Assembly: GCA_001314905.1 (NCBI GenBank)
Contig: LJZT01000017.1
Location: 1-54,086, forward strand
DNA length: 54,086 nt
Reading direction: 5' to 3'
From: Phormidium sp. OSCR
GTDB taxonomy: Bacteria; Cyanobacteriota; Cyanobacteriia; Cyanobacteriales; Geitlerinemataceae
Part shown: piece by piece, positions 1 through 54,086 of the stretch
Position numbering within the stretch: the stretch's first letter is position 1
Layout of the letters: every line of letters begins with the position of its first letter
Made by a program: the position numbers and the translations under genes
The notes under the pieces: generated by a model
Database searches by the model: none
Told to the model about the DNA's origin: nothing
The model's input: the letters and a program-made list of their open reading frames with translations, nothing else

Positions 1-252
1 GTGGCAGGTTAGCAATGGTGAACTCATACAGTCTTTTGACGGTCATTCCAGTTGGGTCAGGAGTGCCAATTTCAGCCCCGATGGCACTCAGGTGGTCTCC
101 GCTTCCGGGGACAAAACAGTGAAACTGTGGCAGGTGAGCAATGGTGAACTCATACAGTCCTTTGACGGTCATTCCAGTGGGGTCGACAGTGCCAATTTCA
201 GCCCCGATGGCACTCAAGTGGTCTCCGCTTCCGGGGACGGAACCGTCAAACT
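1..252 (+). repeat. 126-bp tandem repeat coding for WD40 blades
   Basis: Two consecutive 126-bp (42-codon) units start at about 1 and 127 and differ at only about a dozen positions. The unit begins GTGGCAGGT and ends AACT just before the next one. The array probably extends to the left of the window. Confidence 0.8.
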
Positions 253-313
253 GTGGCAGGTGAACACCCGAAATCCCCTCATCGATCGCGCCTGTGATTG
301 GCTGACCCCCTAA
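2..313 (+). CDS. WD40 repeat protein, C-terminal fragment
   Basis: The reading frame is open from the left edge of the window, so the gene begins outside it. The visible 103 residues hold two complete WD40 blades with the signature order GH - FSPDGTQVVSASGD - TVKLW, followed by a short tail (PLIDRACDWLTP) like the end of many cyanobacterial WD40 proteins, where such blades often follow an NTPase, kinase or protease domain. The blades are protein-protein interaction modules. The N-terminal domain is not visible, so the overall function cannot be named. The blades are almost identical in DNA sequence (see the repeat entry), which implies recent duplication or gene conversion. Confidence 0.85.
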   Translation, partial: WQVSNGELIQSFDGHSSWVRSANFSPDGTQVVSASGDKTVKLWQVSNGELIQSFDGHSSGVDSANFSPDGTQVVSASGDGTVKLWQVNTRNPLIDRACDWLTP

Positions 314-467
314 CTGATGAATCCGAAGAGTCCAACCCCGCCAGTCAATCCACCCTCGATGATATTCCCCCCATCACCCCTAAAATAAGGGTTCAAGAAA
401 CGACTACACTAGACAAGGAGGCCAAGCAGCGCCTCGGGTAGATTGCCCGCCACAGCATTGATTCACT

Positions 468-2066
468 ATGGGATATCACATCGGACTCGACTTCGGAACC
501 ACCAACTCCATCGTCTCCTACTGGCAGGATGGCAAACTCGAAGCTTTCCAATATGGTGGAGAAAATGGCGAAAAATATGTGCCATCTTTCATCGCCTATG
601 ATGACGGATTCGTCGAAATCGGCAAAGCGGCCCGCACCACCGCCGCCAACCATCCCGAAGTTCCCAGTTATGGCAACTTTAAGATGGACTTGCCCCTCGA
701 TGACCAGTTCAGCAACCGCTACAACTCCCCCAAAACCCCCCAAAGCGTCACCACTGACTATCTACGAGAACTCCTCCTCTCTTCGGACAATTCCTATAGT
801 TTTCAAGCACAACAGGGGCCAATTGCGGGCCTGGTGGTCTCTGTCCCGGAAATTTGGCAACGAGATATTTCTAATCGAGGACGGGAGCGATTACAAACGG
901 TCATTGCTCAACATCTTGGCTTAGAAGACCAACTGATTCAATTGGTCAGTGAACCGGTGGCGGCGGCGGCTTATTATGCTTGGGAAAGTCAACACCGTCA
1001 GCCGAAAACTCAGCAACCCCCTTTTGAGGGCAATGTCCTCGTTTGTGATATGGGTGGGGGAACGTTTGATGTCAGTCTTTGCCGAGTCTATGGTGATAAT
1101 AAGGTTGAGGTTCTCTACTTCGATGGACAGGGCGATCGCGGACTGGAGTCGGCTGGAGTCGCCTTTGACCGCCGCTGTGTTCGCTTGGCCTATGAACAGA
1201 AGCATGGACGTTCTCCCGATGAACAGAGTACCGAGTTTTTGAATTTATTACAACAATTTGAAGATGTTAAAATAAGCGGTCATCAGAAATATAGCAAAAA
1301 AATAAGCAATTATTTCAAAGCACCCAATGACCTCGCCACGACGATTCTTTATAGTTTTAATGGCTATCGCTTAAATCATAAACAAGTTCAAGAGGCATTT
1401 GCTCCCATCGCTGAGGGCATTCAGCGGGTCATGGGACAAGTGACGACGTGGTTAAAGGAGAATAATACGAGCTGCGATCGCCTCTTTTTTGTGGGCGGTT
1501 TCTGTCAGTTTCTCCTCGTACAACACACAATCACGGAAAGCCTAGGGAGCGACTTAACCCCAGACAAAATTGAACGTCAATTCAACTCGATAGACAGTGC
1601 GTTTGCCATTTCCTATGGAGCCTGTTTAATTGCCAATGGCTTAGTGCAACCGAGCGAAACCTATATTCATAGCCTCGGTATTGTTGTGCAATCGGTCGAT
1701 CAAGAAACTATAGAAGTCCGAGACAAAGAGATAACCCTAGTCCAAGGAGGCACCAACTTGGACGACCTGGCCTCAGTCAAATTTGCTGAGATTCCTCCCC
1801 TCGCCAGCTTCCAAGTTAATGAACCCCTCAAACTCACCCTCTGGATTGATCCAAACTCCCAAGGAAAAATCCTCAAACAGGACTTAAACGATTCCGTCCA
1901 ACTCCCTCAAGCCAGTCCTGAGGATAAATGGCGGGTGGGGATGCGAGTCAACCGATCGCAAATTGCCTATTTAGTGGTTGAATCGCTCTGTGGTCGCAAG
2001 CATCAAGAATATGAACTAGGAAACATTATTGCTAAAGTTTTCCCAGGATTTGTGTTGTTTGAATAA
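468..2066 (+). CDS. Hsp70-family ATPase (DnaK-like, short C-terminus)
   Basis: This 532-residue protein has the actin/Hsp70 ATPase fold. Phosphate loop 1 is at the N-terminus (IGLDFGTTNS), phosphate loop 2 near residue 195 (VCDMGGGTFDVSL) and the adenosine loop near residue 345 (FFVGGF). Canonical DnaK is about 640 residues; here the region after the ATPase is only about 140 residues and does not look like a normal substrate-binding domain and lid. It is therefore a specialised Hsp70-like protein, not the general chaperone. It is followed within about 50 bp by a coiled-coil gene and then a radical SAM gene on the same strand, so the three probably act together. The start is the ATG that leads directly into the first phosphate loop. 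Confidence 0.85.
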   Translation: MGYHIGLDFGTTNSIVSYWQDGKLEAFQYGGENGEKYVPSFIAYDDGFVEIGKAARTTAANHPEVPSYGNFKMDLPLDDQFSNRYNSPKTPQSVTTDYLRELLLSSDNSYSFQAQQGPIAGLVVSVPEIWQRDISNRGRERLQTVIAQHLGLEDQLIQLVSEPVAAAAYYAWESQHRQPKTQQPPFEGNVLVCDMGGGTFDVSLCRVYGDNKVEVLYFDGQGDRGLESAGVAFDRRCVRLAYEQKHGRSPDEQSTEFLNLLQQFEDVKISGHQKYSKKISNYFKAPNDLATTILYSFNGYRLNHKQVQEAFAPIAEGIQRVMGQVTTWLKENNTSCDRLFFVGGFCQFLLVQHTITESLGSDLTPDKIERQFNSIDSAFAISYGACLIANGLVQPSETYIHSLGIVVQSVDQETIEVRDKEITLVQGGTNLDDLASVKFAEIPPLASFQVNEPLKLTLWIDPNSQGKILKQDLNDSVQLPQASPEDKWRVGMRVNRSQIAYLVVESLCGRKHQEYELGNIIAKVFPGFVLFE

Positions 2067-2117
2067 GCCTAAACTCGGGTAAATTATTGTCTGACTGTCC
2101 TCCTTTTTTTGCCAACC

Positions 2118-3167
2118 ATGCCACCGTCTCTGCAACGCTTGATTGAACTCGCCCAAAGTTTAGAAGAAAATCTCGAACAGGGTCACTCCCCCCTAGAGTT
2201 TGATTCGATTGAACAGCCATTTCAACTCATCGCAGCGGGGGTCGAGGTTTGGGAACAGCTTTATAGTCCAGAGGTTTTACGACAACTGGCGGAAACAGAC
2301 CCAGATACCCTGGATGCGTGGGCGATCGCCCTCTCCCAGACCCTCCAACAGCAACTGACTCTCCTAAACACCTGGATTCCCCATCTGTCGAGTCTCCCAG
2401 TTCCCCACAGCCTCCAACAGAAACTCCAGTCTTACTACCAAGATATCGCCGCCATCAGCCGGGAGAAATCGCAACTTCTGGACTCCGCTAATATGGTCCT
2501 GAGTCGGGAACAGGAGTTACGCCGTCAGGGCCAGGAGTTGGACCAACTCAAACAAACCTGTCAAACCCTCAACCGCATGGAGGCGGAACTGAGAACCACG
2601 GATTTAGGGCAATTGCGACAGGAGAATCAGGAGCGATCGCAGGCCCTAACTCCAGAATACGAGCAATTACAAGCCCTCGAACAGGAAAAAGCCCAACTCG
2701 AAGCCGACTACGCCGCTATCCAACAACAACGCCAGCGTCTGGAGGCGGAAATCCAACGACTGCGATCGCGTCGTCAACAACAAGACCAACAAACCGCCGC
2801 CAGTAGCCAAGATCTCATCCAACTCAGCCAAGCGGAACGCCAACGCCTCAGCGACCTCCTAGCCAGCGTCCTGGAGGATTTAGAACAGGAACGCCAGGAC
2901 TACCAACAGGTGAAAGGGGATTTGCAAGGGGCGATCGGCCAATTCAACCAATACCAAGAACACACCGAAGCCATCCGCAGCCATCTCAAGCAACATTACC
3001 AACAAAACGCCGACCTCAGCCAACGTCTCCCGGTCAACCGCCAAACCATCGACCCCCTGCTACAAGACATTCGTCAACACCTTCAGCAGATTGACCAAGA
3101 ATTGGCGATCGCCCAACAGCATCACGCCGAATCCCAACGCAAACAGTCTTTCAACTTCTCCTCATGA
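2118..3167 (+). CDS. Coiled-coil protein of the Hsp70/radical SAM cassette
   Basis: About 349 residues, very rich in Gln, Glu, Leu and Arg, with long heptad-like stretches from about residue 115 to the end; the N-terminal 100 residues are more globular. No signal peptide or membrane segment is visible. I do not recognise a named family. The frame opens slightly earlier at a TTG, but the ATG at 2118 (MPPSLQRLIELAQ) is the more natural start. The stop overlaps the start of the next gene by 4 bp (ATGA), which implies translational coupling. A plausible role is a scaffold or client adaptor for the upstream Hsp70-like ATPase, but this rests on position only. Confidence 0.7.
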   Translation: MPPSLQRLIELAQSLEENLEQGHSPLEFDSIEQPFQLIAAGVEVWEQLYSPEVLRQLAETDPDTLDAWAIALSQTLQQQLTLLNTWIPHLSSLPVPHSLQQKLQSYYQDIAAISREKSQLLDSANMVLSREQELRRQGQELDQLKQTCQTLNRMEAELRTTDLGQLRQENQERSQALTPEYEQLQALEQEKAQLEADYAAIQQQRQRLEAEIQRLRSRRQQQDQQTAASSQDLIQLSQAERQRLSDLLASVLEDLEQERQDYQQVKGDLQGAIGQFNQYQEHTEAIRSHLKQHYQQNADLSQRLPVNRQTIDPLLQDIRQHLQQIDQELAIAQQHHAESQRKQSFNFSS

Positions 3168-3754
3168 CCCTTCTCAATCTCGCCGAACTCTGTCCAAGCA
3201 GTCGCAGTCTCGGTCCGGGGAATCGCTTTATTCTCTGGGTTCAGGGGTGTTGCTTCAACTGTCCCGGCTGCATTTCCCCCGACTGGATACCCCAGAAACA
3301 GGGAACCCTCATCGAAGCGAACCATCTGGCCGAAATTATCCTCTCCCGCCCCAACCTCGATGGGGTCACCGTCTCAGGAGGAGAACCCATGTTACAGGCG
3401 ATCGCCCTCAGCGAACTCTTCAGCCTTCTGCGACAACAGCGAGACCTTTCAATTATCTCTTATAGCGGTTTCACATTAGCACAACTGAGAGAAAAAAACA
3501 ACCCCCATATCAACAAAGTTCTCAATTATCTTGATGTCTTAATTGACGGTTTATACATCGATTCTTTGAACGACAATCGAGGTTGGCGGGGGTCAAGCAA
3601 TCAAACCATTCATTTTCTGAGCGATCGTCATCGGTCGCAAGCAGACCAATTTGAACAGCGACAACGAGAGGTAGAAATCCATCTGCGATCGCAAACCGCC
3701 CTAATGGTTGGCGTTCCTCCCACCCGAGTTAAACAGGACTTTGAAAAACTCTAA
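3164..3754 (+). CDS. Radical SAM / 4Fe-4S single-cluster protein
   Basis: A 196-residue protein with the radical SAM cluster motif CxxxCxxC near residue 29 (QGCCFNCPGC) and the downstream SGGEP motif at about residue 70, which contacts S-adenosylmethionine. The length and motif order resemble NrdG/PflA-type activating enzymes, which abstract hydrogen to make a glycyl radical, yet no glycyl-radical partner lies nearby. Its partners here are the coiled-coil protein (4-bp overlap) and the Hsp70-like protein. The substrate is unknown. It is the last gene of the cassette and is followed by about 215 bp of repeat-rich spacer. Confidence 0.8.
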   Translation: MTLLNLAELCPSSRSLGPGNRFILWVQGCCFNCPGCISPDWIPQKQGTLIEANHLAEIILSRPNLDGVTVSGGEPMLQAIALSELFSLLRQQRDLSIISYSGFTLAQLREKNNPHINKVLNYLDVLIDGLYIDSLNDNRGWRGSSNQTIHFLSDRHRSQADQFEQRQREVEIHLRSQTALMVGVPPTRVKQDFEKL

Positions 3755-3765
3755 ACAAAAAAGGT

Positions 3766-3960
3766 CTTCCGGTTTCAGGGAAATCAGGAGAATTGATGGC
3801 ATATTCCCCCCCTTCCCGTAGGGGCATAACCCACCCCTAGCCCCTCCCAGGAGGGGAAATTTTTAGCCCCTACAATTTTGTATCTAACGCAACAAATTCC
3901 ACCCGATTTTCTGAAGACCTCTAGGTAGGGGCAATCCCTTGTGGTTGCCCGCCCCTACCC
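3766..3960. repeat. Intergenic repeat cluster between convergent genes
   Basis: The gap between the radical SAM gene and cydB contains three structures. A C-rich element at 3828-3860 centres on the palindrome CCCCTCCCAGGAGGGG and recurs elsewhere in the window. A hairpin has arms GTAGGGGC (3925-3932) and GCCCCTAC (3951-3958). An imperfect inverted pair, AGGTCTTC near 3770 and GAAGACCT near 3913, flanks the first element. The hairpin could end transcription from both sides. Confidence 0.5.
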
Positions 3961-3971
3961 TTATGGTTGCC

Positions 3972-4985
3972 CTACTCCCCATAATAACTACTCGTCACCT
4001 TACCTCGAAACACCACATACTGATAAATGTTGTAGAACAACATAATCGGAATCAACACCCCAATAAAAATCAGCATGAACACCAACGAACTCTGACTCGC
4101 CGCCGCCTGGTAAATCGTGATATTGGTGGGAATAATAAAGGGAAACACCACCAACGCCAACCCCACAAACGTCAACAAGAAAATCAGAATTGTCAACACA
4201 AATGGCGCCACATCTCGCTCCCGAGATAAACTGACCCACAAGCGCCAAATCAAGAAAATCCCAATCAGAGGAATGGCGGCAAAAATATAGACAAAGGGCG
4301 GGTCAAACAACCGTTGTCGAGCGTATTGCACAAAAATCGGGGTCGAAATCGTAATCGCAACTGCCCCCACTAGAGTTGTTACCGCAGCAATCCTAGCCGT
4401 CTTGCGGTGCGTCGCTTGCAACGACCCCTCGGTTTTCAAGACTAAATAGGTCGAGCCAATCAACACATAGCCCTGAATCAAGGTTAAAGCCACCAACACC
4501 GATTGAGGACTGAGCCAATCCCAAGTCCCACCGGTAAAATGACCCAACTCATCCACCTCAATTCCACCTAATACCCCACCCAGGGCAAACCCTTGGCCTA
4601 ATGAAGCTAAAAAACTACCCACACCAAAGGCATAATTCCAAAAAATCTTACGATTGGCGTGTTCCCGAAACTCAAAGGCCACGGCTCGGAAAATAAAGCC
4701 AAAGACCATCGTCAAAATGGGAATATACAGGGCGCTGAGAATGGTGGCATAGGCAAGGGGAAACGCCCCAAATAGCGCCCCACCCATCAAAACGAGCCAA
4801 GTCTCATTGGCATCCCAAACATTGCTCAAACTGGTCATTAAGATGCCGCGACGTTCCTCCGTCGAAGCGGTGAGGGAGAGAATCCCTACCCCCAAATCGA
4901 AGCCATCGAGCATCACATAGAGAAACAGGAACAGCGCCAAAATGGCAAACCAAACCTGCGGGAGAAAAAGATCTAACGTTTCCAT
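3972..4985 (-). CDS. cydB: Cytochrome bd-type quinol oxidase subunit II
   Basis: A 337-residue integral membrane protein with about eight hydrophobic segments. It starts METLDLFLPQVWFAILALFL and contains the conserved subunit II stretch LDGFDLGVG plus SNVWDANETWLVLMGGALFG. Together with CydA it forms the terminal oxidase that passes electrons from quinol to oxygen. In cyanobacteria this oxidase works in the thylakoid or cytoplasmic membrane and relieves over-reduction of the quinone pool. The gene follows cydA after 9 bp in one operon. Confidence 0.95.
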   Translation of the reverse strand: METLDLFLPQVWFAILALFLFLYVMLDGFDLGVGILSLTASTEERRGILMTSLSNVWDANETWLVLMGGALFGAFPLAYATILSALYIPILTMVFGFIFRAVAFEFREHANRKIFWNYAFGVGSFLASLGQGFALGGVLGGIEVDELGHFTGGTWDWLSPQSVLVALTLIQGYVLIGSTYLVLKTEGSLQATHRKTARIAAVTTLVGAVAITISTPIFVQYARQRLFDPPFVYIFAAIPLIGIFLIWRLWVSLSRERDVAPFVLTILIFLLTFVGLALVVFPFIIPTNITIYQAAASQSSLVFMLIFIGVLIPIMLFYNIYQYVVFRGKVTSSYYGE

Positions 4986-4994
4986 AACCGGCTC

Positions 4995-6428
4995 CTACTT
5001 GGCCTCCGCTGGACGACTATCGGGACTATGTTCAGCCGGGTTTGTGCCTAAATCCGTAATCGCCCCAGGAAGGGGACGGTCTAGGTTCGGACCTTTTCGG
5101 ATGATGCGGCTTCCAAAATAGAGAGCGGTGATAAACAAGAGAGAATAGACCAGAATAAACAGCGTCAGCGACCCCGCCACATTGCCCGGTGGCACGTTGG
5201 AGACGGCATCAGCGGTGCGAATCTGTCCATAGACGACCCAGGGCTGTCGGCCGACGCAGCGGACCACCCAGCCCGATTCTACGGCCAAATAGCCCAAGGG
5301 ACCGGCAAACATCCAACTCCACAGCAATAGCCGTTGTTGGCCAATCTCCTCGGGGCTGAGTTTACCCCGCAGCCATTGAATCACGGTGACGCCCATCAAA
5401 GCGGCGAAAAAGAAGCCTACCCCAACCATGACGCGGAAGGCGTAATAAACTAAGCCCACCATGGCCGGACGGTCTTCGGGTTGCCATTCTTTTAAGCCCA
5501 GAACCGGTTTCGAGAGGATTGGCTTCAGTTCCAGGATATAGCCCAAGCCGTTGGGAATCGAGAGTTCCCAATCATTACGTTCAGCGGCGACGTTGGGCAG
5601 GGCCAGGACGCTCCAAGGGGCGGTTTGGCCGGCGGGAATGGTCTCCCATTGGGCTTCCATGGCCGCCAGTTTCGTCGGTTGTCGTTCGTAGACTTGTTCG
5701 CCGTTGAGATGTCCCACATAGATTTGTAGGGGGGCCACGGCGATGGTGGCGGCTAGGGCAATTTTCAGGGAACGGTTGAAGAATTGCGGATGGCGTCCCC
5801 GCAGCAGATACCAAGCACTAATCCCACCAATGACAAAGAGGGAGGTTTCCAGGGTCGCCAGGAAGGTATGGGCGACACTATTGATCATAAAGGGGTTGAA
5901 GATGGCTTGGAAGTAGTCGCTGACGACAAATTTCCCATCCACGACTTCGCCACCGGCGGGGGTTTGCATCCAGGAGTTGGCGGTGAGAATCCAGAAGGTG
6001 GAGAGGTTGGCCCCAAAGGCCACCATGATGGTGGCGAGATAGTGCATGATGGGGGGAACTCGCTCCCAGCCGAAGAGCATGATGCCCAGGAAGCCGGCCT
6101 CTAGCATGAAGGCCATGGAGGCTTCAAAGCCGAGAATACTGCCGAAGAAGTCGCCGACGGCTTCGGAGAAGGGACCCCAGTTGGTGCCAAATTGAAATTC
6201 CATGGGAACGCCACTGGCGACACCGATGCCGAAGTTGAGGACGTAGAGTTTGGCCCAAAAGCGAGCATGGTGGTAGTAGTCGGGGTTGCGGGTTCGTAAC
6301 CACATCCCTTCGACGATAACTAGGTAAATGGCCATGCCGGTGGTCAGGATGGGCCAAAGCATATGAAAAATTGCGGTTAAGGCGAATTGTATCCGCGATA
6401 ACACTAATGTGTCTTGGAGAAACTCCAT
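4995..6428 (-). CDS. cydA: Cytochrome bd-type quinol oxidase subunit I
   Basis: A 477-residue membrane protein that carries the haems. It shows the N-terminal helix with the conserved haem-ligand His (TAIFHMLWP), a second ligand His near residue 187 (NSVAHTFLATLE), the ligand Met region (RVMVGVGFF) and the GRQPWVVYGQIRT motif typical of the family. The quinol-binding loop is short, as in the cyanide-insensitive (CIO) branch, and not extended as in E. coli CydA. It is the first gene of the cydAB operon. A long AT-rich gap upstream should hold the promoter. Confidence 0.95.
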   Translation of the reverse strand: MEFLQDTLVLSRIQFALTAIFHMLWPILTTGMAIYLVIVEGMWLRTRNPDYYHHARFWAKLYVLNFGIGVASGVPMEFQFGTNWGPFSEAVGDFFGSILGFEASMAFMLEAGFLGIMLFGWERVPPIMHYLATIMVAFGANLSTFWILTANSWMQTPAGGEVVDGKFVVSDYFQAIFNPFMINSVAHTFLATLETSLFVIGGISAWYLLRGRHPQFFNRSLKIALAATIAVAPLQIYVGHLNGEQVYERQPTKLAAMEAQWETIPAGQTAPWSVLALPNVAAERNDWELSIPNGLGYILELKPILSKPVLGLKEWQPEDRPAMVGLVYYAFRVMVGVGFFFAALMGVTVIQWLRGKLSPEEIGQQRLLLWSWMFAGPLGYLAVESGWVVRCVGRQPWVVYGQIRTADAVSNVPPGNVAGSLTLFILVYSLLFITALYFGSRIIRKGPNLDRPLPGAITDLGTNPAEHSPDSRPAEAK

Positions 6429-7407
6429 AATCTTAAGTCTTGGATGAGACGTGCAGCGAGTGGGACAATATCTCCCCTACTTGTTATATCGCAAACGTCT
6501 GGGAAAATGGAATGACGGATGGTCAAAAATGTGTGAATTTCCTGAGAATTTTGCTGGGATGACTGGCCTTGCTCCCTGGGTATGGTGGGTTGAGCGGGGT
6601 TGAGGGTGTGGGTTAACGCTGGGGAACAGTGGCGGAATGATTTAGGGATTGGCTCAGGATTGGCTAAAGATTGGCTAAAGATTGGCGATGAGTTTTGGGA
6701 AATCGTTTAAGGGCTTTTTTGAGGGATGTTGCTGGGGTGTGAAATGTTGGTTTGCGGGTCTTGTTTTACCTATATTTGAGGCGATATTTGAGGCGATATT
6801 TGAGGCGATCGCCTCAACTGTTCACTCAATAGTTTGCCTGATCTTTTGCCTGATCGTTTATTAGCGTTTTACTTTATTTTATGTTAAAAAAATCGCCTTA
6901 ACAAGGGGTGCGAATTGAGGTTTAATCTAAGGAAATTGAGAACTCTCGCCTTGAGAATGACGATCGCCTAAATTCAGACAGATACAGTAAGACACCCTGG
7001 GTTTAAAGCAATCAGTCCAGACATCGCTTTGGGCGTTATCTGTTGTCCAATTGCAACAGTCTAACATCTATGACTCATCGGGTAAGCTGAGGCGAGACCA
7101 GTCAGGCGCGATCGCCACCTCAGGCCATCTCATCAACCCCCCCAGCTCCCAACCAGGGAGACGACAAGGAGCCAGCTAGACGATCACCATCACTTAAAAG
7201 TTCCCAAATTTGCTCAATAATCTTGATTTTAGCCGTTGACAGAAGGCAGTTGCACAAGTGTCACAGCCTTAAGAGAGAAGAATGCGGCTAATTTCTAACA
7301 TCTTGTGGCAACCTGATTGACTTTTGAGAGAGCCAGATATAGACTCAAACCGACACGCTGCGGTAACAAGCCCAATTGAGAACTGACTTTTCAAACACGG
7401 TAGCATC
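6429..7407. other. 979-bp gap upstream of cydA and the DUF1400-like genes
   Basis: I see no convincing gene here. The gap separates divergent transcription units, so it must hold the promoters for cydAB (left) and for the gene at 7408 (right). It contains short tandem repeats: three copies of a GATTGGCT-type unit around 6650-6685 and a 12-bp unit (GAGGCGATATTT) repeated near 6778-6805 that runs into a HIP1 site. A 60-residue open frame at 6682-6864 is made largely of these repeats. Nothing else in it is recognisable. Confidence 0.6.
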
Positions 7408-8181
7408 ATGAAACCCATCCGCACCCCATTTCAAACCATGACGAAACTTGTCTCGCGATCGCTCGGTGGCACTCTAGCTGCCGGTGCCGGAGCCGCACTC
7501 CTCCTCTGGAGCGCTCCCGCTGAAGCCCTCGAAACCATCATCATCCGCTACAACCAAGACGAAGTTACCGTCACCCTCGACGATATCATCAACTTCGGCC
7601 GCACAGGTGACCTGCCCGAACTCGAACAACTCTTGATTGACCAAGAAGATATTTTGCAAGAGGCGGCCGAGGATGTGCTGAGTGTCTTACAAGACGCTCT
7701 CACCGAAGAAGTGCGCTTGAGTTCTCGTTTACGCCAAGATATCGCCAGCTTCCTCAATAGCAGCACCGGTGAGTTTGTGATTCTGCAACTCAACCGTGTC
7801 ATCAGCAATGCCGACGACACCGACGATATCGACTCCTTGCGTAGCGCTCTGATTGACGTCTACGAAACCAACGAATTTGTCTCCTTCCTGACGCTCCTCG
7901 AAGCCTATCCCGACGACATCGTACGGGTTAATGCTACGGGACTCGAAGGCGTAGTCCGCGACGTGGATCTCTTCGTCAACCAGATTGAACCGGCCTTAAA
8001 CGTAATTCGCGACTTGTTGCAAGACTTTGTCTGCGAACCTCGCGAGCAAAGCCAACGTCCTGAGAACCACGAAAGCGCCTCCAACTTGGAGATGGAGACA
8101 GGTCTGCAAGTCAATGTATCTGAGTCTGGCTTAGTCTTAGAACCCTCTGATTCGCAATTTGCTCAAACTCCTGTCCACTAA
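7408..8181 (+). CDS. Exported DUF1400-type protein (paralogue 1)
   Basis: A 257-residue protein with an N-terminal signal-like hydrophobic stretch (about residues 17-40, ending APAEA) and a mature part that begins LETIIIRYNQDEVTVTLDDI. This layout, with an alternating sheet-helix N-terminus and the later stretch LEAYPDDIVRVNATGLE, matches the DUF1400 domain that in cyanobacteria precedes alpha/beta hydrolases. Here the hydrolase domain is absent and the C-terminus is a polar tail of about 55 residues. It sits 15 bp upstream of a second copy of the same fold. Function unknown; probably periplasmic or secreted. Confidence 0.7.
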   Translation: MKPIRTPFQTMTKLVSRSLGGTLAAGAGAALLLWSAPAEALETIIIRYNQDEVTVTLDDIINFGRTGDLPELEQLLIDQEDILQEAAEDVLSVLQDALTEEVRLSSRLRQDIASFLNSSTGEFVILQLNRVISNADDTDDIDSLRSALIDVYETNEFVSFLTLLEAYPDDIVRVNATGLEGVVRDVDLFVNQIEPALNVIRDLLQDFVCEPREQSQRPENHESASNLEMETGLQVNVSESGLVLEPSDSQFAQTPVH

Positions 8182-8196
8182 ACCCGAGAGGTTGTT

Positions 8197-8853
8197 ATGT
8201 TAAATCCAAATGGTTTCGGCCAGAAGCGCACTTGCGCCCCCAAGCCATCTGCACCTCGGCGATATTGGGCAACCCTTTGTGGCCTAGGAGCGGGATTGAT
8301 GGTATCCACACTGGGAATGGGGGCGGTGAATGCCGCTCAACGTCTAGTAGTCACCTACGGGACAGCTGATCGTAATATCCCGATCTCACAATTAGAAGAA
8401 GTTGCCGCAACTGGAGTCATTCCCCGAGATGCTGCGGTGCTGCGGTTTGTTGCCAACCAAGCCGATCTGACGGGAGAAGATTTACAGTCAATCTTGACTC
8501 AAGAGGTTGGCGTGAGTTTACGGTTCATTGATGATGTCACCTATACTCTCCCTGGAGAGTATGTTTTGTTCCAAATGGGACAAGTCTTCCATAACCGCGC
8601 TAAGGTCGCAGAAATTCAGTCCTTACGAGCTGCATTTATCAACTCGGTCAGTGATGATGGCAGGATTTCTCTGTTGCAGTTCCTGCAAAACTATCCCACC
8701 CCAGACTTGTATATTGATGGTCTAACCTTGGAGGGGAATGCTCGGGATGTGGTTAATGTGATTAACGACATTGGCGATCGCCTCGCCGGTCCGATCGCCG
8801 TCGCACAAGACTTGATTGATAGTTTCGTCTGTGAACCAGCCCAACGAGACTAA
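8197..8853 (+). CDS. Exported DUF1400-type protein (paralogue 2)
   Basis: 218 residues with an N-terminal hydrophobic export signal (residues about 25-48, GLGAGLMVSTLGMGAVNAAQ). The mature part begins RLVVTYGTADRNIPISQLEEVAATG, the usual opening of DUF1400. It shares with its upstream neighbour the order signal - beta strand - helical repeats - NYPTPDLYIDGLTLEGNARDV - C-terminal VCEP. Like the neighbour it stops where the hydrolase domain would normally begin. The pair looks like a tandem duplication that has since diverged, transcribed together. Confidence 0.75.
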   Translation: MLNPNGFGQKRTCAPKPSAPRRYWATLCGLGAGLMVSTLGMGAVNAAQRLVVTYGTADRNIPISQLEEVAATGVIPRDAAVLRFVANQADLTGEDLQSILTQEVGVSLRFIDDVTYTLPGEYVLFQMGQVFHNRAKVAEIQSLRAAFINSVSDDGRISLLQFLQNYPTPDLYIDGLTLEGNARDVVNVINDIGDRLAGPIAVAQDLIDSFVCEPAQRD

Positions 8854-9016
8854 TCTCAAGAGAGTGTTCACAAGGACTGCTCCCCAAAATGGACAGTTGA
8901 TAGTGGACAATTCACTAGCATAAAACGCTAGTTTTAGCAAGAGTTTTAACGTTTATCAATGTCCTATCTGTTCTAACTGTGTTCTGACTGTATTGACTGT
9001 ATATCTAAACAGTTTA

Positions 9017-9054
9017 AAATCCCGATGTTCTCGATGCAGAACATCGGGATTTTT
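9017..9054. terminator. Strong bidirectional terminator
   Basis: Perfect 15-bp stem: AAATCCCGATGTTCT (9017-9031) pairs with AGAACATCGGGATTT (9038-9052), loop CGATGC, followed by TTTTT. With A-runs on the left and T-runs on the right it can work for both the plus-strand DUF1400-type genes and the minus-strand genes that end at 9159. Confidence 0.85.
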
Positions 9055-9116
9055 GCCGTCTTCCCTATTCCCCATTCCCTTCCCCTCTTGGGAGGGGCCA
9101 GGGGTGGGTTATCCCC

Positions 9117-9154
9117 ATTCACTATTCACTATTCACTATTCACTATTCACTATT
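9117..9154. repeat. Heptanucleotide tandem repeat (STRR type)
   Basis: About five copies of the 7-bp unit ATTCACT in tandem, next to a CCCCTCTTGGGAGGGG palindrome at about 9081-9096. Such heptamers are a hallmark of filamentous cyanobacterial genomes. Confidence 0.85.
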
Positions 9155-9158
9155 CCCC

Positions 9159-10556
9159 CTACTGCACAAACACATTCACCTGGCCCTGTTCACCGAGAAC
9201 CAAACGTAAACGCAGGGGTTGCTCATGAGGGGATGCTAGGGGTTCTCCGATCTCAGGAATCTGACTATGCTCCTGAAACTGAACCGCCGATCGCCCCAAA
9301 GGAAACACCTGTACCAGAGTTCCCGCTTCATCGAGAACCAAGGTATATTCCAGATTTTGATTGAGGCCCTCCGGGGGAAGCCAGCGTTGTTGAAAATAGC
9401 GGCGTAACTCCGTCACCTGAGGCACAAAATCAAAAGCCGTTTCTTGATCCTCTCCCACAGGAATTGGGCGCGTCAGGGGCGTAAAGGGTTCCGGTTGAGG
9501 AAATTGAGAGCGATCAACCGAAGGAGCCGTCTCCGGTCCCGCTAAAGGCTGTTCAAACAACAGAGGCGGAGGTGTCGATGAATTGGGAGTGAAGCCCTCA
9601 GCAGCAGTAGACTCACGAGGGGAAGGCGGGGGCGGAGAAATGGAGCTTGGCGGCGTTGCTTGCCGCTCTAGGGGGGTGACACGAGTCGGCGGTGGTTCAC
9701 TCGCAGAACTCAGAGGCGGTAACTTAGCGATCGCCGCCGGGGGAGTTGGCGGCGATATCCGCTCCGGCGGAGCCAGATTCTCGGAGCTGACAAAGCCTTG
9801 ACTACTCTGACTCAAGAGCGTCATCGCCGAGGACAACAGAGCCATCGAGGAGTCCTCGGGAGCCGTGGAAGAGTCCTCAGCCGAGGGATTCTGGGCCAAC
9901 GGAGATAACGCCGCCACCAAGCCACCGGTGACCACCACCCCCACTAAGGGACTAAGCCAAACCGGAAGGCGATCGCTCCCTGAAGTTGGAGTTTGCCAAG
10001 CCTGCCAATCGGCCAAAAATCCCTCCAACGCCGAGAGGACATCAAACAATTGCAGCGTTCCCAACTCAATCACGGAGCCACTGTCGGCCGTCGCCAGAGT
10101 TCCCAAGACCAAGCGATGGCCGACCAATCCCCGAGATTCGAGATAGGTCGCCGCACGAGTTTGAGGGCGAGCGGCGATTGTCGTTCCTCCCCCCCTGGCG
10201 AGGGTGGCTTCTCTGAGGCTGACTTCTCTCTCAGACCCCCTATAAACGGACGTGAGAGGCTGGGATAACGCCATAAGCTGTTGGGATGATTGACTTAAAA
10301 AGTCCCGCACATAGCTGCGTACCGACTCACTCAGATGAAACAGTTGGGCCTGATCGCCGCGTACCACCTTCTGGTCTTCGTCCCGTAGACGAGGGTCATC
10401 CAACACCAACTCAAAACGTAGATGAGATAAGCGAGGCCGACTCGGGGAGGACAACAGCGATCGCCGAGCGACAATACTTAATTGACAGGTTGGCGGCGTA
10501 TAGGAGCGTCGTAGCGTTGTTGACCAAATGGTTCTGGACCCGTGACCCCTTGTCAT
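9159..10556 (-). CDS. DUF4335 domain protein
   Basis: A 465-residue protein. The N-terminus (RRSYTPPTCQLSIVARR and LRFELVLDDPRL) is typical of the cyanobacterial DUF4335 family. One transmembrane segment lies near residue 205 (WLSPLVGVVVTGGLVAALSPL). It is followed by about 130 residues of Pro/Ser/Thr-rich, probably disordered linker and a C-terminal domain (about residues 350-465) with YTLVLDEAGTLVQVFPLG. This suggests a membrane-anchored protein with a soluble domain at each end. It is preceded by the DUF3038 gene with only a 3-bp gap; the two families are regularly neighbours in cyanobacteria. Function unknown. Confidence 0.8.
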   Translation of the reverse strand: MTRGHGSRTIWSTTLRRSYTPPTCQLSIVARRSLLSSPSRPRLSHLRFELVLDDPRLRDEDQKVVRGDQAQLFHLSESVRSYVRDFLSQSSQQLMALSQPLTSVYRGSEREVSLREATLARGGGTTIAARPQTRAATYLESRGLVGHRLVLGTLATADSGSVIELGTLQLFDVLSALEGFLADWQAWQTPTSGSDRLPVWLSPLVGVVVTGGLVAALSPLAQNPSAEDSSTAPEDSSMALLSSAMTLLSQSSQGFVSSENLAPPERISPPTPPAAIAKLPPLSSASEPPPTRVTPLERQATPPSSISPPPPSPRESTAAEGFTPNSSTPPPLLFEQPLAGPETAPSVDRSQFPQPEPFTPLTRPIPVGEDQETAFDFVPQVTELRRYFQQRWLPPEGLNQNLEYTLVLDEAGTLVQVFPLGRSAVQFQEHSQIPEIGEPLASPHEQPLRLRLVLGEQGQVNVFVQ

Positions 10557-10559
10557 AGC

Positions 10560-11186
10560 TTACCTCCAAGTATCAAATGATTGAGACGAGCGCCCTGTCC
10601 CAGCCGACGAGGCTGGCCCCGACGATAGCTCAGAATTGACGGCCCAGGCCAAATGGCGATCGCCATCAGCACCACTGTAAAACAACAGATCCACTAATAA
10701 CTTCAAGGCCAGGGACTCCACCAGGGCTAATTTCAGAGTTCCGAGCGATCGCAGCAGATATCCCTGAGTAAACCGTTGTAAATACTCTCCCAGAAAGACC
10801 GCTTCTCGGGCAGGACGTTCTAACTGAGTATATTGCTCCAACAGCGCCACTGCACGACGAATCGTCTCCTGATGCTCCCGAGCCAAGCTACAAATGAGTC
10901 GAACTAACCCCTGCATGGCTCGTTGCTGTTGAGATACCGAGACAGGGTATTTCCCCTGATGCAACCGTTCTAGGCTGAGGCGATCGCCTAAATCCTTCTC
11001 CAGTCCCAAGTCCACTGCTGCGGCCCAAACTGCCTCATCCGCTAGGTTGAGTAACGCTTGCAACGCCAGTAAGGTCAAATCTAAATGGGTTAGGGGATGG
11101 GGGGTTGGCACAAAGGGGAATAGGAGAGAAGAAGGCAAGAGGCAATAGGCAATAGGCAAGAGGCAACTTGTGGTCGCGATCTTCAT
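10560..11186 (-). CDS. DUF3038 domain protein
   Basis: A helical protein of about 180-209 residues. The core from about residue 35 (LDLTLLALQALLNLADEAVWAAAVDLGL) to the end is the cyanobacterial DUF3038 family, always close to DUF4335 as here. The N-terminus is odd: the stretch SCLLPIAYCLLPSS is a translation of a heptamer tandem repeat (11131-11165) that has invaded or extended the 5' end. I used the ATG at 11186; a GTG at 11111, just inside the repeat, is an equally reasonable start and would remove the odd segment. The frame also opens at a TTG at 11201. Function unknown. Confidence 0.75.
   Translation of the reverse strand: MKIATTSCLLPIAYCLLPSSLLFPFVPTPHPLTHLDLTLLALQALLNLADEAVWAAAVDLGLEKDLGDRLSLERLHQGKYPVSVSQQQRAMQGLVRLICSLAREHQETIRRAVALLEQYTQLERPAREAVFLGEYLQRFTQGYLLRSLGTLKLALVESLALKLLVDLLFYSGADGDRHLAWAVNSELSSGPASSAGTGRSSQSFDTWR
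11131..11165. repeat. Heptamer repeat inside the 5' end of the DUF3038 gene
   Basis: Tandem GGCAATA / GGCAAGA units, the same family as the arrays near 26.9 kb. Read on the minus strand they would encode LLP-type residues at the extreme N-terminus of the DUF3038 protein. Confidence 0.75.
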
Positions 11187-11219
11187 CACCCAGGTTGGCA
11201 ATAGGCGACCAAGACATTA

Positions 11220-12359
11220 TTAGGCGCTAATCAGTAATGCCAAGAGTGCTAGACCTAAACTTACCCCATAAAAGCGGGAGACGACTTGTAACTCCGACCA
11301 TCCTGATAGCTCAAAATGATGGTGGAGGGGTGTCATCTTAAACAGACGTTTCCCGACTCCTTCCGGATTCTTGGTGGCCTTGTAATAGCTCACCTGGAGA
11401 ATAACCGAGAGGGTTTCAGCAAAGAATAGCCCACTGAGAATAAATAAGCCAAATAGCACATTGGCGAGAATCCCCACACTGGCTAACGCGCCTCCTAACG
11501 CCAGGGAACCGGTATCTCCCATGAAGACGCGGGCGGGATTGCGATTATGGGCCAAAAAGCCGATACAGGCCCCACTAAAGCAGGCTGAGAACAATCCTAA
11601 ACTGGGATAGGTGGGAGTAACCATAGCCGCCAGTGCTAGGAAGGCGATCGCCCCAGTTCCGGCCATTAAGCCATCGAGGCCATCCGTGAGGTTCGTGGCA
11701 TTGCTTTCAGCCGTCAGCACGAAACCCGCGACAATCCAAAAAAAGGTTCCCAGGGGCAAAAGCCAGCCGCCGGGAAATTCAATGGTGGTTTGAGTGGCAA
11801 AATCAGGGTTGAGTTTGGCCCAGGCGCAAAAGAGAAAGGCGATACCAATTTGCAACGATAGCTTACTGCGGGGAGAAATGCCGTCATTGGAGCGACGGCG
11901 AATCACCTGCCAATCATCAAGCCAGCCAATGAACCCATAGGCAAACGTTAACCCAGACACCGCCCAGAGCGCCGTGAGCGCCCCTCCATCAAGGCTAGGG
12001 TTCAAATGACCCCAAATCAGGGCGATCGCCAAGGCTAGAGGCACAAAAAGAATGCCTCCCATGGTGGGTGTTCCTGCCTTTTTCAGATGAGCCTGGGGTC
12101 CTTCTTGGCGGATACTCTGTTTGAGCTTGAGTTGTCGTAACTGAGGGACTCCCCAACGGCCGAGTTGAGCCGAGGCCACCGCTGTCAGCAGCCAGGGAAG
12201 GGTGAGGGAGTCTCCCAGAGCGGCCCAATGACCCTGATCGGTGTCCATGGCGATCGCCGCCAAGGCCAACAGCAACGCTAACCCCCAAGACAGTTGAGTT
12301 CCACTGAGGGTGTCTCTGTCTAATCTTGCTCGATTTGATCTCGATACTTTAGTATCCAC
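11220..12359 (-). CDS. mraY: Phospho-N-acetylmuramoyl-pentapeptide transferase
   Basis: A 379-residue polytopic membrane enzyme that moves phospho-MurNAc-pentapeptide from UDP onto undecaprenyl phosphate to form lipid I, the first membrane step of peptidoglycan synthesis. Family motifs are present in order: GTPTMGGILF near residue 96, the catalytic acidic pair in GWLDDWQ near residue 145, NATNLTDGLDGL, FMGDTGSLALGG and the His cluster PLHHHFE near the C-terminus. The first 65 residues are longer than in E. coli MraY, as is usual in cyanobacteria. murG, the next enzyme of the pathway, lies 15 kb away. Confidence 0.96.
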   Translation of the reverse strand: MDTKVSRSNRARLDRDTLSGTQLSWGLALLLALAAIAMDTDQGHWAALGDSLTLPWLLTAVASAQLGRWGVPQLRQLKLKQSIRQEGPQAHLKKAGTPTMGGILFVPLALAIALIWGHLNPSLDGGALTALWAVSGLTFAYGFIGWLDDWQVIRRRSNDGISPRSKLSLQIGIAFLFCAWAKLNPDFATQTTIEFPGGWLLPLGTFFWIVAGFVLTAESNATNLTDGLDGLMAGTGAIAFLALAAMVTPTYPSLGLFSACFSGACIGFLAHNRNPARVFMGDTGSLALGGALASVGILANVLFGLFILSGLFFAETLSVILQVSYYKATKNPEGVGKRLFKMTPLHHHFELSGWSELQVVSRFYGVSLGLALLALLISA

Positions 12360-12413
12360 AACTAATCCTCATCACAGCGAAGCCAAGCAGCCCTAATCCG
12401 CAACGTTGACGAG

Positions 12414-12689
12414 TTATACCTCTGCGTCATCGCTATTATCACTCTCGTTGTCGACATAGCCATCATCGTCTTCGGCGATGAGGCCCAATTCTTCGAGTTC
12501 TTCTTTGCGGGCGGCTCGTTCCTCTTCATCCCGAGGAATCAGTCGTCCAGTGGCTTGTAGCCATTCTAAGAGAGAGGTTTCATTGTTAGCTGGGATCAAC
12601 TCCGCCTGTTCATGACGGGGGAGTTGACGTAGGGAGGGATTCATCGGGTCGATCATGAGCTGTTTGAGATTATTTTGAGAGTATTGCAC
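12414..12689 (-). CDS. Small acidic DUF3134-type protein
   Basis: A 91-residue soluble protein with a conserved middle part (NPSLRQLPRHEQAELIP and ETSLLEWLQATGRLIPRDEEE) and a very acidic tail (DDDGYVDNESDNSDDAEV). This matches the small cyanobacterial family DUF3134 of unknown function. The start is a GTG preceded by AAAGG at good spacing; a later ATG (MNPSLRQ) would give a protein about 15 residues shorter. It sits between a MidA-like methyltransferase and mraY on the same strand. Confidence 0.75.
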   Translation of the reverse strand: MQYSQNNLKQLMIDPMNPSLRQLPRHEQAELIPANNETSLLEWLQATGRLIPRDEEERAARKEELEELGLIAEDDDGYVDNESDNSDDAEV

Positions 12690-12707
12690 GCATAAACCTT
12701 TCTGATT

Positions 12708-13907
12708 CTAGGACATTCTGGGAGTGGTGAGTCCTTTTAAGGGGGGGCGATCGCTCGGCAATCCTTTCGACTGCACCAACACACCAAATCCACCGAGGCC
12801 TTGAGGATCGAGTAAGCTATGCAGCACCTCGCGACGTTGCATCACTCGTAGGATATCGGCCCCACTCGCGGGTTGGGAACCCCGGCCTAAGGCTGCGAGG
12901 CGATCGCCCAATCCCAAGGCCATCAGAAACAACGCCTGGGGGGTGAAGCCTTCGTGGTCTAAGCCCAGGCGATCGCCCTGACGTTGCAAGGCGGTAAAAT
13001 CCACATGGGCGGTGATGTCTTGTTCCCCGACAAAACAATAGGGGTCATCATGATAGCGATGTTGGCGATAACATTGGAGCGTACCGCGCGATCGCTGCGG
13101 ATGATAATAACGATGGGCTTCATAGCCGTAGTCAATGGTCATCACATAGCCTCGCTTCAGTTTCCGGGCTAGAGTTTCAAGCCAAGACAGGGCCGCTAAA
13201 TTAACTTCCGTCCTATAGCCTTCGGGCCACTCGTAGTCCGCCACTCCCACCTGCTCAAAATACGCCGCCAAGGCTGGGGTGGACAGGGGTCCGAGTTCTT
13301 CCTTAAAGCCGCCAGTTTCCTCCCTGTCCCCCTCATTTTCGTTCTGATTATCCCAGGTGACATACAATTCCTGCCATTGTCCATCCTGCCATTGCAGACG
13401 ATGCACCGGAAAAGCATCGACTAATTCATTGGAAAAACAGCAGCCACACAGAGAGTCATCGGGAAATTCATCCCAAGTTACCCAGCGTATTTTTACTCCT
13501 TGAATTTGTTGCTGTTGCTGACGCAATGACGCTGATGTTTCAATGATCGTATAAGTGATTGTCTCAAAAAAATCAGAATAATTTTGTTTGATAAAACGTA
13601 GGATATCAACAGCTAAAATCCCTTGTCCTGCTCCCATCTCAACCAAATCAAACTGAGAGGGAGACCCCAAAATTTGCCAAATTTGCACAAATTGCAGCGC
13701 CAACAATTCCCCAAAATCAGAACTTAAATGAGACGAGGTGACAAAATCTCCCATCGCCCCTAACTTCGCCCCACGAGAATAATAGCCCTCAGCGGGATGA
13801 TAAAGCGCCGCATCCATGTACTCAGCAAAGGAAATTCGCCCCTGAGGCTGATGTTGAATTTTCTGCTGAATTGCAGTCACGAGAGCGGGATTAGAAGCAA
13901 CAGTCAT
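12708..13907 (-). CDS. MidA/NDUFAF7-like SAM-dependent methyltransferase
   Basis: A 399-residue protein that starts with the family hallmark ISFAEYMDAALYHPAEGYY, then GDFVTSSHLSSDFGELLALQ, the SAM-binding glycine motif EMGAGQGILA near residue 93, and the SNELVDAFPVHR motif. In mitochondria the family methylates an arginine of complex I. In cyanobacteria the target is unknown; NDH-1 is only a reasonable guess. It lies 18 bp upstream of the DUF3134 gene, probably in the same transcript. Confidence 0.85.
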   Translation of the reverse strand: MTVASNPALVTAIQQKIQHQPQGRISFAEYMDAALYHPAEGYYSRGAKLGAMGDFVTSSHLSSDFGELLALQFVQIWQILGSPSQFDLVEMGAGQGILAVDILRFIKQNYSDFFETITYTIIETSASLRQQQQQIQGVKIRWVTWDEFPDDSLCGCCFSNELVDAFPVHRLQWQDGQWQELYVTWDNQNENEGDREETGGFKEELGPLSTPALAAYFEQVGVADYEWPEGYRTEVNLAALSWLETLARKLKRGYVMTIDYGYEAHRYYHPQRSRGTLQCYRQHRYHDDPYCFVGEQDITAHVDFTALQRQGDRLGLDHEGFTPQALFLMALGLGDRLAALGRGSQPASGADILRVMQRREVLHSLLDPQGLGGFGVLVQSKGLPSDRPPLKGLTTPRMS

Positions 13908-14057
13908 GAGGCGGGTTACGGGAGAGTTGAGGGAACATTGCCATAGGAACCTGCGGCGATCGCATCTACCGGGTTCCCATTTGGCATTATTATAAAGGCT
14001 GTTAGACTCGGAATTTGATTTCGGGGCAGATTGCTCAATCTTTAAGGGTACGACTCA

Positions 14058-14774
14058 ATGGACCATCCGAACGAGGGAATTGACTACGAAGGCGCTTGGG
14101 ACGCCTACGCTCAGAATTGGCAAAGCCTCCATCCTGAACTGGAGTATATCGGCGATGAGTGGGCCGGTCAAGGGGCGGGAGCCGCCTGTTCCTTGGCGGA
14201 GTATGAACAGTTAATTGAAACTCAGTTTATCGCCCCCTATATTCGCCCAGATCACGTCGTCTTAGAAATCGGCATTGGTGGCGGTAAAACCAGCGCCTTA
14301 CTCCTCAACTATGCCCAGCGTTTAATCTGCGCTGATATCTCCCAAAAGATGCTCGATGCGACCCAAGCCCGGTTAGGCCAGGAGCGAGTTGAGTATTATA
14401 AACTCAACGGAATCAGCCTAGATTCCCTACCAGAACAGGCGATCGATGTCTGTTTTTGTTATGACACCATGGTGCATCTCGAACCGAGAGATATTTTTAA
14501 CTATTTGCGACAAATTCCGCGCTTACTTAAAGGCGATCGCCTCTGTGTGTTTCACCATACCAATGTGCTGAGCGAGTTTGGCTGGCAGAAATTCCTCAAA
14601 GAACTCGAGATTAACCTGAGGGGAAAACGGCATGGTTCGGCGTTTTCCGTTATGACCAACGAAATTATGGAGAAGTTTCTCAGGGAACTCAACTATCGCG
14701 TCTTGCTCAAAGATACCACTAGCGTTCCCCGTGATTGCGTTTGGATTTGTCAAGCTCCTCCGATGGAGAGATAG
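14058..14774 (+). CDS. Class I SAM-dependent methyltransferase
   Basis: A 238-residue soluble protein with a Rossmann-type SAM site: motif I VLEIGIGGGKTSALL near residue 75, the acidic ribose-binding position in ICADISQKML, and later a DVCFCYDTMVHLEP segment corresponding to motif II. The substrate cannot be read from the sequence. It stands alone between divergent and tandem neighbours and is followed by its own terminator hairpin. Confidence 0.8.
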   Translation: MDHPNEGIDYEGAWDAYAQNWQSLHPELEYIGDEWAGQGAGAACSLAEYEQLIETQFIAPYIRPDHVVLEIGIGGGKTSALLLNYAQRLICADISQKMLDATQARLGQERVEYYKLNGISLDSLPEQAIDVCFCYDTMVHLEPRDIFNYLRQIPRLLKGDRLCVFHHTNVLSEFGWQKFLKELEINLRGKRHGSAFSVMTNEIMEKFLRELNYRVLLKDTTSVPRDCVWICQAPPMER

Positions 14775-14776
14775 AA

Positions 14777-14804
14777 AGCCGTCAGTTGCAGCAATCGCTG
14801 ACGG
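14777..14804 (+). terminator. Hairpin after the methyltransferase gene
   Basis: GCCGTCAG (14777-14784) pairs with CTGACGGC (14797-14804) three bases after the stop codon. There is no strong T-run, so it may be an attenuating or stabilising hairpin. Confidence 0.55.
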
Positions 14805-14974
14805 CAACTGATGAGAAGGTCTCCCCGAAGCTCTCCCCGAATCTCTCCCTATAGACGGAGACACCGCCAGAGGTTGTCTCGTTAGGCTAGTGGCGGATGC
14901 TGGTTGAGCCGGCCAACGAGTCGCTCTGGGCCAGATATCCAACCTATCGATGTCGAGTTTAAAGAGAATTTTTA

Positions 14975-16057
14975 ATGACAACCGCCGTACGAATAACCAA
15001 CGCCTTAGAACGGTATCTCGGTGACGAAGCCGAAGACCTTTTAACCCATCGTTGTCGTCTATCACGAGAGGATTTACACACGCCCTCCCCCAACGTGGTG
15101 GATGATATCTTTGCCACAAGCGATCGCAACCCCCAAGTTCTCCGCAGCCTACAACAGTTATTCAGTAGCGGGCGCTTAGCCAACACCGGCTATCTCTCCA
15201 TTTTGCCCGTTGACCAAGGGATCGAACATACCGCCGCCGCCTCATTTGCGCCCAACCCCGCCTACTTTGACCCCGAAAACCTGGTGAAACTGGCCCTAGA
15301 AGGGGGTTGTAATGCGATCGCCACCACGGTAGGCGGCCTAGGTATCGTCTCCCGCCGCTACGCCCACCGCATCCCCTTCATCGTCAAACTCAACCACAAC
15401 GAGTTACTCACCTATCCCAACCGCTACGACCAAATTCCCTTCGCCCAAGTCGAACAAGCCTGGAACCTCGGCGCAACAGCCGTCGGGGCCACCATTTATT
15501 TCGGTTCTCCTGAATCGGCCCGACAAATTCGTGAAATTGGTCAAGCCTTCGCCCGCGCCCACGAATTGGGAATGGCCACAATTCTCTGGTGTTACCTGCG
15601 TCATGGTGTCTTTAAGCAGGACAAAGACTACCACACCGCCGCCGACTTAACCGGTCAAGCCAACCATCTCGGCGTGACCCTCGAAGCGGACATTATCAAA
15701 CAGAAACAGCCCCAGTCTAACGGTGGCTTCCCCGCCGTCGCCCAAGCCACCGGCGAGAAATACGGACGCACCGACGAGCGGGTTTATAGCGAACTCAGCA
15801 GCGATCATCCCATCGACTTAACCCGCTATCAAGTCCTCAATTGCTACGCCGGGCGCATTCCCCTGATTAACTCCGGCGGCGCGTCAGGCGATAACGATTT
15901 CGCCCAAGCCGTGCGTACCGCCGTCATCAACAAACGGGCCGGCGGTGCAGGCTTGATTTCCGGGCGCAAAGCCTTTCAACGCCCCCTAGCCGAAGGCGTT
16001 GCACTGCTGCACGCCATCCAAGATGTCTATCTATCGCCTCAAGTGACCCTGGACTAG
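14975..16057 (+). CDS. fbaB: Class I fructose-bisphosphate aldolase
   Basis: A 360-residue enzyme of the DhnA-type class I aldolase family, which cleaves fructose-1,6-bisphosphate through a Schiff-base lysine without metal. Recognisable parts are [46 protein letters not shown] (a likely position for a functional lysine) and the phosphate-binding end [14 protein letters not shown]. It acts in glycolysis, gluconeogenesis and the Calvin cycle; cyanobacteria usually also have a class II enzyme. Its stop codon overlaps by 4 bp the stop of the convergent Nudix gene. Confidence 0.9.
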
Positions 16058-16488
16058 TCCAAGCTGGGACGGCGACGGTAAAAGCGATAGTTGAGATAGT
16101 CGTTGAGGATGCGATCATGGTCAAAACAGAGGTTTTCGGGAATCTGCCAAGGCTCGAACACCTGAAGATGTTTCGCATCATCTCCCGCCTGGGGGGTTCC
16201 CGTCGCCCTGGCCAGGAAGACCACACTGAGAGTATGTTTGCGGGGGTCGCGATCGGGTTGGGAGTAAACATGGAACAGTTCTACGAGTTGCACCGTTAAC
16301 CCCGTTTCCTCGTGGGCCTCGCGCCGGGCCGCTGTTTCAACGGACTCCCCATAATCGACAAACCCCCCCGGAAGCGCCCAGCCATGGGGGGGGTTGAGTC
16401 GTTCGACTAAGACAAGGGGACGTTGGGGGCGATCGATCAGTTCAATCACTAAATCAACCGTTGGGGCGGGGTTACGATATTCCGACAT
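16054..16488 (-). CDS. Nudix hydrolase
   Basis: A 144-residue protein with a full Nudix box near residues 40-63: [18 protein letters not shown] followed by HEETG, matching Gx5Ex7REuxEExGu. The EExxE-type glutamates bind the divalent metal needed to hydrolyse a nucleoside diphosphate linked to another group. The N-terminal [11 protein letters not shown] and GWALPGG fit the ADP-ribose/NADH pyrophosphatase-like group, but the substrate cannot be fixed. It is convergent with fbaB (4-bp overlap) and divergent from malQ with about 90 bp between. Confidence 0.88.
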
Positions 16489-16579
16489 TAAATTAAGACT
16501 AAATGAAAACAGTTTCTTCGGAAGGGCCGTGTTAAAGTCAAGTGAACTTTTCGTTGAACGCCAAGACAGTTTAAAGATT

Positions 16580-18091
16580 ATGCCATTTCCGAGAGCTAGT
16601 GGAATTTTATTACACCCGACCTCCCTCCCCGGTCGGTTTGGGATTGGTGATCTCGGCCCGGAAGCCTATCGCTTTGTAGATTTCCTAGAGGGGAGTGGCC
16701 AGCAGTTATGGCAAATTCTGCCTCTCGGGCCGACGGGCTATGGCAATTCCCCTTATATGTCCTATTCGGCGATGGCAGGTAATCCCCTCTTGATTAGTTT
16801 AGAGAGGCTGCGGGATGATGGCTTGCTGACGGATGCTGATTTAGAGGACGCCCCTGAGTCGCGGGGCGATCGCGTCGATTTTGATGTGGTCGATCGCGTC
16901 AAAACCACCCTGTTGCGTAAATCCTACAAAAACTTACGCAGTCGCGCCTCTTCAGACCAACAGGAGGACTTTGTGGCCTTTTGTAAGGATAAGGCCCATT
17001 GGCTCGATGATTATGCCCTGTTTATCTCCCTGAAAACAGAGGTGTTCAATAACGCCAGTTGGCATGAATGGGATGAACCCGTGGCTAAGCGAGATCCCGC
17101 TACATTGGATAAATGGCGGGAGGAACTGGCTGAAGAAATCGACTTCCGCAAGTATCTCCAATATGAGTTTTTTCAGCAATGGTCGGCCCTGAAGCAGTAT
17201 GCCAACGATCGCCGAGTGCAGATGTTTGGCGATATCCCCTTCTATGTCGCCCATGACAGTGCCGATGTTTGGGCGCATCGGGAAATCTTCTGTCTCGATG
17301 AAGACACCGGCAAACCCTCGTTAATGGCCGGAGTTCCGCCGGATTATTTCAGCGAAACGGGGCAACTCTGGGGCAATCCCATTTATAACTGGGAGAAACT
17401 CCTCAAAACCGACCTACGCTGGTGGATGCAACGGTTTCATGCGGTTCTCGATCGCCTCGATCTAATTCGCATTGACCATTTCCGAGGCTTTGAAGCCTAT
17501 TGGGCGGTTCCCGGAGAAGACACCACCGCCATGAATGGGGAATGGATTGAAGCCCCCGGTTATGAGTTTTTTGAGAAACTCAAGGCTGAATTGGGAGAAT
17601 TGCCCATTGTGGCTGAAGATTTAGGGATTATTACCCCAGAAGTCGAAGCCCTACGAGACAAGTTTGGCTTTCCGGGTATGAAAATCCTCCATTTCGCCTT
17701 TGACTCGGGTTGGGATAATCCCTATTTACCCTTCAATTATGGGTCTAATAACTTTGTGGTCTACACCGGAACCCACGACAACAACACCACCATGGGCTGG
17801 TATAACAGTCGCAGTGATGAGGACAATCAGCGGGTTTGGGACTACATTGGTTGCACGCGCGGTGAAGGCTTCCATTGGGATCTCATTCGTCTGGCCTTGA
17901 GTACCAATGCCAATCAAGCGATTTTCCCGTTACAGGATCTGTTGGGTTTAGGGGAAGAGGCCCGCATGAATGCCCCGAGTTCTCCTCAAGGGAACTGGGA
18001 ATGGCGTTATCAGGTCGAAGACTTGACCGATGAACTGCGCGATCGGCTTCGCTTCTATACGATGGTGTATGGCCGTGGACCTCGGAATTAG
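16580..18091 (+). CDS. malQ: 4-alpha-glucanotransferase (amylomaltase)
   Basis: A 503-residue GH77 enzyme that transfers alpha-1,4-glucan segments during glycogen and maltodextrin metabolism. It opens with the family start [24 protein letters not shown]. The nucleophile Asp lies in [16 protein letters not shown] near residue 300, the acid/base Glu in [16 protein letters not shown] near residue 347, and the third acid in [13 protein letters not shown]. The frame is open 186 bp further upstream, over the start of the Nudix gene, but the ATG at 16580 is where homology begins. Confidence 0.93.
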
Positions 18092-18121
18092 GTAGGACAG
18101 GCAAGAGGGGATAGGGAACAC

Positions 18122-18192
18122 CGGAACAGGGAACAGGGAACAGGGAACAGGGAACAGGGAACAGGGAACAGGGAACAGGGGATAGGGAACAC
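18122..18192. repeat. Heptamer tandem repeat (GGGAACA)
   Basis: About nine copies of GGGAACA between the convergent malQ and aroB genes. The same family in reverse orientation (TGTTCCC) appears at 27.1 and 28.4 kb. Confidence 0.85.
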
Positions 18193-18279
18193 CCAGCCTT
18201 AGCCTCTGGGATGGTAAGTCCTCCGCCTAGCCTGCCTGTTTCCTATTGTTTTGCAACTATTGTTTTGTAACCAGCAACG

Positions 18280-18299
18280 GTTAACGGTTAACCGTTAAC
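18280..18299. repeat. 20-bp perfect palindrome at the aroB stop
   Basis: The palindrome GTTAACGGTTAACCGTTAAC is built from GTTAAC units and contains the aroB stop codon. It could be a protein-binding site or a transcript-end hairpin. Confidence 0.6.
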
Positions 18300-19396
18300 G
18301 GCTGTAATTGAGTGAGGGTGTCGCGGATGAGTTCATTATCGACGCGATCGCTCACCGTTGCATTGCCGATGCGGGTGGGGAGAACAAAGCGAACTCGTCC
18401 ATCTTTGACCTTCTTATCAGTTTGCAGTTTGGCGATGATGGCCTCAATCTCAACCCCTTCGGGGATACGGGTGGGTAGGCCGGCTTTTTCAATCACCTGG
18501 GTTTGGCGGGCATCATCTTCGGCAGACCAGAGGTTGAGGGCCACCGCCAGACGACTGGCGGCCACCATGCCGATGGCCACTCCTTCGCCGTGGAGGAGTT
18601 CGGTATAGCCCGTTAGACTCTCCACGGCATGACCGATGGTATGGCCATAGTTGAGGATGGCCCGTAATCCTGCTTCTTTCTCATCTTGACCGACGACTTC
18701 GGCTTTGGCTTGACACGATCGCATCAGGATTTCATGTAACAGTGGATTGGAGAGATGGCTGGGGTTCGCTAGATGTCTGGCGTCTTCTAATTGACGGAAT
18801 AACCCTGCATCCCAAATGACACCATATTTAATGACTTCGGCAATCCCAGCCCGAAATTCTCGTTCGGGCAGGGTTTGTAAGACTGTGGGGTCAATAAGGA
18901 CCAAACGGGGCTGATAAAAAGCACCAATAAGGTTTTTGCCCTGGGGATGGTTCACGCCGGTTTTACCGCCGATAGAGGCATCCACCATGGCCAGGAGCGT
19001 TGTGGGAATTTGGATAAAGCCAATGCCCCGTAACCAGGTGGCGGCAGCAAAGCCCGTCATATCGCCCACTACACCGCCGCCAAGGGCAATAAAGGTTGAA
19101 TTGCGCTCCAAGCCGGCGGCCAGGGCTTTATCGTACAGCTGCGCCACGGAATCGAGGGTTTTATAGGCTTCGCCATCGTTGAATAGATGCAGGTGAACCT
19201 CGAAGCCGGCCGTTTCTAAGCTGGCGATCGCCCGTTTACCGTAATAGCCAAACACCGTAGGATTGGAGACCAGCATCACCTTATGCCCCAAATGCAGGGA
19301 TTTGATCCAGGCCCCGAGGCGATCGAGGCTATCGGACGCTAGGGCGATCTCGTACGCGTTTTGAGGCAAGTTCACAGGGATAACGGACTGGGTCAT
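18281..19396 (-). CDS. aroB: 3-dehydroquinate synthase
   Basis: A 371-residue NAD-dependent enzyme for the second step of the shikimate pathway, turning DAHP into 3-dehydroquinate. Motifs in order: the NAD-binding [21 protein letters not shown] near residue 105, the following [26 protein letters not shown], and the zinc ligands in [11 protein letters not shown] (Glu), [12 protein letters not shown] (His) and [11 protein letters not shown] (His). Length and motif order are normal. It is a single gene, divergent from petL with 46 bp between. Confidence 0.95.
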
Positions 19397-19442
19397 GGTT
19401 TAATAAAGGCAAATAGATATTGATAAAACAGGAGATAAGCCT

Positions 19443-19538
19443 ATGTCTGGTGTTGTGGCCTATTTACTCATGGTGGGTGGGGCGTTTGCCTTAGCGGTGG
19501 TCTTGCTGCTCGGACTTCGGGCCGTCAAGCTGATTTAG
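19443..19538 (+). CDS. petL: Cytochrome b6f complex subunit PetL
   Basis: A 31-residue single-helix membrane protein: MSGVVAYLLMVGG at the start, a hydrophobic core, and the ending GLRAVKLI that corresponds to the conserved GLxxI(K/R)LI end of chloroplast and cyanobacterial PetL. It is a small peripheral subunit that stabilises the cytochrome b6f complex in the thylakoid membrane. The start is well supported by AGGAG at 19430-19434, 8 bases upstream. A strong terminator follows 38 bp after the stop, so it is a one-gene unit. It is easily missed by gene finders because of its length. Confidence 0.85.
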   Translation: MSGVVAYLLMVGGAFALAVVLLLGLRAVKLI

Positions 19539-19575
19539 GCGACGCCCCTAGAGTTGGGGCCGACCCTGGATCAAC

Positions 19576-19608
19576 GAAAGACGCGATCACTGAGCGATCG
19601 CGTCTTTC
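19576..19608 (+). terminator. Terminator after petL
   Basis: A 13-bp perfect stem: GAAAGACGCGATC (19576-19588) pairs with GATCGCGTCTTTC (19596-19608), followed by TGTTTT. It may also serve the convergent regulator gene that ends at 19664. Confidence 0.85.
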
Positions 19609-19663
19609 TGTTTTAGCATTTTATGGGATTTGGGTGAGATTTGAAAAACTTGGCCAGGTTCCA

Positions 19664-20518
19664 TCAACCCCTCACAGCATGACTCACAGTAGACGGCTGT
19701 GTGACCGCCGTCCGTTGCTTATTCCCCGAAACCGACAAAGACCCCGGTTGACTGTTGAGACTATTGAGGCTCTGACGATTGACGGTATAAGCGTCTTGAA
19801 ACTCTTGCCCAGGGGGATGTTCAGCCATCGATTCAGCCCCGGTTAAGTTGAAGCGATACCCCACATTACGAACGGTTTGAATTAAATTGGGTTGGCGAGG
19901 ATCTCGTTCAATTTTTTTGCGCAACGAGAGAACATGGGTGTCAATGGTGCGGGGGTTGTCAATCGCATCCGGCCAAGCCCGTTGTAGTAATTCTGACCGA
20001 CTCAGGGGCGTTCCCCCAGCTTGAGCCAACACATAGAGTAAGCTGAACTCTTGTGGGGTGAGTTCAATAGGCTGGTCTTGATAGCGAACCCGCCGCTGCA
20101 CGATATCGACTTTGATGTCACCATATTCGAGATAAGCCGGAGGGGCCATGGTGCGGTGACGACGTAAGAGGGCTTCGACTCGGGCCAAAAACTCCTGCAT
20201 TCCAAAGGGTTTGCAGATATAGTCATCAGCCCCGGCTTTGAGGGCGGTGACTATGTCGGCTTCGCCGTTACGCGCCGACAACATCAGAACCAGACATTGA
20301 TGTTGTTGATAGAGCCAACGGGCAAATTCAACTCCATCTCCGTCGGGCAGATCTGAGTCAACAATGGCTAAGGTTGGCTGGCGGTGATAGAAGACATCTT
20401 GTGCGTGTCTGAGGTCTGCGGACTGACACACGCTGTATCCGGCTTGCTGAAGATGCCAACCTAGGAGCGATCGCAGTTGAGGATTTCCCTCAACGATTTG
20501 GATGCAAACAGAACTCAC
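19664..20518 (-). CDS. OmpR/PhoB-family response regulator
   Basis: A 284-residue regulator. The receiver domain (about 1-120) has the phosphoacceptor Asp54 in VDSDLPDGDG, Ser81 in LMLSARNG and Lys103 in CKPFG. The winged-helix DNA-binding domain (about 130-230) has PQEFSLLYVLAQAGG and RTIDTHVLSLRKKIE. One oddity is that the usual acidic pair near residues 10-11 reads VEGN, so one Asp is replaced by Gly and metal binding may be altered. A polar tail of about 55 residues follows the wing. The kinase partner is not in the window, and I cannot assign it to a named cyanobacterial regulator. Confidence 0.88.
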   Translation of the reverse strand: MSSVCIQIVEGNPQLRSLLGWHLQQAGYSVCQSADLRHAQDVFYHRQPTLAIVDSDLPDGDGVEFARWLYQQHQCLVLMLSARNGEADIVTALKAGADDYICKPFGMQEFLARVEALLRRHRTMAPPAYLEYGDIKVDIVQRRVRYQDQPIELTPQEFSLLYVLAQAGGTPLSRSELLQRAWPDAIDNPRTIDTHVLSLRKKIERDPRQPNLIQTVRNVGYRFNLTGAESMAEHPPGQEFQDAYTVNRQSLNSLNSQPGSLSVSGNKQRTAVTQPSTVSHAVRG

Positions 20519-20742
20519 AACAAACTATACCCCTGTAGTGTTTGATCGGTCTAAAACGAGAAGCAACCCCACGCTAGCAAAGGCTTTGTCATGGTTCTGT
20601 AACTCCTGTTACCTGACGTTGGCCAGTGATCTCGGTCAGAGACAGGCCTGAGTGGTTTCTGTTACCCTAAAAGAAGAGGGTCAGCTCTCGGGCTGACGCT
20701 CCTGTTCCCCGTCAATTTGTCCTTCTGTTAACCGGCGTAACC

Positions 20743-20970
20743 ATGTTACAAAATACTCTGACAATCCGGCATTACCAAGCCCTAACTGACCGCTTTACGA
20801 GCCTCTGGAGTCGAGGCTATCGCACCGATGATCTGAGACTCTACTTAGATGGTTATTTAAGTGCGCTGCGTCAGGATAAAAGCTTAGAACCCATCCTCAT
20901 CCATCGTCTGGAGGAGGAGGCGTTACGCTTTATTCAAGACCCCTCGAATTTCGAGGTTCCCTATTATTAA
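20743..20970 (+). CDS. Small conserved cyanobacterial protein (DUF6761-like)
   Basis: A 75-residue soluble protein: MLQNTLTIRHYQALTDRF, SLWSRGYRTDDLRLYLDGYL, HRLEEEALRFIQDPSNFEVPYY. The pattern is the one I know for the small cyanobacterial family DUF6761, of unknown function. It is divergently arranged with the response regulator across 224 bp that must hold both promoters. A hairpin follows the stop. Confidence 0.75.
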   Translation: MLQNTLTIRHYQALTDRFTSLWSRGYRTDDLRLYLDGYLSALRQDKSLEPILIHRLEEEALRFIQDPSNFEVPYY

Positions 20971-20990
20971 GTTTCGCGGTCCAAGAGACT

Positions 20991-21026
20991 CCCTCAGCCA
21001 TCTAGCCTAAACTCGATGGCTGAGGG
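20991..21026. terminator. Hairpin between convergent genes
   Basis: A 12-bp perfect stem: CCCTCAGCCATC (20991-21002) and GATGGCTGAGGG (21015-21026). It lies between the small protein gene and the convergent GGDEF gene. No clear T-run follows, so it is a probable rather than certain terminator. Confidence 0.6.
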
Positions 21027-21048
21027 GGCCTGAGCAAGCGACGGGTCA

Positions 21049-23217
21049 TTACTCGGATGACTTCGGATTAACTTGAGCGAGACAATAACAGTTTTTACCC
21101 TGTTTTTTAGCCTCAAACATGGCTTCATCAGCCAAATGAATGAGTTGATCAAGTTGATGTTCATGAATCGGATAAATACCAATTCCTAAGCTGGTGGTAA
21201 CTGAGACGGTTCCCTCCTCTAATTCAAAGGGTTTTGAAAGGGTTGTGACTAATTTTTGCGCCACACGTTCAGCATCAGCAATGCTAGGGATTCCGGGCAA
21301 AATCACGGTAAATTCATCTCCCCCGAGGCGAGCTACGGTGTCAGTTCCTCGTAAACTGCTGCTCAATCGATTGGCAACATGTTGTAGTAAAATGTCGCCC
21401 GACGCATGACCCAATGTATCATTGACTTCCTTAAAACCATCAAGATCTAAAAACATTACACCCACAAGCTTTTGATGGGTTTGCGCCCAATCAATCGACT
21501 GTCTAAGACGTTCTTGAAAAAGTTTACGGTTGGGCAATCGGGTGAGTTCATCGTGATTTGCATCCTGTTTGAGGGCAGCATTGGACTCGGCTAACTCAGC
21601 GGCCATTTGTTTAAGTTGGTCTTCGAGGAGCTTACGTTCGGTAATATCGCGAATGACACCAATGAGAAAGTGGTTCCCCGAGCCATCGGCGTGCAGCGAT
21701 CGCTTGGTGGCCAAGATATGAATGTTTCCTTGAGCGTCGGTGAGGGTTTCTTCGGTTTCGCGATCGCACCCAGTTTTCAAAACCTGTTCATCTTCACGCC
21801 GGAAGGCTTCGGCTTGAGCTGGGGGGAAGATCTCGGCTTCGGAGCGATTGAGTAACGTCGTCAGAGGATACCCGACTAAGTCACTATAGGCTTGGTTCAA
21901 GACCACAGAACGCAAGGCGGTATCTTTCACGAAAATGGGGTCAGGAATCGTATTGATGATACTTTGCAAAAACTCCTTAGATTTGCGTAATTCCTCACCT
22001 AAATAGGCTAGATAACCCACAATCACCGCCGTTGAGCCAGACAGAGACAACAGGGCCGGAATCACTGGAATCCAAACGTGGAGACAATAGGCCCCATAGC
22101 CGAGTCCCGTCAACACGAACATGGCGATGACCAGAGCCACCAGCGATCGCCGCACCGATGCTAAGATGCAACTCAGGAACGCCCCGAGCCAAGCCCAACC
22201 TAAGATCCAGAGGACTTCAGCCAGTTCAGGCCAAACCGTCAGCATAGGCCGCCCTTCCAACGACGCATCGAGAAGCTGTCCGACAAACTCCGCCTGAAGT
22301 AACACCCCGGCTACTTCCTGCTGGGTATTGAGGAGACTGCGACTATAGGGCGTAATAAACACATCTCGGATACTCGAGGCCGTCGAACCAATCAAGACGA
22401 CGCGATCGCGAATCAACTCGTCGGGAACGCTCCCATTCAACACATCCTGTAAACTAACCGTCTCAATCTGGCTCGCAGGACCACGATAGTTGAGGAGAAA
22501 CTGATAACCGCGATCGTCGGCCTGAACATAGGGACCATCATCGGCCTCAAACCGAGGAAATACCACTGTACCCAGTTGCATCTCCCCCGTCGCCGCCTCT
22601 CGGGGGGTAATCTCCTCGGGTTCTAAATACAGCAACGCCAACTTGAGCGCAAAGCTACGATGCAGTCTCCTCTCCTCGTCGCGCAGAAATAGGTAACTAC
22701 GACGGACGACCCCATCAGCATCGACCAATGTATTGTTAAACCCGACAGCATTGCGATCTTTCAAAACTTGAGGGGCATCGACTTTAGACCCGTCTTCATA
22801 TTCGAGTTTCTCAATCCCGATCAAGTTCTTTTGCTGTTCAAACAACTCAACGATTTGCTCATGACCCGGATCAACAGGTAAATCTCGATAGATATCTAAG
22901 CCAATGGCGCGAGGGTTTGACTCATTTAAACGTTCAATCAAATCGGCTAAAACCTGGTCGGGAATCGGCCAGGTTCCCACTTCTCGTAAATCATCTTCAT
23001 CAATTCCCACCACCAACAGACGCTCATTAAGTGCAGAGGAGGGTCGTAGCCGCAAAAAGAGATCCGATGCGGCCCATTCGGCCCCTTGCAAGAGTCCCAA
23101 ACCCCGCAATAGCAACACTATTCCCGCAACACCCGTCGCTGCAATCATTTTGTACCCTTCGGATGAAGATGAATCGAAGCCGCGTTGAGCCAAACGTCGT
23201 TTCAAGGCTGACCACAT
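21049..23217 (-). CDS. CHASE2-PAS-GGDEF diguanylate cyclase
   Basis: A 722-residue membrane signalling protein. After an N-terminal transmembrane helix (about residues 24-46) comes the extracytoplasmic CHASE2 sensor (RLLVVGIDEDDLREVGTWPIPD, then RAIGLDIYRDLPVDPG), then three helices around residues 325-400. A PAS domain follows (about 410-530, with SIINTIPDPIFVKD), ending in a coiled-coil linker. The C-terminal GGDEF domain (about 555-715) makes cyclic di-GMP. The active-site GGDEF is intact, and an inhibitory I-site RGTD sits five residues before it, so product feedback is likely. No EAL domain is present. Confidence 0.92.
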   Translation of the reverse strand: MWSALKRRLAQRGFDSSSSEGYKMIAATGVAGIVLLLRGLGLLQGAEWAASDLFLRLRPSSALNERLLVVGIDEDDLREVGTWPIPDQVLADLIERLNESNPRAIGLDIYRDLPVDPGHEQIVELFEQQKNLIGIEKLEYEDGSKVDAPQVLKDRNAVGFNNTLVDADGVVRRSYLFLRDEERRLHRSFALKLALLYLEPEEITPREAATGEMQLGTVVFPRFEADDGPYVQADDRGYQFLLNYRGPASQIETVSLQDVLNGSVPDELIRDRVVLIGSTASSIRDVFITPYSRSLLNTQQEVAGVLLQAEFVGQLLDASLEGRPMLTVWPELAEVLWILGWAWLGAFLSCILASVRRSLVALVIAMFVLTGLGYGAYCLHVWIPVIPALLSLSGSTAVIVGYLAYLGEELRKSKEFLQSIINTIPDPIFVKDTALRSVVLNQAYSDLVGYPLTTLLNRSEAEIFPPAQAEAFRREDEQVLKTGCDRETEETLTDAQGNIHILATKRSLHADGSGNHFLIGVIRDITERKLLEDQLKQMAAELAESNAALKQDANHDELTRLPNRKLFQERLRQSIDWAQTHQKLVGVMFLDLDGFKEVNDTLGHASGDILLQHVANRLSSSLRGTDTVARLGGDEFTVILPGIPSIADAERVAQKLVTTLSKPFELEEGTVSVTTSLGIGIYPIHEHQLDQLIHLADEAMFEAKKQGKNCYCLAQVNPKSSE

Positions 23218-23306
23218 GATGGTTGGGGGGATAAGGCAAGGGGTTGAACAAAACAGTTGAACAAAACAGTTGATGGCTAAGCGTGATCGGGCGCGAATCT
23301 GTCTCT

Positions 23307-23359
23307 AACTCGGACTCCAACTCGGACTCCAACTCGGACTCCAACTCGGACTCCAACTC
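23307..23359. repeat. 12-bp tandem repeat (AACTCGGACTCC)
   Basis: Four exact copies and a partial fifth between two minus-strand genes. As the unit is a multiple of three it gives a chance open frame repeating Ser-Glu-Leu-Glu, but that frame has no other coding support. Confidence 0.8.
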
Positions 23360-23362
23360 AGA

Positions 23363-25240
23363 TCACGATTGGGGGATTTTCGGGGCTGGCTGAGGGGGTT
23401 GGCCGATGCTAAGGGCGACTCCTAAACCGATGAACAGGCCCGTCACGCTGCTGATGATGACTCCAAGATGCTCTGCAAACGTTCCCTGATAGGCAATGAT
23501 GACTTGATGAACTCCCGGAGGAATCCAGACTTGAATCCGCCCATCTGGGGTATGCTCAACTCGTTGCCAAGGGCGGTCATCGAGACGCACAAACCAGGCA
23601 GGATAGTCGAAAGTCCGTAGTTCAACGGCTTGGGAGATGAGGGTCGGATTGGCGGCCGAAAAGGCTCGTTGACCGGGTTGCCAGCGATCGCGTGACAACT
23701 CTCCCTCTCCTCCATCTTGCCAGGCTAGTAAGGGATACTCCTGGGGCGGTGGCATTTCTAAGTTTACCCATTTGGCTCGATATTCGTAGACATCGACCAA
23801 GGCCAGTTGTTCTCCGCGTCGCCAATGCCAGTTGAGAAAACGCTCTCCTGGGGGCAGAGTGTAGGTGTCGCTGCTGGTTTTTTGGCTGGCCAGTCGGGCA
23901 AAGTGATGGACGCTTGAGGGGTCGTAGCTGGCTCGTTCGGCGATGATGATGCCTTGGACGATTTGGCTGGCGATCGCGACCCCTAACAGCCCTGAGAGGA
24001 CCGCTAAAGCGCCTCTATGGGCGGGGGAATCCGGATGGCTGCGATCGCGGGTCGCCAACCCATGTCCGAGCAGTAATGGTACATAAACACTGGGAATGGC
24101 CAGCCAACGCCAGGAAAACTGAATCCCTTGTAAGACGTAGGTGGGTTCATAGAGCCATCCTAGGAGATCGGTGGTCATCAGTAAGGCGAGGCTACTGGCC
24201 ACGAACCAATAGCTACTGAGGCCCAACTGGGGGGCGAGGGGAAGCCAACCCCCAGCTATCAAGAGGATCACTAGGCCACTCCCCAGACTCACGAACACCG
24301 ACAGCCACCAGAGATCGAGTAATCCGCGATCGAACCAATGTTCCGTCAGTTGTGGCTGCAATTGCCAAAGTCCCGATAGCATGAGGCGATTTTGCGGCAG
24401 GTAGTCGGGGGAACCGTAGAGGGCCGACAGTTGAACTGAACCACTATCGAGGAGAATGGGCATGAGGAAAAATGCGCTCAGTCCAAGGGCCAGGACAACG
24501 GCAAGGTAACAGCGATATAGGGCGGCTTTGCGTTGGCCTGGGGCGGCTATCCAGGCGGGAAATGGCAGCCAAATCAGGGTAAAAATCAGCAGGGTGGGCA
24601 GATGGGAGAGGATGAGGAGGGTATAGGCCCCGGTTAAGGGGAGAAGTTTGCCCCCAAGCCGGGTTCTCCAGTTGATGAGGAAGGCTCTCCAGGAGGTTTC
24701 GGGGTCTTCGTCTGGCTGACGTGAGCTGGGCTGATGCGGGTTGTTGACGATGTCTAGGGTGGCCAGGTTAATCCAGGGAATGAGGGCGATGGCCCAGACT
24801 TCTGCGAGAGACCCCCGTTGATAGATATCGATGAGGAAATAGGGGGAAAGGATGCCCAAGGCGGCCACGACGATGGCAATCCAGCGAGGAAAGAGGCGAT
24901 CGCCTAAGCCATATAATCCGGCGGCTAAGATGGCCATGGCTAGGGCCATACTGCCAATGAGAGAGCCTTCGAGTCCCCAGCCGAGGGCGCGAAAGGGCAG
25001 GGTGGCCAGCATACAGAGGGGGGGATAGAAGGCAAAGGTGGCATTACCAAAGCCGAAGTTGGAGAATTCTAGCCAGCGAGGATAGAGTTGTCCACTGAAA
25101 AACTGATGTTGGTATTGAATGGCCCAACTGAGGTTGAAGTGAGTTGAATGGGTGATGGGATAGCTGCGTTCAAGCATTGGCGCGATCGCCACCAAAATCA
25201 CCGCTCCCAGGATAAGCCAACTTTGCCAATGCCGAATCAT
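23363..25240 (-). CDS. Polytopic membrane protein, PTPS-related family
   Basis: A 625-residue protein with about ten or more hydrophobic helices through residue 440, a soluble domain of about 130 residues (LPPGERFLNWHWRRGEQLALVD onward) and one last helix (about 585-607). The early sequence WAIQYQHQFFSGQLYPRW and GFGNATFAFYPPL is typical of the large bacterial membrane proteins annotated as 6-pyruvoyl-tetrahydropterin-synthase-related, which resemble lipid-linked glycosyltransferases of the GT-C fold. The next gene upstream is a PMT-type glycosyltransferase, which supports a role in cell-surface sugar transfer. The substrate is unknown. Confidence 0.7.
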   Translation of the reverse strand: MIRHWQSWLILGAVILVAIAPMLERSYPITHSTHFNLSWAIQYQHQFFSGQLYPRWLEFSNFGFGNATFAFYPPLCMLATLPFRALGWGLEGSLIGSMALAMAILAAGLYGLGDRLFPRWIAIVVAALGILSPYFLIDIYQRGSLAEVWAIALIPWINLATLDIVNNPHQPSSRQPDEDPETSWRAFLINWRTRLGGKLLPLTGAYTLLILSHLPTLLIFTLIWLPFPAWIAAPGQRKAALYRCYLAVVLALGLSAFFLMPILLDSGSVQLSALYGSPDYLPQNRLMLSGLWQLQPQLTEHWFDRGLLDLWWLSVFVSLGSGLVILLIAGGWLPLAPQLGLSSYWFVASSLALLMTTDLLGWLYEPTYVLQGIQFSWRWLAIPSVYVPLLLGHGLATRDRSHPDSPAHRGALAVLSGLLGVAIASQIVQGIIIAERASYDPSSVHHFARLASQKTSSDTYTLPPGERFLNWHWRRGEQLALVDVYEYRAKWVNLEMPPPQEYPLLAWQDGGEGELSRDRWQPGQRAFSAANPTLISQAVELRTFDYPAWFVRLDDRPWQRVEHTPDGRIQVWIPPGVHQVIIAYQGTFAEHLGVIISSVTGLFIGLGVALSIGQPPQPAPKIPQS

Positions 25241-25330
25241 TGTCAGTTTGTTGTTCCCTATGACTGATGAGTTGCTAATTGTTAGACATCATATAGCGTT
25301 TTCCAGTCTAATGAGGTACACCTTATTATC

Positions 25331-25450
25331 TATTCCCCATTCCCCATGAACCATTAACCATTCCCCATTAACCATTAACCATTAACCATTCCCCATTAAC
25401 CATTAACCATTAACCATTAACTATTAACTATTAACTATTAACTATTAACT
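25331..25450. repeat. Heptamer tandem repeats (CCATTAA / CTATTAA)
   Basis: About fifteen heptamer units that change from CCATTAA to CTATTAA along the array. The right end touches the stop codon of the downstream-reading glycosyltransferase gene. Confidence 0.85.
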
Positions 25451-26813
25451 AATACCAAGATTGAAACCACATACGGCGGTTAAATTGCTCGGGTGAGAGA
25501 GGAAGTCCCAGATAAATGGGCAGCCAAAAGATAAACCCGGCAATGATGACGGCGATCGCCCCCAAACTTAGACTCCGCCAAAGCCAATGTCGTTTCCCCA
25601 AACCAGACTCAACCCATCCTGCTAAGGTCATAAACGCCAACATTGAGGCGGGCATATAGTGATAGATGTAGGTGCAGCGCGAGACACTTGCCCAAGGCAG
25701 AAAGTTAGCAAAATACTGAGTTATAATGATACTTTGTAAGTAGAAACTATTAGCACAAGTCTGCTTGTTTGTCCACCAATTTCCTAAGCTGGAAAACCAT
25801 TTAAAAATAAGTCCAAATATGGCTAGAGTCGAGAACCACCAGAGAACTGGATTACCAAAAGCATGGATATCAAAAATAGTTGTGTCTCCCTGGATTTCGA
25901 TTTTGTCAAAGTAATAGGCAACGGGGCGACGCATCCAAATCCAACTATACCAGGGGGAACAATAGGGATGATCATCAACGCTACTGCCGATACTTTCGTG
26001 ATAGCCTAAAATTTGACGCTGCATTCCCAAAAAGGTAAAGTTAGTTTGAAGTTGTAAATGGGGAATCCATTGTAGGCGGTAGATAATAAAGGGAATAATG
26101 CCAAAGCTAAGTCCGAACTGAAGTATGGGAATTTTTGAAATAACTTTTAAAGGGTTTTGAGGTGAAGTTGGTTGAGTGGATGGGTTAGGATTCGAGCTTC
26201 GCCAATGTTGGAGTTCATCGAGTCCCCAAGCAAGTCCATACAGGAGATAGACACCGAGTAAAAAGCCGAGTCCATTCCATTTTGTAGATGCACAAGCGCC
26301 CCAAAACCCTCCCGCCAACATGAGCCATTTAAGGGATATATTATCGGCGATCGCCTTACCAAAACACCAAAGTCCCAGTAAGCCGAAAAAGATGAGATAG
26401 ACGTTGATTAAACTGAGGCGAGATTCAACTAAAAGTAAGCCATCGAGGGCGACGAAGCCACTGGCGAGAAGGGTGAGGCGATCGCGACGGGTGAATTGGT
26501 AGGCGATCGCCCCCACCAACAGGGGAATTAGGGACCCAGTTAAGGCGTTCAGCCAGCGGTAGGCGATCGCATCAAGTTGGCTGACAGCAGTGGCTTCAGC
26601 GAAGGTTGTCGCCCCGCCAAAAAGATGAGCGTGCAACCAAATTCCCAAGGCTAAAAAGTATTTTCCCAAGGGGGGATGAACGTCAAATAAATCGAGTTGT
26701 TTGAGATAACTAAACCCATGATCGGCGAAATAAATTTCGTCAAAAATTAGAGTATTAAAGCGGTTGAGTTGCCAAAATCTCAGAAACAACGAGAAGCTAA
26801 AAATGAGCAACAT
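25449..26813 (-). CDS. PMT-type phospholipid-carrier-dependent glycosyltransferase
   Basis: About 454 residues from the chosen ATG. It is a GT-C fold membrane enzyme: the acidic motif NTLIFDEIYFADHG after the first helix and DVHPPLGKYFLALGIW are the family marks of protein O-mannosyltransferase and ArnT-like enzymes that take sugar from a polyprenyl phosphate. The C-terminal half keeps a luminal loop with YHYMPASMLAFMTLAGW. The frame stays open up to 27041, but that extension begins at a TTG and is a translation of heptamer repeats (LASCLLP), so it is unlikely to be real. A GTG at 26882 is another possible start. Confidence 0.8.
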   Translation of the reverse strand: MLLIFSFSLFLRFWQLNRFNTLIFDEIYFADHGFSYLKQLDLFDVHPPLGKYFLALGIWLHAHLFGGATTFAEATAVSQLDAIAYRWLNALTGSLIPLLVGAIAYQFTRRDRLTLLASGFVALDGLLLVESRLSLINVYLIFFGLLGLWCFGKAIADNISLKWLMLAGGFWGACASTKWNGLGFLLGVYLLYGLAWGLDELQHWRSSNPNPSTQPTSPQNPLKVISKIPILQFGLSFGIIPFIIYRLQWIPHLQLQTNFTFLGMQRQILGYHESIGSSVDDHPYCSPWYSWIWMRRPVAYYFDKIEIQGDTTIFDIHAFGNPVLWWFSTLAIFGLIFKWFSSLGNWWTNKQTCANSFYLQSIIITQYFANFLPWASVSRCTYIYHYMPASMLAFMTLAGWVESGLGKRHWLWRSLSLGAIAVIIAGFIFWLPIYLGLPLSPEQFNRRMWFQSWY

Positions 26814-26937
26814 CCCGAACGCAAGAGGTTTGTTGCGAAGTGCTGATGGAAAAAAAACCTTTTTTGAAGCAATTTGGGGCACGGTAGTAGAGTTAGACGG
26901 GGACAAAATGTAACGTCGTGAACAACGAATAACGTTA

Positions 26938-27178
26938 AGGCAAGAGGCAAGAGGCAAGAGGCAAGAGGCAAGAGGCAAGAGGCAAGAGGCAAGAGGCATA
27001 ACCCACCCCTGCCCCTCCCAGGAGGGGATGGCAAGAGGCAAGAGGCAAGAGGGCTGTTCCCTTCCCCTCCTGGGAGGGGTGCCCGCAGGGCGGGGTGGGT
27101 TCTTTCCTGTTCCCTGTTCCCTGTTCCCTGTTCCCTGTTCCCTATTCCCTGTTCCCTGTTCCCTATTCCCTATTCCCT
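26938..27178. repeat. Heptamer repeats with palindromic GC element
   Basis: From left to right: about nine GGCAAGA units, the palindromic CCCCTCCCAGGAGGGG element (about 27012-27027), more GGCAAGA, a second palindromic copy near 27064-27079, then about nine CCCTGTT / CCCTATT units up to the murG stop. It lies between murG and the PMT-type gene. Confidence 0.85.
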
Positions 27179-28247
27179 AATTCAGTTTTTCTCGAATCAA
27201 TTCAGCTAACCGCTCGGCACTCTTAGGAATCGCTAAATGTGCCATTGCAGTTGTCATGTGTTGGAGTTGTTCAGGGTCTTTTAGGAGGGTTTCAACTTCG
27301 GTTTGTAGAAGTTTTGGCGAGAGATGTTCTTGGCGAAAGAGTCGGGCGGCGCCAGCTTCCATAAAGCCGACGGCGTTGTAGAATTGATGGTCTTCGGCGG
27401 CGTAGGGAAAGGGGATGAGAATGGCGGGAGTCTGGGCGATCGCCAACTCGGTTAAGGAACCTGAACCCGCACGAGAAATCGCTAAATTCGCCCGTTGTAA
27501 CAAAGCCGCTACTTGATCATAAAAGGGCAAGGCAAGATACTGAGGATGTTGTAAACTGCCCGCATCTGGGTCATTCTCCCCAGTCAGGTGAACCACCCAA
27601 GCCCCTAACTCGAACCAAGCTGGGGCGCATTGACGCACCAAGTGATTGACGGCGACGGCACCTTGACTCCCACCCATAACAACGATCAGAGGGACATCAG
27701 GGGGAATGGGTAAGTCGAGGTGGTGCGATTCGCGAAACGAAGATCGAACCGGGGTTCCGACGCAAATCGTGGGATGCTTACCCAGTCGTCGTTCCGCTTC
27801 AGGGAAGCCGACGGCTACCACGTCACACCAGCGGGCAAACCATTTCGTAACTTTGCCGGGAATGGCGTTGGATTCATGGAGAATGACGGGGAGTTGCAGC
27901 GATCGCGCCGCTAAAATAGCCGGGGCGGCAATATAGCCTCCTGTGGTAAAAACGCCATCAAACCGTCCTCGTTTGAGAAGCCGACGACAGTCGAGGGTTG
28001 CTTTAATCAAACGATAGATCACCCGTAGCGTGGCTAAGCCAGGGCGAGACTGAAATCCCTCGACGTTAACCAGATGCAAGGGATAGCGATCGCCGACTAA
28101 TTGCTGTTCGAGGCGATCGCTCACCCCTAACCACTCTAACTCCAGATCGCTTAGGCATTCAGCGGTGGCCAAGGCCGGAAAGATATGACCGCCAGTACCA
28201 CTAGCGGCGATGAGTAGACGTTTTGAGGCAGAATGGGGAGGTTCCAC
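27177..28247 (-). CDS. murG: Lipid II synthase (UDP-GlcNAc:lipid I GlcNAc transferase)
   Basis: A 356-residue GT28 enzyme that adds GlcNAc to lipid I on the inner face of the membrane, completing the peptidoglycan monomer. Motifs: the N-terminal glycine loop AASGTGGHIFPALATAE, LHESNAIPGKVTKW near residue 125, VMGGSQGAVAVN near residue 190 and the UDP-GlcNAc site ISRAGSGSLTELA near residue 260. Length is normal. It is downstream in the pathway of MraY (at 11-12 kb) but not in the same operon. Confidence 0.95.
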   Translation of the reverse strand: MEPPHSASKRLLIAASGTGGHIFPALATAECLSDLELEWLGVSDRLEQQLVGDRYPLHLVNVEGFQSRPGLATLRVIYRLIKATLDCRRLLKRGRFDGVFTTGGYIAAPAILAARSLQLPVILHESNAIPGKVTKWFARWCDVVAVGFPEAERRLGKHPTICVGTPVRSSFRESHHLDLPIPPDVPLIVVMGGSQGAVAVNHLVRQCAPAWFELGAWVVHLTGENDPDAGSLQHPQYLALPFYDQVAALLQRANLAISRAGSGSLTELAIAQTPAILIPFPYAAEDHQFYNAVGFMEAGAARLFRQEHLSPKLLQTEVETLLKDPEQLQHMTTAMAHLAIPKSAERLAELIREKLN

Positions 28248-28426
28248 AATAGGAAGAATGAACGATGAGCTGTTAGTTAAGGGTCAGCGGTGACTGATGA
28301 ACTCACCACACTTCAAAGGTTAAAAGGGGCAAATCTTACTATGGTATGGTTTTCATACGTTTGATGTCGGTTTTGTTTATTCAGTTTTGTCTATCCTAGG
28401 CGATCGCGCGGGCCGGGTGAGAGTTC

Positions 28427-28498
28427 CTGTTGCCTGTTCCCTGTTGCCTGTTGCCTGTTCCCTGTTGCCTGTTCCCTGTTGCCTGTTCCCTATTCCCT
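28427..28498. repeat. Heptamer tandem repeats (CCTGTTG / CCTGTTC)
   Basis: About nine units immediately upstream of the Ser/Thr kinase gene, followed by short AACTGTC repeats at 28507-28532. They sit where the kinase promoter or 5' untranslated region should be. Confidence 0.8.
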
Positions 28499-28541
28499 TT
28501 CCTAACTCTCAACTGTCAACTGTCACCTGTCAACTGGCCTC

Positions 28542-30188
28542 ATGACACTCGTAAACCAACGCTATCGAATTTTACAATCTTTAGGGCGAGGGGGCTTTGG
28601 GGAGACGTTTCTGGTTGAGGATACGCAAATGCCTTCCCACCGGCGTTGTGTTCTCAAGCAGCTTAAACCGACGACGAGTGATGAGGCGACGCGGCGGCTG
28701 ATTGAACAACGCTTTGCCCGCGAGGCGGCGATTTTGGAATCCCTCGGGGATAATCATCCGCAAATTCCCCGGCTTTATGCCTACTTTGCTGAGGATGAGC
28801 AGTTTTATTTGGTTCAGGAGTGGATTGAAGGCTTAACCCTCAGCGAACGGCTGAATCGTCGCGGAACTTTCTCTGAGTCGGAGATTCGCGATCTGTTGCG
28901 GCAGGTGTTGCCGGTGTTGGCTTTTGTGCATCGTCAGGGGATTGTGCATCGGGATATTAAGCCCGATAACATTATTTTGCGCGATCGCGACGGAACGCCG
29001 GTCTTGATTGATTTTGGGGCGGTACGGGAGACGATGACCACGGTGATGAGTGGTTCGGGGTCCCCGACGAGCAGTATTGTGATTGGAACTCCTGGGTTTA
29101 TGTCCAGTGAACAGGCGGCGGGCCGGCCCTTGTTTTCCAGTGATTTGTATAGTTTAGGGTTAACGGCGATTTTTCTGTTGACGGGTAAGCTTCCCCAGGA
29201 TTTGCCCAGTGATCCTCGCACTGGAGAGATGTCTTGGCAATCTCTGGTGACGCTACAGGATCGCTCGTTGGCGGCGGTGTTGGAGCGGGCGATCGCGGCC
29301 TATCCTCGCGATCGCTTTGCGACGGCTGACGAGATGTTGGCGGCCCTAGATAGCAACGGATCTACGCCAATTGCGCCAGTCCCTCCAGCGGCCCCTGGCC
29401 CGCAGACGAGTGAGCCGACGGTGGCCGTTGCCCCAGGTTGGAATGCAGGCACACCTCCACCGACGCAGGGGGCGACTCAAGCGGTGTCTCCTGGAGTCTC
29501 GTCGCCGAGAACAAGTCCCTCGCCGGGGCCGGCCTCAAAGAGTAAAAAAGGGGTCCTTCTCGGGGCGTTGTTGTTGGGTGTCATTGGCGGTGGAGTGCTG
29601 GCAACGGTTGCCTTGCAGGATCGCGATCGCACCCCTCAAGATGATGATGGCCCAGTAGTGGTCTCGCCCACTCCGACACCGGAACCCACCCCGACACCCA
29701 CGCCGACACCGACACCCACGCCGACACCGACACCCACGCCGACACCCACGCCAACCCCGACACCGGAACCCACTCCGACTCCCACTCCGACACCGGAACC
29801 CACCCCGACTCCCACGCCAACCCCGACTCCAGAACCGCGTCCGTCTGTCAATGCGAGTACTCGTGATTATTACGCGGCTTTAGGGGGAGATGATGTCTAT
29901 GATCTCAGTTTGGGCTGGAATCGCTTATCTCGGCGGGTGCAACAGAATCGCACTTTACATCCTGAGGGCTTTGAGAGTTATCGAGACTGGTGGAGTCGTG
30001 TCGATCGGGTGCGGGTGAATGATGTGCGAGTTATCCGTGAGGATCGCAATGAAGCCGTGGTTGAGGTGGATGTCATCTATGAGATGAACGATGGCAGACT
30101 CTCGCGAGATCGAACACGGCTGATTTGGACCTGGCAAGAGTCGGGCAATCTCTGGGTCATCGATGGCACAGAAGACCCCGAAAACTAA
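28542..30188 (+). CDS. Ser/Thr protein kinase with Pro-Thr stalk
   Basis: A 548-residue Hanks-type kinase. The catalytic domain (about 10-270) has the glycine loop [13 protein letters not shown], the catalytic lysine in CVLKQL, the catalytic loop HRDIKPDN, the metal-binding DFGAV and [13 protein letters not shown]. After a variable linker comes a transmembrane helix (about 332-352, [21 protein letters not shown]), then a stalk of about 65 residues made of Pro-Thr-Pro-Glu repeats. A C-terminal extracytoplasmic domain of about 110 residues begins [17 protein letters not shown]. This is a receptor-like kinase whose outer domain probably senses a ligand. Confidence 0.9.
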
Positions 30189-30192
30189 AAAA

Positions 30193-30264
30193 AGCCGATG
30201 ACGAGATTTGAACTCGTGACCGCTCGATTACGAATCGAGTGCTCTACCACTGAGCTACATCGGC
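30193..30264 (-). tRNA. tRNA-Thr (anticodon CGT)
   Basis: A 72-nt cloverleaf on the minus strand. The acceptor stem GCCGATG pairs with CATCGGC, the D-arm is GCTC...GAGC, and the anticodon stem CTCGA/TCGAG encloses the loop TTCGTAA, giving anticodon CGT for codon ACG. The T-arm ACGAG-TTCAAAT-CTCGT is normal. No CCA is encoded, which is common in cyanobacteria. It lies between the kinase gene and rpoZ on the opposite strand. Confidence 0.96.
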
Positions 30265-30408
30265 AAACGATTTATCATTATAACATAGTTACGCTTTCTG
30301 TCAACGCTTAAATTCCAAGCTGCTGATTCGTTGCGGTAGAACCGTTGTGGCAAAGAGTTTGTTAGACTGGGGTGATGTTCTTTTGTCTGAGCTGGTTAAC
30401 CTGATCTT

Positions 30409-30636
30409 ATGCAGAAACGTACTCCCCTCGAAACCACTAACTTAATGCGTCGCGCCGAGGAACTCGTCGATGCGGCCTCGAATCGCTATCGGATCACGGT
30501 TCAGGTAGCCAATCGTGCGAAACGTCGGCGCTATGAAGATTTTGATAATTTGGATGAGCCGGGAATGAAGCCGGTGGTGCGGGCGATCGTTGAGATGTCG
30601 GATGAGTTGACGCAACCTGAGATTATTGGCGATTAA
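30409..30636 (+). CDS. rpoZ: RNA polymerase omega subunit
   Basis: A 75-residue subunit that helps assemble RNA polymerase. It has [36 protein letters not shown], the conserved core including the ANRAKRR segment, and the [13 protein letters not shown] segment of cyanobacterial omega. Length is normal for cyanobacteria. Confidence 0.92.
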
Positions 30637-30711
30637 AAGCCAGTGTTAGATCTGAGTGCTAGATCAATGTTAGATGGATTGAGAGTCCTATTGTTGGAAC
30701 GGGTTTGAGCC

Positions 30712-31380
30712 ATGATGTCCTCCCGATTGCAGAAGCGAGTTACGCATTTTTTGGTGATTGCCTTGAGTCTAATGGCGTTGACGGTCATTGGAGCGAATGC
30801 GGCGCAGTTGCAGGAGGCGGCTGGGGAGGGGTCTTGGGTGTCACCCCAGACGATCGCCCAACGATCGCGCAATAGTCGCGATGTCTGGCGAGATGTTTAT
30901 GAGATGATGCCGGAGATTCCTCTGGAAAATCAGTATGTGAATGCGGAAACGGGGGAGAGGGATGAGGACAATACGCTGATCTCTCGTCTGATTCGCTATC
31001 ACATTTTTATTAAGTCCCGGCCAAGACCGTTTCGTTTGGATTGGAAGTTAACTCTGGCTGATTATTTGGGGGCCTATGAGCGGATGGTTCGGGAAACCTA
31101 TCCGGGGGCGAGTGTGTTGACGGAGAACCCGTTGGAAGGGGATCAGGCGGCGATCGCGGCCTTATCTCGTCAGCAGCGCGATCGCCTGGTTCATGTGTTG
31201 ACGAGTGTGTTTAATCCCAATTATCTGGCTCTGCTGGAGGAACAAGCGAATCGAGAGTTGGCTGAGCAGGGTGAGGAGGAGACGGTGGATGAGACGTCTC
31301 TGGAAGGAGAGGAACAACGCCGTCAACGCCAGGTTCCTCGGCTTCCTCAATCGGGAGATGTGGAGTTGTTGTTGCCATAG
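30712..31380 (+). CDS. Exported protein of unknown function
   Basis: A 222-residue protein. The N-terminus has basic residues followed by a hydrophobic segment and ANA-type cleavage site (HFLVIALSLMALTVIGANA), a classical signal peptide. The mature part is helical (RLIRYHIFIKSRPRPFRLDWKLTLADYLGAYERM, then LVHVLTSVFNPNY) with a Glu/Arg-rich tail. I do not recognise the family. It lies 75 bp after rpoZ and 29 bp before the TPR gene, all on one strand. Confidence 0.7.
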   Translation: MMSSRLQKRVTHFLVIALSLMALTVIGANAAQLQEAAGEGSWVSPQTIAQRSRNSRDVWRDVYEMMPEIPLENQYVNAETGERDEDNTLISRLIRYHIFIKSRPRPFRLDWKLTLADYLGAYERMVRETYPGASVLTENPLEGDQAAIAALSRQQRDRLVHVLTSVFNPNYLALLEEQANRELAEQGEEETVDETSLEGEEQRRQRQVPRLPQSGDVELLLP

Positions 31381-31409
31381 TTGTTGTTGCCATAACGTGG
31401 GGTTGAGTG

Positions 31410-33206
31410 ATGTCCGATCGCGATCGCTATTTACAGGTTATTGATAAACTCCTCGATAGTACTCTGGCGGGACGGGTGCGATCGGTTGAACAGGTCTATC
31501 AACGGCTGTTACGGGAGATTCGTCCGGGAACGTCGGAGATTTTTGAACGCTGTTTATTAGAACGTCGCGAGAGTTTGGAAGCCTCGGCGGGTTCGTCGTC
31601 GAAGGTGACGCGCAAGTTGCGGGCGTTACAGACGATTGAGGGCCAGTATCAACGCTGGGAACAGGAACATCAAACCACGGCGGCGGTGACGACGACGGTG
31701 AAACGGCTGTCGGCGGCGGAGTCGGGGGAGCGGTTAGCGCTGTTGGTGGGGGTGCTGGACCCGAATCAGGAACGACCTTGGAGTGGCGATCGCCTACAAC
31801 AGTTGGCTCAGGCCCTCAAGACGCAGCCGGAGTCCCATCTTCAGGAGTTGGGAGCTGGGGTGAGTGATGGGTTAGGTCGATTGGCGGAGTTGGAGGGGGA
31901 TTTAGTCAGTTGGATCTATGAGGGAGGAAATCGCTCGATTGGTTTTGGGGAGGCTCAGCAGCAGCCTGGCCCCTGGTCGTTGTGGGCGCGCAAGAGTCAG
32001 GCGTATTTCCCTCGGGAGTTGTTTGCAACCTTGCAGCAAGGGGGGTCTGTGGAGGCGTTGGCTCAGCGTCATCTGGATTTGGGCGATCGCCCTTGGTTGG
32101 AGTTGGCGGTGCTGTTGCAGGGCTTGCAGCGGGGGTTGGTGGCTTGGTTCGATCGCCAGCCCTATAGTGCCAAGATGGGCAAACAATTGTCGGTAAGTAC
32201 GTTTTTGGTGTTTGCGTCGATTTGGGGTCAGTTATCGCAAGGGTTTGCGGCTCGTGAGCGGTTGACGGAGTGTTGTTTTCAGATGACGTTGCAGATTTTA
32301 CGCAGTTTTGCGCAACGGGAGACGTTCCCGCTGTATGGGGGGGTGTTTGCGTCGTTGTCTGGGGAGTATTTGCAGCAGACGTTGGCCTATTTGGAGGTTC
32401 CCTTGAAGCGGGTGGAGGGAACTCAGGAGAAGGCGCGGATTTTGACGCTGTTGGGCTATTCTCAGCGGGCGTTGGGGGATTATGAGCGGGCGCAGGGGTT
32501 TCATGAGGAGGCGTTGGCGATCGCGCAGCAGGCGGGCGATCGCCCTTGTGAGTTAGCGAATTATAATCATTTGAGTCGGTTGTGTTTGTCGCGCAAGCAG
32601 TACAGTGAGGCCATTGATCGCAGTCAGCGGGCCTTGATTTTGTCGCGCCAGGTGGGCGATCGCTTGGGGGTGGCCAATGCGTTGGTGAATTTGGGCTATT
32701 CGCAGGTGTTGGCGGCGCAACAGGTGGAACGTTTGGATGAGGAGCTGTCGCAACGGGCGCTAGGCTATCTGGAGCAGGGGTTGGAGTTGTCGCAGCAGTT
32801 GGGCGATCGCCAGAGTTTGGCGCTGTGTTATTACAGTTTGGGGCTGGCGTATGTGTTACTGGAACAGCCGTCGGGGGCGGTGGGGTATTTGCTCAAGGGA
32901 GTTGAGGCGGCTCAGTCGTCGGGGGATTTGTATTTGCAGGGGTTGAGTTTGGCGGCGCTGGCGGAGGGCTATTATCAGCTTCAGGATTGGCTGCGGGCGG
33001 TGACGATGGGGGCGATCGCGGCCTATTCGTTACAGCAGATTGAGGCCAGCGAGTGGCGACAGGCGGCGGGGGTGTTGTCGATTTTGCGGGGCCAGTTGGG
33101 GGAGGCGGAGTTTGAGGGCCTGTTGAGTCGGGGGCGATCGCAGATTATTGCGGTGATTGGGGTCGATGGCTATGATTATCTCCCGCAATTGTTACAGGAG
33201 TTTTAA
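31410..33206 (+). CDS. Tetratricopeptide-repeat protein
   Basis: A 598-residue soluble protein. The N-terminal 300 residues are helical with no recognised domain. From about residue 320 there are at least four TPR-like helix pairs (for example ILTLLGYSQRALGDYERAQGFHEEALAIA, then ANYNHLSRLCLSRKQYSEAIDRSQRAL and YSLGLAYVLLEQPSGAVGYLLKGVEAA), which bind partner proteins. A GTG one codon upstream is another start. HIP1 sites punctuate the TPR units and encode the same Gly-Asp-Arg each time. The partner is unknown. Confidence 0.8.
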   Translation: MSDRDRYLQVIDKLLDSTLAGRVRSVEQVYQRLLREIRPGTSEIFERCLLERRESLEASAGSSSKVTRKLRALQTIEGQYQRWEQEHQTTAAVTTTVKRLSAAESGERLALLVGVLDPNQERPWSGDRLQQLAQALKTQPESHLQELGAGVSDGLGRLAELEGDLVSWIYEGGNRSIGFGEAQQQPGPWSLWARKSQAYFPRELFATLQQGGSVEALAQRHLDLGDRPWLELAVLLQGLQRGLVAWFDRQPYSAKMGKQLSVSTFLVFASIWGQLSQGFAARERLTECCFQMTLQILRSFAQRETFPLYGGVFASLSGEYLQQTLAYLEVPLKRVEGTQEKARILTLLGYSQRALGDYERAQGFHEEALAIAQQAGDRPCELANYNHLSRLCLSRKQYSEAIDRSQRALILSRQVGDRLGVANALVNLGYSQVLAAQQVERLDEELSQRALGYLEQGLELSQQLGDRQSLALCYYSLGLAYVLLEQPSGAVGYLLKGVEAAQSSGDLYLQGLSLAALAEGYYQLQDWLRAVTMGAIAAYSLQQIEASEWRQAAGVLSILRGQLGEAEFEGLLSRGRSQIIAVIGVDGYDYLPQLLQEF

Positions 33207-33508
33207 GAATTGCCGAAGATGGCTTGTTCGACGCCTTCGCCAAAGACGGCGTCTTCGATGTCTTCTCGGCTAAGGGAGTATTGGAAGGAGCGGGAGCGGC
33301 CCTCGTCGCTGCTGGGGCTGGCGTTTTTGTCGAGGTAACGTACCACGAGGCGATCGACATCCAGCCAGATATCGGCATCCCATTGGGGGCGTTCGACGCG
33401 CCAGTGGTGGAGTTCTTGGGGATCTTGTTCGCAGCCGAGCGATCGTAGCCACGCTTCGATATCGGGGAGAGGGTGGTTATAGAGGGGTGTGTCAGCGGAG
33501 GGGATCAT
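33203..33508 (-). CDS. DUF3143 family protein
   Basis: A 101-residue soluble protein from the ATG at 33508 (a TTG at 33520 would add four residues). The order DTPLYNHPLPDIEAWLRSLGC, WDADIWLDVDRLVVRYL, RSFQYSLSREDIEDAVFG is the cyanobacterial DUF3143 family. In many cyanobacteria it neighbours a J-domain gene, as here. Its stop overlaps by 4 bp the end of the convergent TPR gene. Function unknown. Confidence 0.82.
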   Translation of the reverse strand: MIPSADTPLYNHPLPDIEAWLRSLGCEQDPQELHHWRVERPQWDADIWLDVDRLVVRYLDKNASPSSDEGRSRSFQYSLSREDIEDAVFGEGVEQAIFGNS

Positions 33509-33574
33509 ATCGCGCAACAAAACTTAAAATTCTCTCTCTCTATTGTAAGGGAGAAGACGGGGGGAGGCTAGGCG

Positions 33575-34054
33575 TTAGAGGGGATCGCCGCGCCAGATGG
33601 CGATTCCGATGGCTAGGAGGAGACAGCCGAGGAGGGAGGCCCCCATGAGGAGGAGGGCGAAGAGTTCGCCGGGGGAGAGGGGGCGATCGATGGGATCGAG
33701 GTAGGCGTGGTTGGGGGAATGGCCCGAGGCGTTTGGGGGACGGTTGAGGGGGGGAGTTGGCTGCATCACGGAGATGCGGGAGTAGTGAATGCTTAGGTCA
33801 TAGGCGGCCCGGCGTTCGGGGTTGCTGAGGGTGGCGTAGGCTTCGTTGAGTTGCTGGAATTTCCCTTTGGCGATGTGGGGGGGGAGGGGGGTGGTGTCGG
33901 GGTGATAGTGTTTGCTGAGTTTGCGGTAGGCTTGGCGAATTTCGATGACGGAGGCGGAGGGGTGCAGGCCGAGGAGGCCATAGTAGTTTTTACCGATGGC
34001 GGCGAGGTGATGGTGCAGGGTTTGTGAGTTGGGTTGGGCGCGATGCTGGGTCAC
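33575..34054 (-). CDS. Membrane-anchored J-domain protein
   Basis: A 159-residue protein. The J domain (about 22-90) holds NYYGLLGLHPSASVIEIRQAYRKLSKHYHPDT with the HPD tripeptide needed to stimulate Hsp70 ATPase, then FQQLNEAYATLSNPERRAAYD. A C-terminal hydrophobic helix (about 131-152, LFALLLMGASLLGCLLLAIGIAIW) would anchor it in a membrane. No Gly/Phe or zinc-finger part, so it is a type C J protein. It probably shares a transcript with the DUF3143 gene 66 bp downstream. Confidence 0.9.
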   Translation of the reverse strand: MTQHRAQPNSQTLHHHLAAIGKNYYGLLGLHPSASVIEIRQAYRKLSKHYHPDTTPLPPHIAKGKFQQLNEAYATLSNPERRAAYDLSIHYSRISVMQPTPPLNRPPNASGHSPNHAYLDPIDRPLSPGELFALLLMGASLLGCLLLAIGIAIWRGDPL

Positions 34055-34157
34055 GGCGCTGAGAGGGATGTTTAGGGTCTCCTCATTTTAACTGACCTGT
34101 CGGGGGTTTTTGGTGAGGGATGGGTTGCTCGGGGGAAACGCGGAGGCGATCGGGGTG

Positions 34158-34190
34158 AGAGACCCGATTTTTTCAAAAAATCGAGTCTCT
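34158..34190 (-). terminator. Probable terminator of the CRISPR transcript
   Basis: Arms AGAGACCCGATTTTTT (34158-34173) and AAAAAATCGAGTCTCT (34175-34190) pair at 15 of 16 positions. It lies 57 bp past the leader-distal end of the array, in the right place to end the minus-strand array transcript. The very short loop means the hairpin would close inside the A/T run. Confidence 0.6.
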
Positions 34191-34247
34191 GGTATTCGAC
34201 TGTGGAATTGCGAGGGGGTTAACTGTAGCGGGATCTACCATCCCCAG

Positions 34248-37200
34248 GTTTCAATCCCTCAAAGGGATTTTAGGGAATTTCGAGTCGAGGAGTTCCTCGA
34301 AAATCAGAGCGTGATGTTCGTTTCAATCCCTCAAAGGGATTTTAGGGAATTTCGAGCTAGCCGGAAGACCGTCCATCTCATTGTCCATCAGTTTCAATCC
34401 CTCAAAGGGATTTTAGGGAATTTCGAGAAAATCACGGCAATGCCCGATGGTCAAGTATCCGTGTTTCAATCCCTCAAAGGGATTTTAGGGAATTTCGAGT
34501 TTAGTGTTAGAAGAGCGCCGAAAATTTTCACCCGGTTTCAATCCCTCAAAGGGATTTTAGGGAATTTCGAGGTCAGAGAATCGCAATGGCTGGCTTAATA
34601 TACCACAATTTACGGTTTCAATCCCTCAAAGGGATTTTAGGGAATTTCGAGGGAGTCGCGCCACGGCTCCTGCCTCGGATTTGCAGTTTCAATCCCTCAA
34701 AGGGATTTTAGGGAATTTCGAGGTAATTGAGTCGCCAAAGGGATTCACCGATCGGATGTTTCAATCCCTCAAAGGGATTTTAGGGAATTTCGAGATGAGG
34801 GGGGAGACTTGCAACTCATCGATGACTCAGATGTTTCAATCCCTCAAAGGGATTTTAGGGAATTTCGAGCTGTGCGATCGCCTCATCAGGATTCCATTCC
34901 TCGGTTTCAATCCCTCAAAGGGATTTTAGGGAATTTCGAGTTAAGTGCGCGAATGAGAGCGTGAGTTTTCACCGGGTTTCAATCCCTCAAAGGGATTTTA
35001 GGGAATTTCGAGTTGATTCGTCGTGACCAATCAATTCACCCCTTCACTGAAGGTTTCAATCCCTCAAAGGGATTTTAGGGAATTTCGAGTCTGTCAAGTC
35101 AACCCCCGATATGCTGTTATCGGTTTCAATCCCTCAAAGGGATTTTAGGGAATTTCGAGTGAAGATGGCAGTACCACAATCCTCGGAACCATCGAGTTTC
35201 AATCCCTCAAAGGGATTTTAGGGAATTTCGAGCGCATTATCGTCATCCTGGAGGAGATTCAGGATGTTTCAATCCCTCAAAGGGATTTTAGGGAATTTCG
35301 AGCCTGAGTAAAAACTGGTCCACCGGGAAGCATAGTTTCAATCCCTCAAAGGGATTTTAGGGAATTTCGAGTCTATTACTGTTGACACGACCCAATTTGC
35401 TGGCGGGTTTCAATCCCTCAAAGGGATTTTAGGGAATTTCGAGAAGCCTTTTCGCGGCTTCAATTTCCGGCTCCAGGGCTAGTTTCAATCCCTCAAAGGG
35501 ATTTTAGGGAATTTCGAGTGAAGAAATTTCAGAAAGAAAATGCTGGGAGACTGGATGTTTCAATCCCTGAAAGGGATTTTAGGGAATTTCGAGTATTAAC
35601 CTATTCTTACTTGTATATAGCGAATAATTGTTTCAATCCCTCAAAGGGATTTTAGGGAATTTCGAGTTCCTCGGTTACCGTGTTTGGTGTCTCGTTAGCC
35701 GATACGTTTCAATCCCTCAAAGGGATTTTAGGGAATTTCGAGCTCCGGGTACGCTCGGATGAGCGGGAAGTCTCAGCAGGCCATCAGTAGTTTCAATCCC
35801 TCAAAGGGATTTTAGGGAATTTCGAGCCTCATTCCATGCTTTGACAGCAGCTTTCAATTTCGTTTCAATCCCTCAAAGGGATTTTAGGGAATTTCGAGCA
35901 ACATCACCTTCCCATTCCATTCGTTCTTAAGGTTTCAATCCCTCAAAGGGATTTTAGGGAATTTCGAGCGAATAGTCTGCCCATCGATGGTCTGAAGATT
36001 GTTTCAATCCCTCAAAGGGATTTCAGGGAATTTCGAGGGCCCCCTTCGTCACCTGGGCACAAACTTGGCTAACCGTTTCAATCCCTCAAAGGGATTTTAG
36101 GGAATTTCGAGTTCTTCCGATACGCCACAGGAAACCCGGAGATAGGTTTCAATCCCTCAAAGGGATTTTAGGGAATTTCGAGCATATTTACACTCCCGAG
36201 GGGGAGGACATGGGTCTGGTTTCAATCCCTCAAAGGGATTTTAGGGAATTTCGAGATAATGGGACAAGAACACCTTAAATCCTTCCTCGTTTCAATCCCT
36301 CAAAGGGATTTTAGGGAATTTCGAGTCGGTGGAATCCGACGCTTGGGCTGATACGTCAAAGGTTTCAATCCCTCAAAGGGATTTTAGGGAATTTCGAGGA
36401 ACTGCCTGGTTCCCAAGGACTAAAAGAATCACGGTTTCAATCCCTCAAAGGGATTTTAGGGAATTTCGAGTCTCCCCTCTCCCCTCCGACGCCAGGAGGA
36501 CGGGAGTTTCAATCCCTCAAAGGGATTTTAGGGAATTTCGAGGAGGGGAGAGGGGAGAGGGCGCGCAAACATCCCGTTTCAATCCCTCAAAGGGATTTTA
36601 GGGAATTTCGAGTCGTTGACGCTAGATTAGTTACATCGGGAGGCAAGGAACACCGGTTTCAATCCCTCAAAGGGATTTTAGGGAATTTCGAGTGTAATCG
36701 TTTCAGGTTCACAGACGAGCGGCTTGTTTCAATCCCTCAAAGGGATTTTAGGGAATTTCGAGTATCGGAGCAGCTATCTCATAACGAGGGGATAGAAAAA
36801 GTTTCAATCCCTCAAAGGGATTTTAGGGAATTTCGAGGGTAACGCTCGTCAGCCCATCGTGTTCGTCTCCAAGGTTTCAATCCCTCAAAGGGATTTTAGG
36901 GAATTTCGAGAATCCGTGCTTAACCCCACATTTACCTTCGCATAATCCAAAGTTTCAATCCCTCAAAGGGATTTTAGGGAATTTCGAGTATCGTCTCGCA
37001 GAGCATAGGTGCGCTTGCTCGAATCTACGCGTTTCAATCCCTCAAAGGGATTTTAGGGAATTTCGAGTCGACCAAAAGTCCGCTCTCGTTTTTGAGTACG
37101 AAGTTTCAATCCCTCAAAGGGATTTTAGGGAATTTCGAGTCTAGAGGCTGTGGGGCGGTTCACTACGGTTGATGTTTCAATCCCTCAAAGGGATTTTAGG

Positions 37201-39778
37201 GAATTTCGAGAATCAACGTAAATACGGGTCAACTTGAATCACTCAGTTTCAATCCCTCAAAGGGATTTTAGGGAATTTCGAGGAGACCGACCCGTGTATC
37301 GGCATGAGATTCAGCGTTTCAATCCCTCAAAGGGATTTTAGGGAATTTCGAGTAAGCCCGCCCAGGATGTCGCCTAGCTCGTCTTCCCAGTTTCAATCCC
37401 TCAAAGGGATTTTAGGGAATTTCGAGCCACCTGGTCCGGGTCCCTAAATCTACGCCAAAGAGTTTCAATCCCTCAAAGGGATTTTAGGGAATTTCGAGTG
37501 GGGAATTGAAATAGGTAATCAGATTTTTAGCGTTTGTTTCAATCCCTCAAAGGGATTTTAGGGAATTTCGAGTGGCGGACTTGCGGGGGGATAGGCCATC
37601 CCCCCAGAGTTTCAATCCCTCAAAGGGATTTTAGGGAATTTCGAGGTGGGTTTTCGTACAGCAAAATCGCCGACTGCCTGAAAGTTTCAATCCCTCAAAG
37701 GGATTTTAGGGAATTTCGAGAGCCCCTAGGGGGGGGCTGTGAGAGATGAGGGGAATTGTTTCAATCCCTCAAAGGGATTTTAGGGAATTTCGAGTCGGGG
37801 TTTCGGTCAAAGAGCGTCCAATCAAATAAGGTTTCAATCCCTCAAAGGGATTTTAGGGAATTTCGAGTTAAGGAAGTGCGCACAGGGCGTTGCACGTTGC
37901 TCGTTTCAATCCCTCAAAGGGATTTTAGGGAATTTCGAGTGGCCGCTGAAGTCACGCCGTATTGTTTCCCCAATTGGTTTCAATCCCTCAAAGGGATTTT
38001 AGGGAATTTCGAGTACACAGATGACAAGGACCAGAAATATCTCTACACGTTTCAATCCCTCAAAGGGATTTTAGGGAATTTCGAGGAATTTAACTAACTC
38101 GGAATATTCTGGATTGCCGAATTGCTGGTTTCAATCCCTCAAAGGGATTTTAGGGAATTTCGAGGCCAACCAGGCCGTCCCATTTACCTCGCCTTTGATG
38201 CTGTTTCAATCCCTCAAAGGGATTTTAGGGAATTTCGAGGGTATATTTGTCCCGCCACAATATCCCCCACAAAAGCTGTTTCAATCCCTCAAAGGGATTT
38301 TAGGGAATTTCGAGTTGAAAGCTTTGAAGATGATGAGCGAGTCTGGAATATGGTTTCAATCCCTCAAAGGGATTTTAGGGAATTTCGAGGTCGATTATGT
38401 CCCTTGGTCAGCGCGTCAGGAGAGTAGTTTCAATCCCTCAAAGGGATTTTAGGGAATTTCGAGCGAAGCTGCCAGCGGGACTATTGGCTATCCGTCCGCG
38501 GTTTCAATCCCTCAAAGGGATTTTAGGGAATTTCGAGCTAAGCACTGCCTGTCTTATGCTCGCCAGAAGGGCAGTTTCAATCCCTCAAAGGGATTTTAGG
38601 GAATTTCGAGTTGGAGGTTTAGCTGGGCCCACGCGGGAAACGATGAGTTTCAATCCCTCAAAGGGATTTTAGGGAATTTCGAGCTAACCGTCGGTGAACC
38701 TCCAAAGCCGCTAGTCGAGGTTTCAATCCCTCAAAGGGATTTTAGGGAATTTCGAGTGGCGGACTTTATTGATGCGGCGCTACCAGTTGCTTCGTTTCAA
38801 TCCCTCAAAGGGATTTTAGGGAATTTCGAGCGGTTACATTTATTCTTCTCAATTTTGCTTAGAGGTTTCAATCCCTCAAAGGGATTTTAGGGAATTTCGA
38901 GTGGAGTTCGGCTAATACCCGCCGCAGTGGCGGCGGTTTCAATCCCTCAAAGGGATTTTAGGGAATTTCGAGGCGGCACTCCCCCCTTGCTCCTCGGGAA
39001 TCCGGGGTTTCAATCCCTCAAAGGGATTTTAGGGAATTTCGAGCATCTAGCGGAAAACGCATTATGACCTACTATTTGTTTCAATCCCTCAAAGGGATTT
39101 TAGGGAATTTCGAGCGCCCCAGGGGGGTATATGTCGAGATGAAAACCCCTGGCAGTTTCAATCCCTCAAAGGGATTTTAGGGAATTTCGAGTATCGGAAG
39201 GCAAGGAACACAGAGCCAACCGAGTAGTTTCAATCCCTCAAAGGGATTTTAGGGAATTTCGAGTCCCGCCACACCAAGCCCGCCAGAAATGCCGGAAGAA
39301 GAAGTTTCAATCCCTCAAAGGGATTTTAGGGAATTTCGAGAGCCTACACACGCTAAGCCCACGGATATGCCCTTTTAAGTTTCAATCCCTCAAAGGGATT
39401 TTAGGGAATTTCGAGGAAAGCTTCAGTTACACCCCGTACTTCCTGGCGAGTGTTTCAATCCCTCAAAGGGATTTTAGGGAATTTCGAGACGCCTTCGATA
39501 TCGCCGGAGACATGACGGCGATCGCCCGTTTCAATCCCTCAAAGGGATTTTAGGGAATTTCGAGGGCTTGTCGTTTGGCTGATGCTTCCGGCATAGGGTT
39601 TCAATCCCTCAAAGGGATTTTAGGGAATTTCGAGCCCCGACCTAGACAACTTTGTTAAGGCGGTGCTAGTTTCAATCCCTCAAAGGGATTTTAGGGAATT
39701 TCGAGGGTGGCGGAGGCGCTCAACTCCGCAGGCTTTAAGACGTTTCAATCCCTCAAAGGGATTTTAGGGAATTTCGAG
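34248..39778 (-). CRISPR. Type I-D CRISPR array, 76 repeats
   Basis: By direct count there are 76 repeats of 37 bp and 75 spacers of 32-47 bp (most 33-38). On the plus strand the repeat starts GTTTCAATCCC, continues TCAAAGGGATTTTAGGG and ends AATTTCGAG. Read on the minus strand it contains the stem AATCCC-TTTGA-GGGATT and ends ATTGAAAC, which gives the usual 8-nt crRNA 5' handle. Transcription is therefore leftward, the same direction as the cas genes, from the leader at 39779. Only two repeats differ, each by one base: the one at 35557 (CTGAAAGG) and the one at 36001 (TTTCAGGG). Their internal position suggests spread or recombination within the array rather than simple decay at the old end. 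Confidence 0.98.
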
Positions 39779-40042
39779 GCCCCCCTTCCAGAAACCTGAC
39801 ACTATGCAGTTTTCAAGGTGCATTTGCGCGAGACCCCCTAAGAATAACACCGATCGCCCAAAACGCACAACCCCCGCCCCAAACCGAAAACCCCGAAACC
39901 CAGACTCCATCAGCATTACAGAGTTTGCGCGAGACCCCCCTAGCCGTAAAATGCCCGAAACCGCGACCCCATCAGCCATCCAGCCCATTTTCAGCAGTGC
40001 CTCGTTCATACAACTCCCCTCTCGCGCAAATCACAACATTCC
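39779..40042 (-). promoter_or_regulatory. CRISPR leader
   Basis: 264 bp between cas2 and the first repeat, with no gene. Close to the array on the minus strand is the stretch CACCTTGAAAACTGCATAG, similar to leader-proximal motifs of other arrays. TTTGCGCGAGACCCCC occurs twice in direct orientation (39823 and 39924, 101 bp apart), and its core TTTGCGCGAG occurs once inverted (40021-40030). A second duplicated block (CCCGAAACC...CCATCAGC) starts at 39892 and 39954. These may guide spacer integration or transcription. Confidence 0.8.
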
Positions 40043-40315
40043 TTAACAAAAAAAGACCGTCGTATCCATCGGTGGCGGACAGCCAATCCGTTCCACCGTC
40101 CCCTGATGCTTCCCCCGGAGAAAATAAAAGAGGATATTGTCCGTCTCCGGCTGAATCAACCTCTCCAGTCGTCCCCGTAACCGGGCATACTGCATCTCCG
40201 TCAAATCACACTCAAACACACTGAACTGCATCCACTCCCCATAGGACTTGAGAATTTTGTGAATCTTCGTCCGGCGCTTATTCTCAGAAATATCGTAGCA
40301 AACCACCACGTGCAT
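40043..40315 (-). CDS. cas2: CRISPR adaptation protein Cas2
   Basis: A 90-residue ferredoxin-like protein, VVCYDISENKRRTKIHKILKS then GEWMQFSVFECDLTE, with the conserved Asp after the first strand. It forms the central dimer of the Cas1-Cas2 integrase that inserts new spacers at the leader end. It is the last gene of the operon, 15 bp after cas1, and its stop lies at the leader. Confidence 0.95.
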   Translation of the reverse strand: MHVVVCYDISENKRRTKIHKILKSYGEWMQFSVFECDLTEMQYARLRGRLERLIQPETDNILFYFLRGKHQGTVERIGCPPPMDTTVFFC

Positions 40316-40330
40316 GGCCCCAGTTTCCCC

Positions 40331-41338
40331 CTAACGCAACACCAACGGTGGATAAGACTCAATCTCTCCCATCAAGAACTTGGCCAACAGTCGTCCCTGA
40401 ATCTCAAACGCCTCCTGATAAGTACATTTGCGCCCCATCACCGGATGCTTAAACGTACTCTGCTTTTTCTCCTCATAAGCCCGCAAAAACTGCTTCAACC
40501 CGTCCCTCGTCAACGACACCGCCCCATTGAGCGGTTCTTGCTCAAAATCCGCCAAACTCAAGCCATTGGGCTTCTTCAGCAGACTCAACACCATTGCATC
40601 CACCACCAGGGGACGAAACTCCTCCATCACATCCAACGCCAACGAGGGACGACCATAGCGTTCGGTGTGCAGATAGCCCAAATAGGGGTCAAAGCCGACA
40701 ATGTTCAAGGCACTCTGAACGTCATGGCGCAATAGAGCATAGCCTAAACTCAATAGGGAGTTGACTGGGTCTTTGGGAGGACGGCGGTTGCGATGGGTGA
40801 ACTCAAAGGGTGTTCCTTGCAATAACTCATTAAACACACCGAAGTAGGCCGCACTTCCAGCCCCCTCATAGCCTCGTAACTGGTCAATGGTGGGGGTTTT
40901 GGGTAAGGCGGCGATCGCCCCCTGCAACTGGTCAATGGCCCCCGTCACATCCAAATCCTGACTATCCCGCTGTTTCCGTTGCAACAGACTACGATAGTTC
41001 TTCAACTTCCCACGCACAAACCCCCGAACCGCCACCACCGAGACTGGGGTTTCCCCCGCCGCGTTCCACTGTCCCCGACGCACAAAGATATTGCGCGTCA
41101 CCTCCGGTTCCAACCGTCCCCGATATTTGCCATAGCGGGTGAGGAAACTCAACGGGATATTCCGTTCGAGTAACTCATCCACCACATAGGGGGACACCGT
41201 GGCCCGTCCCAACAGAACCACCCCATCCAACTTCAACAGAGGAACATCCAGGAGTCGTTTCCCCTGATGCTTAATCTGCAACCGTTCATCCAACTTGCCT
41301 AAAAAGGCATCTTCGTGAATCACATACATCGTACCCAT
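40331..41338 (-). CDS. cas1: CRISPR integrase Cas1
   Basis: A 335-residue protein with an N-terminal beta domain (GTMYVIHEDAFLGKLDERLQIKHQG) and a helical catalytic domain. Its metal-binding residues should lie in EGAGSAAYFGVF (Glu), GYLHTERYGRPSLALDVMEEFRP (His and acidic residues) and nearby. It also has RNRRPPKDPVNSLLSLGYALL, a strongly conserved Cas1 stretch. It is the enzyme that joins new spacers to the array and sits between cas4 and cas2, as in other I-D loci. Confidence 0.96.
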   Translation of the reverse strand: MGTMYVIHEDAFLGKLDERLQIKHQGKRLLDVPLLKLDGVVLLGRATVSPYVVDELLERNIPLSFLTRYGKYRGRLEPEVTRNIFVRRGQWNAAGETPVSVVAVRGFVRGKLKNYRSLLQRKQRDSQDLDVTGAIDQLQGAIAALPKTPTIDQLRGYEGAGSAAYFGVFNELLQGTPFEFTHRNRRPPKDPVNSLLSLGYALLRHDVQSALNIVGFDPYLGYLHTERYGRPSLALDVMEEFRPLVVDAMVLSLLKKPNGLSLADFEQEPLNGAVSLTRDGLKQFLRAYEEKKQSTFKHPVMGRKCTYQEAFEIQGRLLAKFLMGEIESYPPLVLR

Positions 41339-41367
41339 GACTCGTTCTCCTTATATATATAGATGAA

Positions 41368-41949
41368 TTAGGCTTCGCGATATCGCGCCATCTTTGTCGC
41401 CGCCTGAGGGAGACAGCGATCGAACAAACTACAGCCCCGACAACGTTTGTCATACACCGCCGGCGGACAGTCCCCAGTGGTGAGAAGTTGACGCACCGCC
41501 TCCAGGGTGGCGATCGCCGTCTCCCGCAACTGCGGCGACAACTCCACCTCCCGCCGCCGCCGAGACTGCAAGGAATACACATACCCCTTCGCCACCGGCG
41601 TTCGGGTCATCTCCTCCAAACACAACCCTTGCGCACAAACCTGTAAATCGTCGTTTTCCCAAGGATTCTGCTTTCCCCGCTTGTACTCCACGGGATATAA
41701 CTCCCCTTTCTCGGACTCCACTAAATCCGCCTTTCCCACCAAGCCATAGCGTTGGGAACTCAGCCAAATCCCGCGAACTTGCCAAGCTTCTTCTCGGAAT
41801 CCCTCACCGACGGTATGGATGCGTTGATGTCCCGTCGTTCCCTCCACCGTATAAACATTGTCCACAAACTCCCCGGCACAAAACATCCGCCAGCAGCGAT
41901 GGGGACAATAAGCATAGTGATTCAACGCGGCAATGGGAATTTCTAACAT
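41368..41949 (-). CDS. cas4: Cas4 nuclease
   Basis: A 193-residue RecB-type nuclease. An N-terminal Cys (YAYCPHRCWRMFC) and three C-terminal cysteines (CRGCSLFDRCLP) should hold a 4Fe-4S cluster. The catalytic acidic-Lys pattern is in LYPVEYKRGKQNPW. In type I-D, Cas4 trims prespacers so that those next to a GTN-type PAM are integrated in the right orientation. It overlaps the end of cas6 by 7 bp. Confidence 0.95.
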   Translation of the reverse strand: MLEIPIAALNHYAYCPHRCWRMFCAGEFVDNVYTVEGTTGHQRIHTVGEGFREEAWQVRGIWLSSQRYGLVGKADLVESEKGELYPVEYKRGKQNPWENDDLQVCAQGLCLEEMTRTPVAKGYVYSLQSRRRREVELSPQLRETAIATLEAVRQLLTTGDCPPAVYDKRCRGCSLFDRCLPQAATKMARYREA

Positions 41950-42815
41950 GATGACCTCCGAGATTCAATGGCGAGTGCCATGCCCATTCCCATGGTGGTT
42001 TTACGACCAATTCCACAGTAAAGGGCATAGTTACTCAGGGTATTTAAAGCTTTAATCGTAACCGGCTCCACATTTCCTAAAATGCGAAAATCAATGCGAC
42101 CCACTGCGCCGATAAATTTGCTAGATTTCCCCTTTTTACGAAACTCAAAATCGAGAATATCGGTGCGAATATCAAAGTAACAGGGAAAAATATTGTCTGT
42201 CGCAAATCCCGGCAACTCAATATCGCTATACCGTTTCCAAGAGTTATGTAAGCTGCGAAATACTGAATCTGGAGTGGGTAAGGCGGTATCATATTTCTGT
42301 TGTCGAAAGGCGACGGGAGTCGCTAACTGAAAATTCAATCGCCGATTGGAATCAGATGCGGTTTCGTAGAGGTCTTGATAGGAACAAGCATTCGCCCAGG
42401 GTTGCGTTGATTGGGGAGTTCCTAGGATACTGGTAATGTGTAAGTTGGCTGCCCCCAAATGCCAAGGTTGGCGAGGGTTGAGATTGAGCCATAATTGACT
42501 CAATTGTCCAAAAAGTTGGTCATCAAGGAGGGAAACACGCCACCAGCAGGGAGTTTGTGCCGGAATGGGACGCTGATGTTGTGCTTGTAGAATTTCGGGA
42601 ATCCGAGGGGGAACGTCACGACGAGTGGGAGGCAATTTTTGCAGGGGAGAAATGGTAAAGGCTTTGGTTGTTTTTTGTTCATGGAGAGTTGTGGCTAAAT
42701 CAGGATCGACGGCGTTCACGGCGGTGATAAAGAGGGCATTGAGATGTCGTCCTGTGGCGTAATCTGGGGGGATTAGGGTTTCGGGGACGAAATTAAAGAC
42801 AAGACTGTAAGGCAT
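41943..42815 (-). CDS. cas6: crRNA-processing endonuclease Cas6
   Basis: 290 residues with two RAMP-type folds. The glycine-rich loop near the C-terminus (YCGIGRKTTMGMGMAL) is the classic Cas6 signature. It should cut the array transcript at the base of the repeat stem, leaving the ATTGAAAC handle. Histidine candidates for catalysis lie in the N-terminal half (GRHLNALFI, with the following region). It ends 7 bp inside cas4 and begins 3 bp after csc1. A pseudo-repeat pair 7 kb away keeps the same stem and could be a second substrate. Confidence 0.9.
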   Translation of the reverse strand: MPYSLVFNFVPETLIPPDYATGRHLNALFITAVNAVDPDLATTLHEQKTTKAFTISPLQKLPPTRRDVPPRIPEILQAQHQRPIPAQTPCWWRVSLLDDQLFGQLSQLWLNLNPRQPWHLGAANLHITSILGTPQSTQPWANACSYQDLYETASDSNRRLNFQLATPVAFRQQKYDTALPTPDSVFRSLHNSWKRYSDIELPGFATDNIFPCYFDIRTDILDFEFRKKGKSSKFIGAVGRIDFRILGNVEPVTIKALNTLSNYALYCGIGRKTTMGMGMALAIESRRSSC

Positions 42816-42818
42816 GGG

Positions 42819-43535
42819 TTATGGCTGAAAATGATAGGTCATGTTGGCGGGAAGCGTTAGGGTTTGGTTATCCTGGGATACGCGGTAACAACATCCCTCT
42901 AGTTTGACGTTGCGAATCAGACTCACTGGGGGCATATTGATGGTGTCAAATTGAATGACATGATGGCTAAACATGACATCTAAAGGATTCAAAGGATAAG
43001 GAACTGTGAATTGTTGATTGTCCCGTCTTTTAGGGTTGGTAAAGTGTTTAATTTCAGAGAGTTCAGCTTTGCTCATCCATTTACCTAAACGAATCCACTT
43101 GGGAAAGGTAATCGGGTTGGCTGAGATAACAAAAAATTCAAATTTGCTTTCTGGGGCAATTTCTTTGGCACGTCCAAAACTAGGGATATTTTTCTGGGTT
43201 TTCTGCATTTCGACATGATAGCGGTTGTCGGCATATTTCCAGGTATTGAGAACGGCGGTGTGGGTGAGCGATCGCGCGGGGGTTACATAAATGTTTTGCT
43301 CATTTAATTTTGTTAAATGGGCTTGATATTGTGGCACTTGATGGCGACAAAAATAGCGATAGTCGTTCTCGGGGTCAACTTGAGTTTGGTAGCGGGGATT
43401 ATCAATGAATCCCAAGGCGTAGCAGAGTGCATAGTTATGGAGAATGGGTTCAGTCTCATAGAGTCGTCCAATTTCTCGGGTGGCGAAGTAGAGACTATCG
43501 TGAAGTTCGAGATGACAGCGGTAAATTTGGGTCAT
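42819..43535 (-). CDS. csc1: Type I-D Cas5 (Csc1)
   Basis: A 238-residue RAMP protein; MTQIYRCHLELHDSLYFATREIGRLYETEPILHNYALCYALGF is the standard Csc1 opening, with LTHTAVLNTWKYADNRYHVE further on. It caps the 5' handle of the crRNA in the I-D effector complex and contacts Cas10d. It is followed by cas6 after 3 bp and preceded by a 116-bp gap after csc2. Confidence 0.92.
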   Translation of the reverse strand: MTQIYRCHLELHDSLYFATREIGRLYETEPILHNYALCYALGFIDNPRYQTQVDPENDYRYFCRHQVPQYQAHLTKLNEQNIYVTPARSLTHTAVLNTWKYADNRYHVEMQKTQKNIPSFGRAKEIAPESKFEFFVISANPITFPKWIRLGKWMSKAELSEIKHFTNPKRRDNQQFTVPYPLNPLDVMFSHHVIQFDTINMPPVSLIRNVKLEGCCYRVSQDNQTLTLPANMTYHFQP

Positions 43536-43651
43536 GGGAGATGAGGAGTTGGGGAACCACAGAGTTACGGATGGGAGAAAAAAATGAGGTAGGGGCGACC
43601 TATTTAGCCGCCCAAATGTTGAGTTAATGAGATGCCATTAACCATGAGAGG

Positions 43652-44641
43652 TTACTTTTTGGCTTTAATGTGTTTTTTGGCGTATTCTTTGGCTTCTTGG
43701 TCTGCTTGTTGGAGAATCTGAGTGATTCCGTCTTCGCTGGAGGTGAGAGTTTTGACTTCGTTTAATAAGGGAGTGAAATCTTCTCCAATGAAGTCAGTAT
43801 GGACAATAAATTCGTCATTCATGAGGCTTTCAATGGCTTCGGTAGCTTTTTCGCTGACGAGGGTTTCGTCGAGGGGGTCGAGGGAGGTGAGGAGGTCTTC
43901 GGGGAGACGGTCATAAATGGCTTGAGTCCAACGGAGATTACTGACAATTTCTCCGTCAGCAAAGATGACTCCTAATAACTCATTGCGAACTCGTCCAGTT
44001 CGGGTGGTTTGTGCGCCATAATGACGGGTTCGTAGGATGTTATTGAAGACGTACAAAAAGCTGGCTTCGGTGGGGTCACGTAGGGTGACAATGCTGGGGA
44101 AAAAGACTTGAGGACGAATGTGATCTTGTTGGTTAATACGACTGGTGACTTCCCCGGCTTTGGAGTCTCCTTCTCCTTTTGATGCCATGGTTCCACTTTC
44201 ATAAGGTGCGTTGAGGGTGAAGCTTTCGTGGGATTCGTCAAACGGGGTGATGGAAAAGGCGGTATCGACGACCACTTTGGATTTTTCAGACCCTGAGTCC
44301 CCGATGGCGAAACCATAGATAATACAATCGGGGTTATTCATGCCGAATTTGACGTTGTACTCGCATTCTTCGGGTTTAACCAGGTCATATTTGCGCAACA
44401 GTTCCCGGCCCACCAGGCGTTCTGGGGTGGATTGTTTGCGTTTAAACATGGAGAGACGACTGATGGTATTACGGTTGCTGATTCCCGCACGAACTCGCGC
44501 TTTGTTGAGTTCTCCGTCGGTTTGAAATAGGGGATAGGACTCGGTAATCCGCAGCGTGATGAAGTGGACATATTTTCCCATGGGTTTGTAGGGAATGTCT
44601 GAGTGGAAGAATTTGGAGTCGAGAGTTTTTAGGAGTGCCAT
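43652..44641 (-). CDS. csc2: Type I-D Cas7 (Csc2)
   Basis: A 329-residue backbone subunit. ITLRITESYPLFQTDGELNKARVRAG, PDCIIYGFAIGDSGSEKSKVVVDTAFSI and LRTRHYGAQTTRTGRVRNELLGVIFADGE are the core of the Csc2 family. Several copies line the crRNA and impose the six-base periodicity of target contact, which matters for the pseudo-spacer described at 49763. The C-terminus is very basic (KKHIKAKK). Confidence 0.94.
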   Translation of the reverse strand: MALLKTLDSKFFHSDIPYKPMGKYVHFITLRITESYPLFQTDGELNKARVRAGISNRNTISRLSMFKRKQSTPERLVGRELLRKYDLVKPEECEYNVKFGMNNPDCIIYGFAIGDSGSEKSKVVVDTAFSITPFDESHESFTLNAPYESGTMASKGEGDSKAGEVTSRINQQDHIRPQVFFPSIVTLRDPTEASFLYVFNNILRTRHYGAQTTRTGRVRNELLGVIFADGEIVSNLRWTQAIYDRLPEDLLTSLDPLDETLVSEKATEAIESLMNDEFIVHTDFIGEDFTPLLNEVKTLTSSEDGITQILQQADQEAKEYAKKHIKAKK

Positions 44642-44695
44642 AATGTTGATTTTGTTTTCAGGATTCTAGGCTAGACGTTAAGCGAGAAATAAAGG

Positions 44696-47600
44696 TTATT
44701 CCTCCTCGCGATTAGCAGATTTATCTTTCACGTCTTGATTCTCTTTGTCCTGTTCGAGACGATAGAGAAATTCGCAGGTATCGCGGAGTAGGTTGAGTTG
44801 TTTACCTGCCAAACGAGCGCGATCGCCCTTAAATGTCTTTTCAAACACCTCCTCAACAAAGTAACGGGAAAATCCCAAAACTTTCTGACGTTCCTCTTCG
44901 CGATCTTGAATTTTCCAATAGCCTTCAGCGGTGGAGGCGTGAACTCGATCCATCAGCTTAAAAATTTCGGCGGCGACAACAGCAACGAGGGTTTCCCCAT
45001 GGAAGAGGCTGCTGTCAGCTTTGAGTAAGGTTTCAGCTGCGACATCTAAGGGTTTTAACACCGCATTAGATTTGGGATTGTAACGCTTATTGGCGCGATA
45101 AAACTCTCGATAGAGTTCAACGAGTTGTTTAGGATGATGTAGGGGAGATTCTGGAGACATGATGGTTAGTTCCTGTTGATGGCGATCGCTAGTAACATGG
45201 GGGTCGAAACAAGGGTAAAAGTCATAGGTATATAATCGAAGACGTTTGGGACTCGGTGCGTCGGTGTCCCGCGCACGCGACCATTTGGCAAGATAGTGAA
45301 AGACATACAAGGGACTGGTATCTAAATTGTTAGCAAGTTCACTGAATTTACCCCAGTTGGCATCGTATCCTTTTTTACCTCGTTTAGGATTGATATCCAA
45401 GTGGATACTATAGGCGGCGGTGAGGCAGTTTAGGGGAGAGAGGAGACTATCTAAACGGAAGCGATCGCCGTTTAATAAGACTCGAAATGCCTGGGGTGCG
45501 CTGTCAAGAAATACGGTTTCTTCAAATTCAGAACCTTCACGGAAGGGAGGAATAGGTGATTCGGAAACAACTGTTTTTACATCCAATATATTGGGAATGG
45601 TCAAGGCTAACCAAGCTGGCATAATCCAGGATTCCGTATCAGTGGGGTCTCGTCCTGGGGGAAGGGCCATAAAGTAAAAGGTAAGCGGTTTATCCTCGGG
45701 GTAGGAGAGTTTGAAGGTGCGGTCAATTTTACGATTCTTATCCCCTTCTGGAAGCTGCTGCTTCTCCTGGAGTTGTTCGTCGATAATGAAGCTATCAACG
45801 GTTTGATAGTGGTTGAGGCTAAAGTTGGCTTCTAAGGTTTCATGATTGACAAAGTGACCCCGAATTTGGGTATCAAAGCGAGTTTGGGCAATGTTGCTAT
45901 AGGCTAAGGCGAGGAAGTTATTGGTTTCTGGGGTGAAGTAGTAGGTGGGATAGAAGTAAAGATAGCGATATTTGCCATCTTCAAACCGTTTCCCCACAGC
46001 TTGGGTTTGGTTCATCAAGATTTGCCGCAACATCATTTCGGTTCCCGCAATACTAGAAATATTGCGTTTGGCGTTTGACCCCCCTAACATTTGTTTGTTG
46101 GTATAGACTTGAGGGGTAAACAATACAGCAGATTCCATTTGTTCCGTCACACTATAGGGAGAGTGAGAGAGGGAACACAACAGTTGACGACCTCGACCTG
46201 GTTTTTTTGCCGTTTGATAGTGGTCTAATTCTTGCAGGAAAATATCAGCTTGTTCAGCGGCAGTTTTCTCAGCCGGTTGATGGGGTAAGATGACCACCTG
46301 TTCAGTCCAATGTCGGATGTCATCCCAACCATCGCTGAGGGGATATGGACTGATAATTGGGTTGGTGATTGTTAAAATTGTCTCAATAATCTGTTCCCCG
46401 AGTTCCCGAATCTCATCTTGGCTTTGTCCAGGATTGTTTTGCAGGTATTTTGCGGCTAAGAAATACCAGTCTAAGGGAACTCCGCCTGTGTTTCCTTTCA
46501 ATTTTAGCTCTTTAAGACTGGCGTTAATCCCTTGAATTTCCCGAAGTTCTGGCAAACAAGACTCCAGTTGCCAAGTTTTGGCAATTTCGAGGATTAAATT
46601 GGGTTCAGGGAGTTTCTGGATGGCATCTTTGGCAGCTTTTCCTTTTAGGCTTTGTTTGAGAAACGCTTCAATGCGAGACCGGCGATCGCCCCAAATTTTT
46701 CGGGTCACCACATCGCCAAATTCTGCAATTTGGTCGATGCGAATGTCGTCGTCAAAGTCAAAATTATACTCAGGAGGGAGAACACCTTTTGTCTGGAACT
46801 CCTTTAGCTTGTCACTTCGGCTTTTGGCGACTGACTTTTTGTTGGGATTGAGAATCCGCAGGGTTGCATCTAACGCTACCTGCATTAAGCCAGTATCTTC
46901 AAAAAACTGAGTATAGTAATCAGCATATTTCATTCCTTTGCCATCTCGACCAAATCCCGTTTGTTTCCGTTGCAGTTCCCCGGCACAAAGTTGCTTAATA
47001 CTGGCAACAACGCGATTGGGAAGGTCATCTCGTGAAATAGGAGGGGGATTTTTGGAGGTAAGATAAATGACACCGGTGGGAAGATAGAGGAGGGGGTCAT
47101 AGTTCTGTTCTAAATGGGCCTCCATCACCGCATTGTTCACGATGTTGGTGAGAACCCCCCGGTTTTCACAAATCGCATGGTAGCTGAGTTGCAGTTGACC
47201 ATCACTCAAGTCCCCGATAACTTTATTGAGACTGGATTTTTCGGCATCTTGGGGATGTTTGATAATGGAGGAGAGGCGATCGGCGAGACAGGCTAAGTCC
47301 GCTAGACAGTTTAGGGTGCGATCGCCCAGAGTCGGGGTTAGACTACTATCAGATAGATTGAGATTGGTGTCATTTTTCTCCTGTGTGTTATAGGCGATGT
47401 AGAGTAAATCATCACGGTAGTCTTCCCAGTTGGCAGGATTGTCGGGGAAGAGGAAGGTATCCAGTTCTAAGGCCGGAACGAGATGATCAAAAATCTCTCG
47501 ATGTTCTTCGGGGGGACGCTTGCGGATATCGGCATCGAGATTCTGACTTAGCTGCTGATAGACTTCGGGGATTCCTGGGATGCGGCGATAGTCAAATTTC

Positions 47601-48115
47601 TCGAAGTCATGGAGGACAAACCCCGCAATTCCCAAGCGGCGACTCAAGTCATCCACCACGCGACAAACGGTGGTGTTTAGGCTTTGTAAACGACGTTCAA
47701 TCAGGTTGGCGGGAAACAAGCCATTGAGAATATGGGTATTTAAGGACTGATCTGTGGCGTTATCACGACGAACCGCTTGACGTTCTCCCCTGGCGACGCG
47801 GCGATCGAGTTCTTCAAAGAACCATCCTCCCTTTGCAGAGACACCAATGGTGTATTTGAGAAGGTTCGGTAGGACAAATTCAGCAAAATCTGCCATTACG
47901 GTGTCATTGGGATGGGTTTTCTCAATGGCTTGTTTGAGAAGTTTTAGGGTCAGAAGTTGACGGGACAATTCGACAGTGCGATCGCCCTCTTCATCGCTTA
48001 ATCCCAAGTCTTCGGGATTCATTTCCTCAAAGTCATCATCGTCAAAGTCGTCATTGACATTGAGATTGTCAAAAAGACTCAGTTGTTTGGGATCGTCTGG
48101 ATTTTGGGATGGCAT
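44696..48115 (-). CDS. cas10d: Type I-D large subunit Cas10d (Csc3)
   Basis: A 1139-residue protein, the signature of subtype I-D. The N-terminal HD nuclease domain is recognisable from SLNTHILNGLFPANLIERRL and GFVLHDFEKFDYRRIPG (about residues 125-185), so the DNA-cutting activity sits here and not in Cas3'. The central palm-like region lacks an obvious GGDD cyclase motif. The N-terminus is very acidic (DDDFEEMNPEDLGLSDEEGD). It ends 54 bp before csc2 and is preceded by hepT across 59 bp. Confidence 0.95.
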   Translation of the reverse strand: MPSQNPDDPKQLSLFDNLNVNDDFDDDDFEEMNPEDLGLSDEEGDRTVELSRQLLTLKLLKQAIEKTHPNDTVMADFAEFVLPNLLKYTIGVSAKGGWFFEELDRRVARGERQAVRRDNATDQSLNTHILNGLFPANLIERRLQSLNTTVCRVVDDLSRRLGIAGFVLHDFEKFDYRRIPGIPEVYQQLSQNLDADIRKRPPEEHREIFDHLVPALELDTFLFPDNPANWEDYRDDLLYIAYNTQEKNDTNLNLSDSSLTPTLGDRTLNCLADLACLADRLSSIIKHPQDAEKSSLNKVIGDLSDGQLQLSYHAICENRGVLTNIVNNAVMEAHLEQNYDPLLYLPTGVIYLTSKNPPPISRDDLPNRVVASIKQLCAGELQRKQTGFGRDGKGMKYADYYTQFFEDTGLMQVALDATLRILNPNKKSVAKSRSDKLKEFQTKGVLPPEYNFDFDDDIRIDQIAEFGDVVTRKIWGDRRSRIEAFLKQSLKGKAAKDAIQKLPEPNLILEIAKTWQLESCLPELREIQGINASLKELKLKGNTGGVPLDWYFLAAKYLQNNPGQSQDEIRELGEQIIETILTITNPIISPYPLSDGWDDIRHWTEQVVILPHQPAEKTAAEQADIFLQELDHYQTAKKPGRGRQLLCSLSHSPYSVTEQMESAVLFTPQVYTNKQMLGGSNAKRNISSIAGTEMMLRQILMNQTQAVGKRFEDGKYRYLYFYPTYYFTPETNNFLALAYSNIAQTRFDTQIRGHFVNHETLEANFSLNHYQTVDSFIIDEQLQEKQQLPEGDKNRKIDRTFKLSYPEDKPLTFYFMALPPGRDPTDTESWIMPAWLALTIPNILDVKTVVSESPIPPFREGSEFEETVFLDSAPQAFRVLLNGDRFRLDSLLSPLNCLTAAYSIHLDINPKRGKKGYDANWGKFSELANNLDTSPLYVFHYLAKWSRARDTDAPSPKRLRLYTYDFYPCFDPHVTSDRHQQELTIMSPESPLHHPKQLVELYREFYRANKRYNPKSNAVLKPLDVAAETLLKADSSLFHGETLVAVVAAEIFKLMDRVHASTAEGYWKIQDREEERQKVLGFSRYFVEEVFEKTFKGDRARLAGKQLNLLRDTCEFLYRLEQDKENQDVKDKSANREEE

Positions 48116-48174
48116 AGTAAGGATGGTGTTTGTTTTGCTAATTTGGTTTATAAGACTGTCCAGTTGTGAATTAT

Positions 48175-48621
48175 CTAATCTCCCCTAAGAGAATCAAGAT
48201 ATTCTGCAATCTGGGATACATACAATGGGTAATATCTAATACTTTTGTGGATTGAATTAAATACAATTTCTGGATTTATATCGAGATAAAGATGGACAAG
48301 AATATTTCTCATGCTGGCTGCATCTGCTAACTCGCGGGCCACTTCTGATGTTAAAATTTTCTGATGACTCGCCTCTAGAAAGTAATCCTTATTAGTCCAA
48401 TGTGCTCGATTTTCCAAAATCCCGAGTTGAGATAAAAGATATTTGTTAATATCTAAAGCTGCTTCCGCACAAAGCTGAATTAATCGCTCGGCAATTAACT
48501 GGTTATCTTCACTTTCAAGATAGTCTGTTAAGGTCATGGTATTGAATTTTTTTAATCTGGCAATTAATGAACTTATTTTTTCCAGTCTTCGCCAAATAAC
48601 GCTAGTATTAAATTGACTCAT
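48175..48621 (-). CDS. hepT: HepT-like HEPN toxin
   Basis: A 148-residue helical protein with the HEPN ribonuclease motif RNILVHLY near residue 104 (Rx4HxY). In characterised HepT/MntA pairs the HEPN protein cuts RNA and the Tyr of this motif is modified by the MNT partner to switch it off. The start overlaps the stop of mntA by 4 bp (ATGA), the normal antitoxin-toxin coupling. The pair lies inside the I-D operon between cas3' and cas10d on the same strand, so it probably shares its transcript and may guard it. Confidence 0.9.
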   Translation of the reverse strand: MSQFNTSVIWRRLEKISSLIARLKKFNTMTLTDYLESEDNQLIAERLIQLCAEAALDINKYLLSQLGILENRAHWTNKDYFLEASHQKILTSEVARELADAASMRNILVHLYLDINPEIVFNSIHKSIRYYPLYVSQIAEYLDSLRGD

Positions 48622-49061
48622 AGCCCTTGTTCCCGTAAAAACTGATAGACCCGCGTTCTGGATTTATTGATGATATCATCAATTTTATTTTGGCTCAAAA
48701 GGCTATTCTTTTTGAACTCATCAAATAGTCCAGGATCTTGCTCATAAATTAGCTTGCCATCTTGTGCAATATGGTGAGCCATCAACTCAGAACAGCGTTG
48801 AATTTCAACTACATCGATGTTATCACTATTCAAATTGAGACAATCCCCAATAATGCCGATATCACGAAACCAGCCAAACCCCTCAACAGTTTTTCGGCGG
48901 AGTTCTTCATCGTAAAGGACAGCGAAGTCCCAGTCACTATTTGGATGTGTATCTCCCCTGGCACGAGACCCAAATAAAATCAACATCTTGAGGTAAGGTA
49001 TCTCTTGTAATAACCGACCTAAATCAATCTGTAATTCCATGTGATTTGAAGGTATCAACAT
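48618..49061 (-). CDS. mntA: MntA-like nucleotidyltransferase antitoxin
   Basis: A 147-residue minimal nucleotidyltransferase. The active site GSRARGDTHPNSDWD (about residues 32-46) fits GSx10DxD, and a third Asp lies in NIDVVEI. Characterised homologues add AMP units to the HepT tyrosine and so neutralise it. A second in-frame ATG at 49040 is an alternative start. The C-terminal third (LSQNKIDDIINKSRTRVYQFLREQGL) is longer than in the smallest family members. Confidence 0.9.
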   Translation of the reverse strand: MLIPSNHMELQIDLGRLLQEIPYLKMLILFGSRARGDTHPNSDWDFAVLYDEELRRKTVEGFGWFRDIGIIGDCLNLNSDNIDVVEIQRCSELMAHHIAQDGKLIYEQDPGLFDEFKKNSLLSQNKIDDIINKSRTRVYQFLREQGL

Positions 49062-49181
49062 ATTTTCATAAACTTTTACTTGGCTGGTGTGCTATGACGG
49101 CATAACACACCAAACATTAGTGACTTTAACCGGTTTAAAACTTAAACCAATGGTTGCACGATTTTGACCTATTTCATTAGA

Positions 49182-49412
49182 TTACTCATCATAAATGTAG
49201 TTGCAAACAGCAGTTCCATCATTAGAGTAAGGATGCGGGGAACAGTCAAATCCATATTTTTCCTGGATGACCTGTTGTCGTATTCCTTGAAGCGTCCCTA
49301 AGTATTTAGACGCACGCGCGATTACGTCTTTGGGCAAACTAGCATTTTGAGAGCAATGAAATAAAAATTCAATTACCTCCTCAAGCTGTTTGATATTGGA
49401 AAGATCAGGCAT
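49182..49412 (-). CDS. Small protein of unknown function in the cas operon
   Basis: A 76-residue protein with a helical N-terminal half (LSNIKQLEEVIEFLFHCSQN) and a polar Cys-containing tail (FDCSPHPYSNDGTAVCNYIYDE). I do not recognise it. A good ribosome-binding site (GGAGCAGG, plus-strand positions 49416-49423) three bases before the ATG supports a real gene. It lies between the pseudo-array region and mntA and is in the same direction as both TA genes and cas genes. Confidence 0.6.
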   Translation of the reverse strand: MPDLSNIKQLEEVIEFLFHCSQNASLPKDVIARASKYLGTLQGIRQQVIQEKYGFDCSPHPYSNDGTAVCNYIYDE

Positions 49413-49616
49413 AAACCTGCTCCATTTCTAAAATTAACAAGAGTTATCAGACCCATATTGTTCAAAGCAATCATTAATTTGAACTGACATAGCACGATGC
49501 GCCGATACCGTCCAAGCAGGAGGGCAAAGGAGTGCAGTTTTGTACTTGTAGTTCCGGGCGCTTTTCCCAGTGGGTCTAGTATCCCTATTCTTAAGGATGC
49601 CCCACACCTGCAGGCT

Positions 49617-49644
49617 TTGTCAATACTTTCTAACGATTTACAAT
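49617..49644 (+). promoter_or_regulatory. Near-consensus promoter driving the pseudo-array
   Basis: -35 TTGTCA (49617-49622) and -10 TACAAT (49639-49644), each one mismatch from consensus, 16 bp apart. The start of transcription would be near 49651, reading away from the leftward cas genes and through the guide-matching site and both pseudo-repeats. Confidence 0.7.
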
Positions 49645-49659
49645 ACATGAACCCTATAG

Positions 49660-49685
49660 CGCATCTACGGCTGCAACACATGGAC
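49660..49685 (-). promoter_or_regulatory. Target-like site matched by the pseudo-spacer
   Basis: On the minus strand, GTC (49685-49683) is followed by CATGTGTTGCAGCCGTAGAT, then GCG down to 49660. The pseudo-spacer starting at 49763 (plus strand) reads CATGTGTTGTACTCGTACTT, then GCG. The first nine bases are identical, and 18 of the first 23 match, with mismatches at 10, 12, 13, 18 and 19. GTC fits the known I-D PAM class (GTN). The site covers roughly +1 to +31 of the promoter at 49617-49644. Confidence 0.75.
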
Positions 49686-49742
49686 GCTGAACAATTTATG
49701 CTATACTCTCCCCGTGAGAGCAGTGACGTGATCTCTATCTAA
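49680..49742 (+). CDS. Candidate 20-codon ORF ahead of the pseudo-array
   Basis: An ATG at 49680 opens a 20-codon frame (MDAEQFMLYS...DVISI) that ends two bases into the first pseudo-repeat. It is the first ATG after the predicted transcription start and lies partly in the guide-matching site. There is no clear ribosome-binding site, and coding cannot be shown at this length. By analogy with CreTA modules it could be, or overlap, a small toxin; the toxin could equally be an RNA. A second short frame (49764-49874, 36 codons) starts inside the pseudo-spacer after GAGGGA. Confidence 0.25.
   Translation: MDAEQFMLYSPRESSDVISI
49702..49707 (+). promoter_or_regulatory. Possible second -10 box before the pseudo-array
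   Basis: TATACT, 34 bp before the first pseudo-repeat, with no good -35 at the expected distance. It could give the pseudo-array its own start point, separate from the upstream promoter. Confidence 0.35.
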
Positions 49743-49848
49743 TCCCTTTGAGGGATTGAAAACATGTGTTGTACTCGTACTTGCGTGCGCTACTCTCATC
49801 ATTCCAGACACTTCTGGAACGTCCCAATCCCTTTGAGGGATAGTTATC
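49741..49848 (+). ncRNA. Degenerate two-repeat mini-array (CreA-like crRNA analogue)
   Basis: Pseudo-repeat 1 (49741-49762) keeps 21 of the last 22 bases of the array repeat, including the stem and the handle, with the final C changed to A (ATTGAAAA). Pseudo-repeat 2 (49814-49848) keeps the whole stem AATCCCTTTGAGGGAT (49826-49841) but has a 3-bp deletion before it and has lost the handle. The pseudo-spacer between (49763-49813) is about 51 nt, longer than any array spacer, and ends with part of a hairpin (TTCCAGA/TCTGGAA). Cas6 could cut at both stems to release one guide with a near-normal 5' handle. It is on the strand opposite the array and the cas genes and runs into the 3' end of cas3'. 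Confidence 0.8.
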
Positions 49849-52012
49849 CAGCAATCCATATCTCTCCCCCCTGACGCTTGAGATACCCCGCCAACACATC
49901 CAACAACAACGCCGATTGACCGATCGCCAACGAGTACGGTGGCGTTGTCGTATGAATACTGTAACTGTCAGCGATGGGATAAATACTAAAGTGCATCGGT
50001 AGCCGCAATCGCTGGCGAACCTCCCTCACCGGAAGGGGAACCACATAACTCACCAAGGCCTGACGCTTCAATTTTTGGTTAATTTCACCAATCCAAGGGT
50101 TCTCAGGTTGCCAGATTTGCACCCCCGCCAGGACTTGAACTTTCCAGGAGTTGGCAACGGCCTCCAAACTCCCCGGATAGCTAAACCGCCAGTTTAACCG
50201 TTCCTCCCGGTAGCCTTTCAACCTCATAAACCCCAAACAATGGCGAAATCGTCCTTTGGCGATCGGTTGGTCGATCGCCTCTAACCGCCGCCTAAACCCC
50301 GCCTCCGTCCACATCTCAATCTCTAGGTTGCTGAGAATCCCCGGTAAGTCGTAGGTTTTAAAGCGATCGCCTCCCTCAACCTCCGTCTCGTCATACAGTC
50401 CACATTGCAGGGGACTCGATCCTCGGAAACTCCAAGCTTCCTCAGCAATAGGATTGTTCGATTTGCCTGACATCGCCTCCCAGTCACGCTTAGAGGCTTG
50501 CATCAATCCCTGGGTTCGCTTGAAGGAGGTGTCGAATAGGGTTTGACAGTCTCGACGGAAGCGATCTCGACTGTCCGTATAAATTGTCCGAATTTGAGGA
50601 TGACCCAAATCATAATAAAGTTTTACCGATTGAACGGCCCCCCATTTCTGATAATAACCCTGAAAGTCATTGATTTTACGATATTCATTGTGAATCGCCT
50701 CATTAAATTCTGTCCGTTCATAGTGTTCTCCCACCTTGAGAGGTGCGTCGTCTTTTTCAAACAGTCGTTCTGCTAAAAACTGCGGAACCAATCCATAGGC
50801 AATAAAGCAATGAAAAGGATGAAACCCCTCCCCATCTTCAGAGCCATCATGTCGTCCTAACCGTCCCAATCGCTGGATAAAATTACCGGAATCAGAAGAT
50901 TCAAACCAAAGTAAGTTGATTTTGAAATCGACCCCCACATCAATGGTACTCGTTCCAATGACCAAATCAGACTCTAACGATTGTTGTTTCGTCTGTTTCC
51001 CGGAAAGTCCGGTATTCTCGCCAACGGTGAGTCCATGTTGAGAAAATAACGCTTTGAATCTGGGAACTAACCGCTTAACGGCGGCAATGGAGTTAAGAAT
51101 AATTGCACCTTTACTTCCTGGATGGTCTAGGAAATCTTTAAGGATGCGATCGCAATTTTCTCGTAACCAATGTTCAGACGCTTGAGTTGTCGAGTCTAGG
51201 GCAACAAGATTAAACTGAATTTCTCGGGAAATTTGTCGCCAACCCTGGCTGAGTAGGCGTTTCTTCTCCTCCTCACTCTCAGGATAGGCGTATTTCCTCT
51301 CCTCCACTGGATTGATAACCTGATAACAAAATCCCACCCGATCTAACCTCTCGATGAGCTGTACATCTGGCGTTGCCGAGAGAAACAAAAACTTCTTGCG
51401 GCGATTGGTATGGCGAATCAAGAGTAGGGTATTGAGTACACTGGCAACTTGAGGAGCAGAGAAAACATGAAACTCATCAAATATAAATTGGTCGAAGTTC
51501 TTGTCAATGCGATTCCAAAGTTTATCTGGGTTGTCATAGCGATTGAGATAAGCCCCCCGATGAAGATAGTGAATCATATCTGGGTTAGACAGTAACACTT
51601 CAGAATTGGAGCCTTGACGAGCAATGGCTTGGGATTTGCTCAAGTCTTCTTGCTCAGAAAATAATTCTAATTCTGCACTACTTAAACGATTGATTCGTGG
51701 TACATTAACTTGAGGAAAATTATGAATATACTCACTCACTTGTCGCTCTTGGTCCCGTGCTAACTCATTCGTCGGATACATCCCTAAGGCAACTTTGTTA
51801 TTGAGTAAGACTGGGGAATAGGCGGCAAAACTTTTCCCATCTCCCGTCATGGCAGTATTCACCACCACATCGATGTCCGGATTTTGCAGTGCCTGATAGG
51901 TTTGCGCCTGATGCCACATCCAACCCCAGTCGCGGGGAAGTGTCACCCCTGCTGGCGGCATGGCAGCGGGTTCTGAGAAAATTGGCTTGAGAGTGATAGG
52001 ATACTCCACCAT
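49844..52012 (-). CDS. cas3': Type I-D Cas3' helicase
   Basis: A 722-residue superfamily 2 helicase without a nuclease domain; the I-D nuclease is in Cas10d. Motif I is TAMTGDGKSFAA, motif II is FDEFHVF, motif III is LFLSATPD, motif V is VIGTSTIDVGVDF and motif VI is QRLGRLGRHDG. It unwinds target DNA after Cascade binding. I chose the ATG at 52012 (MVEYPITLKPIFSEP), which matches the usual family start; the frame extends to a TTG at 52054. It is the first gene of the leftward operon, and its stop lies within pseudo-repeat 2. Confidence 0.93.
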   Translation of the reverse strand: MVEYPITLKPIFSEPAAMPPAGVTLPRDWGWMWHQAQTYQALQNPDIDVVVNTAMTGDGKSFAAYSPVLLNNKVALGMYPTNELARDQERQVSEYIHNFPQVNVPRINRLSSAELELFSEQEDLSKSQAIARQGSNSEVLLSNPDMIHYLHRGAYLNRYDNPDKLWNRIDKNFDQFIFDEFHVFSAPQVASVLNTLLLIRHTNRRKKFLFLSATPDVQLIERLDRVGFCYQVINPVEERKYAYPESEEEKKRLLSQGWRQISREIQFNLVALDSTTQASEHWLRENCDRILKDFLDHPGSKGAIILNSIAAVKRLVPRFKALFSQHGLTVGENTGLSGKQTKQQSLESDLVIGTSTIDVGVDFKINLLWFESSDSGNFIQRLGRLGRHDGSEDGEGFHPFHCFIAYGLVPQFLAERLFEKDDAPLKVGEHYERTEFNEAIHNEYRKINDFQGYYQKWGAVQSVKLYYDLGHPQIRTIYTDSRDRFRRDCQTLFDTSFKRTQGLMQASKRDWEAMSGKSNNPIAEEAWSFRGSSPLQCGLYDETEVEGGDRFKTYDLPGILSNLEIEMWTEAGFRRRLEAIDQPIAKGRFRHCLGFMRLKGYREERLNWRFSYPGSLEAVANSWKVQVLAGVQIWQPENPWIGEINQKLKRQALVSYVVPLPVREVRQRLRLPMHFSIYPIADSYSIHTTTPPYSLAIGQSALLLDVLAGYLKRQGGEIWIAG

Positions 52013-52019
52013 GAGAAAC

Positions 52020-52098
52020 TGTCCGTAAGCTGTTGCTAACTTCCATATTGCCAAGCAAAATGGGAATTAGCAAGCATTAAACGGATAAAGTGTCCGTA
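52020..52098. promoter_or_regulatory. Candidate operators between cas3' and the WYL regulator gene
   Basis: The 99-bp divergent gap holds two patterned elements. An inverted repeat, TTGCTAACTTCC (52033-52044) and GGGAATTAGCAA (52062-52073), pairs at 10 of 12 positions. TGTCCGTA occurs at 52020 and again at 52091; the second copy forms a palindrome with ACGGATA (52081-52087). The elements are placed to control both cas3' and the regulator gene. Confidence 0.6.
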
Positions 52099-52111
52099 CA
52101 AATTAACTACT

Positions 52112-52987
52112 GTGACTCGTAAAGGACAAGCCATCACCCTCTCCCTCCAGGAACGAGATAAACGAGCGTTAGAAGCTCTGGCCCTGGAATTTGGCAAAAC
52201 TTGGGGAGATAAGCCCAATATCTCGAAACTCGTCCAGGCGATCGCCCGTCGGGAATTGGCGATCGCCCCCAATCACGACTGGAGTGGCGATCGCATCCAA
52301 GCCCTCAATCAAGCTAGACTTGCCCTCATCGACCGGGGAGACATTGCAACGGCGGTAGAATTGGCTCGATTATTGGGCGATCGCAGCGAACTCTCCTTAC
52401 CCCTACGCCAAGAAATCGAGACTTTCCTCAATTCCCCTAGCCATCCCTGGCGTTGGCAAGTCGAGACGTACATCCGTCGCCAGCAATCCTTCACCCTCTC
52501 CTATCAAGATGCCACCGATCGCCTCTGGCGCTTCACCATCTGCCATGCTGCGATCGTGCAACATGAAGAGCGAGAGTATCTTGACTGCTGGTGTCCGGAC
52601 ACTCAAGGGAATCTCGACCTACCCGAACTACAACATAACTGGTCTCTACGGCTTGATCGCATTCAGGATGCCGTCCTCAGTCCCACCAAAAACCCTTGGC
52701 GCAAGGACTTCGACCGTATCTCCGTGGAATTTTATTTATACGGACGTTTAGCCGCCAGCTATAGCCAGTCTAAAAACCATCCAGAAGACATCGAAAGCGA
52801 CTGGCTTCCCGAACACCCCAACATCCGCCGGGTAGTGCGTTCGATTTACAACACCTACTGGTTTCGCCGGGAACTGCGTCGTCACGGTTCAGAGGTGGAA
52901 GTCATGGACCCGAAGCCGCTGCGAGACTTAATCGCCGAGGACTATCGCCAAATGTGCGATCGCTACTCCAATCCTCCCCCATCCTAA
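52112..52987 (+). CDS. RHH-WYL transcription regulator of the CRISPR locus
   Basis: 291 residues, GTG start. The N-terminal 50 residues (ITLSLQERDKRALEALALEFGKTW, then NISKLVQAIARRELAI) look like a ribbon-helix-helix DNA-binding domain. The middle and C-terminal part (QQSFTLSYQDATDRLWRFTICHAAIVQHEEREYLDCWCPD, then LRLDRIQDA) fits a WYL ligand-binding domain. WYL proteins next to cyanobacterial CRISPR loci are known regulators; Sll7009 of Synechocystis represses its I-D array. It is divergent from cas3', with candidate operators between, so autoregulation and control of the cas operon are likely. Confidence 0.82.
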   Translation: MTRKGQAITLSLQERDKRALEALALEFGKTWGDKPNISKLVQAIARRELAIAPNHDWSGDRIQALNQARLALIDRGDIATAVELARLLGDRSELSLPLRQEIETFLNSPSHPWRWQVETYIRRQQSFTLSYQDATDRLWRFTICHAAIVQHEEREYLDCWCPDTQGNLDLPELQHNWSLRLDRIQDAVLSPTKNPWRKDFDRISVEFYLYGRLAASYSQSKNHPEDIESDWLPEHPNIRRVVRSIYNTYWFRRELRRHGSEVEVMDPKPLRDLIAEDYRQMCDRYSNPPPS

Positions 52988-53123
52988 GAGTTAACAACAA
53001 GGCTAGTAAGCTTGTCAGTTTATCCATCTCAAGGAAAGTATCTATAAATTTCTTTTCGGTCGCATTCATGGAATCGGTTAAACTCCTTATAGACTCGAAA
53101 TTAACGCCATTTTTCAAGATCTG

Positions 53124-53152
53124 TTGTACCCATGGCCGAAAATTGGTATAAA
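53124..53152 (+). promoter_or_regulatory. Promoter of the DUF433/DUF5615 pair
   Basis: -35 TTGTAC (53124-53129), 17 bp, -10 TATAAA (53147-53152); start of transcription about 30 bp before the ATG at 53189. Confidence 0.6.
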
Positions 53153-53188
53153 TAGGGAAAAATCGTCCCCATTCACATCCCCCAAAAC

Positions 53189-53422
53189 ATGAGTACAACT
53201 CCTGAATTACTGAACCGGATTACGCAAAACCCTGGTCAATGTGGTGGTCGTCCATGTATTCGAGGAATGCGGATTCGGGTCGTCGATATTTTAGAAATGT
53301 TAGCCAACAATGTTAGTATTTCTGAAATTTTAGACGACTTCCCAGATTTAGAACTAGCGGATGTTCAAGCTTGTTTAATCTTTGCCGCACGACGTACGGA
53401 TTTTCCTAGACTAACCGTATGA
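53189..53422 (+). CDS. DUF433 antitoxin
   Basis: A 77-residue protein; RITQNPGQCGGRPCIRGMRIRVVDILEMLA and DDFPDLELADVQACLIFAARR are the DUF433 core, a VapB-like helix-turn-helix antitoxin family. It overlaps the DUF5615 gene by 4 bp. In such pairs the antitoxin binds the toxin and represses their promoter. The pair lies at the edge of the CRISPR island, where small TA modules commonly collect. Confidence 0.88.
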   Translation: MSTTPELLNRITQNPGQCGGRPCIRGMRIRVVDILEMLANNVSISEILDDFPDLELADVQACLIFAARRTDFPRLTV

Positions 53423-53769
53423 AAATTTGGGTCGATGCTCAACTTCCGCCCACCCTAGCCAGTTGGCTGACAGAAACATTTGGTTTAGAAGCGAGTGCAT
53501 TGCGAGATTTAGGGCTGCGGGATGCTCAAGATATCGAAATTTTCGCAGCGGCACGGGCTGAACGTGTTGTTATTATCACAAAAGACAGCGATTTCATTGA
53601 TTTAGTCTGTCGTTTAGGATCGCCTCCTCAAATTGTGTGGCTAACCTGTGGAAATGTTACTAACCGCAACTTACGACAATTATTAACTGCAGCTTTACCA
53701 AAGGCGTTAGAACAACTGTACCAGGGGGAAATGATTGTCGAAATTACAAATGCTCCTGAAAGTGGATGA
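53419..53769 (+). CDS. DUF5615 PIN-like toxin
   Basis: A 116-residue PIN-like nuclease. KIWVDAQLPPTLASWL supplies the first acidic residue, RDAQDIEIFAAARAERVVIITKDSDFIDL the later ones (TKDSDF motif), and VWLTCGNVTNRNLRQLL the last strand and helix. It is the toxin of the DUF433 partner and is expected to cut RNA. It is too short for a classical PIN protein but normal for DUF5615. Confidence 0.88.
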   Translation: MKIWVDAQLPPTLASWLTETFGLEASALRDLGLRDAQDIEIFAAARAERVVIITKDSDFIDLVCRLGSPPQIVWLTCGNVTNRNLRQLLTAALPKALEQLYQGEMIVEITNAPESG

Positions 53770-53868
53770 TACCATTAAAAAAAATCGCATAACAGTAGGA
53801 TCAAACCGCAAGTGGCGCACCCTGTCCAAGAGTCTCGCCTTCACGGCGGACTGGTTAACGCCACAGGG

Positions 53869-53994
53869 TTAGTAGCTGCCACCACCACCGCCACCACCAC
53901 TACCGCCCCCACCAAATCCTCCACAGCTGCCCCCACCGCCACCACCGCCAGAGAAACCAACAGCCACAGCGGAAGAAGAACCAGGACTTGACAT
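53869..53994 (-). pseudogene. Glycine-rich C-terminal fragment, probably truncated gene
   Basis: A 41-codon open frame whose last part is almost pure glycine with Ser, Cys and Phe and the end GGGGSY. Such tails end larger membrane or TPM-like proteins of bacteria. The frame is closed by a TGA just upstream of the first ATG, exactly where an IS-like end begins (53987 onward). This looks like the 3' end of a gene interrupted by an insertion, with its 5' part beyond the window. Confidence 0.4.
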
Positions 53995-54086
53995 ACTCCC
54001 GGCGCTGAATCAAAGATTACAGCGCGGGATTCTCACAGATCGTGATTCTTGATTCAGCGAGACAACGTATTGAATCTGATTTCTCA
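53985..54086. mobile_element. Possible end of an IS200/IS605-type element
   Basis: The stretch GACTTGACATACTCCC followed by the imperfect hairpin CGGCGCTG...CAGCGC and GGGATTCTC resembles the terminal hairpins of IS200/IS605 (TnpB-carrying) elements. A further perfect inverted pair, GCTGAATCAA (54004-54013) and TTGATTCAGC (54049-54058), lies in the same stretch. The window stops before any transposase or tnpB could be seen, so this is an inference from end structure only. Confidence 0.4.

Follow-up and report, generated by a model that had tools for sequence, protein, structure and literature searches.

When toxin-antitoxin genes lie close to a CRISPR locus, they tend to be labelled, without a test, as guards of the locus or as abortive partners, and the question is raised again by a mntA-hepT pair that lies between cas3' and cas10d in a type I-D operon of the cyanobacterium Phormidium sp. 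OSCR. Is this pair a guard, a passenger or a partner of the CRISPR locus? Two natural experiments, namely a near-identical locus without the pair and lineages that lost the antidote together with the catalytic residue of the toxin but kept the toxin gene, make these roles separable, and named loci, e.g. that of plasmid pANA02 from Anabaena sp. 90, belong to the natural cases. Our analysis started from the contig LJZT01000017.1, the whole stretch of which (54,086 nucleotides) is called the window below.

A sequence-only reading of the window had placed a HepT/MntA pair with intact Rx4HxY and GSx10DxD motifs at 48175-49061, between cas3' and cas10d and on their strand. All of this was confirmed: the coordinates are exact and all four genes are on the minus strand (Table 1). 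The scores of 90.9 bits for NF047751 (HepT RNase toxin) and 84.8 bits for NF047752 (MntA antitoxin) both exceed the curated NCBIfam cut-off of 60, the Pfam assignments of both genes agree with this, and chance or mis-annotation is ruled out by the Pfam, NCBIfam and PDB matches. In the translations the HepT motif reads R105-NILV-H110-L-Y112 and the MntA motif, counted by hand, G31-S32-x10-D43-W-D45. In addition, mntA lies 5' of hepT with a 4-nt ATGA overlap, which is the antitoxin-first order of type VII toxin-antitoxin systems. Judged by family, motifs and gene order, in all of which HepT and MntA agree with type VII, the pair is a type VII toxin-antitoxin system and thus of a kind already known. 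The host genome contains seven HepT-like loci, but only a single match for the window MntA.

Table 1. Features of the type I-D locus around the mntA-hepT pair (window positions).
Feature	Position	Strand	Basis
cas10d/csc3, directly 3' of hepT, 59 nt from the hepT stop	44696-48115	-	TIGR03174, E 8.7e-272
Exchangeable cassette	48119-49823		~97% identity to G009 on both flanks, none inside at E 1e-5
hepT, HEPN ribonuclease toxin, 148 aa	48175-48621	-	NF047751, E 5e-26; PDB 7ae9_A, E 3.4e-29
mntA, minimal nucleotidyltransferase (adenylyltransferase) antitoxin, 147 aa	48618-49061	-	NF047752, E 3.2e-24; PDB 7ae2_B, E 7.9e-35
Inverted repeat TGGTGTGCTAT..ATAACACACCA, 23 nt ahead of the start of mntA	49085-49112		read by eye from the sequence
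76-aa ORF, upstream of mntA	49182-49412	-	ORF list
Two partial protospacers for the pseudo-spacer, 5' GTT and GTC	49614-49682	-	seed matching
psiR1, degenerate repeat, 25/37 identical to the array repeat	49726-49762	+	repeat comparison
Pseudo-spacer of the mini-CRISPR	49763-49810	+	between psiR1 and psiR2
psiR2, 21/37 identical to the array repeat, overlaps the cas3' stop	49811-49847	+	repeat comparison
cas3' helicase, upstream neighbour	49844-52054	-	TIGR03158, E 6.8e-101

The HEPN-MNT system of Aphanizomenon flos-aquae (PDB 7ae2, 7ae6, 7ae8, 7ae9), reportedly studied by Songailiene et al. in 2020, consists of orthologous proteins that have both motifs in common with the window pair, whereas the host differs and the window pair is known here from its sequence alone. 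Among solved structures, 7ae2/7ae9 come nearest, their HEPN chain to HepT and their MNT chain to MntA (E-values in Table 1), and as the alignments extend over nearly the full length, that of the window MntA reaching residue 146 with residues 16-149 of 7ae2_B as the counterpart, the two pairs are orthologues by sequence. PMC11586414 assigns 7AE2 to A. flos-aquae and describes how MntA of A. flos-aquae and S. oneidensis docks on HepT by a C-terminal alpha4 helix, which the Legionella MntA does not have. According to parts of PMC11676413, the Aphanizomenon system adjoins a I-D CRISPR-Cas system, its HEPN removes four nucleotides from tRNA 3' ends, MNT inactivates HEPN by diAMPylation, and a role as ATP sensor was suggested by the authors. 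The HepT-MntA pair of Shewanella oneidensis (PDB 5yep, 6m6u) belongs to the same family and has the same motif, but its HepT is much less similar to the window HepT (E 2e-4); polyadenylylation-dependent neutralisation is named for it in the title of a reference. The HEPN survey PMC3710099 counts the MNT-HEPN dyad among the toxin-antitoxin systems; in the examined portions of this survey inactive HEPN copies are discussed generally and the term I-D is absent. Likewise, the main text of the I-D review PMC10212523 is free of the word toxin, and the portions of the open-access full-text literature covered, with subscription papers mostly outside, gave no survey of the placement of the pair in I-D loci. 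New here are the distribution of HepT over these loci, its junctions with cas10d, the G009 locus without the pair, the pattern of histidine loss and the target of a mini-CRISPR.

The sequence-only reading had proposed a survey of I-D loci for the same insertion. Among 388 genomes from the order of the window, 175 match the Cas10d family and 66 hold a window-like HepT; 160 regions were retrieved among the matches listed for Cas10d and HepT. From the retrieved DNA, 64 of the 66 HepT genomes were classified, the others being the window genome (G000) and the fragment G144, which stayed unclassified. The insertion is recurrent, as HepT is found at I-D loci in 54 of the 66 genomes (41 cas10d loci, 12 loci of an I-D variant and the window), and the placement in the window is therefore not a matter of chance. 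Directly between cas3' and cas10d lie 38 of the 41 cases at cas10d loci, two lie between a WYL gene and cas3' and one at a contig edge. HepT has the orientation of the cas genes in all 53 CRISPR-linked retrieved cases and likewise in the window. In the remaining 11 HepT genomes no cas gene was present within 7 kb of retrieved DNA, some of the copies being near contig ends; CRISPR is therefore not obligatory for the pair.

Several junctions are used within I-D operons: ahead of cas10d (locus L277), ahead of the Csc3 of the variant (L278), between cas3' and cas6 (L279, L294), between csc2 and csc1 (L304) and ahead of cas3' (G184, L292). Out of 46 named genome loci, 18 have HepT immediately before cas10d, one of them split by a stop, and four more have it at I-D-type genes (L292, L294, L303, L304); no cas gene was found at the non-cyanobacterial named loci L305-L315 with cyanobacterial profiles. 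Matches also occur in eight named plasmid records, five cyanobacterial and three haloarchaeal, and the cyanobacterial ones are all at cas loci. The orders are MNT-HepT-cas10d in Dolichospermum, cas3'-MNT-HepT-cas6 in Leptolyngbya, HepT before cas6 in Kovacikia and cas3'-PDDEXK-HepT-cas10d on pANA02, and the Pseudanabaena plasmid carries the pair in a variant-like arrangement with a large subunit annotated as Csc3. A phage-borne pair was rejected, since the 50,697 phage records contained no match to the pair and only one weak viral contig was obtained.

The I-D variant combines Csc2 (TIGR03157, E 5e-111) with a 900-aa large subunit for which, in a search with the single protein of L172, no NCBIfam model was obtained at E 0.01. 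In this locus (L172:5282-7978, minus strand), which is of the Csc2 type and contains MntA-HepT, the large subunit of about 900 aa shows an HDLNKLD motif; similar arrangements were seen in L168, L173-L175 and L278. Tandem MntA-HepT pairs exist in L132 (both HepT long), L128 (one a fragment) and L131 (both fragments), and the order in L188 is MntA-HepT-MntA.

Is the pair expressed together with its neighbours, as had been proposed? Junctions were compared in 35 loci with cas10d and a HepT of more than 350 nt. In 28 of them the stop of HepT and the first possible in-frame start codon of cas10d, which is not a proven start, are -16 to +35 nt apart, and an 8-nt overlap is common to 15; six of the other seven junctions are at least 0.9 kb apart and one has no detectable cas10d start. 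The spacer in the window measures 59 nt. A separate terminator and promoter isolating the pair would have spoken against co-transcription, but the scan for both stayed at chance level (19 promoter-like sites versus 13.3 expected, 11 terminator-like sites versus 10.0 expected), and the program found no terminator-like site on the minus strand between the starts of MntA and cas10d; cas10d is immediately preceded by a weak promoter-like site (48197-48170). As the pair is embedded, co-directional and in relatives usually abutting or overlapping cas10d, expression shared with cas10d and the other effector genes is likely. On the other side, 782 bp filled with other elements separate mntA from cas3', and therefore only the cas10d junction argues for co-transcription; of the co-transcript proposed earlier, the cas10d half is thus likely and the cas3' half unsupported.

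One element in this upstream gap is an antisense mini-CRISPR. In the gap, none of 300 shuffled repeats reached the score of its repeat psiR1. The PAM of type I-D is GTN. An exact match to the seed of the pseudo-spacer (nt 1-5 and 7-11) with a 5' GTT precedes this spacer by 113 nt, with a second, partial match close by, and neither the rest of the 54-kb window nor mntA provides another exact seed-plus-GTN match. By this match, the target of the mini-CRISPR is its own upstream region and not mntA. The protospacers overlap a promoter-like site of the plus strand as well as a 31-aa ORF starting at 49650 (+), which is only a candidate for a CreT-like toxic element. The same kind of exact upstream target is present in 14 of 59 loci, whereas 20 spacer permutations gave 0.85 loci on average and 2 at most, and a similar hairpin, single or paired, follows cas3' in 54 of 99 main-clade loci among the matches listed (pattern search). 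Also among the matches listed, the mini-CRISPR accompanies 12 of 27 full pairs and 33 of 57 loci without the pair (p = 0.35) and is, being about equally frequent in both, treated as an independent element. A pseudo-array, as it had been called in the sequence-only reading, does therefore exist, but it is antisense, is directed at its own upstream region and was found about equally often with and without the pair.

The presence of a real mini-CRISPR between cas3' and mntA might suggest that its RNA together with Cascade represses mntA-hepT and that loss of Cascade or an anti-CRISPR frees the toxin, in analogy to the CRISPR-regulated toxins described in parts of PMC8501985, PMC9458426 and PMC12737573 (CreTA, CreR, CrePA). 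Indeed, judged by the same excerpts, the mini-CRISPR resembles CreTA in its two degenerate repeats, its pseudo-spacer and a PAM-plus-seed match within the DNA upstream of it. Unlike in CreTA/CrePA, however, mntA-hepT lies on the opposite strand, is not the target of the guide and has no match at the toxin promoter. Given also the equal frequency with and without the pair, this explanation is highly improbable, and regulation of mntA-hepT by the mini-CRISPR was rejected because there is no target at mntA in the 54-kb window.

The next explanation to be weighed is that of the earlier reading, in which the pair gives a second layer of protection to the locus as an addiction module punishing its loss. 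A toxin-antitoxin pair inside an operon would suit this role. However, G009, a genome of the same genus, has a locus with Cas10d, Cas3' and Csc2 proteins 96.7%, 96.9% and 98.8% identical to those of the window, in which the pair is absent from the gap between cas3' and cas10d, and the window HepT has no match anywhere in this genome. The reading frames of cas3', cas10d and csc2 are nevertheless open in G009; a near-identical locus thus lacks the pair without visible effect, which contradicts the proposed protection, and the pair is therefore unnecessary for keeping the locus. G038 (Cas10d 89% identical) is likewise without the pair. In addition, no trace of MntA or HepT was detected in the gap of 57 of the 99 main-clade loci among the matches listed, and the mini-CRISPR at the cas3' end could already act as a guard. 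The abortive response on shut-off of the operon, which had been offered as a second possibility, is weak as well, since toxin and antitoxin would be silenced together and neutralisation in the relative is covalent.

The comparison with G009 also defines the exchanged segment. The DNA of both genomes is ~97% identical across 53060-49824 and 48118-44738, whereas the 1705 bp between them in the window, starting 20 nt past the cas3' stop and ending 3 nt ahead of the cas10d ATG, are swapped for 697 bp in G009 without blastn similarity (E 1e-5). The insert of G009 contains a mini-CRISPR with a different spacer and a small winged-helix-like ORF (PADLOC model HTH). In G080, again of the same genus, the pair alone matches the window (49049-48188, 862 bp, 84% nucleotide identity) and is situated at an I-D variant locus; save for two short matches further upstream, the surroundings are not shared. 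The HepT tree, in which copies from I-D and variant loci are intermingled, together with the G080 match and the G009 swap points to a mobile cassette and an exchangeable gap: by these comparisons, mntA and hepT travel from one I-D locus to another as a two-gene cassette, and the gap can also be swapped as a whole.

Other genes use the same gap. Among the matches listed, 42 of the 99 main-clade loci have some MntA or HepT and 27 have both at full length, while a DUF1016 nuclease is present in 24, DUF433 in 18, a winged-helix-like ORF in 30 and the full pair together with DUF1016 in five. The 24 second-clade Cas10d loci among the matches listed had no MntA or HepT in the gap, and ten of them have DUF433 with the PIN-like DUF5615. 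Loci carrying the full pair have a median cas3'-cas10d distance of 2164 nt and loci devoid of a toxin-antitoxin-like module one of 726 nt, again among the matches listed. The DUF1016 (PDDEXK/YhcG-like) nuclease occupies the gap in L048, L058, L074, L276 and others, and it immediately precedes a dead HepT in G111, G234 and the Anabaena sp. 90 plasmid. A conserved TGCAACC hairpin of many gaps was set aside as an operator, because it falls inside the DUF1016 ORF where positions were compared.

Such a recombination-prone slot could also simply house selfish passengers, the pair having no functional tie to CRISPR. Cassettes swapped at gene boundaries, the DUF1016, DUF433 and DUF433-DUF5615 genes in the same slot and a pair that moves alone, as in G080, are consistent with this. 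The uniform co-direction in the classified CRISPR-linked cases, the tight junction with cas10d and the use of several junctions within I-D operons instead of one site argue against it, as does the constraint on dead HepT copies considered below; on balance a mere passenger is rather unlikely.

The antitoxin-free loci show what happens to the toxin. The motif was counted in HepT ORFs with a minimum length of 120 aa, 51 with and 8 without MntA, while smaller pieces were excluded (among others G241, G134, G202, G240, G301, G370, G284, G162 and G127; L048-L196). Motif R and H are kept in all 51 HepTs whose locus has an intact MntA, whereas the catalytic His is lost in seven of the eight without full MntA; the Fisher test (p = 2e-8) ignores kinship, the tree suggesting about five origins. 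When only CRISPR-linked full-length HepTs without full MntA are considered, the loss is complete (9/9: G111, G234, G130, G079, G076, G037, G352, later G391 and Anabaena sp. 90); G352, at a variant locus, retains a 71-aa MntA piece, and G096 was left out, since its HepT (354 aa, motif intact) is divergent and no cas gene is seen nearby. Also uncounted are divergent HepT-like ORFs with intact motif but without MntA or cas genes (L250 of G127, L314, L316-L325), where absence of MntA was judged by the window-type MntA profile alone and L321 gave a weak MntA match. An exception is G521 from a further Nostocaceae set, in which His is changed to Tyr although MntA is present.

By motif and tree about five separate losses can be distinguished (IKHL-YEY, RDILEYQH, RNQLIYLY, EHHLLFEY and ANHLTYEY). 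In G076 the gap is down to 424 nt with HepT adjoining cas3', and no mini-CRISPR was found in this shrunken gap; three congeners keep intact pairs. The reverse case, MntA with GSx10DxD kept but without HepT, is seen in G224, G097, G122 and G282. Loss of His without MntA together with MntA-only loci is the pattern to be expected of an intact HepT that does harm in the absence of MntA, and it suggests that CRISPR loci do not tolerate a HepT with intact active site once its antitoxin is missing. That an intact toxin without antitoxin is not seen at CRISPR loci would also fit an addiction module; in G525, G202 and G134, however, the toxin gene is broken while cas3' and cas10d persist, and in view of these loci and of G009 a guard of the locus is improbable.

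Dead HepT copies are not simply decaying. With a simple Nei-Gojobori count, dN/dS is 0.18 for G130-G079 and 0.25-0.44 for six pairs of the IKHL lineage, i.e. below 1 with binomial p-values of 2e-3 to 5e-6 in a test that assumes independent pairs, which is untrue within the IKHL lineage. In six of these seven pairs the value is above that of cas10d (0.10-0.27), and the branches of dead HepT are long in the tree; selection on dead HepT is therefore relaxed but present in the two lineages covered, the other dead lineages consisting of one sequence each. In four of the about five lineages the dead full-length HepT lies directly before cas10d, often overlapping it. Dead HepT may be retained solely for translational coupling, but for coupling by itself the amino acids would not need to be conserved, and a second role is therefore possible. 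Type I-D could have domesticated HepT as a binding partner or as a regulator of Cascade or of cas10d expression, a suggestion for which selection is seen in two lineages and retention in about five, and which we regard as tentative and rather unlikely. If true, it could also explain the repeated entry of the module into I-D operons.

The explanation that we favour, and to which we give an even chance, is that an active type VII pair travels as a mobile cassette and serves as a co-expressed second-line module of growth arrest in an exchangeable I-D slot. What can be read from the DNA for it is the identity of the pair, its motifs, position and co-direction, the tight cas10d junction in relatives, mobility, dispensability and the lost HepT active site of every CRISPR-linked full-length copy that was seen without full MntA. 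By analogy to the studied relatives, HepT would be a ribonuclease that arrests growth and MntA would silence it by attaching AMP to a tyrosine of the active-site loop. In cyanobacterial type I-D loci the pair occupies the accessory slot that separates cas3' from cas10d; it would be co-transcribed with the effector genes, and HepT would fire once MntA fails to modify newly made HepT. A possible trigger is a phage that escapes CRISPR and drains ATP, and the antiviral response would be the benefit of the window pair.

A few further features of the window may be mentioned. The inverted repeat ahead of mntA, absent from the terminator-like sites of the program scan, is possibly an operator. The 76-aa ORF, for which Pfam, NCBIfam and PADLOC gave no match, has a C-terminal motif like PYS-x-DG-x-A-x-CN; a few other I-D loci have, in the corresponding gap, small ORFs that share part of this motif but differ in the remainder. 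A CRISPR array (34248-39778) has 76 copies of a 37-nt repeat and lies beside cas2. A DUF433 gene together with a PIN-like DUF5615 gene (Pfam), a pair of the kind seen in the gap of the ten second-clade loci, is found at 53189-53769 on the plus strand, adjoining the WYL regulator.
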